A DNA stretch of 64,000 nt from Thermomonas flagellata (lineage in GTDB: Bacteria; Pseudomonadota; Gammaproteobacteria; Xanthomonadales; Xanthomonadaceae), in assembly GCF_022419185.1 (NCBI RefSeq), contig NZ_JAJOZK010000004.1, forward strand, positions 124,001 to 188,000, written 5' to 3'. Below the pieces are notes generated by a model. It had not been told where the DNA came from, did no database searches, and saw only the letters and a list, made by a program, of their open reading frames with translations. A program made the translations under genes and the position numbers. Below are positions 1-64,000 of this stretch, in pieces (the first letter of the stretch is position 1; every line of letters starts with the position of its first letter).

Positions 1-1
1 C

Positions 2-871
2 ATCCTGACGGTGGCGGTGGTGACCAAGCCGTTCCCGTTCGAGGGCCGCCGGCGCATGCAGGTCGCGCTCAAGGGGATCGAGGAGCTCAGCCAACACTGC
101 GACTCGCTGATCACCATCCCGAACGAGAAGCTGATCACCGTGCTCGGCCGCAACGCGACCATGCTGCAGGCGTTCCGCGCCGCCAACGACGTGCTGCTCG
201 GCGCGGTGCAGGGCATCGCCGACCTGATCGTGCGCCCGGGCCTGATCAACGTCGACTTCGCCGACGTGCGCACGGTGATGAGCGAGATGGGCCTGGCCAT
301 GATGGGCACCGGCAGCGCGCGCGGCGACGACCGCGCCCAGGCCGCGGCCGAGGCGGCGATCCAGAACCCGCTGCTGGACGACGTCAACCTCACCGGCGCC
401 AACGGCATCCTGGTCAACATCACCGCCGGCCCGGACTTCACCATGGCCGAGTTCGACGAGGTCGGCCGCACGGTCGAGCAGTTCGCTTCCGAGGACGCCA
501 CCGTGGTCATCGGCACCGTGCTCGACCCGGAGATGCAGGACGACGTGCGGGTGACGGTGGTGGCCACCGGCCTGAACCGCGCCACCGGCGTGCGCGGGCT
601 GGGCCGCGGCCAGGGCGAGCCGCGCTTCGAGGCCGCGCAGGAGGCCCCGCGCCGGCCGCAGGTGCAGCTGATCAACACCCAGGCCAAGCGTGACGGCACC
701 ACCGGGCTGATGATCGACAGCGTGGCCGATCCGTTCGCGCCGCCGCTGCGCGGGGGCGCCGGGATCGCCGCCGGGTTGCGCCGCAACGCGGATGCCGCGC
801 CGGCCGCGGCCGAGCTGCCGAAGGACGACTACCTGAACATTCCGGCGTTCCTGCGCCGACAGGCGGACTGA
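2..871 (+). CDS. ftsZ: Cell division GTPase FtsZ (5-prime truncated by window edge)
   Basis: FtsZ is the tubulin-like GTPase that forms the cytokinetic Z-ring under the inner membrane. The reading frame is already open at the first bases ([15 protein letters not shown]), so the gene begins upstream and only the last 289 residues are present. Visible hallmarks are the segment joining the two domains ([10 protein letters not shown]), the T7 catalytic loop region ([15 protein letters not shown]), the C-terminal GTPase-activating domain ([24 protein letters not shown]), a variable proline/alanine-rich linker, and the conserved C-terminal tail [15 protein letters not shown] that binds FtsA/ZipA-type partners. 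The GTG at 11 is internal, not a start. The next gene, lpxC, follows the usual dcw-cluster order after an unusually long repeat-filled gap. Certain apart from the missing 5-prime end. Confidence 0.98.
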
Positions 872-899
872 CGGCCTTCCCGGGCGTAGGCGGCCGGTG

Positions 900-1193
900 C
901 CGGATGGCCCCGCCCGGCCGTCCATGGCCGGGCGCTCGGCCACGCGCGGGGCCATGCCCCGCGAGTACGTGTCCTCGCCCTGCGCCGTCAGGCCGACTGA
1001 AGGCCCTCCATGGCGCAGCAAATCGACTCCGGATGGCCCCGCCCGGCCATCCGTGGCCGGGCGCTCCGCCACGCGCGGGGCCATGCCCCGCGAGCGCGCG
1101 GCCTCGCCCTGCGCCGTCAGGCCGACTGAAGGCCCTCCATGGCGCAGCAAATCGACTCCGGATGACCCCGCCCGGCCATCCGTGGCCGGGCGC
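900..1193 (+). repeat. 129-bp tandem repeat, 2.3 copies, hairpin-rich
   Basis: Two complete units (900-1028 and 1029-1157) and a 36-bp partial third (1158-1193) repeat with a period of exactly 129 bp and few mismatches. Each full unit carries three inverted repeats: an 8-bp stem with a TCCG loop (1042-1061 in unit 2), an 8-bp stem with a CAT loop (1074-1092 in unit 2), and a 7-bp stem CTGCGCC/GGCGCAG closing a longer loop. Because 129 is divisible by three, every frame shows 43-residue protein repeats, but these ORFs overlap one another, lack a credible start and look non-coding. The block fills half of the ftsZ-lpxC gap. Confidence 0.9.
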
Positions 1194-1452
1194 GGGGACC
1201 GGCGGGGCCAGTCCGGCGCGTGGGCGTCCGCGGCGGCTTCGACGGGGGCGGGCATGCGGCGGCGCCCGATCGATCGCCGCGCACGCGCACTGCGGGGCGG
1301 TCGGCCGGGGACCTGCCATGCCCGATCGCGGGCCGCTGGCCGCCTGCCGACCGGAGAGGGCGTGCCGCGCGGCATGTCCGGCAGGGCCGCGGCCCGCCTG
1401 CCGATCCGCGGCTGCAACGCTGCATCACGGCGCGGTTCAGCCGCCTGCATGC

Positions 1453-1458
1453 TAATCT
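1453..1458 (+). promoter_or_regulatory. Putative -10 element of lpxC (leaderless spacing)
   Basis: TAATCT, preceded by TG in the extended -10 position, ends six bases before the lpxC ATG, so transcription would begin at or next to the start codon. No Shine-Dalgarno sequence fits in that space, and no clear -35 is visible. The same 6-nt arrangement precedes pilS, ruvB and queE in this window. Confidence 0.45.
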
Positions 1459-1464
1459 GAACGA

Positions 1465-2382
1465 ATGCTGCGCCAACGCACCCTCAAGACCCAGATCCGC
1501 GCCACCGGCGTCGGCCTGCACAGCGGCGAGAAGGTCTTCATGACCCTGCGCCCGGCCCCGGCCGACACCGGCATCGTGTTCCGCCGCACCGACCTCGATC
1601 CGGTGGTCGAGGTGCCGGCGGACGCCGGCCTGGTTACCGAGACCACGCTGTGCACCGGCCTGACCTGTGGGCCGGCCAAGGTGCAGACCGTCGAGCACCT
1701 ACTGTCGGCCTTGGCCGGGCTGGGCATCGACAATGCCTACGTCGAGCTGACCGCGGCCGAGGTGCCGATCATGGACGGCTCGGCCGGGCCCTTCGTGTTC
1801 CTGCTGCAGTCGGCCGGGATCGTCGAGCAGGACGCGCCCAAGCGCTTCATCCGGATCCGCAAGCCGGTCGAGGTGCGCGAGGGCGACAAGTGGGCGCGCT
1901 TCACCCCGCACGCCGGGTTCCGGCTCGCGTTCACGGTGCGCTTCGACCATCCGGCGATCCCGGAGGCGCTCTCGCGCGCCGAGGTCGAGTTCACCAGCGA
2001 GGCCTACGTGCGCGAGGTCAGCCGTGCGCGCACCTTCGGCTTCATGCGCGACCTCGAGTACATGCGCGAGCGCAACCTCGGCCTCGGCGGGTCGATGGAC
2101 AACGCGATCGTGCTCGACGAATTCCGCGTGCTCAACGAGGACGGCCTGCGCTACGCCGACGAGTTCGTGCGCCACAAGATCCTGGACGCCATCGGCGACC
2201 TCTACCTGGCCGGGCATCCGATCATCGGCGCCTACGAGGGCTACAAGTCCGGGCATGCGCTGAACAACCGGCTGGTGCGCGCGCTGCTGGCGGACGCCGC
2301 GGCGTGGGAGGAGGTCACCTTCGCCGATCCGGTGCAGGCCCCGCCGGCCCTGTACGGCCTGCGCCAGCCGGCGCTGGCCTGA
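1465..2382 (+). CDS. lpxC: UDP-3-O-acyl-N-acetylglucosamine deacetylase LpxC
   Basis: Catalyses the committed, zinc-dependent step of lipid A synthesis: removal of acetate from UDP-3-O-(acyl)-GlcNAc in the cytoplasm. The 305-residue protein matches the usual LpxC length. Expected motifs are present: [10 protein letters not shown] at the N-terminus, zinc-binding His near residue 78 in TVEHLLSAL, the [10 protein letters not shown] motif, His and Asp in [13 protein letters not shown], and the catalytic His of SGHALNN near residue 264. The ATG was chosen because it gives the canonical MLRQRTLK N-terminus and sits directly after a -10-like box. It is the last gene of the dcw-type cluster on this strand; the next gene, dciA, converges on it. 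LpxC is usually controlled by FtsH proteolysis; nothing in the sequence tests that here. Confidence 0.97.
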
Positions 2383-2465
2383 ACCGGACCCGGACGCGCC
2401 GGCCTCCGTCAACGCGCCTGCGCACGCCGCCGCGCGTTTCTCCAGCGGCAGATCACGGTGCGTCT

Positions 2466-2488
2466 GCGCGGCGCCTGCCGCGCCGTTT
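2466..2488 (+). terminator. Probable lpxC terminator
   Basis: A 7-bp perfect stem (GCGCGGC/GCCGCGC, loop GCCT) is followed by CGTTTCG. The short T-run is weak, but the stem plus GTTT tail recurs at other gene ends in this window. It lies between the convergent lpxC and dciA genes. Confidence 0.4.
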
Positions 2489-2555
2489 CGCGGACGCGGT
2501 CACGCCGGGGCCGGCCTGCTTACGGTTTGTTTAACAAAATCACGGACTTGTGCGG

Positions 2556-3077
2556 CTAGGATGCGCCCTCCTCCGGGGGGCGGACGGGCCGCAAGCCCCG
2601 CCGACCGGAGCCGCGGTCTCCCCCGGCGCCCGCCTCGGGCGTGTCCGACCGCAACAGGGCGAGGGCGGTGTCCAGCGCAGATGGACGCCGCCCGCGCGCG
2701 GGTGGTGCCGGGGGCGTGCCCGGTGCCGGTGGGAGCGGTCCCTGCCAGGTCCGGATCGTCACCCCCGCCACGCCCAGCCCGAGGGACCGGGCAGCGTCGA
2801 GCAGGGCCGGGGCCGCCAGCCGCAGGCGGGCGTTCCAGGCCGGATGGTCGACGAGGTACACCAGCCGGTCGTCGCGGACGTTGGCCAGGCGTGCATGCGC
2901 GGCCAGCGCGGGCGGCAGGCAGGGCCGCAACGATCGGTCCAGCGCGTCGAGCCACTGCGCCCGGCGCAACGGGTCGCCGGCGGCGTCCGCCAGCAGCGCG
3001 TCCAGCGCGGTGGGCGGCCCGGCCGGCGGGGTAGCAGCGTCCTGCGGGGGCGCGGAACCAGAACGGGACATGGGCAT
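2556..3077 (-). CDS. dciA: DUF721 protein, DciA-like replicative helicase loader
   Basis: DUF721/DciA proteins are the ancestral bacterial loaders of the replicative helicase DnaB. This 173-residue product has the family core: a short helical start (TALDALLADAAGDPLRRAQWLDALDRSL), then the KH-like core (LPPALAAHARLANVRDDRLVYLV, HPAWNARLRLAAPALLDAAR) and a proline/arginine-rich disordered C-terminal tail. The start is ambiguous between MPMSRS at 3077 and MSRS at 3071. Its start codon is head-to-head with the M23 peptidase start, so no intergenic space separates the two genes. It converges with lpxC. A DUF721 gene in this exact place is typical of Xanthomonads. Family identity is good; the helicase-loading role is taken from the family. 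Confidence 0.8.
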   Translation of the reverse strand: MPMSRSGSAPPQDAATPPAGPPTALDALLADAAGDPLRRAQWLDALDRSLRPCLPPALAAHARLANVRDDRLVYLVDHPAWNARLRLAAPALLDAARSLGLGVAGVTIRTWQGPLPPAPGTPPAPPARGRRPSALDTALALLRSDTPEAGAGGDRGSGRRGLRPVRPPEEGAS

Positions 3078-4023
3078 GCGCGACGACACTCCGAAGCCGC
3101 ACCACGATACCCGCCAGCGCCTGCGGATGCTCGTCGGCCGGGTGCGCGCGGAGGCCCTGCGGCGGCCGCTGGCGGCCGCCGGTGTGCTGCTGGCGCTGGG
3201 CGCGCTGCTCGGCGCCGGCGCGCGCAGCGTGATCGGCATGGCCCAGCTGCAGGCGCTGCAGGCCGCCGAGGCGGCCCGCCAGGGCGAGGTCGCGCGCATC
3301 CGGCGCGACGCCCAGCGCGAGGTGAATGCGCTGGCCGCGCGGCTGGCGGAGCTGCAGGCGCAGGCCAACCGCCTGAACGCCCTCGGCGCGCGCCTGACCC
3401 GTGCCGGGGAGCTGGCCGACGGCGAATTCGACTTCGACAAGCCGGTCGGCCAGGGTGGCGGCGGTACCAGCCGCGACATGCCGGCGGCCGAACTGCGCCA
3501 GCAACTGGACCAACTCGAGGACGACTACCGCCGCGCCGACACCCAGTTGTCGGTGCTGGAATCGCTGCTGTTCAACCGCCAGCTCGACCTGGCCGCGCTG
3601 CCCTCGCGCGCGCCGATCGCCGGCAGCTACGTCACCTCCGGCTTCGGCGGCCGCGCCGACCCGTTTGGCGGCGGCTGGCAATTCCACCGCGGCATCGACT
3701 TCGAGGCGCGGATCGGCGACCCGGTGCTGGCGGTGGCCGACGGCGTGGTCAGCTTCGCCGGGGTGCGCTCCGGCTACGGCAACGTGATCGAGATCGACCA
3801 CGGCAACGGCTACGTCACCCGCTATGCCCACAACTCGCGCCTGGAGAAGCAGGTCGGGGACCTGGTCCGGGCCGGGCAGGAGATCGCCAAGGCCGGTTCC
3901 AGCGGGCGCTCGACCGGGGCGCACGTGCACTTCGAGGTCTGGCAGGACGGGGTGGTGGTCAACCCGCGCAAGTTCCTCGGCCACAACGACGCCCTCGCCA
4001 GGCACGGGCCGCAGCGCGGCTGA
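3076..4023 (+). CDS. M23 family (LytM-type) murein endopeptidase or regulator
   Basis: Predicted envelope peptidoglycan endopeptidase or activator of amidases. The 315-residue protein has a short cytoplasmic N-terminus, one membrane anchor (about residues 32-50, LAAAGVLLALGALLGAGA), a coiled coil rich in Ala/Arg/Glu (about 55-115) and a C-terminal LytM domain. The zinc ligands of active M23 enzymes are present: H and D in FHRGIDFEA, and HVHFE near the end. The domain also has the GYGNVIEIDHGNGYVTRYAH core, so it is probably catalytically competent rather than a degenerate EnvC-like activator. Starts at 3070, 3076 and 3127 are possible; 3076 keeps the N-terminus while limiting overlap with dciA. 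It lies just upstream of secA, with a terminator hairpin between. Confidence 0.85.
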   Translation: MRDDTPKPHHDTRQRLRMLVGRVRAEALRRPLAAAGVLLALGALLGAGARSVIGMAQLQALQAAEAARQGEVARIRRDAQREVNALAARLAELQAQANRLNALGARLTRAGELADGEFDFDKPVGQGGGGTSRDMPAAELRQQLDQLEDDYRRADTQLSVLESLLFNRQLDLAALPSRAPIAGSYVTSGFGGRADPFGGGWQFHRGIDFEARIGDPVLAVADGVVSFAGVRSGYGNVIEIDHGNGYVTRYAHNSRLEKQVGDLVRAGQEIAKAGSSGRSTGAHVHFEVWQDGVVVNPRKFLGHNDALARHGPQRG

Positions 4024-4064
4024 CAACGCGCAGGGGCTTGCGTCCGCCGCGGGCCGCCTCCAGC

Positions 4065-4070
4065 TACACT
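4065..4070 (+). promoter_or_regulatory. Possible -10 element upstream of secA
   Basis: TACACT lies 11 bp before a terminator-like hairpin and 94 bp before the secA start. The nearest -35-like TTGCGT is 21 bp upstream, too far for a good promoter. If it is used, the hairpin at 4082-4104 would lie in the secA leader. Confidence 0.25.
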
Positions 4071-4081
4071 AACGACCCTCG

Positions 4082-4104
4082 AACGGGCGCCGGGCGCCCG
4101 TTTT
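4082..4104 (+). terminator. Rho-independent terminator between M23 gene and secA
   Basis: A 9-bp perfect stem AACGGGCGC/GCGCCCGTT with a CGG loop runs into TTTT. It sits 59 bp after the M23 stop codon and 61 bp before the secA start. Confidence 0.75.
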
Positions 4105-4164
4105 CGTTGTCATGCCATGCCGATGCCGCGCCGCCGGCGCGCATCCCCCGGAGACCCCAGACCC

Positions 4165-6891
<2,727 letters not shown>

Positions 6892-6904
6892 GCCGGGCGC
6901 GCCG

Positions 6905-7897
6905 GTGAGCGCCGCCGCGCCCGCGCCCGGCGACCTGCACGTGGTGGCCGCGGTCCTGCGCGATGGCGACGGGCGGGTGCTGCTGGCGCAGCGCCCGCCG
7001 GGCAAGCCGTTGGCCGGGCTGTGGGAGTTTCCGGGCGGCAAGGTCGAGCCCGGCGAGGCCCCGGCGCGGGCGCTGGCGCGCGAACTGCGCGAGGAACTCG
7101 GGTTGCACGTGCGGCCCGGCGCGCGCCTGATCCGGGTGCCGCAGCAGCGCGCGGACGGGCGCCGGCTGTGGCTGGACGTGTTCGCGGTCGGGGCGGACGC
7201 CGCCCCGCGCGCGCTGGAAGGGCAGGCGCTGGCCTGGGTCGCGCCGGAAGCCTTGCTGCAGCGGCCGATGCCGCCGGCCGACCGCCCGGTGGCGGCAGCG
7301 CTTTGCGACCCGCCGCACTATCTGGTCACGCCCGTCCCCGGCGCGGACGATGCGGCCTGGCTGGCGGCGCTGGAGGCCGCGCTCGTCGCCGGCGTGCGTC
7401 GATTGCAGCTGCGCGCGCCGGGACTGGCACCGGCGCGCTGGGCGGCGCTGGCCGCGGCGGCGGTGGAGCGCGCCCGTGCGGCCGGGGCGCAGGTGCTGGT
7501 CAACGGCGATCCGGTGCTGGCGCAGCGGCTGCACGCCGGCCTGCACCTGCGCGCGGCGCAGCTCGCCGATCCGCGCACGGCAGAGATAGCGGCCGCGGTG
7601 CACGCCAGCGGACGGCCGCTGGCCGCCTCCTGCCATGCTGCCGAGGAGCTGCGCGCGGCCGAGGCCCTGGGCTGCGCGTTCGCGGTGCTCGGCCCGGTGG
7701 CCGCGACCGCCAGCCATCCCGGCCAGCCCGGGCTCGGCTGGTCGGCCTTCGCTGCCCTGCGCGCGCAGGCGGCGCTGCCGGTCTATGCGATCGGCGGCCT
7801 TACGCCAGCGGATCTCGCCATCGCCCGTCTGCATGGCGCGCAGGGCATCGCCGCGATCCGCGCGCTGTGGCCCGCGCCGGTCGCGCCCGCCGGCTAG
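6905..7897 (+). CDS. Nudix hydrolase (MutT-like) fused to a ThiE/TenI-like domain
   Basis: Two domains in 330 residues. The N-terminal half is a MutT-type pyrophosphatase with an intact Nudix box: GGKVEPGE followed seven residues later by RELREELGL, which predicts sanitation of oxidised nucleotides such as 8-oxo-dGTP. The C-terminal half (about residues 140-325) has a thiamine-phosphate-synthase-like TIM-barrel fold signature (LVNGDPVLAQ, GLHLRAAQL, FAVLGPVAAT, VYAIGGLTP). The catalytic loops look degenerate compared with true ThiE, so thiamine synthesis is doubtful. This fusion next to secA is conserved in many gammaproteobacteria. The start is GTG, 13 bp after secA; the frame is open further upstream inside secA. 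Its stop overlaps the convergent coaE stop in the shared bases CTAG. Confidence 0.88.
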   Translation: MSAAAPAPGDLHVVAAVLRDGDGRVLLAQRPPGKPLAGLWEFPGGKVEPGEAPARALARELREELGLHVRPGARLIRVPQQRADGRRLWLDVFAVGADAAPRALEGQALAWVAPEALLQRPMPPADRPVAAALCDPPHYLVTPVPGADDAAWLAALEAALVAGVRRLQLRAPGLAPARWAALAAAAVERARAAGAQVLVNGDPVLAQRLHAGLHLRAAQLADPRTAEIAAAVHASGRPLAASCHAAEELRAAEALGCAFAVLGPVAATASHPGQPGLGWSAFAALRAQAALPVYAIGGLTPADLAIARLHGAQGIAAIRALWPAPVAPAG

Positions 7898-8535
7898 GCG
7901 CCGGGCGTGGGGCCGGGGTCGGCTTCCGCGAGCGCGGCCAGATGCCGGTACAGCCGGTCGAGCACGGCGACCTGCGCGTCCAGCGCGGCCTCCGTGCCGG
8001 TGTTGGCGAGCACGTCGTCGGCGATCGCCAAGCGCTGTTCGCGGCCCGCCTGCGCGGCGAGCATGGCCGCCGCCAGCGCGGCGTCGATCCCGTCGCGCCG
8101 GCGCAGCCGTTCCAGCTGGACCTCCGCTGGCACGTCCACCACCAGCACCCGTGCCAGCCACGGCCAGGCCGCGCGCCCGCCTTCGGCCAGCAGCGGGATC
8201 GCGGCCAGTGCGTACGGCCCCGCCGCCGCGGCGCAGGCTGCCTGCAGCGTGTGCCGCACGTATGGATGCACGATCGCCTCCAGCGTGCGGCGGGCCGCGT
8301 CGTCGGCGAACACCCGCCGCCGCATCGCGGGGCGGTCCAGAGCGCCATCCGCGGCGAGCACCTGCGGTCCGAACGCGGCGACCACCGCCTGCAGGCCCGG
8401 GCTGCCGGGCGCGAGCGCATCGCGCGCGGCGGCATCGGCATCCGCGACCGCGATTCCGCGCGCGCGGAACAGCCGTTCGACCGTGCTCTTGCCGGCGGCG
8501 ACCCCGCCGGTCAGTCCGACCACGTAGCGGGCCAT
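7894..8535 (-). CDS. coaE: Dephospho-CoA kinase CoaE
   Basis: Catalyses the last step of coenzyme A synthesis, ATP-dependent phosphorylation of dephospho-CoA. At 213 residues it has normal length, with the P-loop GLTGGVAAGKST at residues 8-19, the DAD motif (AVADADAAARDAL), HPYVRHTL in the CoA-binding region and the VVDVPAEVQLERLRRRDG lid segment. It is the last gene of the pilB-pilC-pilD-coaE unit, 16 bp after pilD; coaE beside pilD is common in gammaproteobacteria. Its stop codon overlaps that of the convergent Nudix gene. Confidence 0.95.
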   Translation of the reverse strand: MARYVVGLTGGVAAGKSTVERLFRARGIAVADADAAARDALAPGSPGLQAVVAAFGPQVLAADGALDRPAMRRRVFADDAARRTLEAIVHPYVRHTLQAACAAAAGPYALAAIPLLAEGGRAAWPWLARVLVVDVPAEVQLERLRRRDGIDAALAAAMLAAQAGREQRLAIADDVLANTGTEAALDAQVAVLDRLYRHLAALAEADPGPTPGA

Positions 8536-8551
8536 GCCGGTCCCCAGCGCA

Positions 8552-9415
8552 TCAGGCCAGTCCGGCCAGACGCAGATAGGCGCCCACCAGGTCCTGGCCC
8601 CAGAAGAAGGTGATCCAGCCGGCGAACGCGAGGTACGGCCCGAACGGGATCGGGGTGGCGCGGTCGCGGCCCTTGGCCAGCAGCCATAGCGAACCGGCCA
8701 CGGCGCCCACCAGCGAGGACAGCAGGATGGTCGGCAGGATTCCGTGCAGCCCGGTCCAGGCCCCGATCGCCGCCAGCAGCTTGAAGTCGCCGTGGCCCAT
8801 CCCTTCCTTGCCGGTGAGCTGCTTGAACACCCAGTACACCGACCACAGGCTGAGATAGCCGACCATCGCCCCGGTCATCGCCGCCTTCTGGCCGACGAAC
8901 AGGTTCTCTACCGCCGCCACCATGCCCAGCCACAGCAGCGGCAGGGTGAGCTGGTCCGGCAGCAGGCGGGTGCGCAGGTCGATCCCGGACAGCGCCACCA
9001 AAAACCCGGTGAACACCATCGCCCCGAAGCCTTTCCAGCCGAAGCCGAAGCGCCACACGCAGACCACGAACAGCAGCGCGGTCAGCAACTCCACCAGCGG
9101 GTACTGCAGCGAGATCGGCGCCTTGCAGCTGCGGCAGCGGCCGCGCAGCGCCAGCCAGCTCAGCACCGGGATGTTCTCGTACCAGGCCAGGCGGTGCCCG
9201 CAGTGCGGGCAGTGCGAGCGCTCGACCACGATCCCCGGCGGCGGCGGGTCGTACAGGTCGGGGATCTCCAGGATCTCGCGCGCATCGCGCTTCCACTGCC
9301 ATTCCAGTCGCCGCGGCAGGCGCAGGATGACCACGTTGAGGAAGCTGCCGACCAGCAGCCCGAGGCCGGCCGCGGCGGGATAGCCGAGGCCGGGGTGTGC
9401 GTCGAGGAAGGCCAT
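8552..9415 (-). CDS. pilD: Type IV prepilin peptidase / N-methyltransferase PilD
   Basis: Inner-membrane aspartyl protease that cleaves the class III leader from prepilins and N-methylates the new N-terminal Phe. The 287-residue protein has two CxxC pairs (C69/C72 and C94/C97) in the cytoplasmic methylase domain, and the two catalytic aspartates in SGIDLRTRLLPD (D146) and GMGHGDFKLLAA (D211). It has about eight hydrophobic segments. Its substrates here would be the two pilins at 24.2-25.1 kb. It lies 18 bp after pilC and just before coaE. Confidence 0.96.
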   Translation of the reverse strand: MAFLDAHPGLGYPAAAGLGLLVGSFLNVVILRLPRRLEWQWKRDAREILEIPDLYDPPPPGIVVERSHCPHCGHRLAWYENIPVLSWLALRGRCRSCKAPISLQYPLVELLTALLFVVCVWRFGFGWKGFGAMVFTGFLVALSGIDLRTRLLPDQLTLPLLWLGMVAAVENLFVGQKAAMTGAMVGYLSLWSVYWVFKQLTGKEGMGHGDFKLLAAIGAWTGLHGILPTILLSSLVGAVAGSLWLLAKGRDRATPIPFGPYLAFAGWITFFWGQDLVGAYLRLAGLA

Positions 9416-9433
9416 CTGCCGCGGGCGCGCCGG

Positions 9434-10702
9434 TTACATCACGGTCATGGCGATCTTGAAGATCGGCAGGTACATCGCGACCACGATCGCGCCGACCAGG
9501 GTGCCGATGATCACCATCACCATCGGCTCGATCAGGCTGGACAGCGCGTCCACGGTGTTGTTGACCTGCTCCTCGTAGAACTCGGCGACCTTGAACAGCA
9601 TGCTGTCGAGCGCACCGGCCTCCTCGCCGATCGCGGTCATCTGCACCACCATGTTCGGGAACAGGTTGGTCTGCTTCATGGCCACGTTGACCGGGTAGCC
9701 GACCGCGACGTCCTCCTGCATCTTCAGCACCGCCTGCTCGTACACCGTGTTGCCGGTGGCGCCGGCGACGCTGCCGAGCGCCTCCACCAGCGGCACGCCG
9801 GCCTTGAAGGTGACCGCCAGGGTGCGCGCGAAGCGCGCGATCGACGATTCGTGGAGCACCTTGCCGATCACCGGGATCTTGAGCAGCATGCGGTCGATGA
9901 AGTGCTTGAGCTTGGTCGAGCGCCGGTAGAAGTACATGAACACGGCGAAGCCGATGCCGGCGACGATCAGCGCCGCCCACCACCACTTGACCATGTATTC
10001 GGACAGCCCGAACACCATCTCGGTGAACGCCGGCAGGTCGGCGCCATAGCTCTGGAAGGTCTCCTTGAACACCGGCACCACGTAGATCAGCAGGAAGGCG
10101 CATACCAGGATCGCCACTGCGATCACCGCGGTCGGGTAGAACAGCGCCTTCTTGATCTTGCCCTTGATGCTCTCGATGTTTTCCTTGTAGGTGGCGATGG
10201 TGTCGAGCACGGTCTCCAGCACGCCGGACTGCTCGCCGGCGCGCACCAGGTTGCGGTAGAGCTCGTCGAACTGCACCGGGTACTGGCTGAGCGCCTCGTA
10301 GATCGAGGAGCCGCCCTCGATGTCGGCCTTGATGTTTTCGACCATCTTCTTCATCGCCGGGTTCTTCTGGCCACCGGCGATGATCTCCAGCGCCATCACG
10401 ATCGGCACGCCGGACTTCATCATGGTCGCCAGCTGGCGGCTGAAGCCGGCGATGTCCTGCGGCTTGATGCGCTTGGTCGCGCCGCCGAACAGCGGCTTGG
10501 GCTTGGGCTTGACCACGGTCGGGGTGATGCCCTGCTTGCGCAGTTCGGCGCGCAGCAGGTTGGCGCTCTTGGCCATCTGCTCGCCCTTCATCACCTTGCC
10601 GCGCTTGTCGCGGCCCTGCCAGACGAATTCCACCAGGGGGTTCAGGCGGCGCGCCTCGGCCTGGCTGCGCGCCTTGTTGATCGCGGCTCTGCGTGCGGAC
10701 AT
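9434..10702 (-). CDS. pilC: Type IV pilus inner-membrane platform protein PilC
   Basis: Polytopic platform protein that couples the PilB/PilT motors to pilin polymerisation. The 422-residue product has two GspF/PilC repeats (about residues 80-210 and 285-410), each with the hallmark helix pattern (FSRQLATMMKSGVPIVMALEII; FARTLAVTFKAGVPLVEALGSV) and membrane segments near 180-205, 230-255 and 390-415. The MSARRAAINKARSQ start leaves a 10-bp gap after pilB. It is the middle gene of pilB-pilC-pilD-coaE. Confidence 0.96.
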   Translation of the reverse strand: MSARRAAINKARSQAEARRLNPLVEFVWQGRDKRGKVMKGEQMAKSANLLRAELRKQGITPTVVKPKPKPLFGGATKRIKPQDIAGFSRQLATMMKSGVPIVMALEIIAGGQKNPAMKKMVENIKADIEGGSSIYEALSQYPVQFDELYRNLVRAGEQSGVLETVLDTIATYKENIESIKGKIKKALFYPTAVIAVAILVCAFLLIYVVPVFKETFQSYGADLPAFTEMVFGLSEYMVKWWWAALIVAGIGFAVFMYFYRRSTKLKHFIDRMLLKIPVIGKVLHESSIARFARTLAVTFKAGVPLVEALGSVAGATGNTVYEQAVLKMQEDVAVGYPVNVAMKQTNLFPNMVVQMTAIGEEAGALDSMLFKVAEFYEEQVNNTVDALSSLIEPMVMVIIGTLVGAIVVAMYLPIFKIAMTVM

Positions 10703-10712
10703 GTCGGTTCCC

Positions 10713-12434
10713 TCAGTCCTTGGTGACGCGGTTGATCTCGGCCAGGCTGGTGATCCCCTGTTTCACCTTGTCCAACGCGGAACGCCGCAGGTCGCGGACC
10801 CCGCTGTCCAGCGCCGCCTGGCCGATCTGCTGCACATTACCACCGGCCAGCACGATGCGCTGGATCTCCTCGGTCATCGGCATCACCTGGTAGATGCCGA
10901 CCCGCCCCTTGTAGCCGTCGGTGCAGTCGGGGCAGCCGACCGGCTCGTACACCGTGATCCCGGCATGCACCTCGTCCGGGGTGAAGCCCTCCGCCAGCAG
11001 CGCGTGCTCGGGCAGGTGCACCGCGCGCTTGCAGTCGTGCAGGCGGCGCGCCAGCCGCTGCGCGATCACCAGCGTCACCGAGCTGGTGATGTTGTACGGG
11101 GCGATGCCCATGTTCATCAGGCGCGCGATGGTCTGCGGGGCGTCGTTGGTGTGCAGGGTGGACAGCACCATGTGGCCGGTCTGCGCGGCCTTCACGGCGA
11201 TTTCGGCGGTCTCCAGGTCGCGGATCTCGCCGACCATGATCACGTCCGGGTCCTGGCGCAGGAAGCTGCGCAGCGCGGCGGCGAAGGTCATGCCGCGCTT
11301 GGCGTTCTGCTGCACCTGATTGACGCCCGGCAGGCGGATCTCGACCGGGTCCTCGACCGTGCTGATGTTGCGGGTCTCGTCGTTGAGGATGCCGAGCGCG
11401 GTGTACAGGCTCACGGTCTTGCCCGAGCCGGTCGGGCCGGTGACCAACACCATGCCGTAGGGCTTGTGGATGGCCTCCAGGAACAGCCGCTGCTGCTCCG
11501 GCTCGTAGCCGAGCTTGTCGATGCCGAGCTTGGCCGCGCTGGCGTCCAGCACGCGCAGCACCACCTTCTCGCCGAACAGGGTCGGCAGGGTGCTCACGCG
11601 GAAGTCGATCTGCTTGGACTTGGACAGGTTGAGCTTGATGCGGCCGTCCTGCGGGACGCGCTTCTCGGCGATGTCCAGCTGTGCCATCACCTTCAGGCGC
11701 GCGGCGATGCGCGCGTTCAGCTTGACCGGGGCCTTTTTGGTGGTCTTGAGGATGCCGTCGATGCGGTAACGCACCCGGTACTCGGTCTCGTAGGGCTCGA
11801 AGTGGATGTCCGAGGCGCCCTTGCGAATCGCGTCCACCAGCACCTTGTTGACGAACTTGACCATCGGGGTGTCTTCGCCCTTGGCGTCCACCCCGGCGTC
11901 GCCGCCGAACTCGTCCTCGCCGCCGCTGACTTCCAGCCCTTCCAGCCCCTCGGCGTCGGCGAGGTCGTCGGCCAGCGCCTCGGCCGCTTCCTGCCACTGG
12001 TCGAGGCAGCGGCGGATGCGCTCGGCATCGACCAGGATGGGTTCCACCGCGAGGTTGGTGTGGAACTTGATCTCCTCCAGCGCGCGGTTGTCGGTCGGAT
12101 CGGCGGTGCCGATGAACAGGCGGTTGCCGCGCCGGAACAGCGGCAGCACGTTGTGCTTGCGCAGCAGGTCCTCCTTGACCAGGGCCATCGCGGTCTGCGC
12201 CGGGTCGATCTCGAGCGCATCCACCAGCGGCATCCCGAACTCGACCGCATTGGCCGCGGCCAGCGCCGCCGGCGGCACCAGCCGGCGCTCGGCGAGGTAT
12301 TGCGCCAGCGGGGTCTTCTCCGCCATCGCCGCGTCCATCGCACGGCGCGCGGCGGCCTCGTCCAGCGCGCCGTCCAGCACCAGGCGGCGGGCGATGCCGG
12401 TGATGCCCATGAGGTTGGGTGCAGTGGCTGCCAT
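10713..12434 (-). CDS. pilB: Type IV pilus assembly ATPase PilB
   Basis: Cytoplasmic hexameric ATPase powering pilus extension. The 573-residue protein has an N-terminal MshEN/GspE-N domain, the Walker A GPTGSGKTVSLY, Asp box (VEDPVEIRLPGVNQVQ), Walker B (DPDVIMVGEIRDLETAEIA), His box (GHMVLSTLHTNDA) and the zinc-binding Cys region (VGCPDCTDGYKG). The start MAATAPNLMG is preferred because GGGGAGG lies about nine bases upstream; the frame remains open well beyond it. The gene follows the sugar island on the same strand with a 76-bp gap, so it may have its own promoter or read through from the island. Confidence 0.96.
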   Translation of the reverse strand: MAATAPNLMGITGIARRLVLDGALDEAAARRAMDAAMAEKTPLAQYLAERRLVPPAALAAANAVEFGMPLVDALEIDPAQTAMALVKEDLLRKHNVLPLFRRGNRLFIGTADPTDNRALEEIKFHTNLAVEPILVDAERIRRCLDQWQEAAEALADDLADAEGLEGLEVSGGEDEFGGDAGVDAKGEDTPMVKFVNKVLVDAIRKGASDIHFEPYETEYRVRYRIDGILKTTKKAPVKLNARIAARLKVMAQLDIAEKRVPQDGRIKLNLSKSKQIDFRVSTLPTLFGEKVVLRVLDASAAKLGIDKLGYEPEQQRLFLEAIHKPYGMVLVTGPTGSGKTVSLYTALGILNDETRNISTVEDPVEIRLPGVNQVQQNAKRGMTFAAALRSFLRQDPDVIMVGEIRDLETAEIAVKAAQTGHMVLSTLHTNDAPQTIARLMNMGIAPYNITSSVTLVIAQRLARRLHDCKRAVHLPEHALLAEGFTPDEVHAGITVYEPVGCPDCTDGYKGRVGIYQVMPMTEEIQRIVLAGGNVQQIGQAALDSGVRDLRRSALDKVKQGITSLAEINRVTKD

Positions 12435-12510
12435 GGTCGTCGACCTCCCCGGATGCCGAGACTTTAGCGTAACGCCTTGATCCTGCGCAGGTGCAGGCGC
12501 GCGATGGACG

Positions 12511-14436
12511 TCACGGAACCCCTCTGGGCGGGACGGCCGGGGTCGCGGCGAGGATATCCCGGCAGGCATACAGCCAGAACGTCCGCACCGGCGGGGTGGC
12601 GAGTGGGTCGCGGAACGACCAGGCCCCGCGGGCAGGCTGCGGCTGCCGGTACGGCAGGACCAGGTAATCGGGGGGCGGGCTGTCTGCGGACGGGGCACAG
12701 GCCTGCCGCATGGCGGCGTCGGAGATTTGGCATGGGGCAGGCGGCGAAGAATCGGCCGAGGACGCGGCAGCCAGCATGCAGCGGTCGGCCTCCTCGCGCA
12801 GCGGGCGCATCCGATCCATGCGTGCCCGTGCATCCTGCGCCGCCCCCGGGCTGAAGACCAGGCCGCTCAACTGTTGGGGGCTGTAGTAATCGGCGCGGTT
12901 GATGACCAGCCAGTTGGCCACCGAGCTGGCCTGCTCCCAATAGACCTGCGCCGATTCCGGCAGCACCGGGCCGAACAGTTCTGGCTGGAAGGAATGGGCC
13001 TCCAAGGCTCGGTGCAGCGCGGGGCGGGAGTCCCATCGCAGTCCGGCGTAGGCCGCGAACGGCAGCAGCAAAACCAGAAGCGCGGAGTGCACGACCCGGC
13101 CGGACCGCCGCCAGAGGGCACCCAAGCCGAGCACCACTGCCAAGGTCACGGCCGGGAAGGTGAACAGGGCGCGATCGAACGGGAAGGCCAGCAGTTGGAA
13201 CCGGGCCAGGCGGAATGCCTCCCGGATCTGGCCGAGGTAATCGAAGAAGACGAGGAGCACGGCCAGCGCTGCCGCACCGCCGAGCAGGACGCGCATGACG
13301 GGCCGCAGCCGAGGTTGCAGCCGTGGCCACCCAGCATAGACCAGCGCGACCGGCACCCAGGACCAGCCGGGCACGCCATAGGCCAGCGTGAGTGCCAGGG
13401 CGAGCAGGCCCAGGCGTGGCCAGTCACGGGCTGCGGTGTCGCGTTGCAGCAGTACGCCGATCCAGGCCATGGCAAACCAGTGCGCCAGCCAGTGCACACG
13501 CCAGAATTGCAGGCCGGCTGGCAGCGCCAGCCGCAGGACGTCGACCAGCACGAGATTTGCCAGCAGGGCCAATCCCAGGCCCAGGAGGGCCCCCATGCTC
13601 CAGCGCCGCGCATCCCCGGCGAACTGCCGCGCGGCATAGAGCAGTACCGCTGCATCGAAGCCCACGGCCTGCAGGTCGGCCGTGCGCCAGCGGTCGAGGA
13701 ACAGTTGCCCGGTCACTTCGTGTGCCAGTTGCTGCATGGCGGGATCCATGCGTAAGAACAGGCCGCTGAAGGGCCGGACGCCCACCAGCCCGAGCGCAGC
13801 GAGAATCGGCAATGCCCATAGCACATGCAGCCAACGCCGATCCCCCAGCAGCAGCCAGAGCCAGGCAATCAATACGGCGGCCAGGGCCTGCAGCGGGTGC
13901 AGCAGTGCCGCCAGCAGCAGGCAAGCGGCGGCGCGCGCCCAGTGGCGTCGCGTCAAGAGTGCGATCGCCAGCAGGCACAGTGGCTCGGCGTACAGGCGCG
14001 GCGTGAAGTAGGGCTCGGCGTAGCCGAAGATGCGGTAGGCGCCATAGGCAGTCGGCAGGCACAGCAGCGCCATCCACGGCAGCCAGCGCTGGCCCGATGG
14101 CAGCAGGCTGCGCAGCGCATACCAGCTGGCGGCGGCGAAGAACAGCAGCCCTACCGCCGTGCCCCACAGGAACAGGGCGCCGGCATCGATCCGATCCAGC
14201 GCCCACGCCACAAGATGCGGGAACAGGGTGTATTGGCCCTGGCTGCCATGCACGAAGAACAGGTCGCGGTCGAGGATGCCGGGCAGGCGTAGGCGCAACG
14301 CCTCACCCAGGTACAGCACGGCATCGTGGTCGATCCCGAAATACCCCTGGACCATGAACAGCAGGGTGAGACCCAGCAATGCGGCGGCGGCCACGGTCAA
14401 TGGATCGGGAGCGTGGCGAATGGTCGGGGCGTTCAT
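12511..14436 (-). CDS. Polytopic GT-C-like membrane protein A (tandem paralogue)
   Basis: I do not recognise a named family member. The 641-residue protein has roughly a dozen hydrophobic segments. It starts with a short cytoplasmic tail, a first TM helix and a conserved loop with GIDHDAVLYLGEALR and DRDLFFVHGSQGQYTLFP. Acidic residues in the first periplasmic loop are typical of lipid-dependent GT-C glycosyltransferases, so transfer of a sugar from a polyprenyl carrier is plausible. The C-terminal 180 residues form a soluble domain with several cysteines, ending in YLVLPYRQPQPARG and FWLYACRDI. It is clearly paralogous to the gene just upstream: same order of motifs, nearly the same length. 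The two overlap in ATGA. It is the last island gene before pilB. Confidence 0.75.
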   Translation of the reverse strand: MNAPTIRHAPDPLTVAAAALLGLTLLFMVQGYFGIDHDAVLYLGEALRLRLPGILDRDLFFVHGSQGQYTLFPHLVAWALDRIDAGALFLWGTAVGLLFFAAASWYALRSLLPSGQRWLPWMALLCLPTAYGAYRIFGYAEPYFTPRLYAEPLCLLAIALLTRRHWARAAACLLLAALLHPLQALAAVLIAWLWLLLGDRRWLHVLWALPILAALGLVGVRPFSGLFLRMDPAMQQLAHEVTGQLFLDRWRTADLQAVGFDAAVLLYAARQFAGDARRWSMGALLGLGLALLANLVLVDVLRLALPAGLQFWRVHWLAHWFAMAWIGVLLQRDTAARDWPRLGLLALALTLAYGVPGWSWVPVALVYAGWPRLQPRLRPVMRVLLGGAAALAVLLVFFDYLGQIREAFRLARFQLLAFPFDRALFTFPAVTLAVVLGLGALWRRSGRVVHSALLVLLLPFAAYAGLRWDSRPALHRALEAHSFQPELFGPVLPESAQVYWEQASSVANWLVINRADYYSPQQLSGLVFSPGAAQDARARMDRMRPLREEADRCMLAAASSADSSPPAPCQISDAAMRQACAPSADSPPPDYLVLPYRQPQPARGAWSFRDPLATPPVRTFWLYACRDILAATPAVPPRGVP

Positions 14437-16352
14437 TGAGGAGTATGCCTGTCCAGATCGGCCATGATCGCCGGGCAGGCATACAGCCAGAATTCCACTG
14501 CGGTCTCACCGGTTGCCGGGTCCTTCACTTGCCAATGCCCGAGCGGGGCCTGCGCTTGCCGGTACGGCAGGATCAGGAAATCCGGCGGTGCTGGAGTACC
14601 GGGTGCGCAGGCATGGCGCAAAGTGGCTTCGCTGATCCGGCAGTGTGCGCGCTCCTGCGCCGGCACCGAACGATCCTGGCAGTACATGTCCTCCTCGATC
14701 ACCGGGCGCATCCGTTCCAGGCGCAGGCGGCCCTCGCGCGGGGTTCCGCGGTTGAACACGGAGCCCGCCAGCTGCCAGGGGCTGAAGTAGTCCGCGCGCG
14801 TCAGCGTCGTCCACACCGCGGGGTAAAGCGGCGGGGCCCAGAACACTTGGGCGTGATGGGGCAGTGCTGTACCGAACAGGGCGGGGGCGGAGGCGTTCGC
14901 TTCCAGTGCGCGCGCGACCGGCGAGCGCGCGTCCCAGCGCCACAGGCCAGCCGCGAGCAGCAGCAGCGCCAATCCTGCCAGTAGCAGGTGTACGAAGCGG
15001 CTGGGGGTGGTCTGCCACAGCCACACGCCGAACAGGGGCAGGCCGAGTGCGAGCAATGGATAGGCCAGCAGGCGGCGGTCGAAGGCGTACCACTCCAGTT
15101 GGAAGTGCGCGATGCGGAATGGCAGCCATTCTTCTGCGATGTAGGCGGCCAGCAGGCCGAGCTGAGCGACCCAGGCCAGCATCCCTAGCGCGCGCCGGAA
15201 GCCGGGGCTCATGTGCGTGGAAAGCCATGGCCACACGGCATAAACGGCCAGGACCGGAATCCAGGCCCACAGGAAGCCGCTAGCCGCCATCGCCGCGGCC
15301 AGCGCCAGGATCGAAGCCCGCTCCCACTGGCGCGTGGACAGGTCGCGGTAGAGCAAAACGCCAACGGCCCCGTTGGTCAGCACCTGCCCCACCCACTGCA
15401 CCCGCCAGAGCTGCAGCGCGGTTGGCAACGCCAGTTGCAGCCAGTCTGCGAGTGCGAGGCTGGCACCCAGTCCGATCGCGATCGCCAGCAGGCCGGCACG
15501 GAACCCGCTGGCGATGCGGGGCTGCGCTCGCCAGTACACGACTGCCAGCGCGAGCATCGCGATCTCGAAGCCCAGCGCCGCCCAGTCCTGCGGGGTCCGC
15601 AGCGTGAGGTAAAGCTGGGGGGTGAAGTCGCTCAGGTCCTGGTGCCAGGCCGGATCGATCGCCCGGTACAGGCCGTCGAACGGCCGGATCCCGGTGAATC
15701 CGAGCAGCAGGATCGGCAGCCCGAGCCAGGCGAGGTGCAGCCAGCGGCGATCCTGCTGCACCAGCCACAGCCAGCCGAACAATGCACCCGCGATGGCCTG
15801 CAGCGGATGCAGCGTGGCCGCCAGCAGCACGCAGAGCCCCGCCAGCAGCACGCGGTTCCGGACCAGCCAGCCGAATGCAAACAGGCTTAGCGCCTCGGCC
15901 CATGGGCGCGAGGTCAGGAAGGGCTCCGCATAGCTGAAGACCCGGACCGTGCCGTAGGCGCTTGGCAGGCAGAGCACGGCCAGCCAGGCCCAATAGGCGC
16001 TTCCGCGCGGCAGCCAGCGGCCGAGCCAGAACCAGGCGGCGGCGGCGAAGGCAAGCAGGCCGAGCAGGCTGCCCGCCATGAAGATCGCCGGGAGGCTGGC
16101 CCAGGCATGCAGCCGCGCGACCAGTTCCGGCAGCAGGGTGTAGCTGTCCTGGCTGCCGTAGGCGAAGAACAAGTCGCGTCCGAAGATATCCGGATGCAGG
16201 CGATGCAGGGCCTGCCCGAGGTATAGCCCGCTGTCGTGGTTGATGCCGGGATAGCGTCGGATCAGCAGCAGCATGCCGATGCCGGTGGCGGCGGCTGCGG
16301 CGGCCTGCAACTGGCCAGGGTGCCCGGTCATGCGCGCTGCAGGCGTGGTCAT
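14433..16352 (-). CDS. Polytopic GT-C-like membrane protein B (tandem paralogue)
   Basis: Predicted inner-membrane, lipid-linked-sugar-dependent glycosyltransferase, by topology only. The 639-residue product shares with its neighbour the first-loop motif (GINHDSGLYLGQALH, GRDLFFAYGSQDSYTLLPEL), CLPSAYGTVRVFSYAEPF, HPLQAIAGALFGW, GIRPFDGLYR, LWRVQWV and the C-terminal tail (ILPYRQAQAPLGHW, FWLYACPAIM). About 12 TM helices precede a C-terminal soluble domain with cysteines. The start MTTPAARM is chosen for its AGGAA about 8 bases upstream and because it gives the same length as the paralogue; the frame runs open to 16676. A 295-bp gap, possibly holding a small ORF, separates it from the upstream gtrA-like gene. 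Confidence 0.75.
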   Translation of the reverse strand: MTTPAARMTGHPGQLQAAAAAATGIGMLLLIRRYPGINHDSGLYLGQALHRLHPDIFGRDLFFAYGSQDSYTLLPELVARLHAWASLPAIFMAGSLLGLLAFAAAAWFWLGRWLPRGSAYWAWLAVLCLPSAYGTVRVFSYAEPFLTSRPWAEALSLFAFGWLVRNRVLLAGLCVLLAATLHPLQAIAGALFGWLWLVQQDRRWLHLAWLGLPILLLGFTGIRPFDGLYRAIDPAWHQDLSDFTPQLYLTLRTPQDWAALGFEIAMLALAVVYWRAQPRIASGFRAGLLAIAIGLGASLALADWLQLALPTALQLWRVQWVGQVLTNGAVGVLLYRDLSTRQWERASILALAAAMAASGFLWAWIPVLAVYAVWPWLSTHMSPGFRRALGMLAWVAQLGLLAAYIAEEWLPFRIAHFQLEWYAFDRRLLAYPLLALGLPLFGVWLWQTTPSRFVHLLLAGLALLLLAAGLWRWDARSPVARALEANASAPALFGTALPHHAQVFWAPPLYPAVWTTLTRADYFSPWQLAGSVFNRGTPREGRLRLERMRPVIEEDMYCQDRSVPAQERAHCRISEATLRHACAPGTPAPPDFLILPYRQAQAPLGHWQVKDPATGETAVEFWLYACPAIMADLDRHTPQ

Positions 16353-16651
16353 GCGCGGTTCCTTGCCCACGGCAGAAAGCTGTCGCTGTGATCGCCGGCG
16401 CGACGGGGCCGCATGCACTGGCTGCTCTTGCTGATCGCGATGTTCTGGACTGATGCGCCAGGGACGCCGCTGCCGCCACGGGTCGCTGTCCGGGGCATGC
16501 CTGTCCCGGCGGCGCCGTGCGGTGGACGCAGGCAGGCCATCCCGAGCCGCCGGCCATCCACGGGGCGGCCTAATTCCATGTCCCGAGTGGTATGCCGGGT
16601 ATGCCGGCATGCGTGGGCCGCACAGCAGCGATCGGCAGCACCAGTGATCAT
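16349..16651 (-). CDS. Possible 100-residue ORF filling the gtrA / GT-C gap
   Basis: This ORF begins with an ATG that overlaps the stop of the upstream gtrA-like gene (ATGA) and ends in a TGA that overlaps the start of the downstream GT-C gene (ATGA). That exact fit at both ends suggests a translated or formerly translated gene in the operon. Against it, the predicted protein is rich in Arg, His, Cys and Gly, has no clear domain, signal or membrane helix, and could be random coding in GC-rich DNA or a decayed, frameshifted gene. No function is assigned. Confidence 0.25.
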   Translation of the reverse strand: MITGAADRCCAAHACRHTRHTTRDMELGRPVDGRRLGMACLRPPHGAAGTGMPRTATRGGSGVPGASVQNIAISKSSQCMRPRRAGDHSDSFLPWARNRA

Positions 16652-17187
16652 TGCTCACCTCGGTGTTCGCGGCCAACGGACTGGTGGCGCAGGAGGAAGG
16701 TGACGCGCCCGTGCAGCAGGTAGCTCAGAGGCGCATTGGCCAGGCTCAGGAGGATGCTCGCAGGGACTGGCCGAAGCCCTGCATATTCGACCAGTAGCAC
16801 CAGAGCCAGCGAGTTCATCGCCAGGCTGACCCCGGATACGCCGAAATAGCGCAGCAGGCCGCTGTGCAGGCCGACCCGGGTGGACGCGAACACCATCCGC
16901 CGCGAGGCGAGGTAGGCCACGGTGTTGATGCCGATGAAGATCGCGGCGAAGGCCAGCAGGTAGGGAATGCCCAGCAGGTCGACGGCGACGTAGAGCAGGG
17001 AGATGGAGAGCGCCGCAGACAGGCCACCGATCAGGACGAATCGCGTCAGACCGAGATGGAACAGTCCCCGCAGGTAGCCGTGGACGGATCCGGGTTGCCG
17101 CGGTGGCGATGCGATGCCGGTCGTGCGCGATGGGCGGCCATCACTTCCGGCCGGGTTGGAATGGCGCATGGGCAGATCGGGTTTCAT
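16648..17187 (-). CDS. GtrA-like membrane protein
   Basis: GtrA-family proteins are four-helix inner-membrane proteins thought to flip polyprenyl-phosphate-linked sugars. The 179-residue product has an N-terminal polar extension of about 45 residues, then four hydrophobic helices (TRFVLIGGLSAALSISLLYV, YLLAFAAIFIGINTVAYLAS, YFGVSGVSLAMNSLALVLLV, PASILLSLANAPLSYLLHGR) with the family pattern of a basic/aromatic loop (RRMVF) between helices 2 and 3. The ATG overlaps the stop of the preceding methyltransferase (ATGA), which implies translational coupling. It is one of two GtrA-like proteins in the island. Confidence 0.8.
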   Translation of the reverse strand: MKPDLPMRHSNPAGSDGRPSRTTGIASPPRQPGSVHGYLRGLFHLGLTRFVLIGGLSAALSISLLYVAVDLLGIPYLLAFAAIFIGINTVAYLASRRMVFASTRVGLHSGLLRYFGVSGVSLAMNSLALVLLVEYAGLRPVPASILLSLANAPLSYLLHGRVTFLLRHQSVGREHRGEQ

Positions 17188-17837
17188 GGGTGCGGCTGCA
17201 GGTTGCCCACGGCCCGGAACGCGAAAGCGTAGTTCGGGCGCTCGGTTGGCGCGAGCAGCGGTGCGGAGGCGTGCAGGCCGAGCCCGCGGAGCAGCCCGAC
17301 CAGATCGTCCGGAGCGATCAGTCGGACGTGGCGATCGCCGGTAATGTAACGGTCGGCATACATGCTCGCCAGCGACACCAGGTGGCCGGGTGCCACATCC
17401 TTGATGATCAAGGTCCCGCCCGGCTGCAGAAGACGCACACAGTCGTGCAGGAATGTGGTTCTCGCATCGGCCGGGACATGATGGACGACGTCGCTGACGA
17501 GGACGCAGGCGGCCGGCGCACCGCCCTGGGCCAGGTAGTCCTGGATGCTGGTGCCGGCGCGGATTTCCACGCGCGGTGCGATCTCGGGAGCCAAGAATTT
17601 GCCGACCTCGGTCTTGAGATCGAGCATGGTGGCGGTCAAGTCCGGGCGCACGCGGAGGATGGCATCGAGCACCGCACCATCGCCGCCGCCGACGTCAATC
17701 AGATGGCAGTCGGAAGAGATTGCGGCCTGCAGCTGTTGCGCGCACCGACCCACGTTCATGAACAGGGCGCGATAGGCATCGCAAAGTGGCCGCTCGAGGG
17801 GGCCGGCGAGCCCGCGGATGAAAGAGCCGACTGTCAT
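17184..17837 (-). CDS. Class I SAM-dependent methyltransferase
   Basis: A 217-residue Rossmann-fold methyltransferase. Motif I is CHLIDVGGGDGAVLDAIL near residue 48; later motifs are ATMLDLK (acidic residue that binds the SAM ribose), LVSDVVHHVPAD and LQPGGTLIIKDV. The substrate is unknown; from its place among sugar genes, methylation of a sugar or lipid-linked glycan is a reasonable guess, not a demonstration. The start MTVGSFIRG is chosen because AGGAC precedes it and it leaves an 8-bp gap to the upstream methyltransferase; the frame is open further upstream inside that gene. The stop overlaps the gtrA-like start. Confidence 0.8.
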   Translation of the reverse strand: MTVGSFIRGLAGPLERPLCDAYRALFMNVGRCAQQLQAAISSDCHLIDVGGGDGAVLDAILRVRPDLTATMLDLKTEVGKFLAPEIAPRVEIRAGTSIQDYLAQGGAPAACVLVSDVVHHVPADARTTFLHDCVRLLQPGGTLIIKDVAPGHLVSLASMYADRYITGDRHVRLIAPDDLVGLLRGLGLHASAPLLAPTERPNYAFAFRAVGNLQPHP

Positions 17838-17845
17838 GCGGTGTC

Positions 17846-18580
17846 CTAGACGTGGATGTCGACGATGTAACCGAAGCCCAGTGCAGGGACGATCCGCTCG
17901 AGTCCGCGGAGCGTTTTTTCGGCGATGATCGCGACCTGCCGTAATGGCGGTCGGCTGCGCAGGATCATTTCGGTGGCGAAGAACTGGTAGGGCAGGATCG
18001 TCCAGCCGGCAAAGCCGGCACGCACGCACAGCGTGTTCAATGTCTTGAAGGTGAAGACCTGCAAATGATCAGGATGCTGCACCTCGCGGCGCAGGATGCC
18101 GAGCAGGCAGTTCGGCAGACTGCAGCCGTTCGGCGTGGAGAGGATGAGGGATTTGCCGGGGTAATGGCGCTTGATCGACGTCAGGAACGCCAGCGGGCTA
18201 GGCAGGTGCTCGATGAACTCCCCGGCGACGATCACCTCCGGCGTGAATCCACCGGTTGCTGCCGGGCTGGGATCACTCGCGTCCGCACGGAGGATCCTTG
18301 CGTTGTCCGCGGTGCGTAGGCCGTCACTGGGCAGGCTTTCCGACAGGTCGAGCCCGAGCACTTCGGTGGCAACCGTGGCGATCCGCCCGTGTAGCCAGTG
18401 CTGGGTGTCGCGCTTGATCAGCGCGGTTTCGTCCAGGCAACCCAGGTCGAGTACGCGCCGCCCGCGGCAGCGCTCGGCGATATAAGCGATGCGATCCACG
18501 GGCGCGCGCACGGGCAGGCGCTCGAAATGGGTATAGCGCAATGTCCTGCTGTCCATCGGGCGGGCCTCGGCGTACGCCAT
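17846..18580 (-). CDS. Class I SAM-dependent methyltransferase (UbiG/Ubie-like)
   Basis: The 244-residue product has motif I in GRRVLDLGCLDETALI near residue 41, a ribose-binding acidic loop in VLGLDLSES, the motif VIVAGEFIEHLPSPLAFL (GEFIEHL is common in sugar and polysaccharide methyltransferases) and SLILSTPNG. A C-terminal extension of about 80 residues is hydrophobic in parts. It is unrelated in detail to the next methyltransferase, so the two probably modify different positions. Starts at 18580 or the later MDSRTLR are possible; the first lies one base beyond the stop of the preceding glycosyltransferase gene. Substrate not predictable. Confidence 0.8.
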   Translation of the reverse strand: MAYAEARPMDSRTLRYTHFERLPVRAPVDRIAYIAERCRGRRVLDLGCLDETALIKRDTQHWLHGRIATVATEVLGLDLSESLPSDGLRTADNARILRADASDPSPAATGGFTPEVIVAGEFIEHLPSPLAFLTSIKRHYPGKSLILSTPNGCSLPNCLLGILRREVQHPDHLQVFTFKTLNTLCVRAGFAGWTILPYQFFATEMILRSRPPLRQVAIIAEKTLRGLERIVPALGFGYIVDIHV

Positions 18581-18581
18581 G

Positions 18582-19373
18582 TCATTTCGAATAGGCTGGA
18601 TAACTGAAACGGTACAGCCCCATCAGCGCCCGGGCGACCGGTTTCGGCCATAGCTGCTCGAAGACAAGACGGTCCTCCCGTTCGCGAGCACCGTCCTGGA
18701 TGCAGTGCTGGGTTTCGCTGGCGGCATGCACCCGCCGCAATAGTAGATGCTTGCGAATCCTGAGCAGGGGGTGCTGCCTTGCAAGTTCGATCCAAGCCAG
18801 CCAGTCCATGTTGGTGCGCAGGTCCCGGCGGAAGCGGAAGTCCGGTGCGACTGCGCGGTTGAAGGTGACCGCGGCGCATAGGATGGGGTTACCGAATCCC
18901 AAGAGCAGGCGCCGGCGCAGGGCCCCATCGATCCGATCGCTGCCCAGGCTGGCGGCGCCCACCAGCGCCGACTTCACCCACTGGTTCAGCCGCCCGCGGC
19001 GCGGGCGGCCGTCTGCGAAGATTTCCCGTGCATCGCCGAAGGACAGCGCCACATCCGGATGCCGTGCATGGGCGGCGATTACCGCTGCCGCGAATTCCGG
19101 CAGGTACACGTCATCCTGGTGGACGATGGTCACCAGCGCGCAATCGGTGGCGGTCAGCGCGGCGTTCCAGTCGGCACCGATCCCGCCGCGATCGGCATGT
19201 ACGTGTAGCGCGGCCCCATGGCGGGCGGCGAGTTGGTGCAGGCCTGCGAACGGCGTTGAGGTGCTGATGACGAGCGGGGAGCGGACCTGCTGTGCATCCA
19301 GCGAGCGCAGGCAGTCCTCGAGGTGGGGCGAATGCCCATAGGCGGCGACGACGAAGGCATGCCGCAGCGACAT
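18582..19373 (-). CDS. Family 2 glycosyltransferase
   Basis: A 263-residue GT-A-fold glycosyltransferase. It opens with HAFVVAAYGHSPHLEDCLRSLDAQ, the nucleotide-binding strand-loop typical of GT2 enzymes, followed by GGIGADWNAAL and the metal-binding VTIVHQDDVYLPEFA near residue 90. It lacks obvious membrane helices, so it probably acts at the cytoplasmic face on a lipid-linked acceptor. The start MSLRHAFV overlaps the stop of the preceding GtrB-like gene (TGATG); longer in-frame starts have non-coding composition. Donor and acceptor sugars cannot be read from the sequence. Confidence 0.82.
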   Translation of the reverse strand: MSLRHAFVVAAYGHSPHLEDCLRSLDAQQVRSPLVISTSTPFAGLHQLAARHGAALHVHADRGGIGADWNAALTATDCALVTIVHQDDVYLPEFAAAVIAAHARHPDVALSFGDAREIFADGRPRRGRLNQWVKSALVGAASLGSDRIDGALRRRLLLGFGNPILCAAVTFNRAVAPDFRFRRDLRTNMDWLAWIELARQHPLLRIRKHLLLRRVHAASETQHCIQDGAREREDRLVFEQLWPKPVARALMGLYRFSYPAYSK

Positions 19374-20527
19374 CAGAGTGGTTTTGCCGGGATCAGGCGC
19401 AGCGCCTCGAAGAAGAAGCCGGCGAGCGCCAGTTCCCCACCCATGGCCATCGCGGTCACCGAGGGCACGACCCAACGCATCGTCGCCCGCGGATCGAGTG
19501 CACCGTAATCCACACCGGCCCACAGCTGCAGCGCGTGCAGCGCCATCCCCAGCCCGGCCAGGAACAGCAGGCCCCCGGCGATCAGCGCGTGTTCCAGGGT
19601 GAAGCGTGCTGCCCAGCGCTCCTGCCCCGCATCGACGGGCAACCATCCGGCGCGCATCCCCAGAAATTTCGTGAATGCCGCCAGCAGGAGCATCTGGAAT
19701 CCCAGGATCATGCCAGCCCCGGCATAGGCCATGGTGTGGATGTCGAGTGCGACCCGGTGTGCCGCAATCAGGGCCATGGCGACGCCGCCGGCCGCAAACA
19801 GGATGCTGCCGGGCAGCAGGTACAGCCAGCGCGGGCTATAAAGCAACAGGAATTTCAGATGCCGCCAGCCGTCGCGCCAGGTGCGCAGGTGCGGCGGGCG
19901 TGAACGCCCGTCGGGAGAGAGGGTGACCGGGACTTCGGCGATGCGCAACCCGTGCAACCCGCTCTTCACGATCATTTCGCTGGCGAATTCCATCCCCGGC
20001 GTGCGCAGGCCCAGGCGTGCGATCGCCGCCTTGTCGAAGCCGCGCAGCCCGCAGTGGAAGTCACCGACCGGGATCCGGTAGAACAGCCGGCCGAGGAAGC
20101 TCAGGACCGGATTACCGAGGTATTTGTGCAGGAAGGGCATCGCACCCTTGGCGATCCCGCCGCGGAAGCGGTTGCCCATCACCAGTTCATGCCCCTCGCG
20201 GAGCTTGCCCAGAATCCCGTCCAACCGGGAGAAGTCGTAGCTGTCGTCGGCATCGCCCATGATCACGTAACGCCCGCGCGCAGCCGCGATCCCACCGATC
20301 AGCGCGGCGCCGTAGCCGCGCTCGGCGACTGCGACGACGCGCGCGCCCTCCCGCTCGGCGATCGCCTGCGAGCCGTCGCTGCTGCCGTTGTCGGCGATCA
20401 AGACCTCCCCGTCCACCCCGGCGCGGGCGAGGAAGGATCGGGCCTTGCGGACGCAGGTCGCCAGCGTCTCCGCCTCGTTGAGGCAGGGCATCAGGATGGT
20501 CAGTTCGAGGCTGTCGTCAGTCTGCAT
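19373..20527 (-). CDS. GtrB/DPM-like polyprenyl-phosphate sugar synthase
   Basis: The 384-residue protein has an N-terminal GT2 domain (TILMPCLNEAETLATCVRKA; VLIADNGSSDGSQAIAE; metal site MGDADDSYDFSRLD near residue 94; VMGNRFRGGIAKGAMP; DFHCGLRGF) and a C-terminal block of about four TM helices from residue 225 on. This architecture matches dolichyl/undecaprenyl-phosphate glucose or mannose synthases, which load one sugar from a nucleotide donor onto undecaprenyl phosphate. With GtrA-like flippases and GT-C proteins nearby it completes the logic of a Gtr-type modification system. The start MQTDDSLELT overlaps the upstream gene by 11 bp. Confidence 0.85.
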   Translation of the reverse strand: MQTDDSLELTILMPCLNEAETLATCVRKARSFLARAGVDGEVLIADNGSSDGSQAIAEREGARVVAVAERGYGAALIGGIAAARGRYVIMGDADDSYDFSRLDGILGKLREGHELVMGNRFRGGIAKGAMPFLHKYLGNPVLSFLGRLFYRIPVGDFHCGLRGFDKAAIARLGLRTPGMEFASEMIVKSGLHGLRIAEVPVTLSPDGRSRPPHLRTWRDGWRHLKFLLLYSPRWLYLLPGSILFAAGGVAMALIAAHRVALDIHTMAYAGAGMILGFQMLLLAAFTKFLGMRAGWLPVDAGQERWAARFTLEHALIAGGLLFLAGLGMALHALQLWAGVDYGALDPRATMRWVVPSVTAMAMGGELALAGFFFEALRLIPAKPL

Positions 20528-22187
20528 GGGAGGGCGTGTCGCGGGCGGCGGGGGCAGACCAGGTGGCGCCGCGTTCATCCGCGTGCTGCAGCGTGGCGTT
20601 GGGCGCCAGCTTCCGCACCAGCGCGCGATCCGCGGCGAAGTCGGTACCGACCATGCGCAGTACGTGCCCGCGGTCGGCGGGATAGTTGCGCACCAGATCC
20701 ATCGTATACAGGTTGGGGCGGTCGGCGACGAAGACATAGGACATGCCGTCGCCAGAGACCGGTGGCTGCATCGCGATGGCTTCGGAAATCGTGGCGCGCG
20801 TCGTCCACAGGAAGACCGGGGTGGCCAGCAGGCCGGCGGTCAGCGCGACCGCCGGCAGCGCGATCTTGCCAGGTGTGGCGCGGATGGCGGCGACCGCGGT
20901 GGCCACCGGGATCAGTCCCCAGGCCGGGTGCAGGTAGCGGTAGCCCCAGCCGTGCCCCTGGTCGAACGGGATGAAAAAATAAAACGCGAACATCAGGGCG
21001 AACGCCGCTAGCAGCAGGCGTTCGATCGCCGAGGCCGGCCGCTGCAGGCAAGCCAGCAGCACCAGCCCGGGCGCCGTCCAGATCAGGGTTTTCCAGAGGG
21101 CGTAGGCGCGTACCGTCAGCAGCGCCGGGGTCGGCAGCACGAACAGGCCGCCCAGCTTGTGTGTCCATGCTTCGATGAGCGTCAGGTGCTCGGTACCGGT
21201 GGACGCTTGGCGCAGCCCCATGGCGTCGGTCGCCAGCACCCAGCCGAGCAGCAACACCAGCAGCAGGGGCAGGTAGCCGAGCACGAGCGCGGGAAGGCGC
21301 CGGCGGCGCTGCGCATCCCATGCCAGCCACAGCAGGACCGGCAGTGCGAACAGCGCGTGCGGGACCGGATTGTGCAGCACCAGCGCCAGGCTGCCGACGG
21401 CGCCGGCCAGTGCCGCCGACTTGTGACTTGGCCGCAGCGCCAGCCACAGGAACAGCAGGTTGAGGGTCAGCAGCCCCGGCATCGCGTAGTAGGACAGCGT
21501 ATTGACCGTGTACTGCGGGCTGGCCAGTGCCGCCAGCATCGCCCAGCCGCGGGCCTGCGGCTGGCGGCTGGCCTGCACGGCCAGATCGCCCAGCAGCCAC
21601 AGCCCAAGCGCCCCGAACAGCGGGTTGAGCAGCCACTCGCCGCCGAACAGCGCCAACGGCGCCATCAGCAGGGCCAACCCCGGCCAATAGGCGGACGCGG
21701 CCTGTCCGGTCGCCGGGTTGACCAGGATGAACCAGCCCTGGAAGCCCTTCGGTACGACCCGGTCGAGCAGCGTCGGCGGGTAGCGGATCGCCAGTTCCCC
21801 ATCGGCGAAGATCCGCGCCTGCAGCACCGGTGCGTATTCGTCCATGGCCAGCGGAAAGCCCTGATAGACGATGCGCGCCAGCAGCGCCAATCCCATGAAT
21901 GCGACCACGCTGCCTGCGACCGGATGGCATGACAATTCGTCGGCGAGTCGCGCCGCTGCACGCCGTAGGCTCGGGATCAGAAGCGCAGCCAGCAGCGCCA
22001 CCAGCATCGCAAGGCCGTTGCCGACGTCGTTGTAGAACAGCAGCCGGTAGTAGATCAGGTAGTCGTGTGCGCCGAGGCCGGGTAGCCGTCCTAGCCACAG
22101 AGCCACGGGCGCCAGCGCCGCCAGGACGACGGTCAATGTCAGCAGACCGCGCGGCTGCCGGGTGGCGGTCGGGGCCGTAGTTGTCAC
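20517..22187 (-). CDS. Polytopic GT-C-like (PMT/ArnT-type) membrane glycosyltransferase
   Basis: The 556-residue protein has about 11-12 TM helices and the first-loop pattern of GT39/ArnT-like enzymes: FPLAMDEYAPVLQARIFADGELAIRYPP, where the acidic DEY and the ARI-ADGEL segment are typical of lipid-sugar-dependent transferases. A C-terminal soluble tail of about 90 residues contains YVFVADRPNLYTMDLV. It is unrelated in its motifs to the tandem GT-C pair further down. A GTG at 22187, one base after the stop of the flavoprotein gene and with GGAG upstream, is preferred; an in-frame ATG at 22217 would add 10 residues. Acceptor unknown; the pilin or a lipid-linked glycan are candidates. Confidence 0.75.
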   Translation of the reverse strand: MTTTAPTATRQPRGLLTLTVVLAALAPVALWLGRLPGLGAHDYLIYYRLLFYNDVGNGLAMLVALLAALLIPSLRRAAARLADELSCHPVAGSVVAFMGLALLARIVYQGFPLAMDEYAPVLQARIFADGELAIRYPPTLLDRVVPKGFQGWFILVNPATGQAASAYWPGLALLMAPLALFGGEWLLNPLFGALGLWLLGDLAVQASRQPQARGWAMLAALASPQYTVNTLSYYAMPGLLTLNLLFLWLALRPSHKSAALAGAVGSLALVLHNPVPHALFALPVLLWLAWDAQRRRRLPALVLGYLPLLLVLLLGWVLATDAMGLRQASTGTEHLTLIEAWTHKLGGLFVLPTPALLTVRAYALWKTLIWTAPGLVLLACLQRPASAIERLLLAAFALMFAFYFFIPFDQGHGWGYRYLHPAWGLIPVATAVAAIRATPGKIALPAVALTAGLLATPVFLWTTRATISEAIAMQPPVSGDGMSYVFVADRPNLYTMDLVRNYPADRGHVLRMVGTDFAADRALVRKLAPNATLQHADERGATWSAPAARDTPSHAD

Positions 22188-22188
22188 G

Positions 22189-23727
22189 TCAGGACTTCTC
22201 CTCGTGGTACTCGTCATCCACGTTGATCGCCCAGATCGCGGCCTTGTCCACCTGGCCGCTGGCGATCTGCCGCGCCGCCTCGCGCGCGGTCAGCATGGAA
22301 TGGTCCTGGTTGTTGTAGCGGTGCATGCCGTTGCGGCCGATCAGGAACAGATTGGGGATGGCATCCAGCGCGGCTTGCAGCTCGCCGAAGCGGGCATAGG
22401 CCTCGCCGAAATAGCCGGGATAGGCTTTTGGCACGCGCAGCACGACCGCGTCCAGCGGACGGTCTGCTTGCACCAGGCCGATCTGCACCATTTCCCGGTG
22501 GGCCAGCGCCTGCAGCGCGGTATCGTCCATCCGCCACAGCGGATCCTGTTCCCGGCAGAAGAATTCCAGCCCCATCCAGACGGTGTCCGGGTCGGCGACC
22601 AGGTACGGGCTCCAGTTGTTGAAAACCTGCACCCGCCCGACGTTGACCCCGGGTTCCTGGATATAGATCCAGTTGTCTGCCAAGGGGCGCGGCAGCGCTG
22701 AGCGCGGATAGAGCAGGCCGACGGTGATGAAGTCGCGGTAGGACAGTCCGCGTGCGATCGCGTGCACCTCCGGCGGGAAGGCATCGCCGGCGGCGGCCAC
22801 CAGTTCCTGGATGGGCATGGTGGACAGCAGGTGCGTGCAGGGCAGGCGATGCTCCTGCCCATCGCGGTCGCGGTAGCGCACGGCGGCCACACGTCCGTCT
22901 TCCAGTTCGATCGCGGTGGCCCGGCTCTGCATCAGCAACCGTCCGCCCTGGGCCTGGAAACGGCGGGCCGCGGTTTCCCACATCTGGCCCGGGCCGTATT
23001 TGGGATACAGGAAGCTTTCGATCAGCGAGGTCTGCTCGGCCTTGCCGCCCAATCCGAGCATTTTCTTCAGGGCATGAGCGATGGCCTTGGTGACCGACAG
23101 GCTCTTGATCCGCTGCGCGCCCCAGGCCGCGCTGATCTCGCTGCAAGGCACGCCCCAGACCTTCTCGGTGTATTCCTTGAAGAACTGCCGGTACAGGCGC
23201 TGGCCGAAGCGGTTGATCAGGAAATCCTCGAGCGAGGCTTCCGGCTTGCGCGGGCGCAGGCGCGCCCAGACGTAGCTCAGCCCGAAGGTGAAGGTCTTCC
23301 ACGGCCCGAGCTTGAGCAGGGTGTCCGGATTGAGCTTGAGCGGATAGTCGAAGAAGCGGCGGTTGAAGTAGATGCGCGACAGCCGGCTGCGCACCAGCAG
23401 CACATCATGGTCGGATTCAGAGGCGGTGCCGGCCGGTACGTCGGCACTCGCGCCCTGGTAGCGCAGTTCGCGCGCCGCGGCGGGATCGGCGGGGGCCGCC
23501 ACCGGCAGCAATGCCCGCCACCAGTCCATCACCCAGTCGGATTTGGAGAAGAAGCGGTGGCCGCCGATATCGATGCGGTTGCCGTGGTGGACGACAGTGC
23601 GCGAGATGCCGCCGACCTGGGTGTCGGCCTCGAGCACGGTGACATCGTGGATGCCGGCGGCTTGCAGTTCGAGCGCGGCGGTCAGGCCGGCCGGGCCGGC
23701 GCCGATGATGACGACGGCAGGGGTCAA
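22189..23727 (-). CDS. FAD-dependent oxidoreductase, UGM/HemY-like
   Basis: A 512-residue flavoprotein with an N-terminal Rossmann dinucleotide motif ([21 protein letters not shown]), then [15 protein letters not shown] and [15 protein letters not shown]. The GGHRFF signature is shared with UDP-galactopyranose mutase and COG1232 enzymes. Later are [21 protein letters not shown] and a C-terminal FAD motif ([20 protein letters not shown]). At 512 residues it is longer than classical UGM (about 370-390), so it may be a sugar or lipid oxidoreductase rather than a mutase. It probably prepares an unusual sugar for the island. The start is TTG, overlapping the gtrA-like stop in TTGA with GGAG eight bases upstream. 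Confidence 0.8.
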
Positions 23728-24149
23728 GCAGCGGTCTCCGGGGCGGTCGCGAAGCGGCGGCGGGCGAACAGCAGGCTGCGGCGGACGCCGTAGTTGAAGG
23801 CGAAGGTGACCACTGCCGCGGCCAGCTTGACCGCTTCCGGAAGCAGGTGCAGCTCGGTCACGCCGACCCACAGTACGGCCTGGGTGACGCCGAGGCCGGC
23901 GATCCCGATCGCGACGAACCCGAGGAACTCCAGCGCCGGCACACGCGCGAAGGCGCGCTCGCGGAACACCCAGCGGATGCTCAGCCAGTAGGCGACCACA
24001 GCGCCGACCACGAACCCCAGGGTCGCCGACCAGGCCAGGCTCAGCCCGAACAGGCGCAGGCTGGCCGACAGCGTCGCGGTGTCGGCGATGAGCGCCAGCA
24101 GCGAGGCCAGGAAGTAGCGCAGCAGTTCGGCGGGCAGGCGGCGGGTCAT
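23724..24149 (-). CDS. GtrA-like membrane protein (second copy)
   Basis: The 141-residue protein is almost entirely four hydrophobic helices ([80 protein letters not shown]) and carries the family loop RWVFRER after helix 2 and a basic C-terminus. GtrA proteins are proposed flippases for polyprenyl-phosphate sugars. It is the first gene of the island, 88 bp after the second pilin, with no strong terminator between, so it could be transcribed with that pilin. It differs from the 179-residue GtrA-like protein at 16.6-17.2 kb, so two lipid-linked donors may be handled. Confidence 0.82.
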
Positions 24150-24237
24150 CGCGGCAGTCTAAGCCGGCAGCGCGGGCGCTGTCCTGCATCCCCTGCGCAT
24201 TTCTCAGGAGGCCGCAGCGTGCTGGGTGCTGGGCCCC

Positions 24238-24594
24238 TCAGACCGAGGGCGTCAACGAGCAGTTGGTGGTATCGGCCTTGCAGATGGTCGAGGCGGTGCC
24301 GGGGGCGCGGGGCGTGAAGGTGATGGTCGCACCGCTGGCCACCGCCGCCGAGTCGATGGTGCCGGTCATCGAGGCGCAGGCCCTGTTGGCCGGCGCCGGG
24401 AAGCCCGAGTACTGCCCGATCACCGCCGCCACCGCCTGGTTCATGTAGGCCTTGGCCTCCGCGTTGCAGGCGCCCTCGGCGGCGCGGATGCGGTAGTTGT
24501 TGTAGGCCGGCAGCGCGATGGCGGCCAGGATGGCGATGATCGCGACCACGATCATCAGTTCGATCAGGGTGAAGCCGCGGTTGCGTGCGTGCAT
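24238..24594 (-). CDS. pilA: Type IV major pilin, copy 2
   Basis: Type IVa prepilin of 118 residues. The short basic leader MHARNRG is followed by the PilD cleavage site [11 protein letters not shown], with Glu at mature position 5, and a 25-residue hydrophobic helix that anchors the subunit. The C-terminal half has four cysteines; the last two (ICKADTTNC) form the expected D-region loop, and the tail SLTPSV is Ser/Thr-rich. The first 50 or so codons are almost identical at DNA level to the adjacent pilin. The start ATG has GGAGGGGG nearby, and a sigma-54 promoter motif lies about 45 bp upstream. Whether both pilins are major subunits cannot be told from sequence. Confidence 0.93.
24484..24577 (-). 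repeat. 94-bp identical block, pilin copy 2
   Basis: This stretch coding for the prepilin cleavage site, hydrophobic helix and start of the globular domain is base-for-base identical to 25033-25126 in the neighbouring pilin. Synonymous sites are identical too, while the flanking codons differ. Confidence 0.9.
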
Positions 24595-24636
24595 GCTTAT
24601 CCCCCTCCGGCGGTCATGCTGGGTGTAATTTTTCAC

Positions 24637-24651
24637 GCAAGCTCCGCGCCA
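24637..24651 (-). promoter_or_regulatory. Sigma-54 promoter of the second pilin
   Basis: On the minus strand TGGC-N7-TTGC (-24 GG and -12 GC separated by ten bases) matches the RpoN consensus, apart from the -24 AC. Transcription would start near 24625, about 30 bases before the ATG. Confidence 0.65.
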
Positions 24652-24733
24652 ACTCCGGAGGTGAGTTTCGACCCGGTGCGCGGCCTGTGACGGGATGCGC
24701 GATTCGTCTCTGGCGTGTTTGGCGGTGCGCTGC

Positions 24734-24763
24734 AAAAAAGAACCCCTCGCGAGGAGGGGTTCT
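24734..24763 (-). terminator. Rho-independent terminator of the first pilin
   Basis: Read on the minus strand, a 10-bp perfect stem AGAACCCCTC/GAGGGGTTCT with a 5-base loop is followed by a run of T (the plus strand shows AAAAAA). It starts about 23 bases after the stop of the upstream pilin and separates it from the second pilin. Confidence 0.92.
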
Positions 24764-24786
24764 GGAAGCGATAGTCCGCGAGGTGG

Positions 24787-25140
24787 TTAGACCGACGGGG
24801 TCATCGAGCAGGTGGCGGAATCCGCCTGGCAGACGGTCGAGGCCACGCCCGGCGACTTCGGGGTGAAGCTGATCGTCGCGCTGCTGGTCACCTGGGCCGA
24901 GGTCAGGGCCGCGGTCGGCGCGGTGCAGGCCTTGGCCGGCGGGGCCGGGATGGTGGAGAACTGCGAGACCACCGCGGCCACGGCCGAGTTCATGTAGGCC
25001 TTGGCCTCGGCCTGGCAGGCGCCCTCGGCCGAGCGGATGCGGTAGTTGTTGTAGGCCGGCAGCGCGATGGCGGCCAGGATGGCGATGATCGCGACCACGA
25101 TCATCAGTTCGATCAGGGTGAAGCCGGACTGCTTCTTCAT
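24787..25140 (-). CDS. pilA: Type IV major pilin, copy 1
   Basis: Type IVa prepilin of 117 residues with leader MKKQSG, cleavage site [11 protein letters not shown] and mature Glu5, then an alpha-1 helix identical to that of the second pilin ([11 protein letters not shown]). Four cysteines; the distal pair VCQADSATC closes the D-region loop before the tail SMTPSV. A strong GGGGAG precedes the ATG. It has its own terminator and its own sigma-54 promoter, the better of the two motifs, so it is likely the main PilR-controlled pilin. A longer in-frame start at 25179 exists but would add an unlikely leader. Confidence 0.95.
25033..25126 (-). repeat. 94-bp identical block, pilin copy 1
   Basis: Identical to 24484-24577 in the tandem pilin; covers the prepilin cleavage site and hydrophobic helix. 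Confidence 0.9.
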
Positions 25141-25246
25141 GGTGGAAACTCCCCTAGGGTTGGAGGTGTGAAGTGCCACGCGCCCATAGGTGCACTCGCT
25201 GGTCCTTCAACGCTGCGGCGTCTGGGAGCGTGCATCGAGCATACAC

Positions 25247-25261
25247 GCAGGATGTGTGCCA
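25247..25261 (-). promoter_or_regulatory. Sigma-54 promoter of the first pilin
   Basis: On the minus strand TGGCAC-N5-CTGC keeps the invariant -24 GG and -12 GC with ten bases between. The predicted transcript starts near 25235, giving a leader of about 95 bases. PilR, a sigma-54 activator, is encoded just upstream. Confidence 0.7.
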
Positions 25262-25337
25262 TGAGCGGCCAGCCGGGTGGCGCGACGGGTTTTGCCGGAC
25301 GGGTTCACGCTTCCTGCGGTATGCGAAGCGACAGCGT

Positions 25338-25370
25338 GCCAATTTGCGTCACTCTTTGACGCAAATTGGC
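25338..25370. promoter_or_regulatory. Perfect 14-bp inverted repeat between pilR and pilA
   Basis: GCCAATTTGCGTCA and its exact complement flank a 5-base spacer. The centre lies about 120 bp upstream of the predicted pilin transcription start, where sigma-54 activators usually bind, and 17-49 bases after the pilR stop codon. No T-run follows on either strand, so an operator is preferred over a terminator, but transcribed RNA would also form a strong hairpin. Confidence 0.6.
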
Positions 25371-25386
25371 AATCGTTGCCAGCCGT

Positions 25387-26799
<1,413 letters not shown>

Positions 26800-26844
26800 G
26801 GAGCGTCACCATACCGGGCCGGCTGGCGGCCCGCCAGCCCCCGC

Positions 26845-28449
26845 TCAGGCCGGGGCCAGCACCCGCGCCGGCGAGACCAGCCGGATCCGGAAGCAGGCGC
26901 CGCCGCCGGGCAGGGGCACGTAGTCCAGGCGGGCCTGGTTGGCCAGGCACAGCTCGCGGGCGATGTACAGCCCGAGCCCGGTCCCGTGCGGGGAGGTGGT
27001 GTGGAACGGCTTGAACAACTGGGCGGCGACCGCCTCCGGGATGCCGGGGCCGCGGTCGGCCACGTCCACCAGCGGGGTGCCGTCCGGATCGGCGTGCGCG
27101 CGCACCGCCACCCGCGCCGGCTGCCCCGGCAGGCGGCCGTAGGTGAGGGCGTTCTGCACCAGCGCGGTCAGCACCTGCTGCAGCTGGCGGCGGTCGACCA
27201 GGCCCAGCAGCGGGGTCGGCGGGGCCACGGCGTCCAGCTGGTCGCCGTCCAGCGGATGGCACTGCAGGTACTCGGCCACGAACTGGCGCACCAGCTCGCC
27301 CAGCTCGACGTGCTCCGGCCGCGCCGGCTCGCGCCGGGCCAGGCCCAGCACGTTCTCGACGATGCCGTTCATGCGCTGGGTCTGCTGCAGGATGATCTCC
27401 AGCAGGCGGCGGTCGGCGGCCGGGATGTCGGGCGACTCCTCCATCAGCTGGGTGGCGTAGGTGATCGCCGCCAGCGGGTTGCGGATCTCGTGCGCGAGGC
27501 TGGCCGCGAACCGGCCGAGGGTGGCCAGGGTCAGCGACTCGGCGCGCTGGGTGGCGATCCGGGTGTCGTCTAGGAACACCAGCGCCTGCTCGCCGCCGGC
27601 CTGCAGGCGGGCGAAGCGCGGCACCACGTCCGGCAGCCCGGAGGCCAGTTGCAGCGGCGAGGCGTCCTCGCGGCCCTCGGCCCGCCATTGGCGCAGGCGG
27701 GTCTCCAGGGCTGGGGCGGCCTGCGCCAGCGGGCGGCCCTCCAGCACTTGGCTGCCCAGCAGCAGCGCGGCGGCCTCGTTGGCCAGCCGCACCTGGCCGG
27801 CGGCGTCCACCAGCAGCACCCCGGTGCGCATGCGGCGGATGATCAGCTCGTTGACCTGGGCCAGATCCGCAACCTGGCTGCCGCGCTGCGCGGCCAGCGC
27901 CTCCGCGGCCTGCAGCTGGCGGCCGAGGAGGTGGGTCAGGGTCGCCATCGCCAGGTAGCTGACCGAGAACATCGACAGCTCGGCCAGCGAATGGGTCGGC
28001 GTCAGATCGGTCAGCAGCGCCCAGCCGTACTCGAGCGCGAACCCGAGGCTGGCCAGCGCGGCCACCGCCAGCGCGGTGCGCAGCGGCAGCAGCAGCGCGC
28101 TGGCGCCGACGTTGAACAGCAGCATCATCGCGATGCCGGCGCTGGATTCGGGCAGCGCGTGCATCGCCAGCACCGCGGCGGCGATGTCGATCAGCACGCC
28201 GCGCTGCGCCTGGGCGCCGATCCGGCCGTGGCGGCCGCTGAGGAACAGCAGTGTCGCCGCCAGCAGGTAGCCGGCGGCGACCCCCATCGCCAGGCGCGGG
28301 TCGCGCGGCGGCGCCAGCAGCACCTGGGCCGGCCCGAACACGACCAGGCACAGCAGTGCTGCCTCGAGCAGCCGGTACAGGGTCAGGTAGTACAGCTCGC
28401 GGCGCTGGGTGGCGGGGCTGCGGACGAGGGCGGTCAGGCGCGCGAGCAT
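26845..28449 (-). CDS. pilS: Sensor histidine kinase PilS
   Basis: Membrane histidine kinase of 534 residues that phosphorylates PilR in response to pilin levels in the membrane (known for Pseudomonas). Six hydrophobic segments occupy residues 20-180. A PAS-like domain follows (GVLLVDAAGQVRLANEAAALLLG), then the dimerisation/phosphotransfer H-box SLAHEIRNPL with H320, the N-box (VLTALVQNALTYG), DVADRGPGIPEAV and the G2 box HGTGLGLYIAREL. A CATACT box ends exactly six bases before the ATG, which predicts a leaderless mRNA. It is divergent from sucC. Confidence 0.95.
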   Translation of the reverse strand: MLARLTALVRSPATQRRELYYLTLYRLLEAALLCLVVFGPAQVLLAPPRDPRLAMGVAAGYLLAATLLFLSGRHGRIGAQAQRGVLIDIAAAVLAMHALPESSAGIAMMLLFNVGASALLLPLRTALAVAALASLGFALEYGWALLTDLTPTHSLAELSMFSVSYLAMATLTHLLGRQLQAAEALAAQRGSQVADLAQVNELIIRRMRTGVLLVDAAGQVRLANEAAALLLGSQVLEGRPLAQAAPALETRLRQWRAEGREDASPLQLASGLPDVVPRFARLQAGGEQALVFLDDTRIATQRAESLTLATLGRFAASLAHEIRNPLAAITYATQLMEESPDIPAADRRLLEIILQQTQRMNGIVENVLGLARREPARPEHVELGELVRQFVAEYLQCHPLDGDQLDAVAPPTPLLGLVDRRQLQQVLTALVQNALTYGRLPGQPARVAVRAHADPDGTPLVDVADRGPGIPEAVAAQLFKPFHTTSPHGTGLGLYIARELCLANQARLDYVPLPGGGACFRIRLVSPARVLAPA

Positions 28450-28455
28450 GCCGGC

Positions 28456-28461
28456 AGTATG
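28456..28461 (-). promoter_or_regulatory. Putative -10 element of pilS (leaderless spacing)
   Basis: CATACT on the minus strand is separated from the pilS ATG by the six bases GCCGGC, the same spacer sequence as at ruvB. No Shine-Dalgarno sequence fits between. Confidence 0.4.
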
Positions 28462-28503
28462 CGGCAGCCCCGGTGCGCGCCGGCATGATGCATCGCAACA
28501 CGA

Positions 28504-28509
28504 TACACT
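28504..28509 (+). promoter_or_regulatory. Possible -10 element upstream of sucC
   Basis: TACACT (in GATACACTT) lies 65 bases before the sucC start in the pilS-sucC divergent region. No good -35 is visible. Confidence 0.3.
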
Positions 28510-28574
28510 TGTCTGTCTGTGCGCGGCGGCCTGCGCCGCCGGCGCGGTTCCCTTCCCTGAAGCGCGGGTGATCC

Positions 28575-29744
28575 ATGAATTTCCACGAATACCAGGCCAA
28601 GCAGCTGTTCGCCGAGTACGGCATCGCGGTCCCGGCCGGGCGCGTCGCGCGCACGCCCGAGGAGGCGGTCGACGCCGCGCGCGCGATCGGCGGCGACTTC
28701 TGGGTGGTCAAGGCCCAGATCCATGCCGGCGGCCGCGGCAAGGCCGGCGGGGTGAAGCTGGCCAAGACCCTCGAGGAGGTGCGCGAGCACGCCAAGGCCA
28801 TGCTCGGCACCCGGATGGCCACCTACCAGACCGCGGGCGTCGCCCTGCCGGTGGACGCGGTGCTGGTGACCCAGGCCACCGACATCGCCAAGGAGCTGTA
28901 CCTGTCGGTGCTGGTCGACCGCGGCAGCAAGGCGATCACCTTCATCGCCTCGGCCGAGGGCGGGATGGACATCGAGCAGGTCGCGCGCGAGAAGCCGGAG
29001 GCGATCAAGACCCTGCACGTCAACTACGTCCAGGGCCTGCAGCCGTACGAGTGCCGCAACCTCGGCTTCGCCCTCGGCCTGAACGCCAAGCAGGTGGGCC
29101 AGCTGACCACGATCATGCTGGGCCTGTTCCGGCTGTTCAACGACAAGGACCTGGCGCTGGTCGAGCTGAACCCGCTGGCGATCCTCACCGACGGCCGCCT
29201 GGCGGTGCTCGACGGCAAGATCAACTCCGACGACAACGCCGGCTTCCGCCACCCGGAGCTGGCCGCGATGCGCGACATCCGCCAGGAGGACGAGACCGAG
29301 GTCAAGGCCAGCCAGCACGACCTCAACTACGTGACCATGGACGGCGACATCGGTTGCATGGTCAACGGCGCGGGCCTGGCGATGGCGACCATGGACGTGA
29401 TCCAGCTCAACGGCGGGGCCCCGGCCAACTTCCTCGACGTCGGCGGCGGCGCCAACAAGGAGCGCGTGACCGAGGCGTTCAAGCTGATCCTGTCCAGCGA
29501 CAAGGTCAAGGCGATCTTCGTCAACATCTTCGGCGGCATCGTGCGCTGCGACATGATCGCCGAGGGCATCATCGCCGCGGTCAAGGAAGTGGGGGTGCAG
29601 GTGCCGGTGATCGTGCGCCTGGAGGGCACCAACGTGGAGGCCGGCAAGGCCCTGCTGGCCAACTCCGGGCTGGCCATCATCCCCGCCGACGACATCGACG
29701 ACGGCGCCAAGAAGGCGGTCGCCGCCGTCCGCGCCGCCGCCTGA
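28575..29744 (+). CDS. sucC: Succinate-CoA ligase, beta subunit
   Basis: With SucD forms the TCA-cycle enzyme that converts succinyl-CoA to succinate with ATP or GTP formation. The 389-residue length is normal. The N-terminal ATP-grasp domain begins [17 protein letters not shown] and has the [14 protein letters not shown] loop near residue 46; later [25 protein letters not shown] and the C-terminal [12 protein letters not shown] are family hallmarks. sucD follows after 24 bases, so they form an operon. sucCD next to pilSR is typical of Xanthomonads and has no known functional link. Confidence 0.98.
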
Positions 29745-29768
29745 TCCCCTGCACGAAGGAAACGATCC

Positions 29769-30644
29769 ATGTCCGTTCTCATCCACAAGCACACCAAGGT
29801 CATCGTGCAGGGCTTCACCGGCGCGCAGGGCACCTTCCACGCCCAGCAGATGCTGGACTACGGCACCCAGGTCGTCGGCGGCGTCACCCCCGGCAAGGGC
29901 GGCAGCGAGCACCTCGGCCTGCCGGTGTTCGATACCGTGCAGCAGGCGGTGGCCGCCACCGGCGCCGACGCCTCGGTCATCTACGTGCCGCCGGCATTCG
30001 CCGCGGACGCCATCCTCGAGGCGATCGCCGCCGGCATCCGCGTGATCGTGGCGATCACCGAGGGCATCCCGGTGCTGGACATGCTGCGCGTCAAGAACGT
30101 GCTCAAGGCGCACCCGCACACGGTGCTGATCGGCCCCAACTGCCCCGGCGTGATCACTCCGGGCGAGTGCAAGATCGGCATCATGCCCGGCCACATCCAC
30201 ATGCCGGGCAAGATCGGGATCGTCTCGCGCTCGGGCACCCTGACCTACGAGGCGGTCAAGCAGACCACCGACGTCGGCCTCGGCCAGAGCACCTGCATCG
30301 GCATCGGTGGCGACCCGATCAACGGCACCAGCTTCATCGACGCCCTGCGCTGGTTCCAGGACGACCCGCAGACCGAGGGCATCATCCTGGTCGGCGAGAT
30401 CGGCGGCAGCGCCGAGGAAGAGGCGGCCGAGTTCATCGCCAAGTACGTCAGCAAGCCGGTGGTGTGCTTCATCGCCGGCGCCTCCGCGCCCAAGGGCAAG
30501 CGCATGGGCCATGCCGGCGCGATCGCCTCGGGCGGCTCCGGCACCGCCGAGGGCAAGTTCGCGGCGATGGAGCGCGCCGGGGTGACCACCGTGCGCAGCC
30601 CGGGCGAGCTCGGGCGCGCGATGGCGGCGCGGCTGGGCAAGTAA
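29769..30644 (+). CDS. sucD: Succinate-CoA ligase, alpha subunit
   Basis: The 291-residue CoA-binding and phosphohistidine subunit. It has the CoA-binding Rossmann start ([19 protein letters not shown]), [29 protein letters not shown], and the active-site His in [23 protein letters not shown] precedes the ATG by about six bases. It is the second gene of the sucCD operon and is followed by a stem-loop terminator. Confidence 0.98.
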
Positions 30645-30666
30645 ACTGCCCGCGCACGCCCAGCCC

Positions 30667-30696
30667 GGGGGCCGCCGCGTGCGGCCCCCGCGCGTT
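30667..30696 (+). terminator. sucCD terminator
   Basis: A 9-bp perfect stem GGGGGCCGC/GCGGCCCCC with a 5-base loop is followed by GCGCGTTTG. The T-run is short, but the stem is strong and placed 22 bases after the sucD stop. Confidence 0.6.
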
Positions 30697-30725
30697 TGCG
30701 GCGTCCCCGCCGCCCGGAGCCGACC

Positions 30726-32360
30726 ATGACCGCACGCCTGCGCATCGCGATGGCCCAGTTCGACTTCCCGGTCGGCGATGTGGCCGGCAACGCCGACCGG
30801 ATCGCGCGGATGATCGCAGAGGCGCGCGACGAGTTCGCGGCCGACCTGGTGCTGTTCCCGGAACTGGCGCTGTGCGGCTATCCGCCGGAGGACCTGCTGT
30901 ACCGGCCGGCCTTCCTGCGCGACTGCGAGGCGGCGATCGCGCAGGTGGCGGCGGCCGCGCGCGGGATCGTGGCGGTGGTCGGCTGGCCGCAGGCCGCGGG
31001 CGCGGTGGTCTACAACGCCGCCAGCGTGCTGCGCGACGGCGCCATCGCCCACACCTACCGCAAGCGCGAGCTGCCCAACTACGCGGTGTTCGACGAGCGC
31101 CGCTACTTCGACGTCGATCCGGACGGCGGCGACTGCGTGTTCGCGGTGGCCGGAGTGCCGGTGGGCCTGCTGATCTGCGAGGACCTGTGGTTCCCGGAGC
31201 CGATCGCGGCCACCGTGGCCGCCGGCGCCGAGCTGGTGCTGGTGCCGAACGCCTCGCCCTACGAGCACGACAAACATGCCCAGCGCGACGCCCTGCTCGC
31301 GCAGCGCGCGGGCGAGACCGGCGCGGCGATCGCCTACCTCAACCTGGTCGGCGGCCAGGACGCGCTGGTGTTCGACGGCGCCTCGGTGGTGGCCGACGGT
31401 GATGGCCGCGTGCAGCCGGCCGCGGCCGCCTTCAGCGACCAGTGGCTGGTGGTCGACTACGACCCGGCGCGGCGCGCGTTCGCCCCGGTGCGCTGGACCG
31501 ACGACGGCGACGAGAGCCGCGAGGCGCTGGCCTGGCGCGCGGTGGTGCGCGGCACCGCCGACTACGCCCGCAAGAACGGCTTCGCCCGCGCCTGGGTCGG
31601 GCTGTCCGGCGGGATCGATTCGGCGCTGGTGCTGGCGATCGCGGCCGACGCGCTGGGCGCGGACAACGTGACCGCGGTGCGGCTGCCCTCGCGCTATACC
31701 GCCGGGCTGTCCAACGACCTGGCCGCCGAGCAGTGCGCGCGCATGGGCGTGCGCCTGCTGACCCTGCCGATCGAGGCGCCGTTCCAGGCCTATTTGGACA
31801 CCCTGGCGGAGAGCTTCGCCGGGCGTGCCCCGGACGTGACCGAGGAGAACCTGCAGTCGCGCGTGCGCGGCGCGCTGCTGATGGCGCTGGCCAACAAGTT
31901 CGGCGGGCTGCTGCTGACCACCGGCAACAAGAGCGAGTACGCGGTCGGCTACGCCACCATCTACGGCGACATGTGCGGCGGCTACGCGCCGATCAAGGAC
32001 CTCTACAAGACCGAGGTGTACCGCCTGGCGCGCTGGCGCAACACGGTCGGCGACCCGGTGGTGCCGGAGGCGGTGATCGAACGCCCGCCGTCGGCGGAGC
32101 TGCGCGAGAACCAGAAGGACCAGGACTCGCTGCCGCCCTACGACGTCCTCGACGCGATCCTGCTGCGCTACGTGGACCAGGAGCAGTCGGCGGCGGAGAT
32201 CGTGGCCGCCGGGTTCGATGCCGCCACCGTGGAGCGGGTGGTGCGGCTGGTGCGCGGTGCCGAATGGAAGCGCCACCAGGCCGCGCCCGGCCCCAAGGTC
32301 AGCCGGCGCGCGTTCGGGCGCGAGCGCCGCTACCCGATCAGCAACGCCTACCGCGGCTGA
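30726..32360 (+). CDS. nadE: Glutamine-dependent NAD+ synthetase
   Basis: Makes NAD+ from deamido-NAD+, ATP and glutamine. The 544-residue protein has an N-terminal nitrilase-type glutaminase domain (catalytic Glu in FPELALCGYPPEDLL, Lys in YRKRELPNYAVFDE, Cys in LLICEDLWFP) and a C-terminal synthetase domain with the P-loop LSGGIDSALVLAIA near residue 298 and TGNKSEYAVGYATIYGDM. So it can use glutamine directly rather than free ammonia. The ATG at 30726 gives the family start (LRIAMAQFDFPVGD) with CGGAG upstream. It converges with bamD. Confidence 0.97.
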   Translation: MTARLRIAMAQFDFPVGDVAGNADRIARMIAEARDEFAADLVLFPELALCGYPPEDLLYRPAFLRDCEAAIAQVAAAARGIVAVVGWPQAAGAVVYNAASVLRDGAIAHTYRKRELPNYAVFDERRYFDVDPDGGDCVFAVAGVPVGLLICEDLWFPEPIAATVAAGAELVLVPNASPYEHDKHAQRDALLAQRAGETGAAIAYLNLVGGQDALVFDGASVVADGDGRVQPAAAAFSDQWLVVDYDPARRAFAPVRWTDDGDESREALAWRAVVRGTADYARKNGFARAWVGLSGGIDSALVLAIAADALGADNVTAVRLPSRYTAGLSNDLAAEQCARMGVRLLTLPIEAPFQAYLDTLAESFAGRAPDVTEENLQSRVRGALLMALANKFGGLLLTTGNKSEYAVGYATIYGDMCGGYAPIKDLYKTEVYRLARWRNTVGDPVVPEAVIERPPSAELRENQKDQDSLPPYDVLDAILLRYVDQEQSAAEIVAAGFDAATVERVVRLVRGAEWKRHQAAPGPKVSRRAFGRERRYPISNAYRG

Positions 32361-32378
32361 GCGGCGGCGCGCGCCGCA

Positions 32379-33230
32379 TCAGCGCAGGTCGCCGCCGAAC
32401 GGGTTCAGGCGCTGGTAGAGCGGCACGCCCTTCGGCCAGTGCCCGTGCAGCCACGGGTGCTGCGGGTCGTTGAGTTCCAGCACGCGGCGGGCATCGGCGG
32501 CCAGGCGGGTCTCGCCGAGGCGGGTGTAGGCCTCGCCGAGCACCGCCACCGCGTCGTTCTGGGACTCGCTCTGCGGGTAGGTCGCCAGCAGGTAGTCGGC
32601 GCGCTCGGCGGCCGACAGCCAGGCCCCGCGGCGCAGGTAGTAGAGCGCGGTGTTCAGCTCGAAGCGGGCGAACTGGTTGCGCAGCCACACCATGCGCTGG
32701 CGGGCGTCGGCGGCGTAGCGGCTGTTCGGGTAGCGGGTGACGACCGTGTTGAAGTCGCTGTAGGCCTGCTGCGGCGCCTGCAGGTCGCGGTTGCTCATGT
32801 CGAGCTTGAACGCGCGCGCCATGAACACCGCATTGCGGCTCATGTTGGACAGGCCGCGCAGGTAGTACATGTACGCGATGTTGCGGTGGGTCGGGTAGGT
32901 GCGGATGAAGCGGTCGATGGTAGAGACCGCATCGTCGAACTTGCCGGCCTTGTATTGGGCGTAGGCCATCTCCATCAGCGCCTGCTCGGCGTACGGCCCG
33001 TACGGATATTGCGCGATCAGCCGCCGCCAGACTTCCTCGGCGCTGCTCCAGCGGCCGTGCTCCATGTAGCCGTGCGCCTTGTCGTACAGCACGCCGACCG
33101 GCAGGCCCTCGTTCTGGTCCTGCTTCTTGAACATGCCCTTCATGCGGGCGCAGCCGCTGCCGGCGACGACGGCGGCCAGCAGCAGGACGAGGAGCGGGCG
33201 CAGCGGGAGGGAACGCGGGGACATGGGCAT
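32379..33230 (-). CDS. bamD: Outer-membrane protein assembly lipoprotein BamD
   Basis: Essential lipoprotein of the BAM complex, which inserts beta-barrels in the outer membrane. The 283-residue precursor has a signal peptide with lipobox ending AVVAGSGC (Cys about residue 27), so it is acylated and anchored at the inner leaflet of the outer membrane. TPR repeats follow (YDKAHGYMEHGRWSSAEEVW, QYKAGKFDDAVSTIDRFI, YPNSRYAADARQRM, GEAYTRLGETRLA). Starts at 33251, 33230 and 33224 are possible; 33230 gives a compact signal peptide, while 33251 would lie only 9 bases after a TATTAT box. It is divergent from rluD with a shared -10 region. Confidence 0.93.
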   Translation of the reverse strand: MPMSPRSLPLRPLLVLLLAAVVAGSGCARMKGMFKKQDQNEGLPVGVLYDKAHGYMEHGRWSSAEEVWRRLIAQYPYGPYAEQALMEMAYAQYKAGKFDDAVSTIDRFIRTYPTHRNIAYMYYLRGLSNMSRNAVFMARAFKLDMSNRDLQAPQQAYSDFNTVVTRYPNSRYAADARQRMVWLRNQFARFELNTALYYLRRGAWLSAAERADYLLATYPQSESQNDAVAVLGEAYTRLGETRLAADARRVLELNDPQHPWLHGHWPKGVPLYQRLNPFGGDLR

Positions 33231-33259
33231 GCGGACGGGCGCCGGGGGCATGAACGACG

Positions 33260-33266
33260 GATAATA
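33260..33266. promoter_or_regulatory. Shared divergent -10 region of bamD and rluD
   Basis: The plus strand reads GATAAT (33260-33265) toward rluD. The minus strand reads TATTAT (33266-33261), preceded by TG in the extended -10 position, toward bamD. This is the only AT-rich patch in the divergent region, so the two promoters would compete for the same DNA. Confidence 0.5.
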
Positions 33267-33318
33267 CCAGCCCCGTCCGAACCGCCGCCCAACGCCGCGC
33301 CCGCGCGCAGGCCCGCCC

Positions 33319-34299
33319 ATGACCGCCGTCCCGTCCCTGCAGGCCGTGATCCCCGCCGAGGCCGCCGGCCGCCGCCTGGATGCGGTGCTGGCCGAGCTGT
33401 TCCCCGCCTATTCGCGCTCGCGCCTGTCCGCCTGGATCAAGTCCGGCGACGTGCGGGTGGACGGCGCGCCCGCGCGCCCGCGCGACCCCGTGCGCGGCGG
33501 CGAGACGGTGGCGCTGGCCGTGGTCGAGGACGTGCAGACCCACGCCGTGGCCGAGGACATCCCGCTCGCCGTGCTGTATGAGGACGAACACCTGTTCGTG
33601 CTGGACAAGCCGGCCGGGCTGGTGGTGCATCCCGGCGCGGGCAACCCGGCCGGCACCCTGGTGAACGCGCTGCTGCACCGCGACCCCGGCCTCGACAAGC
33701 TGCCGCGCGCCGGCATCGTCCACCGCCTGGACAAGGACACCAGCGGAGTGATGGTGGTGGCACGCACCCTGCCGGCACAGACCGCGCTGGTCGCGCAGCT
33801 GTCCGCGCGCGAGGTGCACCGGCAGTACCTGGCGATCGTGGTCGGGGCGCTGGTGTCCGGCGGTACCGCCGCCGCGCCGATCGACCGCCACCCGCGCGAC
33901 CGCCTGCGCATGGCCGTGCGCGAGGATGGCAAGGACGCCGTCACCCACTACCGCCTGCGCGAGCGCTTCCGCGCCCATACCGCGCTGGAATGCCGGCTGG
34001 AGACCGGGCGCACCCACCAGATCCGGGTGCACATGGCACACCTGAAGCATCCGATCGTGGGCGACCCGCTGTACGGCGGCTCGCTGAAGCTGCCGAAGGG
34101 GGCCTCCGACGCGCTGATCGCGGCGCTGCGCGGCTTCAAGCGGCAGGCCCTGCACGCCGAGGTGCTGGAGTTCGCGCACCCGGTCACCGGCGCGCCGGTG
34201 CGCTGCGAAGCGCCGGCGCCGGAGGACATGCAGTCGCTGATGCGCCTGCTGCGCGAGGACGCCGCCGCCCACGCCGAGGCGGAGCGGGCGCGGCGATGA
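33319..34299 (+). CDS. rluD: 23S rRNA pseudouridine synthase RluD
   Basis: Isomerises uridines 1911/1915/1917 in helix 69 of 23S rRNA (known for E. coli). At 326 residues it has an N-terminal S4 RNA-binding domain ([32 protein letters not shown]) and the RluA-type catalytic domain with the nucleophilic Asp in [17 protein letters not shown] near residue 139, VHRQYLAIV and [20 protein letters not shown]. bamD divergent from rluD, and pgeF directly after it, is the common gammaproteobacterial order. Its stop overlaps the pgeF start (ATGA). Confidence 0.96.
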
Positions 34300-35051
34300 G
34301 TGCGTTCCTGCGCGCCGACTGGCCGGCGCCGCCCGGCGTGCACGCGCTGACCACGCTCCGCCACGGCCTGGGGGTGTCGGCGCCGCCGTTCGACAGCTTC
34401 AACCTCGGTGCCCGCTGCGGCGATGCGCCGGAGGCGGTGGCCGAGAACCGCCGCCAGCTGGAAGCGGCCTTGCCGTTGCCGGCCGCGCCGCGCTGGCTGC
34501 GCCAGGTGCATGGCGTGGCCGTGACCGTCGAACCCGCGCAGGACGAGCCCGAGGCCGATGCCGCGGTCAGCGCGACCCCGGGCCGGGTGCTTGCCATCCT
34601 CACCGCCGACTGCCTGCCGGTGGTGCTGGCGGCGAAGGACGGCTCGGAGATCGCCGCCGCCCACGCCGGCTGGCGCGGCCTGGCGGCCGGCGTGCTGGAG
34701 GCGACGGTGGCGGCGATGCGCACCCCGCCCGCGGGCCTCATCGCCTGGCTGGGGCCGGCGGCGGGGCCGCAGGCCTACGAGATCGGCGCGGAGGTGCGCG
34801 CGGCGTTCGTCGAGCGCGATCCCGGCGCCGCCGCGGCCTTCGTGGCGACCCGGCCCGGGCACTGGCGGGTGGATCTGTACGCGCTGGCGCGGCGGCGGCT
34901 GGCCGCGGCCGGGCTGGCGACCGATGCGCTCCACGGCGGCGGGCTGTGCACCATTTCCGATCCGGCGCGCTTCTATTCGCACCGCCGCGACGGGCGCAGC
35001 GGGCGCATGGCCACCCTGGCCTGGATCGCGCCCGGCGCGGGCGTCGGCTAG
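34296..35051 (+). CDS. pgeF: PgeF/YfiH family (DUF152) copper-polyphenol oxidase-like laccase
   Basis: The 251-residue DUF152 protein belongs to the YfiH/LACC1 family; members act as purine nucleoside phosphorylase/adenosine deaminase or, in E. coli, as a peptidoglycan editing factor that removes mis-incorporated Ser. The conserved metal-ligand segments are present: [15 protein letters not shown] and [16 protein letters not shown], and near the end [24 protein letters not shown] overlap with rluD implies coupled translation. It converges with the M20 peptidase gene; the two stop codons share CTAG. Confidence 0.92.
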
Positions 35052-36409
35052 GGTCCGGGCTCGGACCCGGGCGCGGCCAGCGGCTGCGCGCGCGGCAGCC
35101 GCGCCAGGCGGTGGATCAGCACCGCGGCGCGGGTGGCCTGGCGCGGCAGCGAGTCCAGCTCCACGTACTCGCCGTCGGCATGGCTGTTGCCGCCGGCGAG
35201 CCCAAGCCCGACCAGGCCGTCCACCCACGGCGCGACGAAGCTGATGTCGCCGGCGCCGCGCGCCAGCGGATCGACCTCGCCCATCGGCGGCAGCCCGAGG
35301 TCGTGGTTGACCGCGTTCAACAGCGCCAGCAGGGCGCGGTTGCCGGCGGTCGGCGCCATCGGCGGGTAGTGCTCCGCGAACTCCAGCCGGGCGCGGGTGC
35401 GCGGCAGGTGGCGCGCCACGATCGCCTGCATCTTCGCGGCCACGCGCCGGGTCTGCTCCGCGCTCAGGGTGCGGACATCGCCGCGTGCCAGCGCCACCGC
35501 CGGCACGATGTTGTCCTTGCCGCTGGCGCGCAGGCGGGCCTGGTCGGGGCCGTCGAACGCGACCTGCTCGCCGGCGGCCAGCAGGCCGACGCTGAAGGTC
35601 AGGTTCGGCTCCGGCAGTTCGCGCCGGAACTCGTCCAGGATGCGTGCCAGCTCGAACCCGGCGCCGGCGCCGACCGCCGCCGAGAAGATCCCGGAGCTGT
35701 GCGCCGCCTCGCCCTCCACCTGCAACGTCCAGGTATTGGAGGAGCGCCGCGCGACCGCGCCCATGTCGCGCCCGTCCACCCGCGAGAGGTTCTCGAAGTC
35801 CAGCGCCACGTCCGCCTGGCGCCCGGCCGCGACCAGCGCCGCGCGCGCCTGCGCCACCGGCTGGCCGACCTCCTCCTCGTCGCCGGTCAGCACCACCGTG
35901 ACGTCGGCCCCGGCCAGGGCCCCGGCCTGCTGGAGCGCCTGCAGGGCCAGCACCATCACCGCGATCCCGCCCTTGTCGTCGCCGACCCCGGGGCCGATCG
36001 CGCGCCCGCCCTCGATGCGGAACCCGCGGAATGGGTGCTCGGGTTCGAACACCGTGTCCAAGTGCCCGATCAGTAGGATGCGCTTGCCGCGGCCGTCGCC
36101 GCGGTGGGTGGCGACCAGGTGCCCGGCGCGCCCGGTCTCCGGGGTCGGGATCCAGCGCACCGCAAAGCCCAGCGCCTGCAGCCGCGGGCGCACCAGCGCC
36201 GCCACCGCCTCCACCCCGGCCGGGTTGAAGGTGCCGCTGTTCTGCTCGACCAGGGTGCGCAGCCAGTCCACCGTCGCCGGCGCGCCGGCCTGCACCGCGG
36301 CGGCGATCCGCGCCTCGGTCGGATCGGCCGCGTGTGCCGCAGGTGCCGCGGCCCCCGCGGCGAGGGCACAGGCGAGCAGCAGGGCGGGCAGGCGGGCGGG
36401 GCGCGGCAT
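35048..36409 (-). CDS. Exported M20 metallopeptidase (glutamate carboxypeptidase-like)
   Basis: Predicted periplasmic zinc exopeptidase of 453 residues. A signal peptide ([21 protein letters not shown]) is followed by an M20 catalytic domain: first metal ligand in [10 protein letters not shown], bridging Asp in [11 protein letters not shown], catalytic Glu-Glu in [11 protein letters not shown], a further Glu in [11 protein letters not shown], and the C-terminal His in [12 protein letters not shown] dimerisation domain (about residues 210-320, with [16 protein letters not shown]) lies inside. The arrangement resembles Pseudomonas carboxypeptidase G2, which cleaves C-terminal glutamate from folates, but substrate preference cannot be read. 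GGAG precedes the ATG. Divergent from clpB. Confidence 0.9.
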
Positions 36410-36474
36410 CGCTGGCTCCGGATGGGCGGGCTGGCGCCGACCATACCGCAGCCCACCGGCCGCCGCCGGCTTGA

Positions 36475-36502
36475 CTTGAATCACGCCGCGGCAACCGCAT
36501 CT
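36475..36502 (+). promoter_or_regulatory. Heat-shock (sigma-32-like) promoter of clpB
   Basis: CTTGAAT, 13 bp, then CCGCATCT matches the RpoH consensus (CTTGAAA N11-16 CCCCATNT) well. The transcript would begin near 36509, about 40 bases before the clpB ATG, as expected for this chaperone. Confidence 0.7.
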
Positions 36503-36550
36503 GGCGCACATTGGCCACGGGGTGGCCCCACAGAACAGGATCTTCCGACC

Positions 36551-39136
<2,586 letters not shown>

Positions 39137-39142
39137 GCGCGG

Positions 39143-39172
39143 CCGGCGCCGGCGCCCACGCGCCGGCGCCGG
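39143..39172 (+). terminator. Strong GC-rich dyad after clpB
   Basis: A 13-bp perfect stem beginning CCGGCGCCGGCGC with a CCAC loop lies 6 bases after the clpB stop. There is no T-run, so this is a candidate terminator or transcript 3-prime stabiliser rather than a classical intrinsic terminator. Confidence 0.45.
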
Positions 39173-39272
39173 GCCCGGCATCCGCACATGCCCGATCGTC
39201 ATGTCCGGGGCGCCCGCGCGCGCGCCGGGCGGCGCTATCGTGGGGGCCCGTCCGCGCGCCGAGACCGCTGCC

Positions 39273-40565
39273 ATGCCCGACCATCCCGACTGGAAGCCGG
39301 AGACCCTCGCGGTGCACGCCGGCTACCGCCCCGACCCGACCACCCACGCGGTCGCGGTGCCGATCTACCAGACCGTGGCGTTCGCCTTCGACAGCGCGCA
39401 GCACGCGGCCGACCTGTTCGACCTCAAGGTGCCGGGCAACATCTACACCCGGATCATGAATCCGACCACCGATGTGCTGGAACAGCGCCTGGCCGCGCTC
39501 GAGGGCGGCATCGCCGCGCTGGCGCTGGCCTCGGGGCAGGCGGCGATCACCTACGCGATCCAGACCATCGCCGAGGCCGGCGACAACATCGTCTCCGCCA
39601 GCGCGCTATATGGCGGCACCTACAACCTGTTCGCCCACACCCTGCCGCAGTTCGGCATCCAGGTGCGCTTCGCCGACCACCGCGATCCGGCCGGCTTCGC
39701 GCGCCTGATCGACGCGCGTACCAAGGCGGTGTTCGTCGAATCCGTCGGCAACCCGCTCGGCAACGTGACCGACATCGCCGCGATCGCCGGGGTAGCGCAC
39801 GCGCACGGGGTGCCGCTGATCGTCGACAACACCGTGCCCTCGCCCTACCTGCTGCGCCCGATCGATTTCGGCGCCGACATCGTGGTGCACTCGCTGACCA
39901 AGTACCTCGGCGGGCACGGCACCAGCCTGGGCGGGGCGATCGTGGACGCTGGCCGCTTCCCGTGGGCCGAGCATCCGGCCCGCTTCCCGCGCCTGAACAC
40001 GCCGGACGTGAGCTACCACGGGGTGGTGTTCACCGAGGCGCTCGGCCCGGCCGCCTATATCGGGCGCGCGCGCACGGTGCCGCTGCGCAACACCGGCGCG
40101 GCGCTGTCGCCGTTCAATGCGTTCCTGATCCTGCAGGGGATCGAGACCCTGGCCCTGCGCATGCAGCGCATCAGCGACAACGCGCTGGCGGTCGCGCAGC
40201 ACCTGCAGCGGCATCCGCAGGTGGCCTGGGTGCGCTACGCCGGCCTGCCCGACCACCCCGACCACGCGCTGGCGCGCCGCTACCTGGCGCGCGGGGCGTC
40301 CGGCCTGCTGACCTTCGGCCTGCCCGGCGGGCGCGCCGCGGGCGCGCGCTTCCTCGACGCCCTGCAGCTGTTCACCCGCCTGGTCAACATCGGCGACGTG
40401 CGCTCGCTGGCCACCCATCCGGCCTCGACCACCCACCGCCAGCTGTCCGCGGAGGAACTGGCCGCGGCCGGGGTGGGCGAGGACACCGTGCGCCTGTGCA
40501 TCGGCATCGAGCACGTGGACGACCTGCTGGCCGACCTCGACCAGGCGCTCGCCGCCGCGGCCTGA
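39273..40565 (+). CDS. metY: O-acetylhomoserine (or O-succinylhomoserine) sulfhydrylase
   Basis: PLP enzyme of the Cys/Met metabolism family, 430 residues. The N-terminus WKPETLAVHAGYRPDPTTHAVAVPIYQT and YTRIMNPTTDVLEQRLAALEGG are diagnostic of MetY/MetZ. The PLP lysine is in VHSLTKYLGGHGTSLGG near residue 210, and the C-terminal NIGDVRSLATHPASTTH is characteristic of MetY. It forms homocysteine from an acylated homoserine and sulfide; which acyl group is used cannot be decided. It stands alone between clpB and the antiporter gene, with no SAM riboswitch or MetR-type site that I can recognise. Confidence 0.93.
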   Translation: MPDHPDWKPETLAVHAGYRPDPTTHAVAVPIYQTVAFAFDSAQHAADLFDLKVPGNIYTRIMNPTTDVLEQRLAALEGGIAALALASGQAAITYAIQTIAEAGDNIVSASALYGGTYNLFAHTLPQFGIQVRFADHRDPAGFARLIDARTKAVFVESVGNPLGNVTDIAAIAGVAHAHGVPLIVDNTVPSPYLLRPIDFGADIVVHSLTKYLGGHGTSLGGAIVDAGRFPWAEHPARFPRLNTPDVSYHGVVFTEALGPAAYIGRARTVPLRNTGAALSPFNAFLILQGIETLALRMQRISDNALAVAQHLQRHPQVAWVRYAGLPDHPDHALARRYLARGASGLLTFGLPGGRAAGARFLDALQLFTRLVNIGDVRSLATHPASTTHRQLSAEELAAAGVGEDTVRLCIGIEHVDDLLADLDQALAAAA

Positions 40566-40568
40566 GCC

Positions 40569-42224
40569 TCACCCGGGCGCCACGCGCGGGCGGCGGTAGG
40601 GCGGGGTGGCCAGCACCATGTCCGCCAGCGAGTGCGCCAGCTCGCGCTCGGCCAGCACCGCGGCGTCCGCGCCCTGGGCCAGCAGGTGCTGCACCTCGGC
40701 CTCGCCGTGCGCGCGCGCCAGCACGCTGAGCGCCGGGTTGGCCGCCTTCAGGCGCGCCACGACCTCGCCCGCCTCGAGCGCGTTCGGGACCGCCAGGATG
40801 GCCAGGTGCGCGCGCTGCGGCTGCGCCTCCTGCAGCACGCGCGGGTCGGCGGCGTTGCCGTGCACCGCGGCCAGCCCTTGTGCGCGTGCGAGCGCGGCGC
40901 GGTCGCGGTCGGCCTCGACCAGCACCAGCGGCACCCCGCGCGCATGCAGCAGCCCAGCCAGATGGCTGCCGATCCGGCCGTAGCCGACCAGGATCACGTG
41001 CCCGGCGAGGTCGCCCGGCACCCCCGCGGCATCCGCGCCCTGGCCGGCGCCGCGCCGCTGCGCCCACGCGAACAGCAGCGGGTTGAGCAGGATCGACAGC
41101 AGGGCGCCGGCCAGCACCAGGTCGCGCCCCTCGGTTGGCAGCAGCCCGAGCGCGACGCCGAGCCCGGCCAGGATGAAGGAGAACTCGCCGATCTGCGCCA
41201 GGCTGGCGGCGATCGTGCGCGCGGTCGCCTCCGGCCGGCCGAACGCGCGCACGATCGCCCATGCCGCCAGCGACTTGCCGAGCACGATGATCAGCAGCGT
41301 GGCCAGCACGTGCAGCGGGTGCGCGAGCAGGATCCGCGGGTCGAAAAGCATCCCGACCGAGACGAAGAACAGCACCGCGAAGGCGTCGCGCATCGGCAGC
41401 GAGTCCGCGGCCGCCTTGTGGCTGAGCGCGGATTCGTTGAGCAGCATGCCGGCGAAGAACGCGCCCAGCGCGAAGCTCACCCCGAATAGCAGGGCCGCGC
41501 CGAACGCCACCCCGAGCGCGATCGCCAGCACCGCCAGGGTGAACAGCTCGCGCGAGCCGAGCGCGGCCACCTCCGCCAGCAGGCGCGGGATCAGGCGGCG
41601 CCCGACCACCAGCATGACGGCCACGAACGCCGCGACCTTGAGCAGGGTGACGGCGAGCGCGGCGGCGATCCCGGCGGGCCCCGCGCCGCCGCCCCCGAGC
41701 CCGGCCGCGAGCGCCGGCAGCAGGACCAGCGCCAGCACCATCGCCAGGTCCTCCACGATCAGCCAGCCGACCGCGACCCGGCCCTGGCCGGTGTCGAGCA
41801 GGCGCCGGTCCTCCAGCGTGCGCAGCAGGACCACCGTGCTCGCCACCGACAGCGCCAGCCCGAACACCAGCCCGGCGGCGTGGGTCCAGCCCAGCCCGTA
41901 GTGGGCCAGCGCCCAGCCCATCGCGGTGGCCACCGCGATCTGCGCCAGCGCGCCCGGCACCGCGATCGCGCGCACCGCCAGCAGGTCGCGCGGCGCGAAG
42001 TGCAGCCCGACCCCGAACATCAGCAGGATCACGCCGACCTCCGCCAGTTGCGGGGCGAGGGTCTGGTCGGCCACGAACCCGGGCGTGAACGGCCCGACCA
42101 GCACCCCGGCCAGCAGGTAGCCGACCAGCGGCGGCAGCCGCAGCCTGCGCGCCACCAGTCCCAGCGCGAAGGCGGCGACGAAGCCGATGCAGAGCAGCGC
42201 GATCAGCGAGGTCGAGTGCGGCAT
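40569..42224 (-). CDS. ybaL: CPA2-family monovalent cation:proton antiporter (KefB/YbaL-like)
   Basis: The 551-residue protein has about 12 TM helices of the Na+/H+ exchanger fold (LIALLCIGFVAAFALGLVAR, VGVILLMFGVGLHF, GLVFGLALSVASTVVLLRTL, GWLIVEDLAMVLALVLLP) and, from about residue 410, an RCK/TrkA-N domain with the NAD-binding pattern HVILVGYGRIGSHLAGLL. It lacks a long TrkA-C domain, which is closer to E. coli YbaL than to KefB/KefC. Likely role is potassium or cation/proton exchange under nucleotide or redox control. The stop lies 4 bases from the convergent metY stop. Confidence 0.88.
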   Translation of the reverse strand: MPHSTSLIALLCIGFVAAFALGLVARRLRLPPLVGYLLAGVLVGPFTPGFVADQTLAPQLAEVGVILLMFGVGLHFAPRDLLAVRAIAVPGALAQIAVATAMGWALAHYGLGWTHAAGLVFGLALSVASTVVLLRTLEDRRLLDTGQGRVAVGWLIVEDLAMVLALVLLPALAAGLGGGGAGPAGIAAALAVTLLKVAAFVAVMLVVGRRLIPRLLAEVAALGSRELFTLAVLAIALGVAFGAALLFGVSFALGAFFAGMLLNESALSHKAAADSLPMRDAFAVLFFVSVGMLFDPRILLAHPLHVLATLLIIVLGKSLAAWAIVRAFGRPEATARTIAASLAQIGEFSFILAGLGVALGLLPTEGRDLVLAGALLSILLNPLLFAWAQRRGAGQGADAAGVPGDLAGHVILVGYGRIGSHLAGLLHARGVPLVLVEADRDRAALARAQGLAAVHGNAADPRVLQEAQPQRAHLAILAVPNALEAGEVVARLKAANPALSVLARAHGEAEVQHLLAQGADAAVLAERELAHSLADMVLATPPYRRPRVAPG

Positions 42225-42260
42225 GCAGGCTCCCCCGGACTGCGCCGATCATCGCATGCC

Positions 42261-42295
42261 GCAAACGCCGCGACCCCGCTGGAGCGGGGTCGCGG
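42261..42295 (-). terminator. Terminator of the TonB-dependent receptor gene
   Basis: A perfect 12-bp stem CCGCGACCCCGC with a 4-base loop, read on the minus strand, is followed by CGTTTGC. It lies about 36 bases after the receptor stop and upstream of the antiporter gene. Confidence 0.65.
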
Positions 42296-42331
42296 ACGGG
42301 CCGGCGGGCCGGCTTCAGTGCAGGCGCGGGC

Positions 42332-44725
42332 TCACCACTGATAGCCGATACGGCCGTAGTAGTAGGCGCCGTTGAAGCCGAACGGGCTCTGGGTCGGCCA
42401 CGGCAGCTGCCCGGAATTGCTGTTGGCCGGGATCACCCGGTCCGGGTAGGTGTCGAACAGGTTGTCCGCGCCCAGTGTCAGCTCCCAGCCGCCATGGCGC
42501 CAGGCCACGCTGACGTCGGTCAGCCACTTCGCGCCGAAGGTCTGGTCCAGCGCCGGGTTGGCGTTGCGGATGGTGAACTGGCCGTAGCGGCTGACCATCG
42601 CGTTGATGCGCCAGGCGTCCAGGCTCCAGGTGCCGCCGAGCTGGAACTTGTCGCGCGGGGCGCCGACCTCGAACCGCGCCAGCTCGACCCGGCCGATGCG
42701 CAGCGCATTGGGGTCGATTGCGGTCAGCTTCGGCGGGTTGGGTGCGACCCGGTCGATCTTGGTCTTGTTGTAGTTATAGCCGAGGGTCCAGTCGATGCGA
42801 CCGGCGCTGGCCAGCTGCCAGGCGTAGGTGGCGACCACGTCGATGCCGGTGGTGGTGGTGTCCAGCGCGTTGGTGAAGTAGCGCCCGCCGCCGACCGCGG
42901 GGAAGCCGTTGGCGTTCAGGTAGTTGCGCACGGCCGCACTGGTCAGGTTCTCGGACAGGGTGATGCGGTCGGTGATCTTGATCCGGTAGGCATCGGCGGT
43001 GAGGTACAGCCCGTCGGCCGGGGTCAGCACCAGGCCGAGGCTCAGGTTGCGCGACTTCTCGGGCTTGAGCGGCTCGGCCCCGAGCGCGATGCCGGCCGGG
43101 TTGGTCACCCGGAAGGTGACGATGTCGTAGGGGATGCCGCCGATGAAGTTGGTCGAGGTGGTCTGGTAGTACTGCTGCTGCAGCGACGGCGCATGGAAGC
43201 CGGTGCTGGCGGTCGCGCGCAGCGCCACCGCGTCGCTGAAGGCGTAGCGCGCGCTCAGCTTGCCGGTGGTGGTGCTGCCGAAGTCGCTGTACTTCTCGTA
43301 GCGCGCCGCGGCACCGGCGGAGAAGTGCTCGCTCAAATCGCCCTCCAGGCCGACGTAGAGCGAGGTGCTGTGGCGGTCGAAGCTGCCGCTGTCGCTGGGG
43401 CGGAAACCCGGGAAGACCTGCGACCCGGAGGGCGTGGGCTGGCCGTTGAGCAGCACGCCGCCGTTGATGTAGGAGGCCGGTTCGCCGGCGCCGATCTCGT
43501 ATTTCTCGCCGCGCCATTCCACGCCGTAAGAAAGCGTGGCCGGGTAGCGCAGGCCCAGCTCCAGCGGGGTGCTGAGGTCGAGGTTCAGCACGTGCTGGCG
43601 GTACTTGAGGATGCCGGCGTAGAACTGGGTCGGCGAGGCCGTGCCCATGCTGCGGTTGAGCGAGTCCTTGATGTCGAAGCGCAGGTCGTTGAAGCCGTAG
43701 GTGTAGCTGGCGTCGAACTGGGTCGCCCCGATCGAGGAGCGCATCCCCATCACGAACTGGTAATCGTTGCTGGTGTTGAAGATCTTGGGGAGGAAGCCGT
43801 TCGGGTAGATCGACGGGATGTTGCGGGAGTCGCCGGCGGCGCGGAAGAAGCCGTTGGAGAGCGTCTCGCGGTGGGTGTAGATGGCGTAGGAATAGAAGGT
43901 CAGGTAGTCGGTCTCATCCTGCTGCCAGTTGTAGACCAGCGAGCGGTTGTCGATCTCCGGGTCGCCCAGGCGCTGCACCACCTGGCCGACCGGCGGCGAG
44001 GTCGCTGTCTGCGGGCCGCCGTAGGGGCCGGCGCGGTTGGTCTGGTCCTGGTGGCCGAACTGCGCGGCCAGGTGCAGCTTGCCGTGCTCGCCCAGGCGCA
44101 GCCCGGCGTCGGCCATCACCTGGTACTTGCCGCCGTCGCCCTCCTTGTACTTGCCGTAGGTCGCGCCGACGCTGCCGCCGTGGTCGGCGCCCTTGAGCAC
44201 GATGTTGATCACGCCGGCGATCGCGTCCGAGCCGTACTGCGCGGAGGCGCCGTCGCGCAGCACCTCGACCCGCTCGATCGCGGCGATCGGGATGCTGTTG
44301 AGGTCGGCCGGCGAGGAGCTGCGGCCCTGGCTGCCGTTGACGTTGACCAGCGCGCCCAGGTGGTAGCGCTTGCCGTTGACCAGCACCAGCACGTGGTCCG
44401 GGGCCAGACCGCGCAGCTGCGCCGGGCGCATGGCGTCGGTGCCGTCGTTGATCGCGGCGCGCGGGAAGTTGAGCGAGGGCAGGGCGCGCGAGAGCGCGGT
44501 GGCCAGCTCGGTGGTGCCGGTCGCCTCCAGTGCCTCCGGGGTGATGATGTCGATCGGCGACTGCGACTCGGCCACCGTGCGGTCGGTGACGCGGGTCCCG
44601 GTCACGATCAGGGTGTCGAGGGTCTTGGCGCGGTCCTTGGGCGCGGTCTCCTGCGCGAACGCGGCGGGCGCCGCGGCGAGGGCGAGGGTGATGGCGAAGG
44701 CGATGCGGGTCGGTCGGACGGTCAT
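42332..44725 (-). CDS. TonB-dependent outer-membrane receptor
   Basis: Predicted 22-strand outer-membrane receptor of 797 residues. A Sec signal (LALAAAPAAFAQ) is followed by a plausible TonB box (LDTLIVTGTRV), a plug domain (about 45-170: DIITPEALEATGTTELATAL, LVNGKRYHLGALVNVN, IERVEVLRDGASAQYGSDAIAGVINIVLK) and a beta-barrel ending in the terminal aromatic (RIGYQW). The plug pattern with ASAQYGSDAIAGVIN is common in receptors for vitamins, sugars or complex substrates; the ligand is not predictable. No transporter gene lies nearby, so it is an orphan. GGGGAA precedes the ATG; a consensus -35 box lies upstream. Confidence 0.93.
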   Translation of the reverse strand: MTVRPTRIAFAITLALAAAPAAFAQETAPKDRAKTLDTLIVTGTRVTDRTVAESQSPIDIITPEALEATGTTELATALSRALPSLNFPRAAINDGTDAMRPAQLRGLAPDHVLVLVNGKRYHLGALVNVNGSQGRSSSPADLNSIPIAAIERVEVLRDGASAQYGSDAIAGVINIVLKGADHGGSVGATYGKYKEGDGGKYQVMADAGLRLGEHGKLHLAAQFGHQDQTNRAGPYGGPQTATSPPVGQVVQRLGDPEIDNRSLVYNWQQDETDYLTFYSYAIYTHRETLSNGFFRAAGDSRNIPSIYPNGFLPKIFNTSNDYQFVMGMRSSIGATQFDASYTYGFNDLRFDIKDSLNRSMGTASPTQFYAGILKYRQHVLNLDLSTPLELGLRYPATLSYGVEWRGEKYEIGAGEPASYINGGVLLNGQPTPSGSQVFPGFRPSDSGSFDRHSTSLYVGLEGDLSEHFSAGAAARYEKYSDFGSTTTGKLSARYAFSDAVALRATASTGFHAPSLQQQYYQTTSTNFIGGIPYDIVTFRVTNPAGIALGAEPLKPEKSRNLSLGLVLTPADGLYLTADAYRIKITDRITLSENLTSAAVRNYLNANGFPAVGGGRYFTNALDTTTTGIDVVATYAWQLASAGRIDWTLGYNYNKTKIDRVAPNPPKLTAIDPNALRIGRVELARFEVGAPRDKFQLGGTWSLDAWRINAMVSRYGQFTIRNANPALDQTFGAKWLTDVSVAWRHGGWELTLGADNLFDTYPDRVIPANSNSGQLPWPTQSPFGFNGAYYYGRIGYQW

Positions 44726-44781
44726 GGTGGATTCCCCGGATGGTTGCAGCGGCAATCGTTTTTGTGCACTGCGTCACCCGG

Positions 44782-44810
44782 AATTAGCCCGAACGGCACT
44801 GGCGTGTCAA
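44782..44810 (-). promoter_or_regulatory. Sigma-70 promoter of the TonB-dependent receptor
   Basis: TTGACA on the minus strand (44810-44805) is followed after 17 bp by CTAATT (44787-44782). The -35 is a perfect consensus; the -10 is weaker. It lies about 57 bases upstream of the start codon. Confidence 0.5.
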
Positions 44811-44884
44811 CCGTTTCTTAACGAATCGATCGGATGCGCGCGCAGCCGCTAGACTGCGCACCCCCACCGCCTGCGCGCGCCGCC

Positions 44885-46747
<1,863 letters not shown>

Positions 46748-46777
46748 GCCGGCGTTCGCGGCTGGCCCGTTCCCACG

Positions 46778-46800
46778 CGTGGTGAGCCTGTCGAACCACG
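46778..46800. repeat. Short REP-like palindrome after yheS
   Basis: CGTGGT and ACCACG flank an 11-base spacer reading GAGCCTGTCGA. The core (TTCGACAGGCTCACCAC on the other strand) resembles a short interspersed motif that I recall from many GC-rich proteobacteria. Only one copy is present in this window. It lies in the gap between the convergent yheS and SIMPL genes. Confidence 0.5.
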
Positions 46801-46836
46801 GACCAGACGGGCCCGCCCGGCCGGGCGAGATGGCGA

Positions 46837-47538
46837 TCAGTCGGTCAGGAAATACTCGACCGTGCTGACCACCCGGATCTTCTTGATCTGCGGGCTGCCG
46901 GCGTCGCGGTTCTCGATGCTCACCACGCCCTGGTTGGCGGTGCGGATGCCGCCGAGGCGGGCACCGGAATCCTTGGCGAACTGCTCGGCCGACTGGCGCG
47001 CGGCGGCGGTCGCCTCGGCGATCAGCCCCGGCTTGATGTCGTTGAGCCGGGTGTAGTCGAACTGCGGGCCGCTGCCATCCTCCGTATTGAGCATCACCCC
47101 GCGCGCGACCAGGTCGCCGCTGCGGCGCACCGCCGCCAGCGCCTCCTTCACCCGGTGGGTGCGCAGGGTCACGGTGTTGGAATACCGGTAGCGCTCCGGC
47201 GGCCGGTTGTCGCCGTAGGAATAGGCCCAGCGGTCCTCCAGCCGCGGCGGGCTGACCACGGTCTCGTCGTCCTTGAACCCGGCCTGGGCGAAGAAGTCGC
47301 GGATGCTGCGGGTATTGGCCTCCAGCTGGGCCTGCACCGCGGCCAGGTCGTTGCCGCTGACGGTCTGCGCCAGTGGCCAGACCACCAGGTCGGCGTCCAC
47401 GATCTTCTCGGCCGAGCCCTTGACGGTGACGTAGCGGTCGGCGGTGCGCAGCGCGGCCATGCCGCGGGCGGCGAACCAGCCGGCCCCGACCAGGCCGAGG
47501 GCGATCAGGAGGGCGGCGAGGGCGGTGCGCGGCTGCAT
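46837..47538 (-). CDS. SIMPL domain protein (DUF541)
   Basis: Envelope protein of 233 residues with an N-terminal membrane anchor or signal peptide (TALAALLIALGLVGAGWFAA) and a SIMPL/DUF541 domain (YVTVKGSAEKIVDADLVVWP, ANTRSIRDFFAQAGFKDDET, YSNTVTLRTHRVKEALAAVR, ARQSAEQFAKDSGARLGGIR). SIMPL proteins such as BP26 and YggE form oligomeric rings in the periplasm and are linked to stress tolerance; the exact role is unknown. It is monocistronic and convergent with yheS. Confidence 0.88.
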   Translation of the reverse strand: MQPRTALAALLIALGLVGAGWFAARGMAALRTADRYVTVKGSAEKIVDADLVVWPLAQTVSGNDLAAVQAQLEANTRSIRDFFAQAGFKDDETVVSPPRLEDRWAYSYGDNRPPERYRYSNTVTLRTHRVKEALAAVRRSGDLVARGVMLNTEDGSGPQFDYTRLNDIKPGLIAEATAAARQSAEQFAKDSGARLGGIRTANQGVVSIENRDAGSPQIKKIRVVSTVEYFLTD

Positions 47539-47652
47539 GCGGGGGTCCTTGAGGAGTGGGGGTTGCAGGTGGTCACGCAGGGGCCGGCTTGAAACGGCCG
47601 CGCCGGCCCCCAGTATGGCCGACCACTGTCACGTTCCGAGGCTGACCGACCG

Positions 47653-47982
47653 ATGCCGATCTACGCCTTCGCCTGCGCGGCCTGTGGCCACCGCTTCGAC
47701 CGCTTGCAGAAACTGTCCGACCCCGATCCCGCCAGCTGCCCGGCCTGCGGCGCCGCAGGCCAGGTGCGGCGCCAGGTGACCGCGCCGCAGTTCCGCCTGG
47801 CCGGCAGCGGCTGGTACGAGACCGATTTCAAGAAGGAGGGCGACAAGAAGCGCAACCTCGCCGGCGAGGGCGGGGAGGGCGCGCGTCCGGCGGCGGAGGC
47901 CAAGCCGGCGGACTCCGGCGCCGCCAAGCCGGCGGCGGCATCCACTCCTGCGGCGCCGGCGGCCGCGCCTGCCGCCGGCTGA
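47653..47982 (+). CDS. FmdB family zinc-ribbon protein
   Basis: A 109-residue protein beginning MPIYAFACAACGHRFDRLQK, with two CxxC knuckles (CAAC and CPAC) forming a zinc ribbon over residues 1-45, then SGWYETDFKKEGDKKRN, a motif often seen after the ribbon in FmdB proteins. The last 40 residues are a low-complexity Ala/Pro tail. FmdB-type genes often sit upstream of aspS, and that holds here with one gene between. The family is described as putative regulators, but the role is unproven. Confidence 0.88.
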   Translation: MPIYAFACAACGHRFDRLQKLSDPDPASCPACGAAGQVRRQVTAPQFRLAGSGWYETDFKKEGDKKRNLAGEGGEGARPAAEAKPADSGAAKPAAASTPAAPAAAPAAG

Positions 47983-47994
47983 CGCGACCGGGAC

Positions 47995-48966
47995 TCAGCG
48001 CGCGCCGAAGCGCGCGCTGCAGCCGTGGTTGACCCACAGCTGGGTGCGGCCGTCGTACCCCCAGGAATAGCCTTCGCGGCACTGCGCACGCGACAGCTGC
48101 TGGATCAGGTAGGGGCGCCCGTAGCGGCTGTTCCAGGCGCAGCTGTTGTAGCGGTTGCGGTCGCTCGAGCAGGTCACGCTGTAGTCGCTGCCGCCGGAGC
48201 CGCCCCACTGGCCGGTGCGCACCTCGAACACCCCGCGGCAGCCGTGGTCCACCCACAGCTGGCCGCCGCGCACGCCGAAGCTCTCGCCGTAGGTGCAGCG
48301 CTGGCGCGAGAGCTGCCGCACCAGGCGCGGCATGCCGACCACGCCCTGCCCGCAGGTGGTGTAGCGGCCCTTGTCGCTCTCGCACTGCAGGGTGACGGTC
48401 TGCCCGACGCCGCCCCAGCCGCCGCCGGCCGGGCCGAAATCGGCGCGGCAGCCACCGGTCACGGTCACCCGGCCGTTGCCGTTGAACCAGCTGCGACCCT
48501 CGACGCAGGCGGCGCTGGAATGCTGGCGGGTCAGCCGGGACGGCCCGCGCCAAGGGGTGTCGCACACGCGCATGCGGCCGTCGCGGCTTTCGCAGCGAAT
48601 GCTGTCCTGCCCCACCGGAGGCGGCGGGGGCGGGGGCGGCGGGGTCGGGCCCCAGCCGCCGCCGCTGCCGCCCAGCGAGCGGGCGATGTCGTTCTTGACC
48701 TGGCTGAAGGTCCAGCGCGACAGCCGCACCTGGTCGAGGTAGAAGCGCAGCTGGTCGTTGGGGATCTCGCGCCCGCGCGACTGCTCGCGGTATTCCAGCG
48801 AGATCACCCGGGTCTGGTCGGGGACGCTCAGGGTCCACAGCTCCTCCGGCGCATAGGCGCGCTGGACCTGCGCCTGCGCGGGGCGGGGCAGGGCCGCCAG
48901 TCCGGCCGCGAGGGCGACGGCGAGCAGCGGCACGGACAGCAGGGCAGGGGCGGACGGGCGGTGCAT
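47995..48966 (-). CDS. DUF3011 repeat protein, exported
   Basis: A secreted or periplasmic protein of 323 residues with a signal peptide (LLAVALAAGLAALPRPAQAQ), an N-terminal helical segment, a polyproline stretch (about 107-117) and three DUF3011 repeats (about 120-178, 187-245, 257-320). Each has two Cys near the start, a RQ/RQLS helix-like stretch, a Cys before the GRSW/GESF/GYSW turn and a final GC. The even cysteine pattern suggests disulphide-stabilised modules. DUF3011 proteins are frequent in Xanthomonads; function unknown. Its position between fmdB and aspS, in opposite orientation, breaks the usual fmdB-aspS pair. Confidence 0.85.
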   Translation of the reverse strand: MHRPSAPALLSVPLLAVALAAGLAALPRPAQAQVQRAYAPEELWTLSVPDQTRVISLEYREQSRGREIPNDQLRFYLDQVRLSRWTFSQVKNDIARSLGGSGGGWGPTPPPPPPPPPVGQDSIRCESRDGRMRVCDTPWRGPSRLTRQHSSAACVEGRSWFNGNGRVTVTGGCRADFGPAGGGWGGVGQTVTLQCESDKGRYTTCGQGVVGMPRLVRQLSRQRCTYGESFGVRGGQLWVDHGCRGVFEVRTGQWGGSGGSDYSVTCSSDRNRYNSCAWNSRYGRPYLIQQLSRAQCREGYSWGYDGRTQLWVNHGCSARFGAR

Positions 48967-49043
48967 GGCGGCCTCCGGGAGGTGGGTGGGTGGGACGGAC
49001 GGCGTGGGGAACCCCTTGCGGGCACGCTAGCGCGCGGCCCCGT

Positions 49044-49049
49044 TAAAAT
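49044..49049 (+). promoter_or_regulatory. Possible -10 element of aspS
   Basis: TAAAAT, the only AT-rich hexamer in the divergent DUF3011-aspS gap, lies 60 bases before the aspS start. No -35 at proper spacing is apparent. Confidence 0.3.
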
Positions 49050-49109
49050 GGCGTTTTCCCACCCCCCTGCAACGCGCCCGTGCGGCGCGCGCGGCCAGCC
49101 GGAGCCTGC

Positions 49110-50866
<1,757 letters not shown>

Positions 50867-50870
<4 letters not shown>

Positions 50871-51394
50871 GCGCGACGATCCGCCGCGCCGCGCCCGCCG
50901 ATGCCGCCGTGCTGGCGGAGCTGGGCGCGGCCACCTTCGTCGAGGCCTTCGGGCACCTGTACGCGCCCGAGGACCTGCGCGCCTTCCTGGACGAGAGCCA
51001 CAGCGTCTCGGCCTATGCCGGGGCGCTGGCGGACCCGGCCTATGCGCTCTGGCTGGCCGAGGACGCGGCGGGCCGCGCCATCGGCTATGCCCAGGCCGGC
51101 CCGTGCGGGCTGCCGCATGCCGACGTGCGGCCCGGGGACGGCGAACTGAAGCGGCTGTACGTGCGCGCCGGCCACCACAACGGCGGCACCGGGCGCGCGC
51201 TGATGGACGCCGCGCTGGCCTGGCTGCTGCGCGACGGCCCGCGCCCGCTGTGGGTCAGCGTGTGGTCGGAGAACTTCGGCGCGCAGCGCTTCTACGCCCG
51301 CTACGGGTTCGCCTTCGCCGGCGAGTACGCCTTCATCGTCGGCCGCCAGCGCGACCGCGAGTTCATCTACCGGCGCCCGGCGGCGCCCGCGTGA
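50867..51394 (+). CDS. GNAT family N-acetyltransferase
   Basis: A 175-residue acetyltransferase of the RimI/GNAT fold. It opens [21 protein letters not shown], has the acetyl-CoA pyrophosphate-binding segment [20 protein letters not shown] (Q/RxxGxG/A pattern, here [10 protein letters not shown]) near residue 100, and ends with [19 protein letters not shown], typical of motif B. The acceptor is unknown. The GTG start overlaps the aspS stop (GTGA), so it is translated in tandem, and its own stop overlaps the next GTG. Confidence 0.85.
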
Positions 51395-52041
51395 TCGGGA
51401 CGCGGATGGCGCAGCCGCTGCTGCTCGTGCATGGCCTGTGGATGCAGCCGCTGGCGATGCGCTGGTGGGCGCAGCGCCTGCGCCTGCACGGGTTCTCGCC
51501 GGACGTGGTGGGCTACCACAGCCTGCGCGAGGCGCCGGAGGCGATCGCGTCGCGCCTGGCCGCCGCGATCGCGGCCCGGCCGGGGACTGCGATCGTCGCG
51601 CACAGCCTCGGCGGGCTGCTCGCGGTGTGCGCCGCAGCGCGGGTGGCCGCGGCCGCCGGCCGCATCGTCTGCCTCGGTTCGCCGCTGGCCGGCAGCCGCG
51701 CCGCGACCGCGCTGGCCACCTGCCTGCCCGGCGGCGCGCGCCTGCTCGGGCCGCAGCGGGCGCTGCTCGAGCGCGGCCTGCCCGCGGTGCCGGACGGGCT
51801 GTGCGTGGGCATGGTGGCCGGCATCCGCGCGCACGGGCTGGGGCGGGTGGTGGCGCGCCTGCCGCGTCCGAACGACGGCACCGTGGCGCTGGTGGAGACC
51901 GCGCTGCCGGGCCTGGCCGCGCGGGTGACGGTGGCGGCCAGCCACAGCGGGCTGCTGTGGTCGGGGCAGGCCCTGGCGCAGGCGCTGGCGTTCCTGCGCG
52001 ACGGCCGCTTCCGGCCCGACCCGGCGGCCGCGGACGTATAA
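51391..52041 (+). CDS. Small alpha/beta-hydrolase (lipase/esterase-like)
   Basis: The 216-residue protein has the alpha/beta-hydrolase pattern: PLLLVHGLW (oxyanion-hole loop), the nucleophile elbow [10 protein letters not shown] (GxSxG variant HSLGG) near residue 72, and a late His in [10 protein letters not shown] that could complete the triad. It lacks a signal peptide, so it is cytoplasmic. Substrate unknown. A GTG at 51391 overlaps the GNAT stop; an ATG at 51406 ([10 protein letters not shown]) is an alternative start. Part of the aspS-GNAT-hydrolase unit by overlap. Confidence 0.8.
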
Positions 52042-52042
52042 T
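52037..52042 (+). promoter_or_regulatory. Consensus -10 box of yebC
   Basis: A perfect TATAAT sits across the stop codon of the alpha/beta-hydrolase gene, 31 bases before the yebC ATG. No -35 stands at 17 bp, so this may be an activator-dependent or minimal promoter. Confidence 0.5.
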
Positions 52043-52073
52043 CCGCGCCCTCGCAGCAGCCCCCGACGACCGC

Positions 52074-52799
52074 ATGGGACGTGGCCCCTCCATCGAAGCG
52101 CGCAAGAACGCCCAGGACGCGCAGCGCGGCAAGATCTTCACCAAGGTGATCCGCGAGATCTCGGTCGCCGCGCGCGCCGGCGGCGGCGACCCGGCCGGCA
52201 ACCCGCGCCTGCGCGCCGCGATCGACCGCGGGCTCGACGTCAACATGCCCAAGGACGTGATCGAGCGCGCGATCAAGAAGGCCACCGGCGAGCTGGAGGG
52301 CGTCAGCTACGAGGAGATCCGCTACGAGGGCTACGCCGCCGGCGGGGTCGCGGTGATCGTCGACTGCCTGACCGACAACAAGGTGCGCACCGTGGCCGAC
52401 GTGCGCCACGCCTTCACCAAGTTCGGCGGCAACCTCGGCACCGACGGCTCGGTCAGCTTCCTGTTCCGCAAGCTGGGCGTGCTCAGCTACGACGCCGGCG
52501 CCGACGAGGCGCGCATCACCGAGGCGGCGATCGAGGCCGGCGCCGACGACGTGGTGGTGTACCCGGAGGACGGCGCGATCGACGTGATCACCGCGCCGGA
52601 GGCGTTCGCCCAGGTCAAGGCGGCGATGGAGGCCGCCGGCCTGGCCCCGGGCTTCGCCGAGGTCACCCTGCGCGCGGACACCGACGCGCCGGTGTCCGGC
52701 GAGACCGCCGAGCAGGTGCGCAAGCTGCTGGCCTGGCTGGCCGACATGGACGACGTCCAGCACGTGTATTCCAACGCCGATTTCGGCGCCGCCGGCTGA
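52074..52799 (+). CDS. yebC: YebC/PmpR family transcriptional regulator or translation factor
   Basis: The 241-residue product starts [29 protein letters not shown], the typical YebC N-terminus, and has the family segments [44 protein letters not shown]-like [21 protein letters not shown] and [13 protein letters not shown]. Members are described as transcriptional regulators (PmpR) and more recently as factors that relieve ribosome stalling at polyproline; the choice cannot be made from sequence. yebC upstream of ruvCAB is classical in gammaproteobacteria. Confidence 0.95.
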
Positions 52800-52825
52800 G
52801 GACCCGGGCCCCGCCCGCGCGCGCC

Positions 52826-53362
52826 GTGACCAGGATCCTCGGCATCGACCCGGGTTCGCAGCGCACCGGCGTGGGGCTGATCGACGTCGCCGCCGACGGC
52901 CGCATCGCGCATGTCCACCACCAGCCGCTGGTGCTGCTGGCGGCCGGGTCGTTCCCGCTGCGCCTGCGCGCGCTGCTGGACGGGCTGTGGGCGCTGATCG
53001 AGCAGTTCCGCCCGGACGAGGTCGCGGTCGAACAGGTGTTCCTGTCCAACAACGCGATGAGCGCGCTCAAGCTCGGGCAGGCGCGCGGCGCCGCGCTCGC
53101 CGCCTGCGTCGCGCGCGACCTGCCGGTCAGCGAATACGCGGCCAAGGAGGTCAAGCTCGGCCTGGTCGGCACCGGCAGCGCGGACAAGCGCCAGGTGCAG
53201 CACATGGTCGGGCTGATGCTCGGGCTGCACGGGCGGCTGCAGGCGGACGCCGCGGACGCGCTGGCGGTCGCGATCACCCACGCCCACGTGCGCGCCAGCG
53301 CCGGGCGCCTGGGGGTGGCCGCGCGCGAGGCGTGGGGACGCAAGGGCAGGGGGATGCGATGA
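52826..53362 (+). CDS. ruvC: Holliday-junction resolvase RuvC
   Basis: Dimeric endonuclease that cuts Holliday junctions after RuvAB branch migration. The 178-residue protein starts with GTG and keeps the acidic catalytic residues: Asp in [14 protein letters not shown] near residue 7, Glu in [20 protein letters not shown] near residue 69, and Asp pairs in [15 protein letters not shown]. It lies 26 bp after yebC. Downstream it is separated from ruvA by 237 bp containing a ruvA-like 5-prime fragment. Confidence 0.96.
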
Positions 53363-53426
53363 CGGCAGCGGCGGCAGGGCGCGCGCGGGCTTGCGCGGGC
53401 GCGGGGAAAGGCACGGAGGCGCGGCC

Positions 53427-53603
53427 ATGATCGGGCGGCTGCGCGGCATCCTGGTGCACGAGGTGCCGCCGTGGCCGAAGCGACGCGATCGCCAGGCATT
53501 GCCGCGCGCGACGCTGGGCGCCCGGCCGGGGAGGGCCGGGCGGGTGCTTGCCGGGGCGATGCGGTCGCGCCATGGACGGCTGCGGCATGGAGCGGCGCCA
53601 TGA
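53427..53603 (+). pseudogene. Duplicated 5-prime end of ruvA, now a 58-codon upstream ORF
   Basis: The 16 codons from 53427 encode [16 protein letters not shown], closely matching the real RuvA start [16 protein letters not shown] 173 bp downstream. After the PPW the match to RuvA ends and the frame continues as an Arg-rich sequence to a TGA at 53601-53603. That stop overlaps the ATG of true ruvA (ATGA), so ribosomes leaving this ORF could re-initiate on ruvA. It may be a relic of a partial duplication or a translated leader. Codon differences are partly synonymous (CGC versus AGG), so it has diverged for some time. Confidence 0.7.
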
Positions 53604-54187
53604 TCGGGCGGCTGAGGGGCACCCTCATCCACAAGGCGCCGCCGTGGATCGTCATCGACGTGCACGGCGTCGGCTACGAGCTGGAGGCGCCCATGAGCAC
53701 CTTCTACGACCTGCCCGCGGTCGGCGCCGAGGTGGCGCTGTTCACCCACTACGCGCAGAAGGAGGACAGCGTCGCCCTGTACGGCTTCCTGCGCGAGGAC
53801 GAGCGGCGCCTGTTCCGCGACCTGCAGAAAGTCTCCGGGATCGGCGCGCGGATCGCGCTGGCGGTGCTCTCCGGGGTGTCGGTGGAGGCCTTCGCGCGGC
53901 TGGTGCAGTCGGCCGACGTGGCCGCGCTCACCCGCATCCCCGGGATCGGCAAGAAGACCGCCGAGCGCATGGTGGTGGAGCTGCGCGACCGCGCCGCCGA
54001 CCTCGCCGCCGGCCCCGCGGGCGGCGCGCCGCCGCCGCCGGGGGATCCGCTCGCGGAGGCGATCACCGCGCTGCAGGCCCTGGGCTACCGCGCGCCGGAG
54101 GCCGAGCGGATGGCGCGCAAGGCCGCGGGCGACGGCGATCCGCCCGAGGCCATCATCCGCAAGGCCCTGCAGCAGGCGCTGCGATGA
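53600..54187 (+). CDS. ruvA: Holliday-junction branch-migration protein RuvA
   Basis: Tetrameric DNA-binding subunit that targets RuvB to four-way junctions. The 195-residue protein has domain I (OB-fold, [18 protein letters not shown]), helix-hairpin-helix motifs in domain II ([17 protein letters not shown] and [19 protein letters not shown]) and a C-terminal domain III ([20 protein letters not shown]) that contacts RuvB. The ATG at 53600 matches the family start; an in-frame ORF back to 53471 has non-coding composition. It overlaps the stop of the duplicated leader ORF. Confidence 0.96.
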
Positions 54188-54254
54188 CCCGCCCGCCCGC
54201 CCGTGCCGGCCGCGGCCGGACTACCATGCCCCTTCCCCACCGGACCTCGCGCGC

Positions 54255-56177
54255 ATGAGCCAGCCTGCGCCTTCCGCCAGCAGTCGTCACGGGCACGGCC
54301 ACGGCCAGCCTGCCGCCGGCGGCCTCGCCGGGCTGATCGTCGGCGCGATCGGGGTGGTGTTCGGCGACATCGGCACCAGCCCGCTGTACACGGTGAAGGA
54401 AGCCTTCATCCCGCACTACGGCCTGGTACCCGACCACGACACCGTGCTCGGCGTGCTGTCGCTGATCTTCTGGGCGCTGATGATCATGGTCACCCTCAAG
54501 TACGTGGTGATCATCATGCGCGCCGACAACGAGGGCGAGGGCGGGATCATGGCGCTGATGACGCTGGCCCAGCGCACCCTGCCGCGCGATTCGCGCTCGG
54601 CCTACGCGGTCGGCATCCTCGGCATCTTCGGCGCCTCGCTGTTCTTCGGCGACGGGGTGATCACCCCGGCGATCTCGGTGCTGTCGGCGCTGGAGGGCAT
54701 CGAGGTCGCCGCGCCCAGCCTGCACCACTGGATCGTGCCGCTGGCGGTGCTGATCCTGGTCGCGCTGTTCGCCACCCAGCGCTACGGCACCGCGCGGGTC
54801 GGCAAGGTGTTCGGGCCGATCACGCTGGTCTGGTTCGCCTCGCTGGCGGTGCTCGGGGTGGTCAACATCCTGCACTCGCCGGAGGTGCTCAAGGCGCTCA
54901 GCCCGTGGTGGGCGGTGAAGTTCTTCCTCGCCCACGGCTGGCACGGCATCTTCATCCTCGGCGCGGTGGTGCTGGCGGTCACCGGCGGCGAGGCGCTGTA
55001 CGCGGACATGGGCCACTTCGGCAAGCGTCCGATCCGCTACGCCTGGTACACCGTGGTGCTGCCGGCGCTGATGCTCAACTACCTCGGCCAGGGCGCGCTG
55101 GTGCTGGAGGACCCGTCCGCGGTCAAGAACCCGTTCTACGTCGGGGTGCCGGAATGGGCGCGCTGGCCGATGATCGCGCTGGCGACCGCGGCGACCGTGA
55201 TCGCCTCGCAGGCGGTGATCACCGGCGCGTTCTCGGTCGCGCGCCAGGCCATGCAGCTGGGCTACATCCCGCGCATGCAGATCCGCCACACTTCGAGCGA
55301 CACCATCGGCCAGATCTACGTGCCCGGGGTCAACTGGCTACTGATGGTGCTGGTGATCACCCTGGTGCTGGCGTTCCGCAGCTCGACCGCGCTGGCCACC
55401 GCGTACGGGGTGTCGGTGTCCGGCACCATGCTGATCGACACCCTGCTGCTGGCGCTGCTGGCGAAGGCTAAGTGGACGCGCGACCGCTGGTGGGTGCTGC
55501 CGGTGGCGGCGGTGGTGGTGGTGATCGACCTCGGCTTCCTGATCGCCAACGGCGCCAAGTTCTTCGACGGGGCCTGGTTCCCGATCGTGCTCGGGCTGGT
55601 GGTGTTCACCATGCTGCGCACCTGGCGCCGCGGGCGCGAGCTGCTGCACCAGGAGGTGCGCAAGGAGGGCATCCAGCTGGACACCTTCCTGCCCGGGCTG
55701 ATGCTGTCGCCGCCGGTGCGGGTGCCGGGCACCGCGATCTTCATGACCGCGGACAAGGGCGTGGTGCCGCACGCGCTGCTGCACAACCTCAAGCACAACA
55801 AGGTGCTGCACGAGCGCAACATCTTCCTGACCGTGGAGACGCTCGCGGTGCCGTACGCGCGCAAGGGCGAGCGGCTGAAGATCACCTCGATCGGCGACGA
55901 CTTCTACCGGGTGGTGATCCGCTTCGGCTTCATGGAGACCCCGGACGTGCCGCGCGCGCTGATGCAGACCTGCGACCAGTGCGACCTGGTGATCGACCCG
56001 ATGGACACCACCTACTTCACCAGCCGCGAGACGATCGTCGCCTCCGCCCACCGCGGCATGCCGGTCTGGCGCGACAAGCTGTTCGCGTTCATGCACCGCA
56101 ACGCGGCGCCGGCGACCAGCTTCTTCCACATCCCCGGCAACCGGATCGTCGAGCTCGGCACCCAGGTCCAGATCTGA
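54255..56177 (+). CDS. kup: Potassium uptake protein Kup
   Basis: Single-component potassium/proton symporter of 640 residues. It has about 12 TM helices from residue 25 ([28 protein letters not shown], the family signature), [54 protein letters not shown] and a cytoplasmic C-terminal domain from about residue 435. Its place between ruvA and ruvB, rather than an uninterrupted ruvAB operon, is a recurring Xanthomonad arrangement. A His/Gly-rich N-terminus (RHGHGHGQ) precedes the first helix. Confidence 0.96.
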
Positions 56178-56223
56178 GCCGGCGCGGGCCGCGCCGCGGC
56201 GCCCATGCCGCGGCCGATCCGGC

Positions 56224-56229
56224 GATAAT
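56224..56229 (+). promoter_or_regulatory. Putative -10 element of ruvB (leaderless spacing)
   Basis: GATAAT ends six bases (GCCGGC) before the ruvB ATG, the same spacer as at pilS, which predicts transcription starting at the start codon. Confidence 0.45.
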
Positions 56230-56235
56230 GCCGGC

Positions 56236-57270
56236 ATGACCGCCGACCGCCTCGTCGCCCCGGCCGCCAGCCGCGAGGACGACGCCCTGGATGCCAGCCT
56301 CCGCCCGCGCCGCCTGGCCGACTACCTCGGCCAGCAGCCGGTGCGCGAGCAGCTGCAGATCTACATCGAGGCCGCCAAGGGCCGCGGCGAGGCGCTCGAC
56401 CACGTGCTGATCTTCGGCCCGCCGGGCCTCGGCAAGACCACCCTCTCGCACGTGATCGCCAACGAGCTGGGGGTGAACCTGCGGGTCACCTCCGGCCCGG
56501 TGATCGAGAAGGCCGGCGACCTGGCCGCGCTGCTGACCAACCTGCAGCCGCACGACGTGCTGTTCGTGGACGAGATCCACCGCCTCTCGCCGGTGGTCGA
56601 GGAGATCCTCTACCCGGCGATGGAGGACTACCAGATCGACATCATGATCGGCGAGGGCCCGGCCGCGCGCTCGATCAAGCTCGACCTGCCGCCGTTCACC
56701 CTGATCGGCGCCACCACCCGCGCCGGCCTGCTGACCGCGCCGCTGCGCGACCGCTTCGGGATCGTGCAGCGGCTGGAGTTCTACTCGGCCGAGGAGCTGA
56801 CCCGGATCGTGCGCCGCTCCGCGCAGATCCTCGGCATCGCCTGCGACGGCGAGGGCGCGGCGGAGATCGCGCGGCGCTCGCGCGGGACCCCGCGGATCGC
56901 CAACCGCCTGCTGCGGCGGGTGCGCGACTACGCCCAGGTGCGCGGCGGGGGGGCGATCGACGCCGCCTGCGCGCGCGCCGCGACCGACATGCTCAAGGTC
57001 GACCCGGAGGGCTTCGACGAGCTCGACCGCCGCCTGCTGGGCACCATCATCGAGGCCTTCGACGGCGGGCCGGTCGGGGTGGAGTCGCTGGCCGCCGCGC
57101 TGAGCGAGGAGCGCGGCACCCTCGAGGACGTGATCGAACCCTACCTGATCCAGCAGGGCTTCCTGGTCCGCACCGCGCGCGGGCGCGTCGCCACGCCCAA
57201 GGCCTACCGCCACCTCGGCCTGGCCGCGCGCGCGCCGGCCGCCGGCCTGTTCGGGGACGGCGATGGCTGA
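56236..57270 (+). CDS. ruvB: Holliday-junction branch-migration helicase RuvB
   Basis: AAA+ motor of 344 residues that pumps DNA through RuvA. Walker A is [16 protein letters not shown] near residue 60, Walker [13 protein letters not shown], sensor 1 [22 protein letters not shown] and arginine-finger region follow, with a C-terminal winged helix ([20 protein letters not shown]). Despite separation from ruvA by kup it is intact. The ATG has no Shine-Dalgarno but a -10 box six bases upstream. The stop overlaps ybgC by 8 bp. Confidence 0.97.
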
Positions 57271-57679
57271 GCCGTTCCGCTGGCCGGCGCGGGTGTACTG
57301 GGAGGACACCGACGCCGGCGGCGTGGTCTACCACGCCCGCTACCTGGCCTTCCTGGAGCGCGCGCGCAGCGAGTGGATGCGCGCGCTCGGGCTCGGCCAG
57401 GAGGCGCTGCGCCGCGAGCACGACCTGGTGTTCGCGGTGCACGCGATGGACCTGCGCTTCCACGCCCCGGCGCGGCTGGACGATCAGCTTGCGGTCAGTG
57501 TGCGCCTGCTGGAATGCGGCGGCGCCAGCCTCGCGCTGGCGCAGCAGGTCGAGCGCGCGGGGCAGGCGCTGGTCGCGGCGGGGGTGAGGATCGCCGCGCT
57601 GCGCGCCTCCAGCTTCCGGCCGTGCCCGATCCCGCGCCCGCTGCGGGCGCTGTTGCAACCCCTGGTGGAGACCCCCTGA
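57263..57679 (+). CDS. ybgC: Acyl-CoA thioesterase YbgC (Tol-Pal associated)
   Basis: Hot-dog-fold thioesterase of 138 residues. It has the active-site Asp in [28 protein letters not shown] near residue 15, the family signature. Genes of this type head the tol-pal operon. The start overlaps ruvB by 8 bp and the stop overlaps tolQ (TGATG), so ruvB, ybgC and tolQ are probably translated from a common message. Confidence 0.95.
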
Positions 57680-58461
57680 TGTCGCTGTCGCTGCTGCAAT
57701 CGCTGCCCCAGGCCCTGCCCGAGCCGGACGCGGCGCACGCCACCGCGCTGGCCGGCGATGCCGCCGCCCCCGCCGCCGCGCACGCCCAGAGCCTGGACAT
57801 CCTGCAGCTGGTGCTGCACGCCAGCCTGCCGGTGCAGCTGGTGATGGCGCTGCTGCTGCTGGCCTCGCTGGCGTCGTGGGTCATCATCTTCCGCAAGAAG
57901 CGCGTGCTCGACCGCGCCGAGCGCGAGGCCGACCGCTTCGAGGAGACGTTCTGGTCCGGGGTCGAGCTGCCCAAGCTGTACGCCGCCGCCAGCGAGCGCA
58001 ACCGCAGCATCGAGGGGCTGGAGGCGATCTTCGAGGGCGGCATGCGCGAGTTCAACCGCATCCGCCAGCGCCGCGGGGTGGACGCGCGGATGCAGCTGGA
58101 GGGCGCGCAGCGGGCGATGCGCGCGGCCGCCTCGCGCGAGCTGGACGGGCTGGAGCGCAACCTCGAGTTCCTCGCCAACGTCGGCTCGATCAGCCCCTAC
58201 GTCGGCCTGTTCGGCACCGTATGGGGGATCATGATCTCGTTCCAGGGCCTGGCCAACGTCAAGGAGGCGACCATCGCCACCGTCGCCCCGGGCATCTCCG
58301 AGGCGCTGGTCGCCACCGCGATGGGCCTGTTCGCGGCGATCCCGGCGGTGTGGGCCTACAACCGCTTCGCCACCCGCACCGAGCGGATGGCGGTGCGCTA
58401 CGACACCTTCAGCGAGGAATTCGCCTCGATCCTGCAGCGCCAGGCGCACCTGGACGACTGA
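57679..58461 (+). CDS. tolQ: Tol-Pal system inner-membrane protein TolQ
   Basis: Proton-channel subunit of 260 residues in the TolQ-TolR motor that energises TolA and supports outer-membrane constriction at division. It has an extended N-terminus (about 45 residues), then TM1 (LVMALLLLASLASWVIIF), a cytoplasmic loop and TM2/TM3 (LANVGSISPYVGLFGTVWGIM; ISEALVATAMGLFAAIPAVWA) with the conserved FGTVWGIM and ATAMGLFAAIPAV motifs. The start overlaps the ybgC stop. Confidence 0.95.
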   Translation: MSLSLLQSLPQALPEPDAAHATALAGDAAAPAAAHAQSLDILQLVLHASLPVQLVMALLLLASLASWVIIFRKKRVLDRAEREADRFEETFWSGVELPKLYAAASERNRSIEGLEAIFEGGMREFNRIRQRRGVDARMQLEGAQRAMRAAASRELDGLERNLEFLANVGSISPYVGLFGTVWGIMISFQGLANVKEATIATVAPGISEALVATAMGLFAAIPAVWAYNRFATRTERMAVRYDTFSEEFASILQRQAHLDD

Positions 58462-58468
58462 GGCGCGC

Positions 58469-58924
<456 letters not shown>

Positions 58925-58934
58925 GCGGGGCCGG

Positions 58935-59825
58935 ATGAGGGAGACCCGCGCCGACACCCGGCTGGCCCTGATGCAGGCGATCGGCCTGCACCTGGTGCTG
59001 CTGTCGCTGCTGCTGGTGGGCTTGCGCGTCGCGCGCCCGCCGCCGGCGCCCCCGCGCGGGGACGTGGTCGAGGCCGACCTGATCGCGCCGGGCCAGCTCA
59101 GCCCGGCCCTGCAGCGGGCGCTGCAGCGCAGCCCGCAGGCGGAGGCGCCGAAGCCGCCGCCTCCCAAGCCGGAACCGTTGCCGACCCCGCTGCCGGAGCC
59201 GACCCCGCCGCCGGCGCCGGTGCGCAGCCTGCCGCCGCCGGTCCCGGAACCGGCGCCGGTCGCGCAGGAGAAGGTGCAGAAGGACGGCCAGGCCCCGACG
59301 CCGGCCAAGGTGCCGCGCGAGCAGGAGGAGAAGCGCCGCGCGCCGGACCAGGCCGAACTGGACGCGCAGCGCAGCGCCGAGCTGGAGAAGCAGCGCCAGC
59401 GCCAGCTCGCCGAGGTGCGCCGCCAGCTCGAGCAGGTGCGCCAGGAGCGCACCCAGGCCGAGATGCGCGCCCAGCAGCTGGCGGACGCGCGCGCCCAGGC
59501 CAGCCGCGAACCGCTGCCGGCGCCGGGGCGCCCGGACAGCCTCGATGCCAAGCGCGCCAGCTACGGGGTGGCGATCACCACCGCGGTCGAGCGCCAGTGG
59601 CTGCGCCCGGACAGCATCCGCCCCGGCCAGCGCTGCCAGGTGCTGATCGTGCAGGTGCCCGGCGGCGAGGTGGTACAGGTGCAGATCGCGCCCGGCTGCC
59701 CGTACGACGAGCTCGGCCGGCGCTCGCTGGAGGCGGCGATCCTCAAGGCGTCGCCGCTGCCGTATGCCGGCTACGAGGACGTGTTCCAGCGCCGCCTGGT
59801 GCTGTGGTTCGAGCCTTCGGAATGA
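58935..59825 (+). CDS. tolA: Cell envelope integrity protein TolA
   Basis: Links the inner membrane to TolB/Pal. The 296-residue protein has a cytoplasmic stub, one TM helix ([16 protein letters not shown]), a Pro-rich stretch (about 74-102), a coiled-coil region rich in Gln/Glu/Arg/Ala (about 115-185) and a C-terminal domain ([44 protein letters not shown]). It is much shorter than E. coli TolA (421) mainly because the coiled coil is reduced. GCGGGG precedes the ATG. Confidence 0.93.
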
Positions 59826-59901
59826 ACGCCGGTATGGCAGGATTCATGCCGGCGCGCGCGGCATGCGCGACAGTTCCGCCCCATTGCCGATGAGGACCGC
59901 C

Positions 59902-61206
59902 ATGCCCCGCATCCTGCGTCTGTTCGCCGCCGCCCTCCTGCTGGTGCTGGCCCCGCTGGCCGGCGCCCAGCAGAGCGGCATGCTCGAGCTGGACGTGATC
60001 GGCGGCCGCGCCGCGGCGCTGCCGATCGCGGTGGTGCCGTTCGGCGGCGACTGCGGGCCGACCGACGTGGCCGGGGTGGTGCGCGCCGACCTCGCCCGCT
60101 CCGGGCAGTTCCGCCCGCTCGATCCGGCCAGCCTGCCGGAGCGCCCGACCCGCGGCAGCGAGGTGGCCTATCCGACCTGGCGCATGCTCAAGCAGGACTT
60201 CCTGCTGGTCGGCCGCTGCCTGCCCGAGGGCGAGGGCTACCGCACCGAGTACGAGCTGTTCGACGTGGCCAAGCAGGAGCGCCTGCTCGGCTTCGCCCTG
60301 ACTGCGCCGGCGGCGTCGATGCGCGACGTCGCCCACCAGATCAGCGACGCGGTGTACGAGAAGATCACCGGCACCCCCGGTGCGTTCTGGACCCGGATCG
60401 CCTACGTCACCGCCACCGGCCTCGGCCGCAACGCGCGCTACGCGCTGGTGGTGGCCGATGCCGACGGCTACAACCCGCGCACGGTGGTGACCTCCAGCGA
60501 GCCGCTGATGTCGCCGGCGTGGAGCCCGGACGGGCGCAAGCTGGCCTACGTCAGCTTCGAGGGCGGCAATTCCGGCATCTGGATCCAGGACATCGCCAGC
60601 GGCAGCCGCGAGCGCATCACCAGCTTCCGCGGCATCAACGGCGCGCCCGCGTTCTCCCCGGACGGCAGCAAGCTCGCGATGAGCCTGTCCAAGGGCGGCA
60701 ACCCCGACATCTACGTGATGGATCTGGCCAGCCGCCACCTGACCCAGCTGACCAACCATTTCGGGATCGACACCGAGCCGGTGTGGAGCCCGGACGGCGC
60801 CACGATCTACTTCACCTCCGACCGCGGCGGCCGCCCGCAGATCTACCAGGTGCCGGCCAGTGGCGGCGGCGCCACCCGGGTGACCTTCGAGGGCAGCTAC
60901 AACGCCAGCGCCAGCGTGTCGCCGGACGGCAAGAAGCTGGCGGTCGCGCAGGGCGCCGGCAACACCTACCGCATCGCCCTGCTCGACCGCAGCTTGGGTA
61001 GCCCGCGCTGGAGCCTGCTCTCGCCCGGCTCGCTCGACGAATCGCCCAGCTTCGCCCCCAACGGCGCCATGCTGCTGTACGCCGCGCGCGAGGGCCGGCG
61101 CGGCGTGCTGTACGCGGTGTCGACCGATGGCCGGGTGCGCCAGCGCCTGGTGCTGGCCGAGGGCGACGTGCGCGAGCCGGCATGGTCGCCGTTGCGCAAG
61201 CGATAG
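59902..61206 (+). CDS. tolB: Tol-Pal system beta-propeller protein TolB
   Basis: Periplasmic protein that shuttles between Pal and TolA. The 434-residue precursor has a Sec signal ([21 protein letters not shown]), an N-terminal domain ([25 protein letters not shown]) and a six-bladed propeller with repeated SPDG blades ([55 protein letters not shown]). The ATG at 59902 has GAGGA ten bases upstream; an ATG at 59890 adds four residues. Confidence 0.95.
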
Positions 61207-61227
61207 CCCGCCGCGGCCGGGCATGGG

Positions 61228-61233
61228 TAGACT
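61228..61233 (+). promoter_or_regulatory. Possible -10 element of pal
   Basis: TAGACT, preceded by GGG, lies 45 bases before the pal ATG in the tolB-pal gap; no -35 is clear. It could give pal extra expression within the operon. Confidence 0.3.
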
Positions 61234-61278
61234 GCCACCACACGCTGTTTCCGCCACACCATCAGGACGAGGGATCCG

Positions 61279-61818
61279 ATGAAGACTTCCGCCAAGCACG
61301 TGGTTCGCCTGCTGTTCGTGGCCGCCCTGGCCAGCACCGCCGCGGTCGGCTGCAGCAAGAAGACGGTCAAGGAGCCGCCGCCGGCGCAGACCGGCCCGGT
61401 CGGCGGGGCGAGCACCACGCCGATCGCCGAGACCCCGCGTCCGGGCGCCTACACCCCGGCCGACCTCGAGACCGACAGCTGCCTGCGCCAGCGCGTGGTT
61501 TACTTCGACCTCGACCAGGACGCGCTGAAGCCGGAGTTCCAGTCGATCATCGCCTGCCATGCCAAGTACCTGCGCGACCGGCCGTCCGCGCGCCTGCGTC
61601 TGGAGGGCAATGCCGACGAGCGCGGCAGCCGCGAATACAACCTCGGCCTCGGCGAGCGCCGCGCCAACGCGGTGTCCTCCGCGCTGCAGGCCAACGGCGC
61701 CTCGCCGACCCAGCTGACCGTGATCAGCTACGGCGAGGAGCGCCCGGTCTGCACCGAGTCCAACGAGGCCTGCTGGTCGCAGAACCGCCGGGTGGAACTG
61801 GTCTACACCGCCAAGTGA
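61279..61818 (+). CDS. pal: Peptidoglycan-associated lipoprotein Pal
   Basis: OmpA-like lipoprotein that ties the outer membrane to peptidoglycan. The 179-residue precursor has a lipobox at STAAVGC (Cys about 25), a Pro-rich linker and an OmpA domain (VVYFDLDQDALKPEF, LRLEGNADERGSREYNLGLGERRANAV) with the peptidoglycan-contact residues in ADERG and RRVELVY. Two extra cysteines (VCTESNEACW) may form a disulphide. Stop overlaps cpoB (TGATG). Confidence 0.96.
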   Translation: MKTSAKHVVRLLFVAALASTAAVGCSKKTVKEPPPAQTGPVGGASTTPIAETPRPGAYTPADLETDSCLRQRVVYFDLDQDALKPEFQSIIACHAKYLRDRPSARLRLEGNADERGSREYNLGLGERRANAVSSALQANGASPTQLTVISYGEERPVCTESNEACWSQNRRVELVYTAK

Positions 61819-62654
61819 TGCGCGCGCCGATCGCCATCGCGCTGCCGGCGGCGCTGCTGGTCGCGGCGTCGCCGGCGCTGGCCCAGCGCGCCAGCTTGGC
61901 CGACCGGGTGGCGGCGCTGGAGGCGCGCGCCGCTGCCGACCAGGGCGCCACCGAGCTGGTCAACCAGATCGGCCAGCTGCGCAGCGAGGTGCAGGACCTG
62001 CGCGGCCAGATCGAACAGCTGCAGCAGCAGCTCGAGCAGCTGCGCCAGACCCAGCGCACCCAGTACCTGGACACCGACGGCCGCCTGCAGCGGCTGGAGG
62101 GCGGTGCCGGAGCCTCCGCGCTCGCCCCGGCGCCAGCGCCGGCGGCGACCGCGCCGATGCAGGCGGCGTCGCCCGCGCGTCCGCCTGCTGCCGGTGCCCC
62201 CGCCGCGACCGCCCCTGTGCCGGCCACGCCGGTGTCGCCCGCCAGCCCGCCCGCCAGCGGCGGGCAGGACGAGCGCGCCGCCTACGACCGCGCGTTCGAT
62301 GCCCTCAAGGACGGCGACTACGTCGAGTCCGCGCGCCGCTTCCGCGACTTCCTTGCCGCCTTCCCGGCCGGCGCGCTGGCCCCGAACGCGCTGTACTGGC
62401 TGGGCGAGAGCTACTACGTCACCCAGAACTACGCGCTGGCCGCGCAGCAGTTCCAGCTGCTGCTGGACCGCTACCCCAGCCACGACAAGGCGCCGGGTGC
62501 GCTGCTGAAGCTCGGGCTGTCGCAGTACGGGCTCAAGCAGTACCCGCAGGCGGAGGCCACCCTGCGCCAGGTGGTCAAGCGCTACCCCGGCACCGACGTG
62601 GCGCGCACCGCGGACGACCGCCTGCGCTCGCTGGCGCTGGTCGGCGGGCGCTGA
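61818..62654 (+). CDS. cpoB: Cell division coordinator CpoB (YbgF)
   Basis: Periplasmic Tol-associated factor that coordinates PBP1B and Tol function (E. coli). The 278-residue precursor has a Sec signal (IALPAALLVAASPALAQ), an N-terminal trimerising coiled coil (LADRVAALEARAAAD; LRGQIEQLQQQLEQLRQTQR), an Ala/Pro-rich linker and a C-terminal TPR domain (YDRAFDALKDGDYVESARRF, ALYWLGESYYVTQNYALAAQ, LKLGLSQYGLKQYPQAEATL). Start overlaps the pal stop. Confidence 0.95.
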   Translation: MRAPIAIALPAALLVAASPALAQRASLADRVAALEARAAADQGATELVNQIGQLRSEVQDLRGQIEQLQQQLEQLRQTQRTQYLDTDGRLQRLEGGAGASALAPAPAPAATAPMQAASPARPPAAGAPAATAPVPATPVSPASPPASGGQDERAAYDRAFDALKDGDYVESARRFRDFLAAFPAGALAPNALYWLGESYYVTQNYALAAQQFQLLLDRYPSHDKAPGALLKLGLSQYGLKQYPQAEATLRQVVKRYPGTDVARTADDRLRSLALVGGR

Positions 62655-62694
62655 GCCCGCCGACCGGCATTTTCAGGGGGGCAGCGCGCGCCGC

Positions 62695-62700
62695 TACAAT
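62695..62700 (+). promoter_or_regulatory. Putative -10 element of queE (leaderless spacing)
   Basis: TACAAT ends exactly six bases before the queE ATG. A TTCAGG sits 17 bp upstream and could act as a weak -35. The geometry predicts a leaderless queE transcript. Confidence 0.5.
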
Positions 62701-62706
62701 CCGCGC

Positions 62707-63393
62707 ATGCAGGCCGTCGCCGACCCGATCGCCGCGGCGGAGCCCGCTCCGCCCGCGCGGCTCAAGCTCACCGAGATCTTCCTGTCGCTGCAGGGCGAAG
62801 CCCGCGACAGCGGCTGGCCCACGGTGTTCGTGCGCCTGACCGGCTGCCCGCTGCGCTGCCAGTACTGCGACACCCCCTATGCCTTCCACGGTGGGCAATG
62901 GTGGGAGATCGACGCCATCCTGCAGGAGGTGGCCCGCCACGGCGCGCGCCACGTGTGCGTGACCGGCGGCGAGCCGCTGGCGCAGAAGCGCTGCCTCGTG
63001 CTGCTGGAGAGGCTGTGCGACGCCGGCTACTTGGTCTCGCTGGAGACTTCCGGCGCGCTCGACATCGCCGGCGTGGATGCGCGGGTGTCGCGCGTGCTGG
63101 ACATCAAGACCCCCGATTCCGGCGAGGTGCAGCGCAACCTGTGGGCGAACCTGGGGCTGCTGACCGCGCGCGACCAGGTCAAGTTCGTGATCTGCTCGCG
63201 CGCCGACTACGACTGGGCGCGCGCGGTGCTGGCCGAGCATCGCCTGCCCGAGGTCTGCGACGTGCTGTTCTCGCCCAGCGCCGGCCAACTCGCCCCGCGC
63301 GCGCTGGCCGACTGGATCGTGGCCGACCGCCTGCCGGTACGCTTCCAGGTGCAGCTGCACAAGCTGCTGTGGAACGACGAACCGGGCCGCTGA
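62707..63393 (+). CDS. queE: 7-carboxy-7-deazaguanine synthase QueE
   Basis: Radical SAM enzyme in preQ0 (queuosine precursor) synthesis that converts 6-carboxytetrahydropterin to 7-carboxy-7-deazaguanine. The 228-residue protein has the characteristic first-loop cysteines of the cluster CPLRCQYC (C-x3-C-x2-C form) near residue 47, [20 protein letters not shown] upstream of it and [12 protein letters not shown] downstream. queC follows 25 bp later with AGGAG upstream, so they form a short operon. Confidence 0.96.
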
Positions 63394-63418
63394 CCCGCAA
63401 CAGGAGCCGCTTCCCGCC

Positions 63419-64000
63419 ATGTCCCCGTCCGCGCCACCTGCCGTCGTGCTCGTCTCCGGCGGCATGGATTCGGCCGTCGTGCTCGCCCTCGCGCGCGCGG
63501 CCGGCTTCGCCCCGCATGCCCTGAGCGTGCGCTACGGCCAGCGCCACACCTCCGAGCTGGACGCCGCCGCGCGCGTCGCCCGCGCGCTGGGCGCGGTGGC
63601 GCACAAGACCGTGCACGTGGACCTGCGCAGCATCGGCGGCTCCGCGCTGACCGACGACATCGCGGTGCCCACCGATGCCGACGGCCACGTGATCGGGCAG
63701 GGCATCCCGTCCACCTACGTGCCCGCGCGCAACACCATCATGCTCTCGGTGGCGCTGGGCTGGGCCGAGGTGCTGGGCAGCAGCGACCTGTTCTGCGGCG
63801 TCAATGCGGTGGACTACTCCGGCTATCCGGACTGCCGCCCGGAGTTCATCGCCGGGTTCGAGGCGCTGGCCAACCTCGCCACCAAGGCCGGGGTGGAGGG
63901 CCGCCGCTTCCGCGTGCACGCACCGCTGCTGCGCATGAGCAAGGCCGAGATCGTGCGCGAAGGCCTGCGCCTGGGCGTGGACTTCGCGCTGACGGTGAGC
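63419..64000 (+). CDS. queC: 7-cyano-7-deazaguanine synthase QueC (3-prime truncated by window edge)
   Basis: Adenylating ligase that turns 7-carboxy-7-deazaguanine into preQ0. The visible 194 codons begin with the PP-loop [19 protein letters not shown] (SGGMDS), followed by [57 protein letters not shown] and [14 protein letters not shown], all family motifs. The zinc-binding Cys cluster expected at the C-terminus lies beyond the window. AGGAG sits about 12 bases before the ATG. Confidence 0.96.

Follow-up and report, generated by a model that had tools for sequence, protein, structure and literature searches.

A putative pilin-glycosylation island with a UDP-galactopyranose mutase homologue, GtrA-type and GT-C-family proteins between pilA and pilB of Thermomonas flagellata

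Two unrelated pilin glycosyltransferases are described for Pseudomonas in the excerpts of PMC11841053: TfpO, a pilin accessory protein of P. aeruginosa group I which adds O-antigen units, and TfpW, a GT-C family member of group IV which adds D-arabinofuranose to the pilin; the same source reports pilin glycosylation as protective against pilus-specific phages. Variability and transfer of pilA have been published for Xanthomonas, and the consulted parts of these papers (PMC4235730, PMC4584326) do not mention glycan genes beside pilA. Here, we analysed a window of 64,000 nucleotides on contig C15 of the 2.5 Mb genome of T. flagellata, in which glycan-type genes adjoin the pilin genes. The gene for the GT-C protein TfpW is located directly after pilA, and DprE/UbiA-type arabinofuranose genes serve as its partners, while O-OTases of the TfpO/PglL type bear a Wzy_C domain. 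Sets of GtrA, GtrB and GT-C proteins modify the O-antigen in enteric bacteria, and the mycobacterial AftA/Emb proteins have the GtrA partner Rv3789, a furanose donor and cell-wall arabinogalactan, not pilin, as acceptor.

Ten genes (g1 to g10) are located on the minus strand inside the pilus locus between pilA2 and pilB, as already stated in the preliminary description. The features are as follows (core, recurring in other genomes; accessory, the others):

24787..25140, minus strand: pilA1, type IV pilin of 117 aa, presumed acceptor
24238..24594, minus strand: pilA2, type IV pilin of 118 aa, presumed acceptor, 88 bases ahead of g1
23724..24149, minus strand: g1, GtrA-type small membrane protein (PF04138, E 2.2e-17), core, presumed flippase for a lipid-linked sugar; adjoins g2 in other cassettes
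22189..23727, minus strand: g2, flavoprotein of the PRK07208 kind, UDP-galactopyranose mutase (UGM) homologue, core
20517..22217, minus strand: g3, polytopic protein weakly like LA_3751/LA_3752 glycosyltransferases (NCBIfam, 41 bits, cut-off 200), accessory
19373..20527, minus strand: g4, GT2 with C-terminal membrane helices, GtrB/AglJ-like (Pfam, E 1e-22), accessory
18582..19373, minus strand: g5, weak GT2 match (Pfam, 20.1 bits, cut-off 23.3), accessory
17846..18580, minus strand: g6, SAM methyltransferase (PF13489, E 9e-11), accessory
17184..17837, minus strand: g7, SAM methyltransferase (PF00891, E 6e-10), accessory
16648..17187, minus strand: g8, second GtrA-type protein (PF04138, E 2.4e-15), accessory
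14433..16352, minus strand: g9, GT-C-family protein, core, presumed pilin glycosyltransferase
12511..14436, minus strand: g10, GT-C protein, core, tandem paralogue of g9 (model pLDDT 90, GT-C structural neighbours)
10713..12434, minus strand: pilB, far border of the variable interval

The assignments made beforehand for the two GtrA proteins, the two methyltransferases, the GT2 protein g4 and the UGM-like flavoprotein g2 were confirmed by Pfam and NCBIfam, and the proposed second GT2 protein, g5, was recovered only as a match below the cut-off. Three GT-C-like proteins had been counted; the number holds, but only g9 and g10 form a pair of paralogues (43% identity) and g3 is of a separate kind. 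In the Pfam scan of the ten proteins, g3 and g9 remained without a match, and the one obtained for g10 was below the threshold. Six of the nine junctions within the island overlap, by 1, 4, 4, 4, 11 and 29 bases, the last one between g3 and g2, whose likely start is a TTG at 23727; two others leave 1 and 8 bases between the genes, and g8 and g9 are separated by 295 bases. Overlaps of 1 to 11 bases between most genes had been taken to indicate that they act as one unit; overlaps do predominate, but that of g2 and g3 is longer, and because the gap between g8 and g9 splits the island, one unit is not proven. A terminator-like stem of 10 pairs with a T run is present at 24763-24739 on the minus strand between pilA1 and pilA2, but the terminator scan (8 sites vs. 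4.7 expected) lists no such site from pilA2 to g1; pilA2 and the island may therefore be co-transcribed. A promoter scan found no sites. An assignment as an anti-phage defence system was rejected, PADLOC matching g2 and g7 weakly and nothing else, and a plasmid search with most of g2 returned two records with 59-base matches.

Compared to the systems introduced above, the island shares with TfpW a predicted GT-C pilin transferase and a predicted furanose sugar, but its core contains a UGM homologue and GtrA, often with paired GT-C proteins (TfpW being compared here by its description), and the Pfam scan detected no DprE/UbiA-type genes among the ten proteins. The likeness to TfpO consists in a pilin glycosyltransferase, presumed in the case of the island, among pilin accessory proteins. 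In agreement with the view that this is not the TfpO arrangement, none of the ten proteins contains a Wzy_C domain (PF04932), and the two matches in the genome are located on contigs C7 and C3. As in the three-component Gtr systems, the window encodes GtrA, a GtrB-like GT2 and GT-C-type proteins, but the core of the cassette lacks GtrB, contains the UGM homologue in addition and is linked to pilin genes. The likeness to the mycobacterial AftA/Emb proteins lies in the GT-C fold, as predicted for g10, in the GtrA partner and in the furanose donor, likewise predicted here.

Within the genus, six of 25 genomes contain relatives of g10; five have them in the gap between pilA and pilB and the sixth (G021) at a contig end. 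The named-genome collection was scanned once with two peptide patterns, which was far from exhaustive and yielded 15 loci, and draws with a richer profile, the own genome included, recovered the g9/g10 proteins from 2 of 369 genomes drawn at class level and 5 of 247 drawn at family level, adding G332 and G440. After removal of duplicates, 18 genomes with the g9/g10 family remained. In 16 of these, again including our own, the GT-C gene belongs to a locus with pilA and/or pilB, contig ends truncate the two others (L053 and L048, the latter probably G021), and no family member was seen outside pilin loci in this set. The hosts belong to the Lysobacterales, Thiothrix, the Rhodocyclaceae and the Burkholderiales. 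Because related cassettes adjoin pilin genes in such distant bacteria, the pilin appears as the target, as was proposed in the preliminary description, and we regard pilin glycosylation as such as likely.

The recurring core consists of GT-C, GtrA (g1) and the flavoprotein (g2). It follows a pilin gene in the order GT-C, GtrA and flavoprotein in Thiothrix, the Rhodocyclaceae, two Roseateles genomes, a Burkholderiales MAG and Ramlibacter (L052), where counterparts of g3 and g4 (g4 61% identical) come next; at L054, pilin, GT-C and GtrA are followed by a second, cut GT-C gene. The smallest version, in G440, has only the three genes for GT-C, GtrA and the flavoprotein between pilA and pilB, without any GT2. 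The last pilin gene is followed by the GT-C gene in 11 genomes, and L045 shows pilB only. A different layout is found in the window, G008, G022 and G005, where the GT-C pair is on the pilB side, g1 and g2 are on the pilA side, and GtrA follows the last pilin; the middle of the island differs between G022 and the window. A GtrB-like partner is present in the cassettes of the window (g4) and L052 and is not part of the recurring core; g4 had no close relative in G005, G020, G022, G440 and G332, which gave weak generic GT2 matches. We therefore rejected g4 as a core gene, and the loading by a GtrB-like enzyme, assumed beforehand, is not supported as a fixed step. The gene g3 was likewise discarded as a core candidate, being present only in the window, G008, G022 and L052. 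At L001 and L043 (Thermomonas sp. S9), the assembly shows frameshifts or stops in several island genes, perhaps due to sequencing errors.

To place the island in its context, we compared the intervals preceding pilB. Of 60 genomes, our own among them, 59 gave a pilB-like match (the count including paralogues), and DNA upstream of pilB was taken at 40 places, 19 from the genus (which includes Thermomonas), 10 from other genera of the family and 11 from other families of the order; two were extended. The gap between pilA and pilB was readable in 18 genomes of the genus, own included, after leaving out G010 and G017, where the contig ends before pilA, and G004, G006, G014, G021 and G023 with a partial or weak pilB place. 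The g9/g10 family occupies five of these gaps (own, G005, G008, G020 and G022), another polytopic protein twelve, and G013 has neither; the other islands examined contain glycosyltransferase, sugar-nucleotide and methyltransferase genes. As judged from gene content, the gap is a hot spot occupied by different glycan-type islands in most readable genomes of the genus. At 9 of the 21 places outside the genus, pilA matches were obtained no more than 500 bases away from pilB.

The association with the pilin was further analysed by comparing pilin sequences without their conserved N-terminus, using the N-terminus of pilB as yardstick. The pilins of the five carriers of the g9/g10 family are on average 61% identical among themselves (10 pairs) and 45% identical to those of the carriers of the other family (60 pairs), compared to 80% and 78% for the pilB N-terminus in the same groupings. 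Label shuffles, which ignore relatedness, gave a p value of 0.0006 for this resemblance, also after regression on pilB, and the difference persisted without the pair of the own genome and G008 (0.58 vs. 0.44). The pilins of the other-family carriers show no excess likeness (46% among themselves, 66 pairs), so the link holds for the g9/g10 family only; the resemblance may stem from co-transfer rather than from function. The numbers of genes also run in parallel, since one pilin goes with one GT-C in all of seven genomes (L049 being open at the left edge) and at least two pilins with at least two GT-C genes in seven of eight, several genomes in either group being close kin. This pairing left out L045, L048 and L053, which have no pilin in view, and the four pieces listed for G020 correspond to three genes, one of them split over two loci.

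Third-position GC is 0.78-0.93 in the ten island genes versus 0.95-0.97 in pilB, pilC, pilR and pilS and 0.96-0.98 in the pilins of the window, confirming the lower values noticed before; low values also occur in a few further ORFs of the window, which were picked mechanically, e.g., 0.85 for 57373-58461. Similar drops are seen in the cassettes of G440 (0.60-0.69 vs. 0.81-0.94) and G332 (0.57-0.71 vs. 0.88 in pilB), but not at the Roseateles locus L056, where the cassette shows 0.76-0.90 and its own pilin 0.77. Taken together with the patchy distribution and the resemblance of the carriers' pilins, the low values support the earlier hint at acquisition by transfer, and the island is best described as a putatively modular, horizontally moving locus.

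The predicted model of g10 shows a GT-C membrane fold with a periplasmic C-terminal domain, with oligosaccharyltransferases and ArnT as nearest structures, which agrees with the proposed GT-C-type transfer; a PDB sequence search with the first GT-C profile gave no hits. GT-C glycosyltransferases have a conserved acidic residue with a role in the first periplasmic loop. Among 21 aligned GT-C rows, D58 is invariant and D38 is kept in at least 90%, one row being without that stretch.

The flavoprotein g2 was identified as PRK07208 by NCBIfam (696 bits, cut-off 418) and as an FAD oxidoreductase by Pfam, and it resembles UGM in its sequence and its predicted FAD-binding UGM fold. It is 19-21% identical to structures of eukaryotic-type UGM, and related flavoprotein oxidases match its fold nearly as well, the best protoporphyrinogen oxidase ranking fifth. 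We checked the AfUGM active-site residues H63, F66, Y104, Q107, R182, N207, Y317 and R327, as named in PDB titles. Six of these eight, including both arginines and the histidine, are kept in all ten sequences compared, while Q107 is replaced by Lys and N207 by Ile in all ten. The likeness to eukaryotic-type UGM thus extends over sequence, predicted fold and six named residues, and the difference lies in the low identity of about 20% and the two exchanged positions. A GalE gene is located between cassette and pilB at two loci (L076:12777-13760 and L044:13792-14784), and the genome of the window has one GalE above the cut-off, on another contig. In the draw from the class, seven of eight non-own matches to g2 had no pil genes nearby within the fetched stretches. 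At one locus (L078:10191-13562), a g2 relative is accompanied by a GtrA gene and a PMT_2 protein but by no visible pil gene, and GtrA, UGM-like flavoprotein and GT-C may therefore form a more general unit.

The analysis shows the genes with their family assignments and predicted folds, their recurrent order and their linkage to pilin; the substrate, the lipid carrier, the acceptor and all chemical steps are inferred from these. On this basis, the island is probably a pilin-glycosylation locus with a core of GT-C (g9/g10), GtrA flippase (g1) and UGM homologue (g2), transferring a galactofuranose-like sugar via a lipid-linked intermediate, and with g3 to g8 as variable decoration. In this pathway, UDP-galactose would be made by the GalE encoded elsewhere in the genome and its ring contracted by g2 to a galactofuranose-like sugar, a GT2 would load the sugar onto undecaprenyl phosphate, GtrA would turn the lipid-linked sugar to the periplasm, and the GT-C enzyme would move it to the pilin, each paralogue perhaps serving one pilin. 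The products of g3 to g8 would build or methylate further sugars and be exchangeable. Because g2 is a UGM homologue and belongs to the recurring core, a furanose is a better first guess than the methylated sugar put forward in the preliminary description; a galactofuranose-type sugar is plausible, with the chances about evenly balanced.

The low identity to UGM and the two missing residues could also mean that the pilin is glycosylated with an ordinary pyranose and that g2 performs other redox chemistry, e.g., an oxidation or epimerisation of a lipid-linked sugar like that of DprE1. The occurrence of PRK07208 relatives in other settings, once beside GtrA and PMT_2, and the protoporphyrinogen oxidases among the fold matches would fit such a role, but the six invariant positions with both arginines and the histidine as well as the GalE genes beside two cassettes argue for a mutase, and we consider the pyranose unlikely. 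A role in making or modifying a surface polysaccharide, either O-antigen or exopolysaccharide, with the island residing in the pil locus merely owing to an insertion hot spot, appears quite improbable: the enteric GtrA, GtrB and GT-C sets act on O-antigen and the pilA-pilB gap is indeed a hot spot in the genus, but in Thiothrix, Rhodocyclaceae and Burkholderiales, with otherwise different loci, the core again comes after a pilin gene, the genome's two Wzy_C proteins are encoded outside the island on other contigs, and the pilins of the carriers resemble each other. We regard it as still less likely that the cassette is a divergent version of the D-arabinofuranosyl-transferring TfpW system of Pseudomonas group IV pilins, which follows a similar logic of a GT-C pilin transferase with a furanose sugar in the excerpts of PMC11841053. 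The UGM homologue and GalE point to galactose instead. Moreover, the Pfam scan gave no counterparts of the DprE- or UbiA-type partners of TfpW among the ten island proteins.

Pilin glycosylation with a galactofuranose-like sugar, if correct, would represent a third cassette beside TfpO and TfpW, a compact one of three genes at its smallest, with enzymes that predict its sugar, and it makes the pilin glycans of environmental bacteria testable. No description of a GtrA/UGM/GT-C pilin cassette was recognised in the literature searched, which comprised mostly titles and the beginnings of abstracts. A wider proposal is tentative, its likelihood staying well short of even: the island may represent a pilin galactofuranosylation system absent from that literature, in which a dedicated UGM-type mutase, whose substrate may be a lipid-linked sugar, feeds a GtrA flippase and a Pfam-less GT-C family that transfers a furanose to type IV pilin. 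The unit would move together with its pilin between beta- and gammaproteobacteria and represent one of two or more exchangeable glycan islands between pilA and pilB, perhaps driven by pilus-binding phages. The cassette would also suggest a cause for the variability of pilA in Xanthomonas, which is documented in the parts of PMC4235730 and PMC4584326 consulted, as a given pilin type may be transferred along with its modification island.

The other polytopic protein of the gap, of about 620 residues, directly follows the pilins in 12 of the 18 genomes (e.g., L002:7281-9137, L006:6481-8376 and L015:5749-7611). Four of its 16 aligned members match TPR_19 and one matches PMT weakly, and it is perhaps a second family of pilin glycosyltransferases. 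Kinship with the g9/g10 family was rejected by profile comparison (probability 1.9%). In many loci with this protein, a GT2 gene on the opposite strand, whose product is about 28-30% identical to g4, borders pilB as a recurring end of the variable island:

L002:725-1591, L006:18352-19215, L012:1371-2225, opposite strand: pilB-bordering GT2 copies

Several genomes also contain a many-helix membrane protein of about 1000 residues in the gap (L005:541-3606, L012:12767-15766 and L016:13392-16421), and the copy at L005 carries a spermidine-synthase domain.
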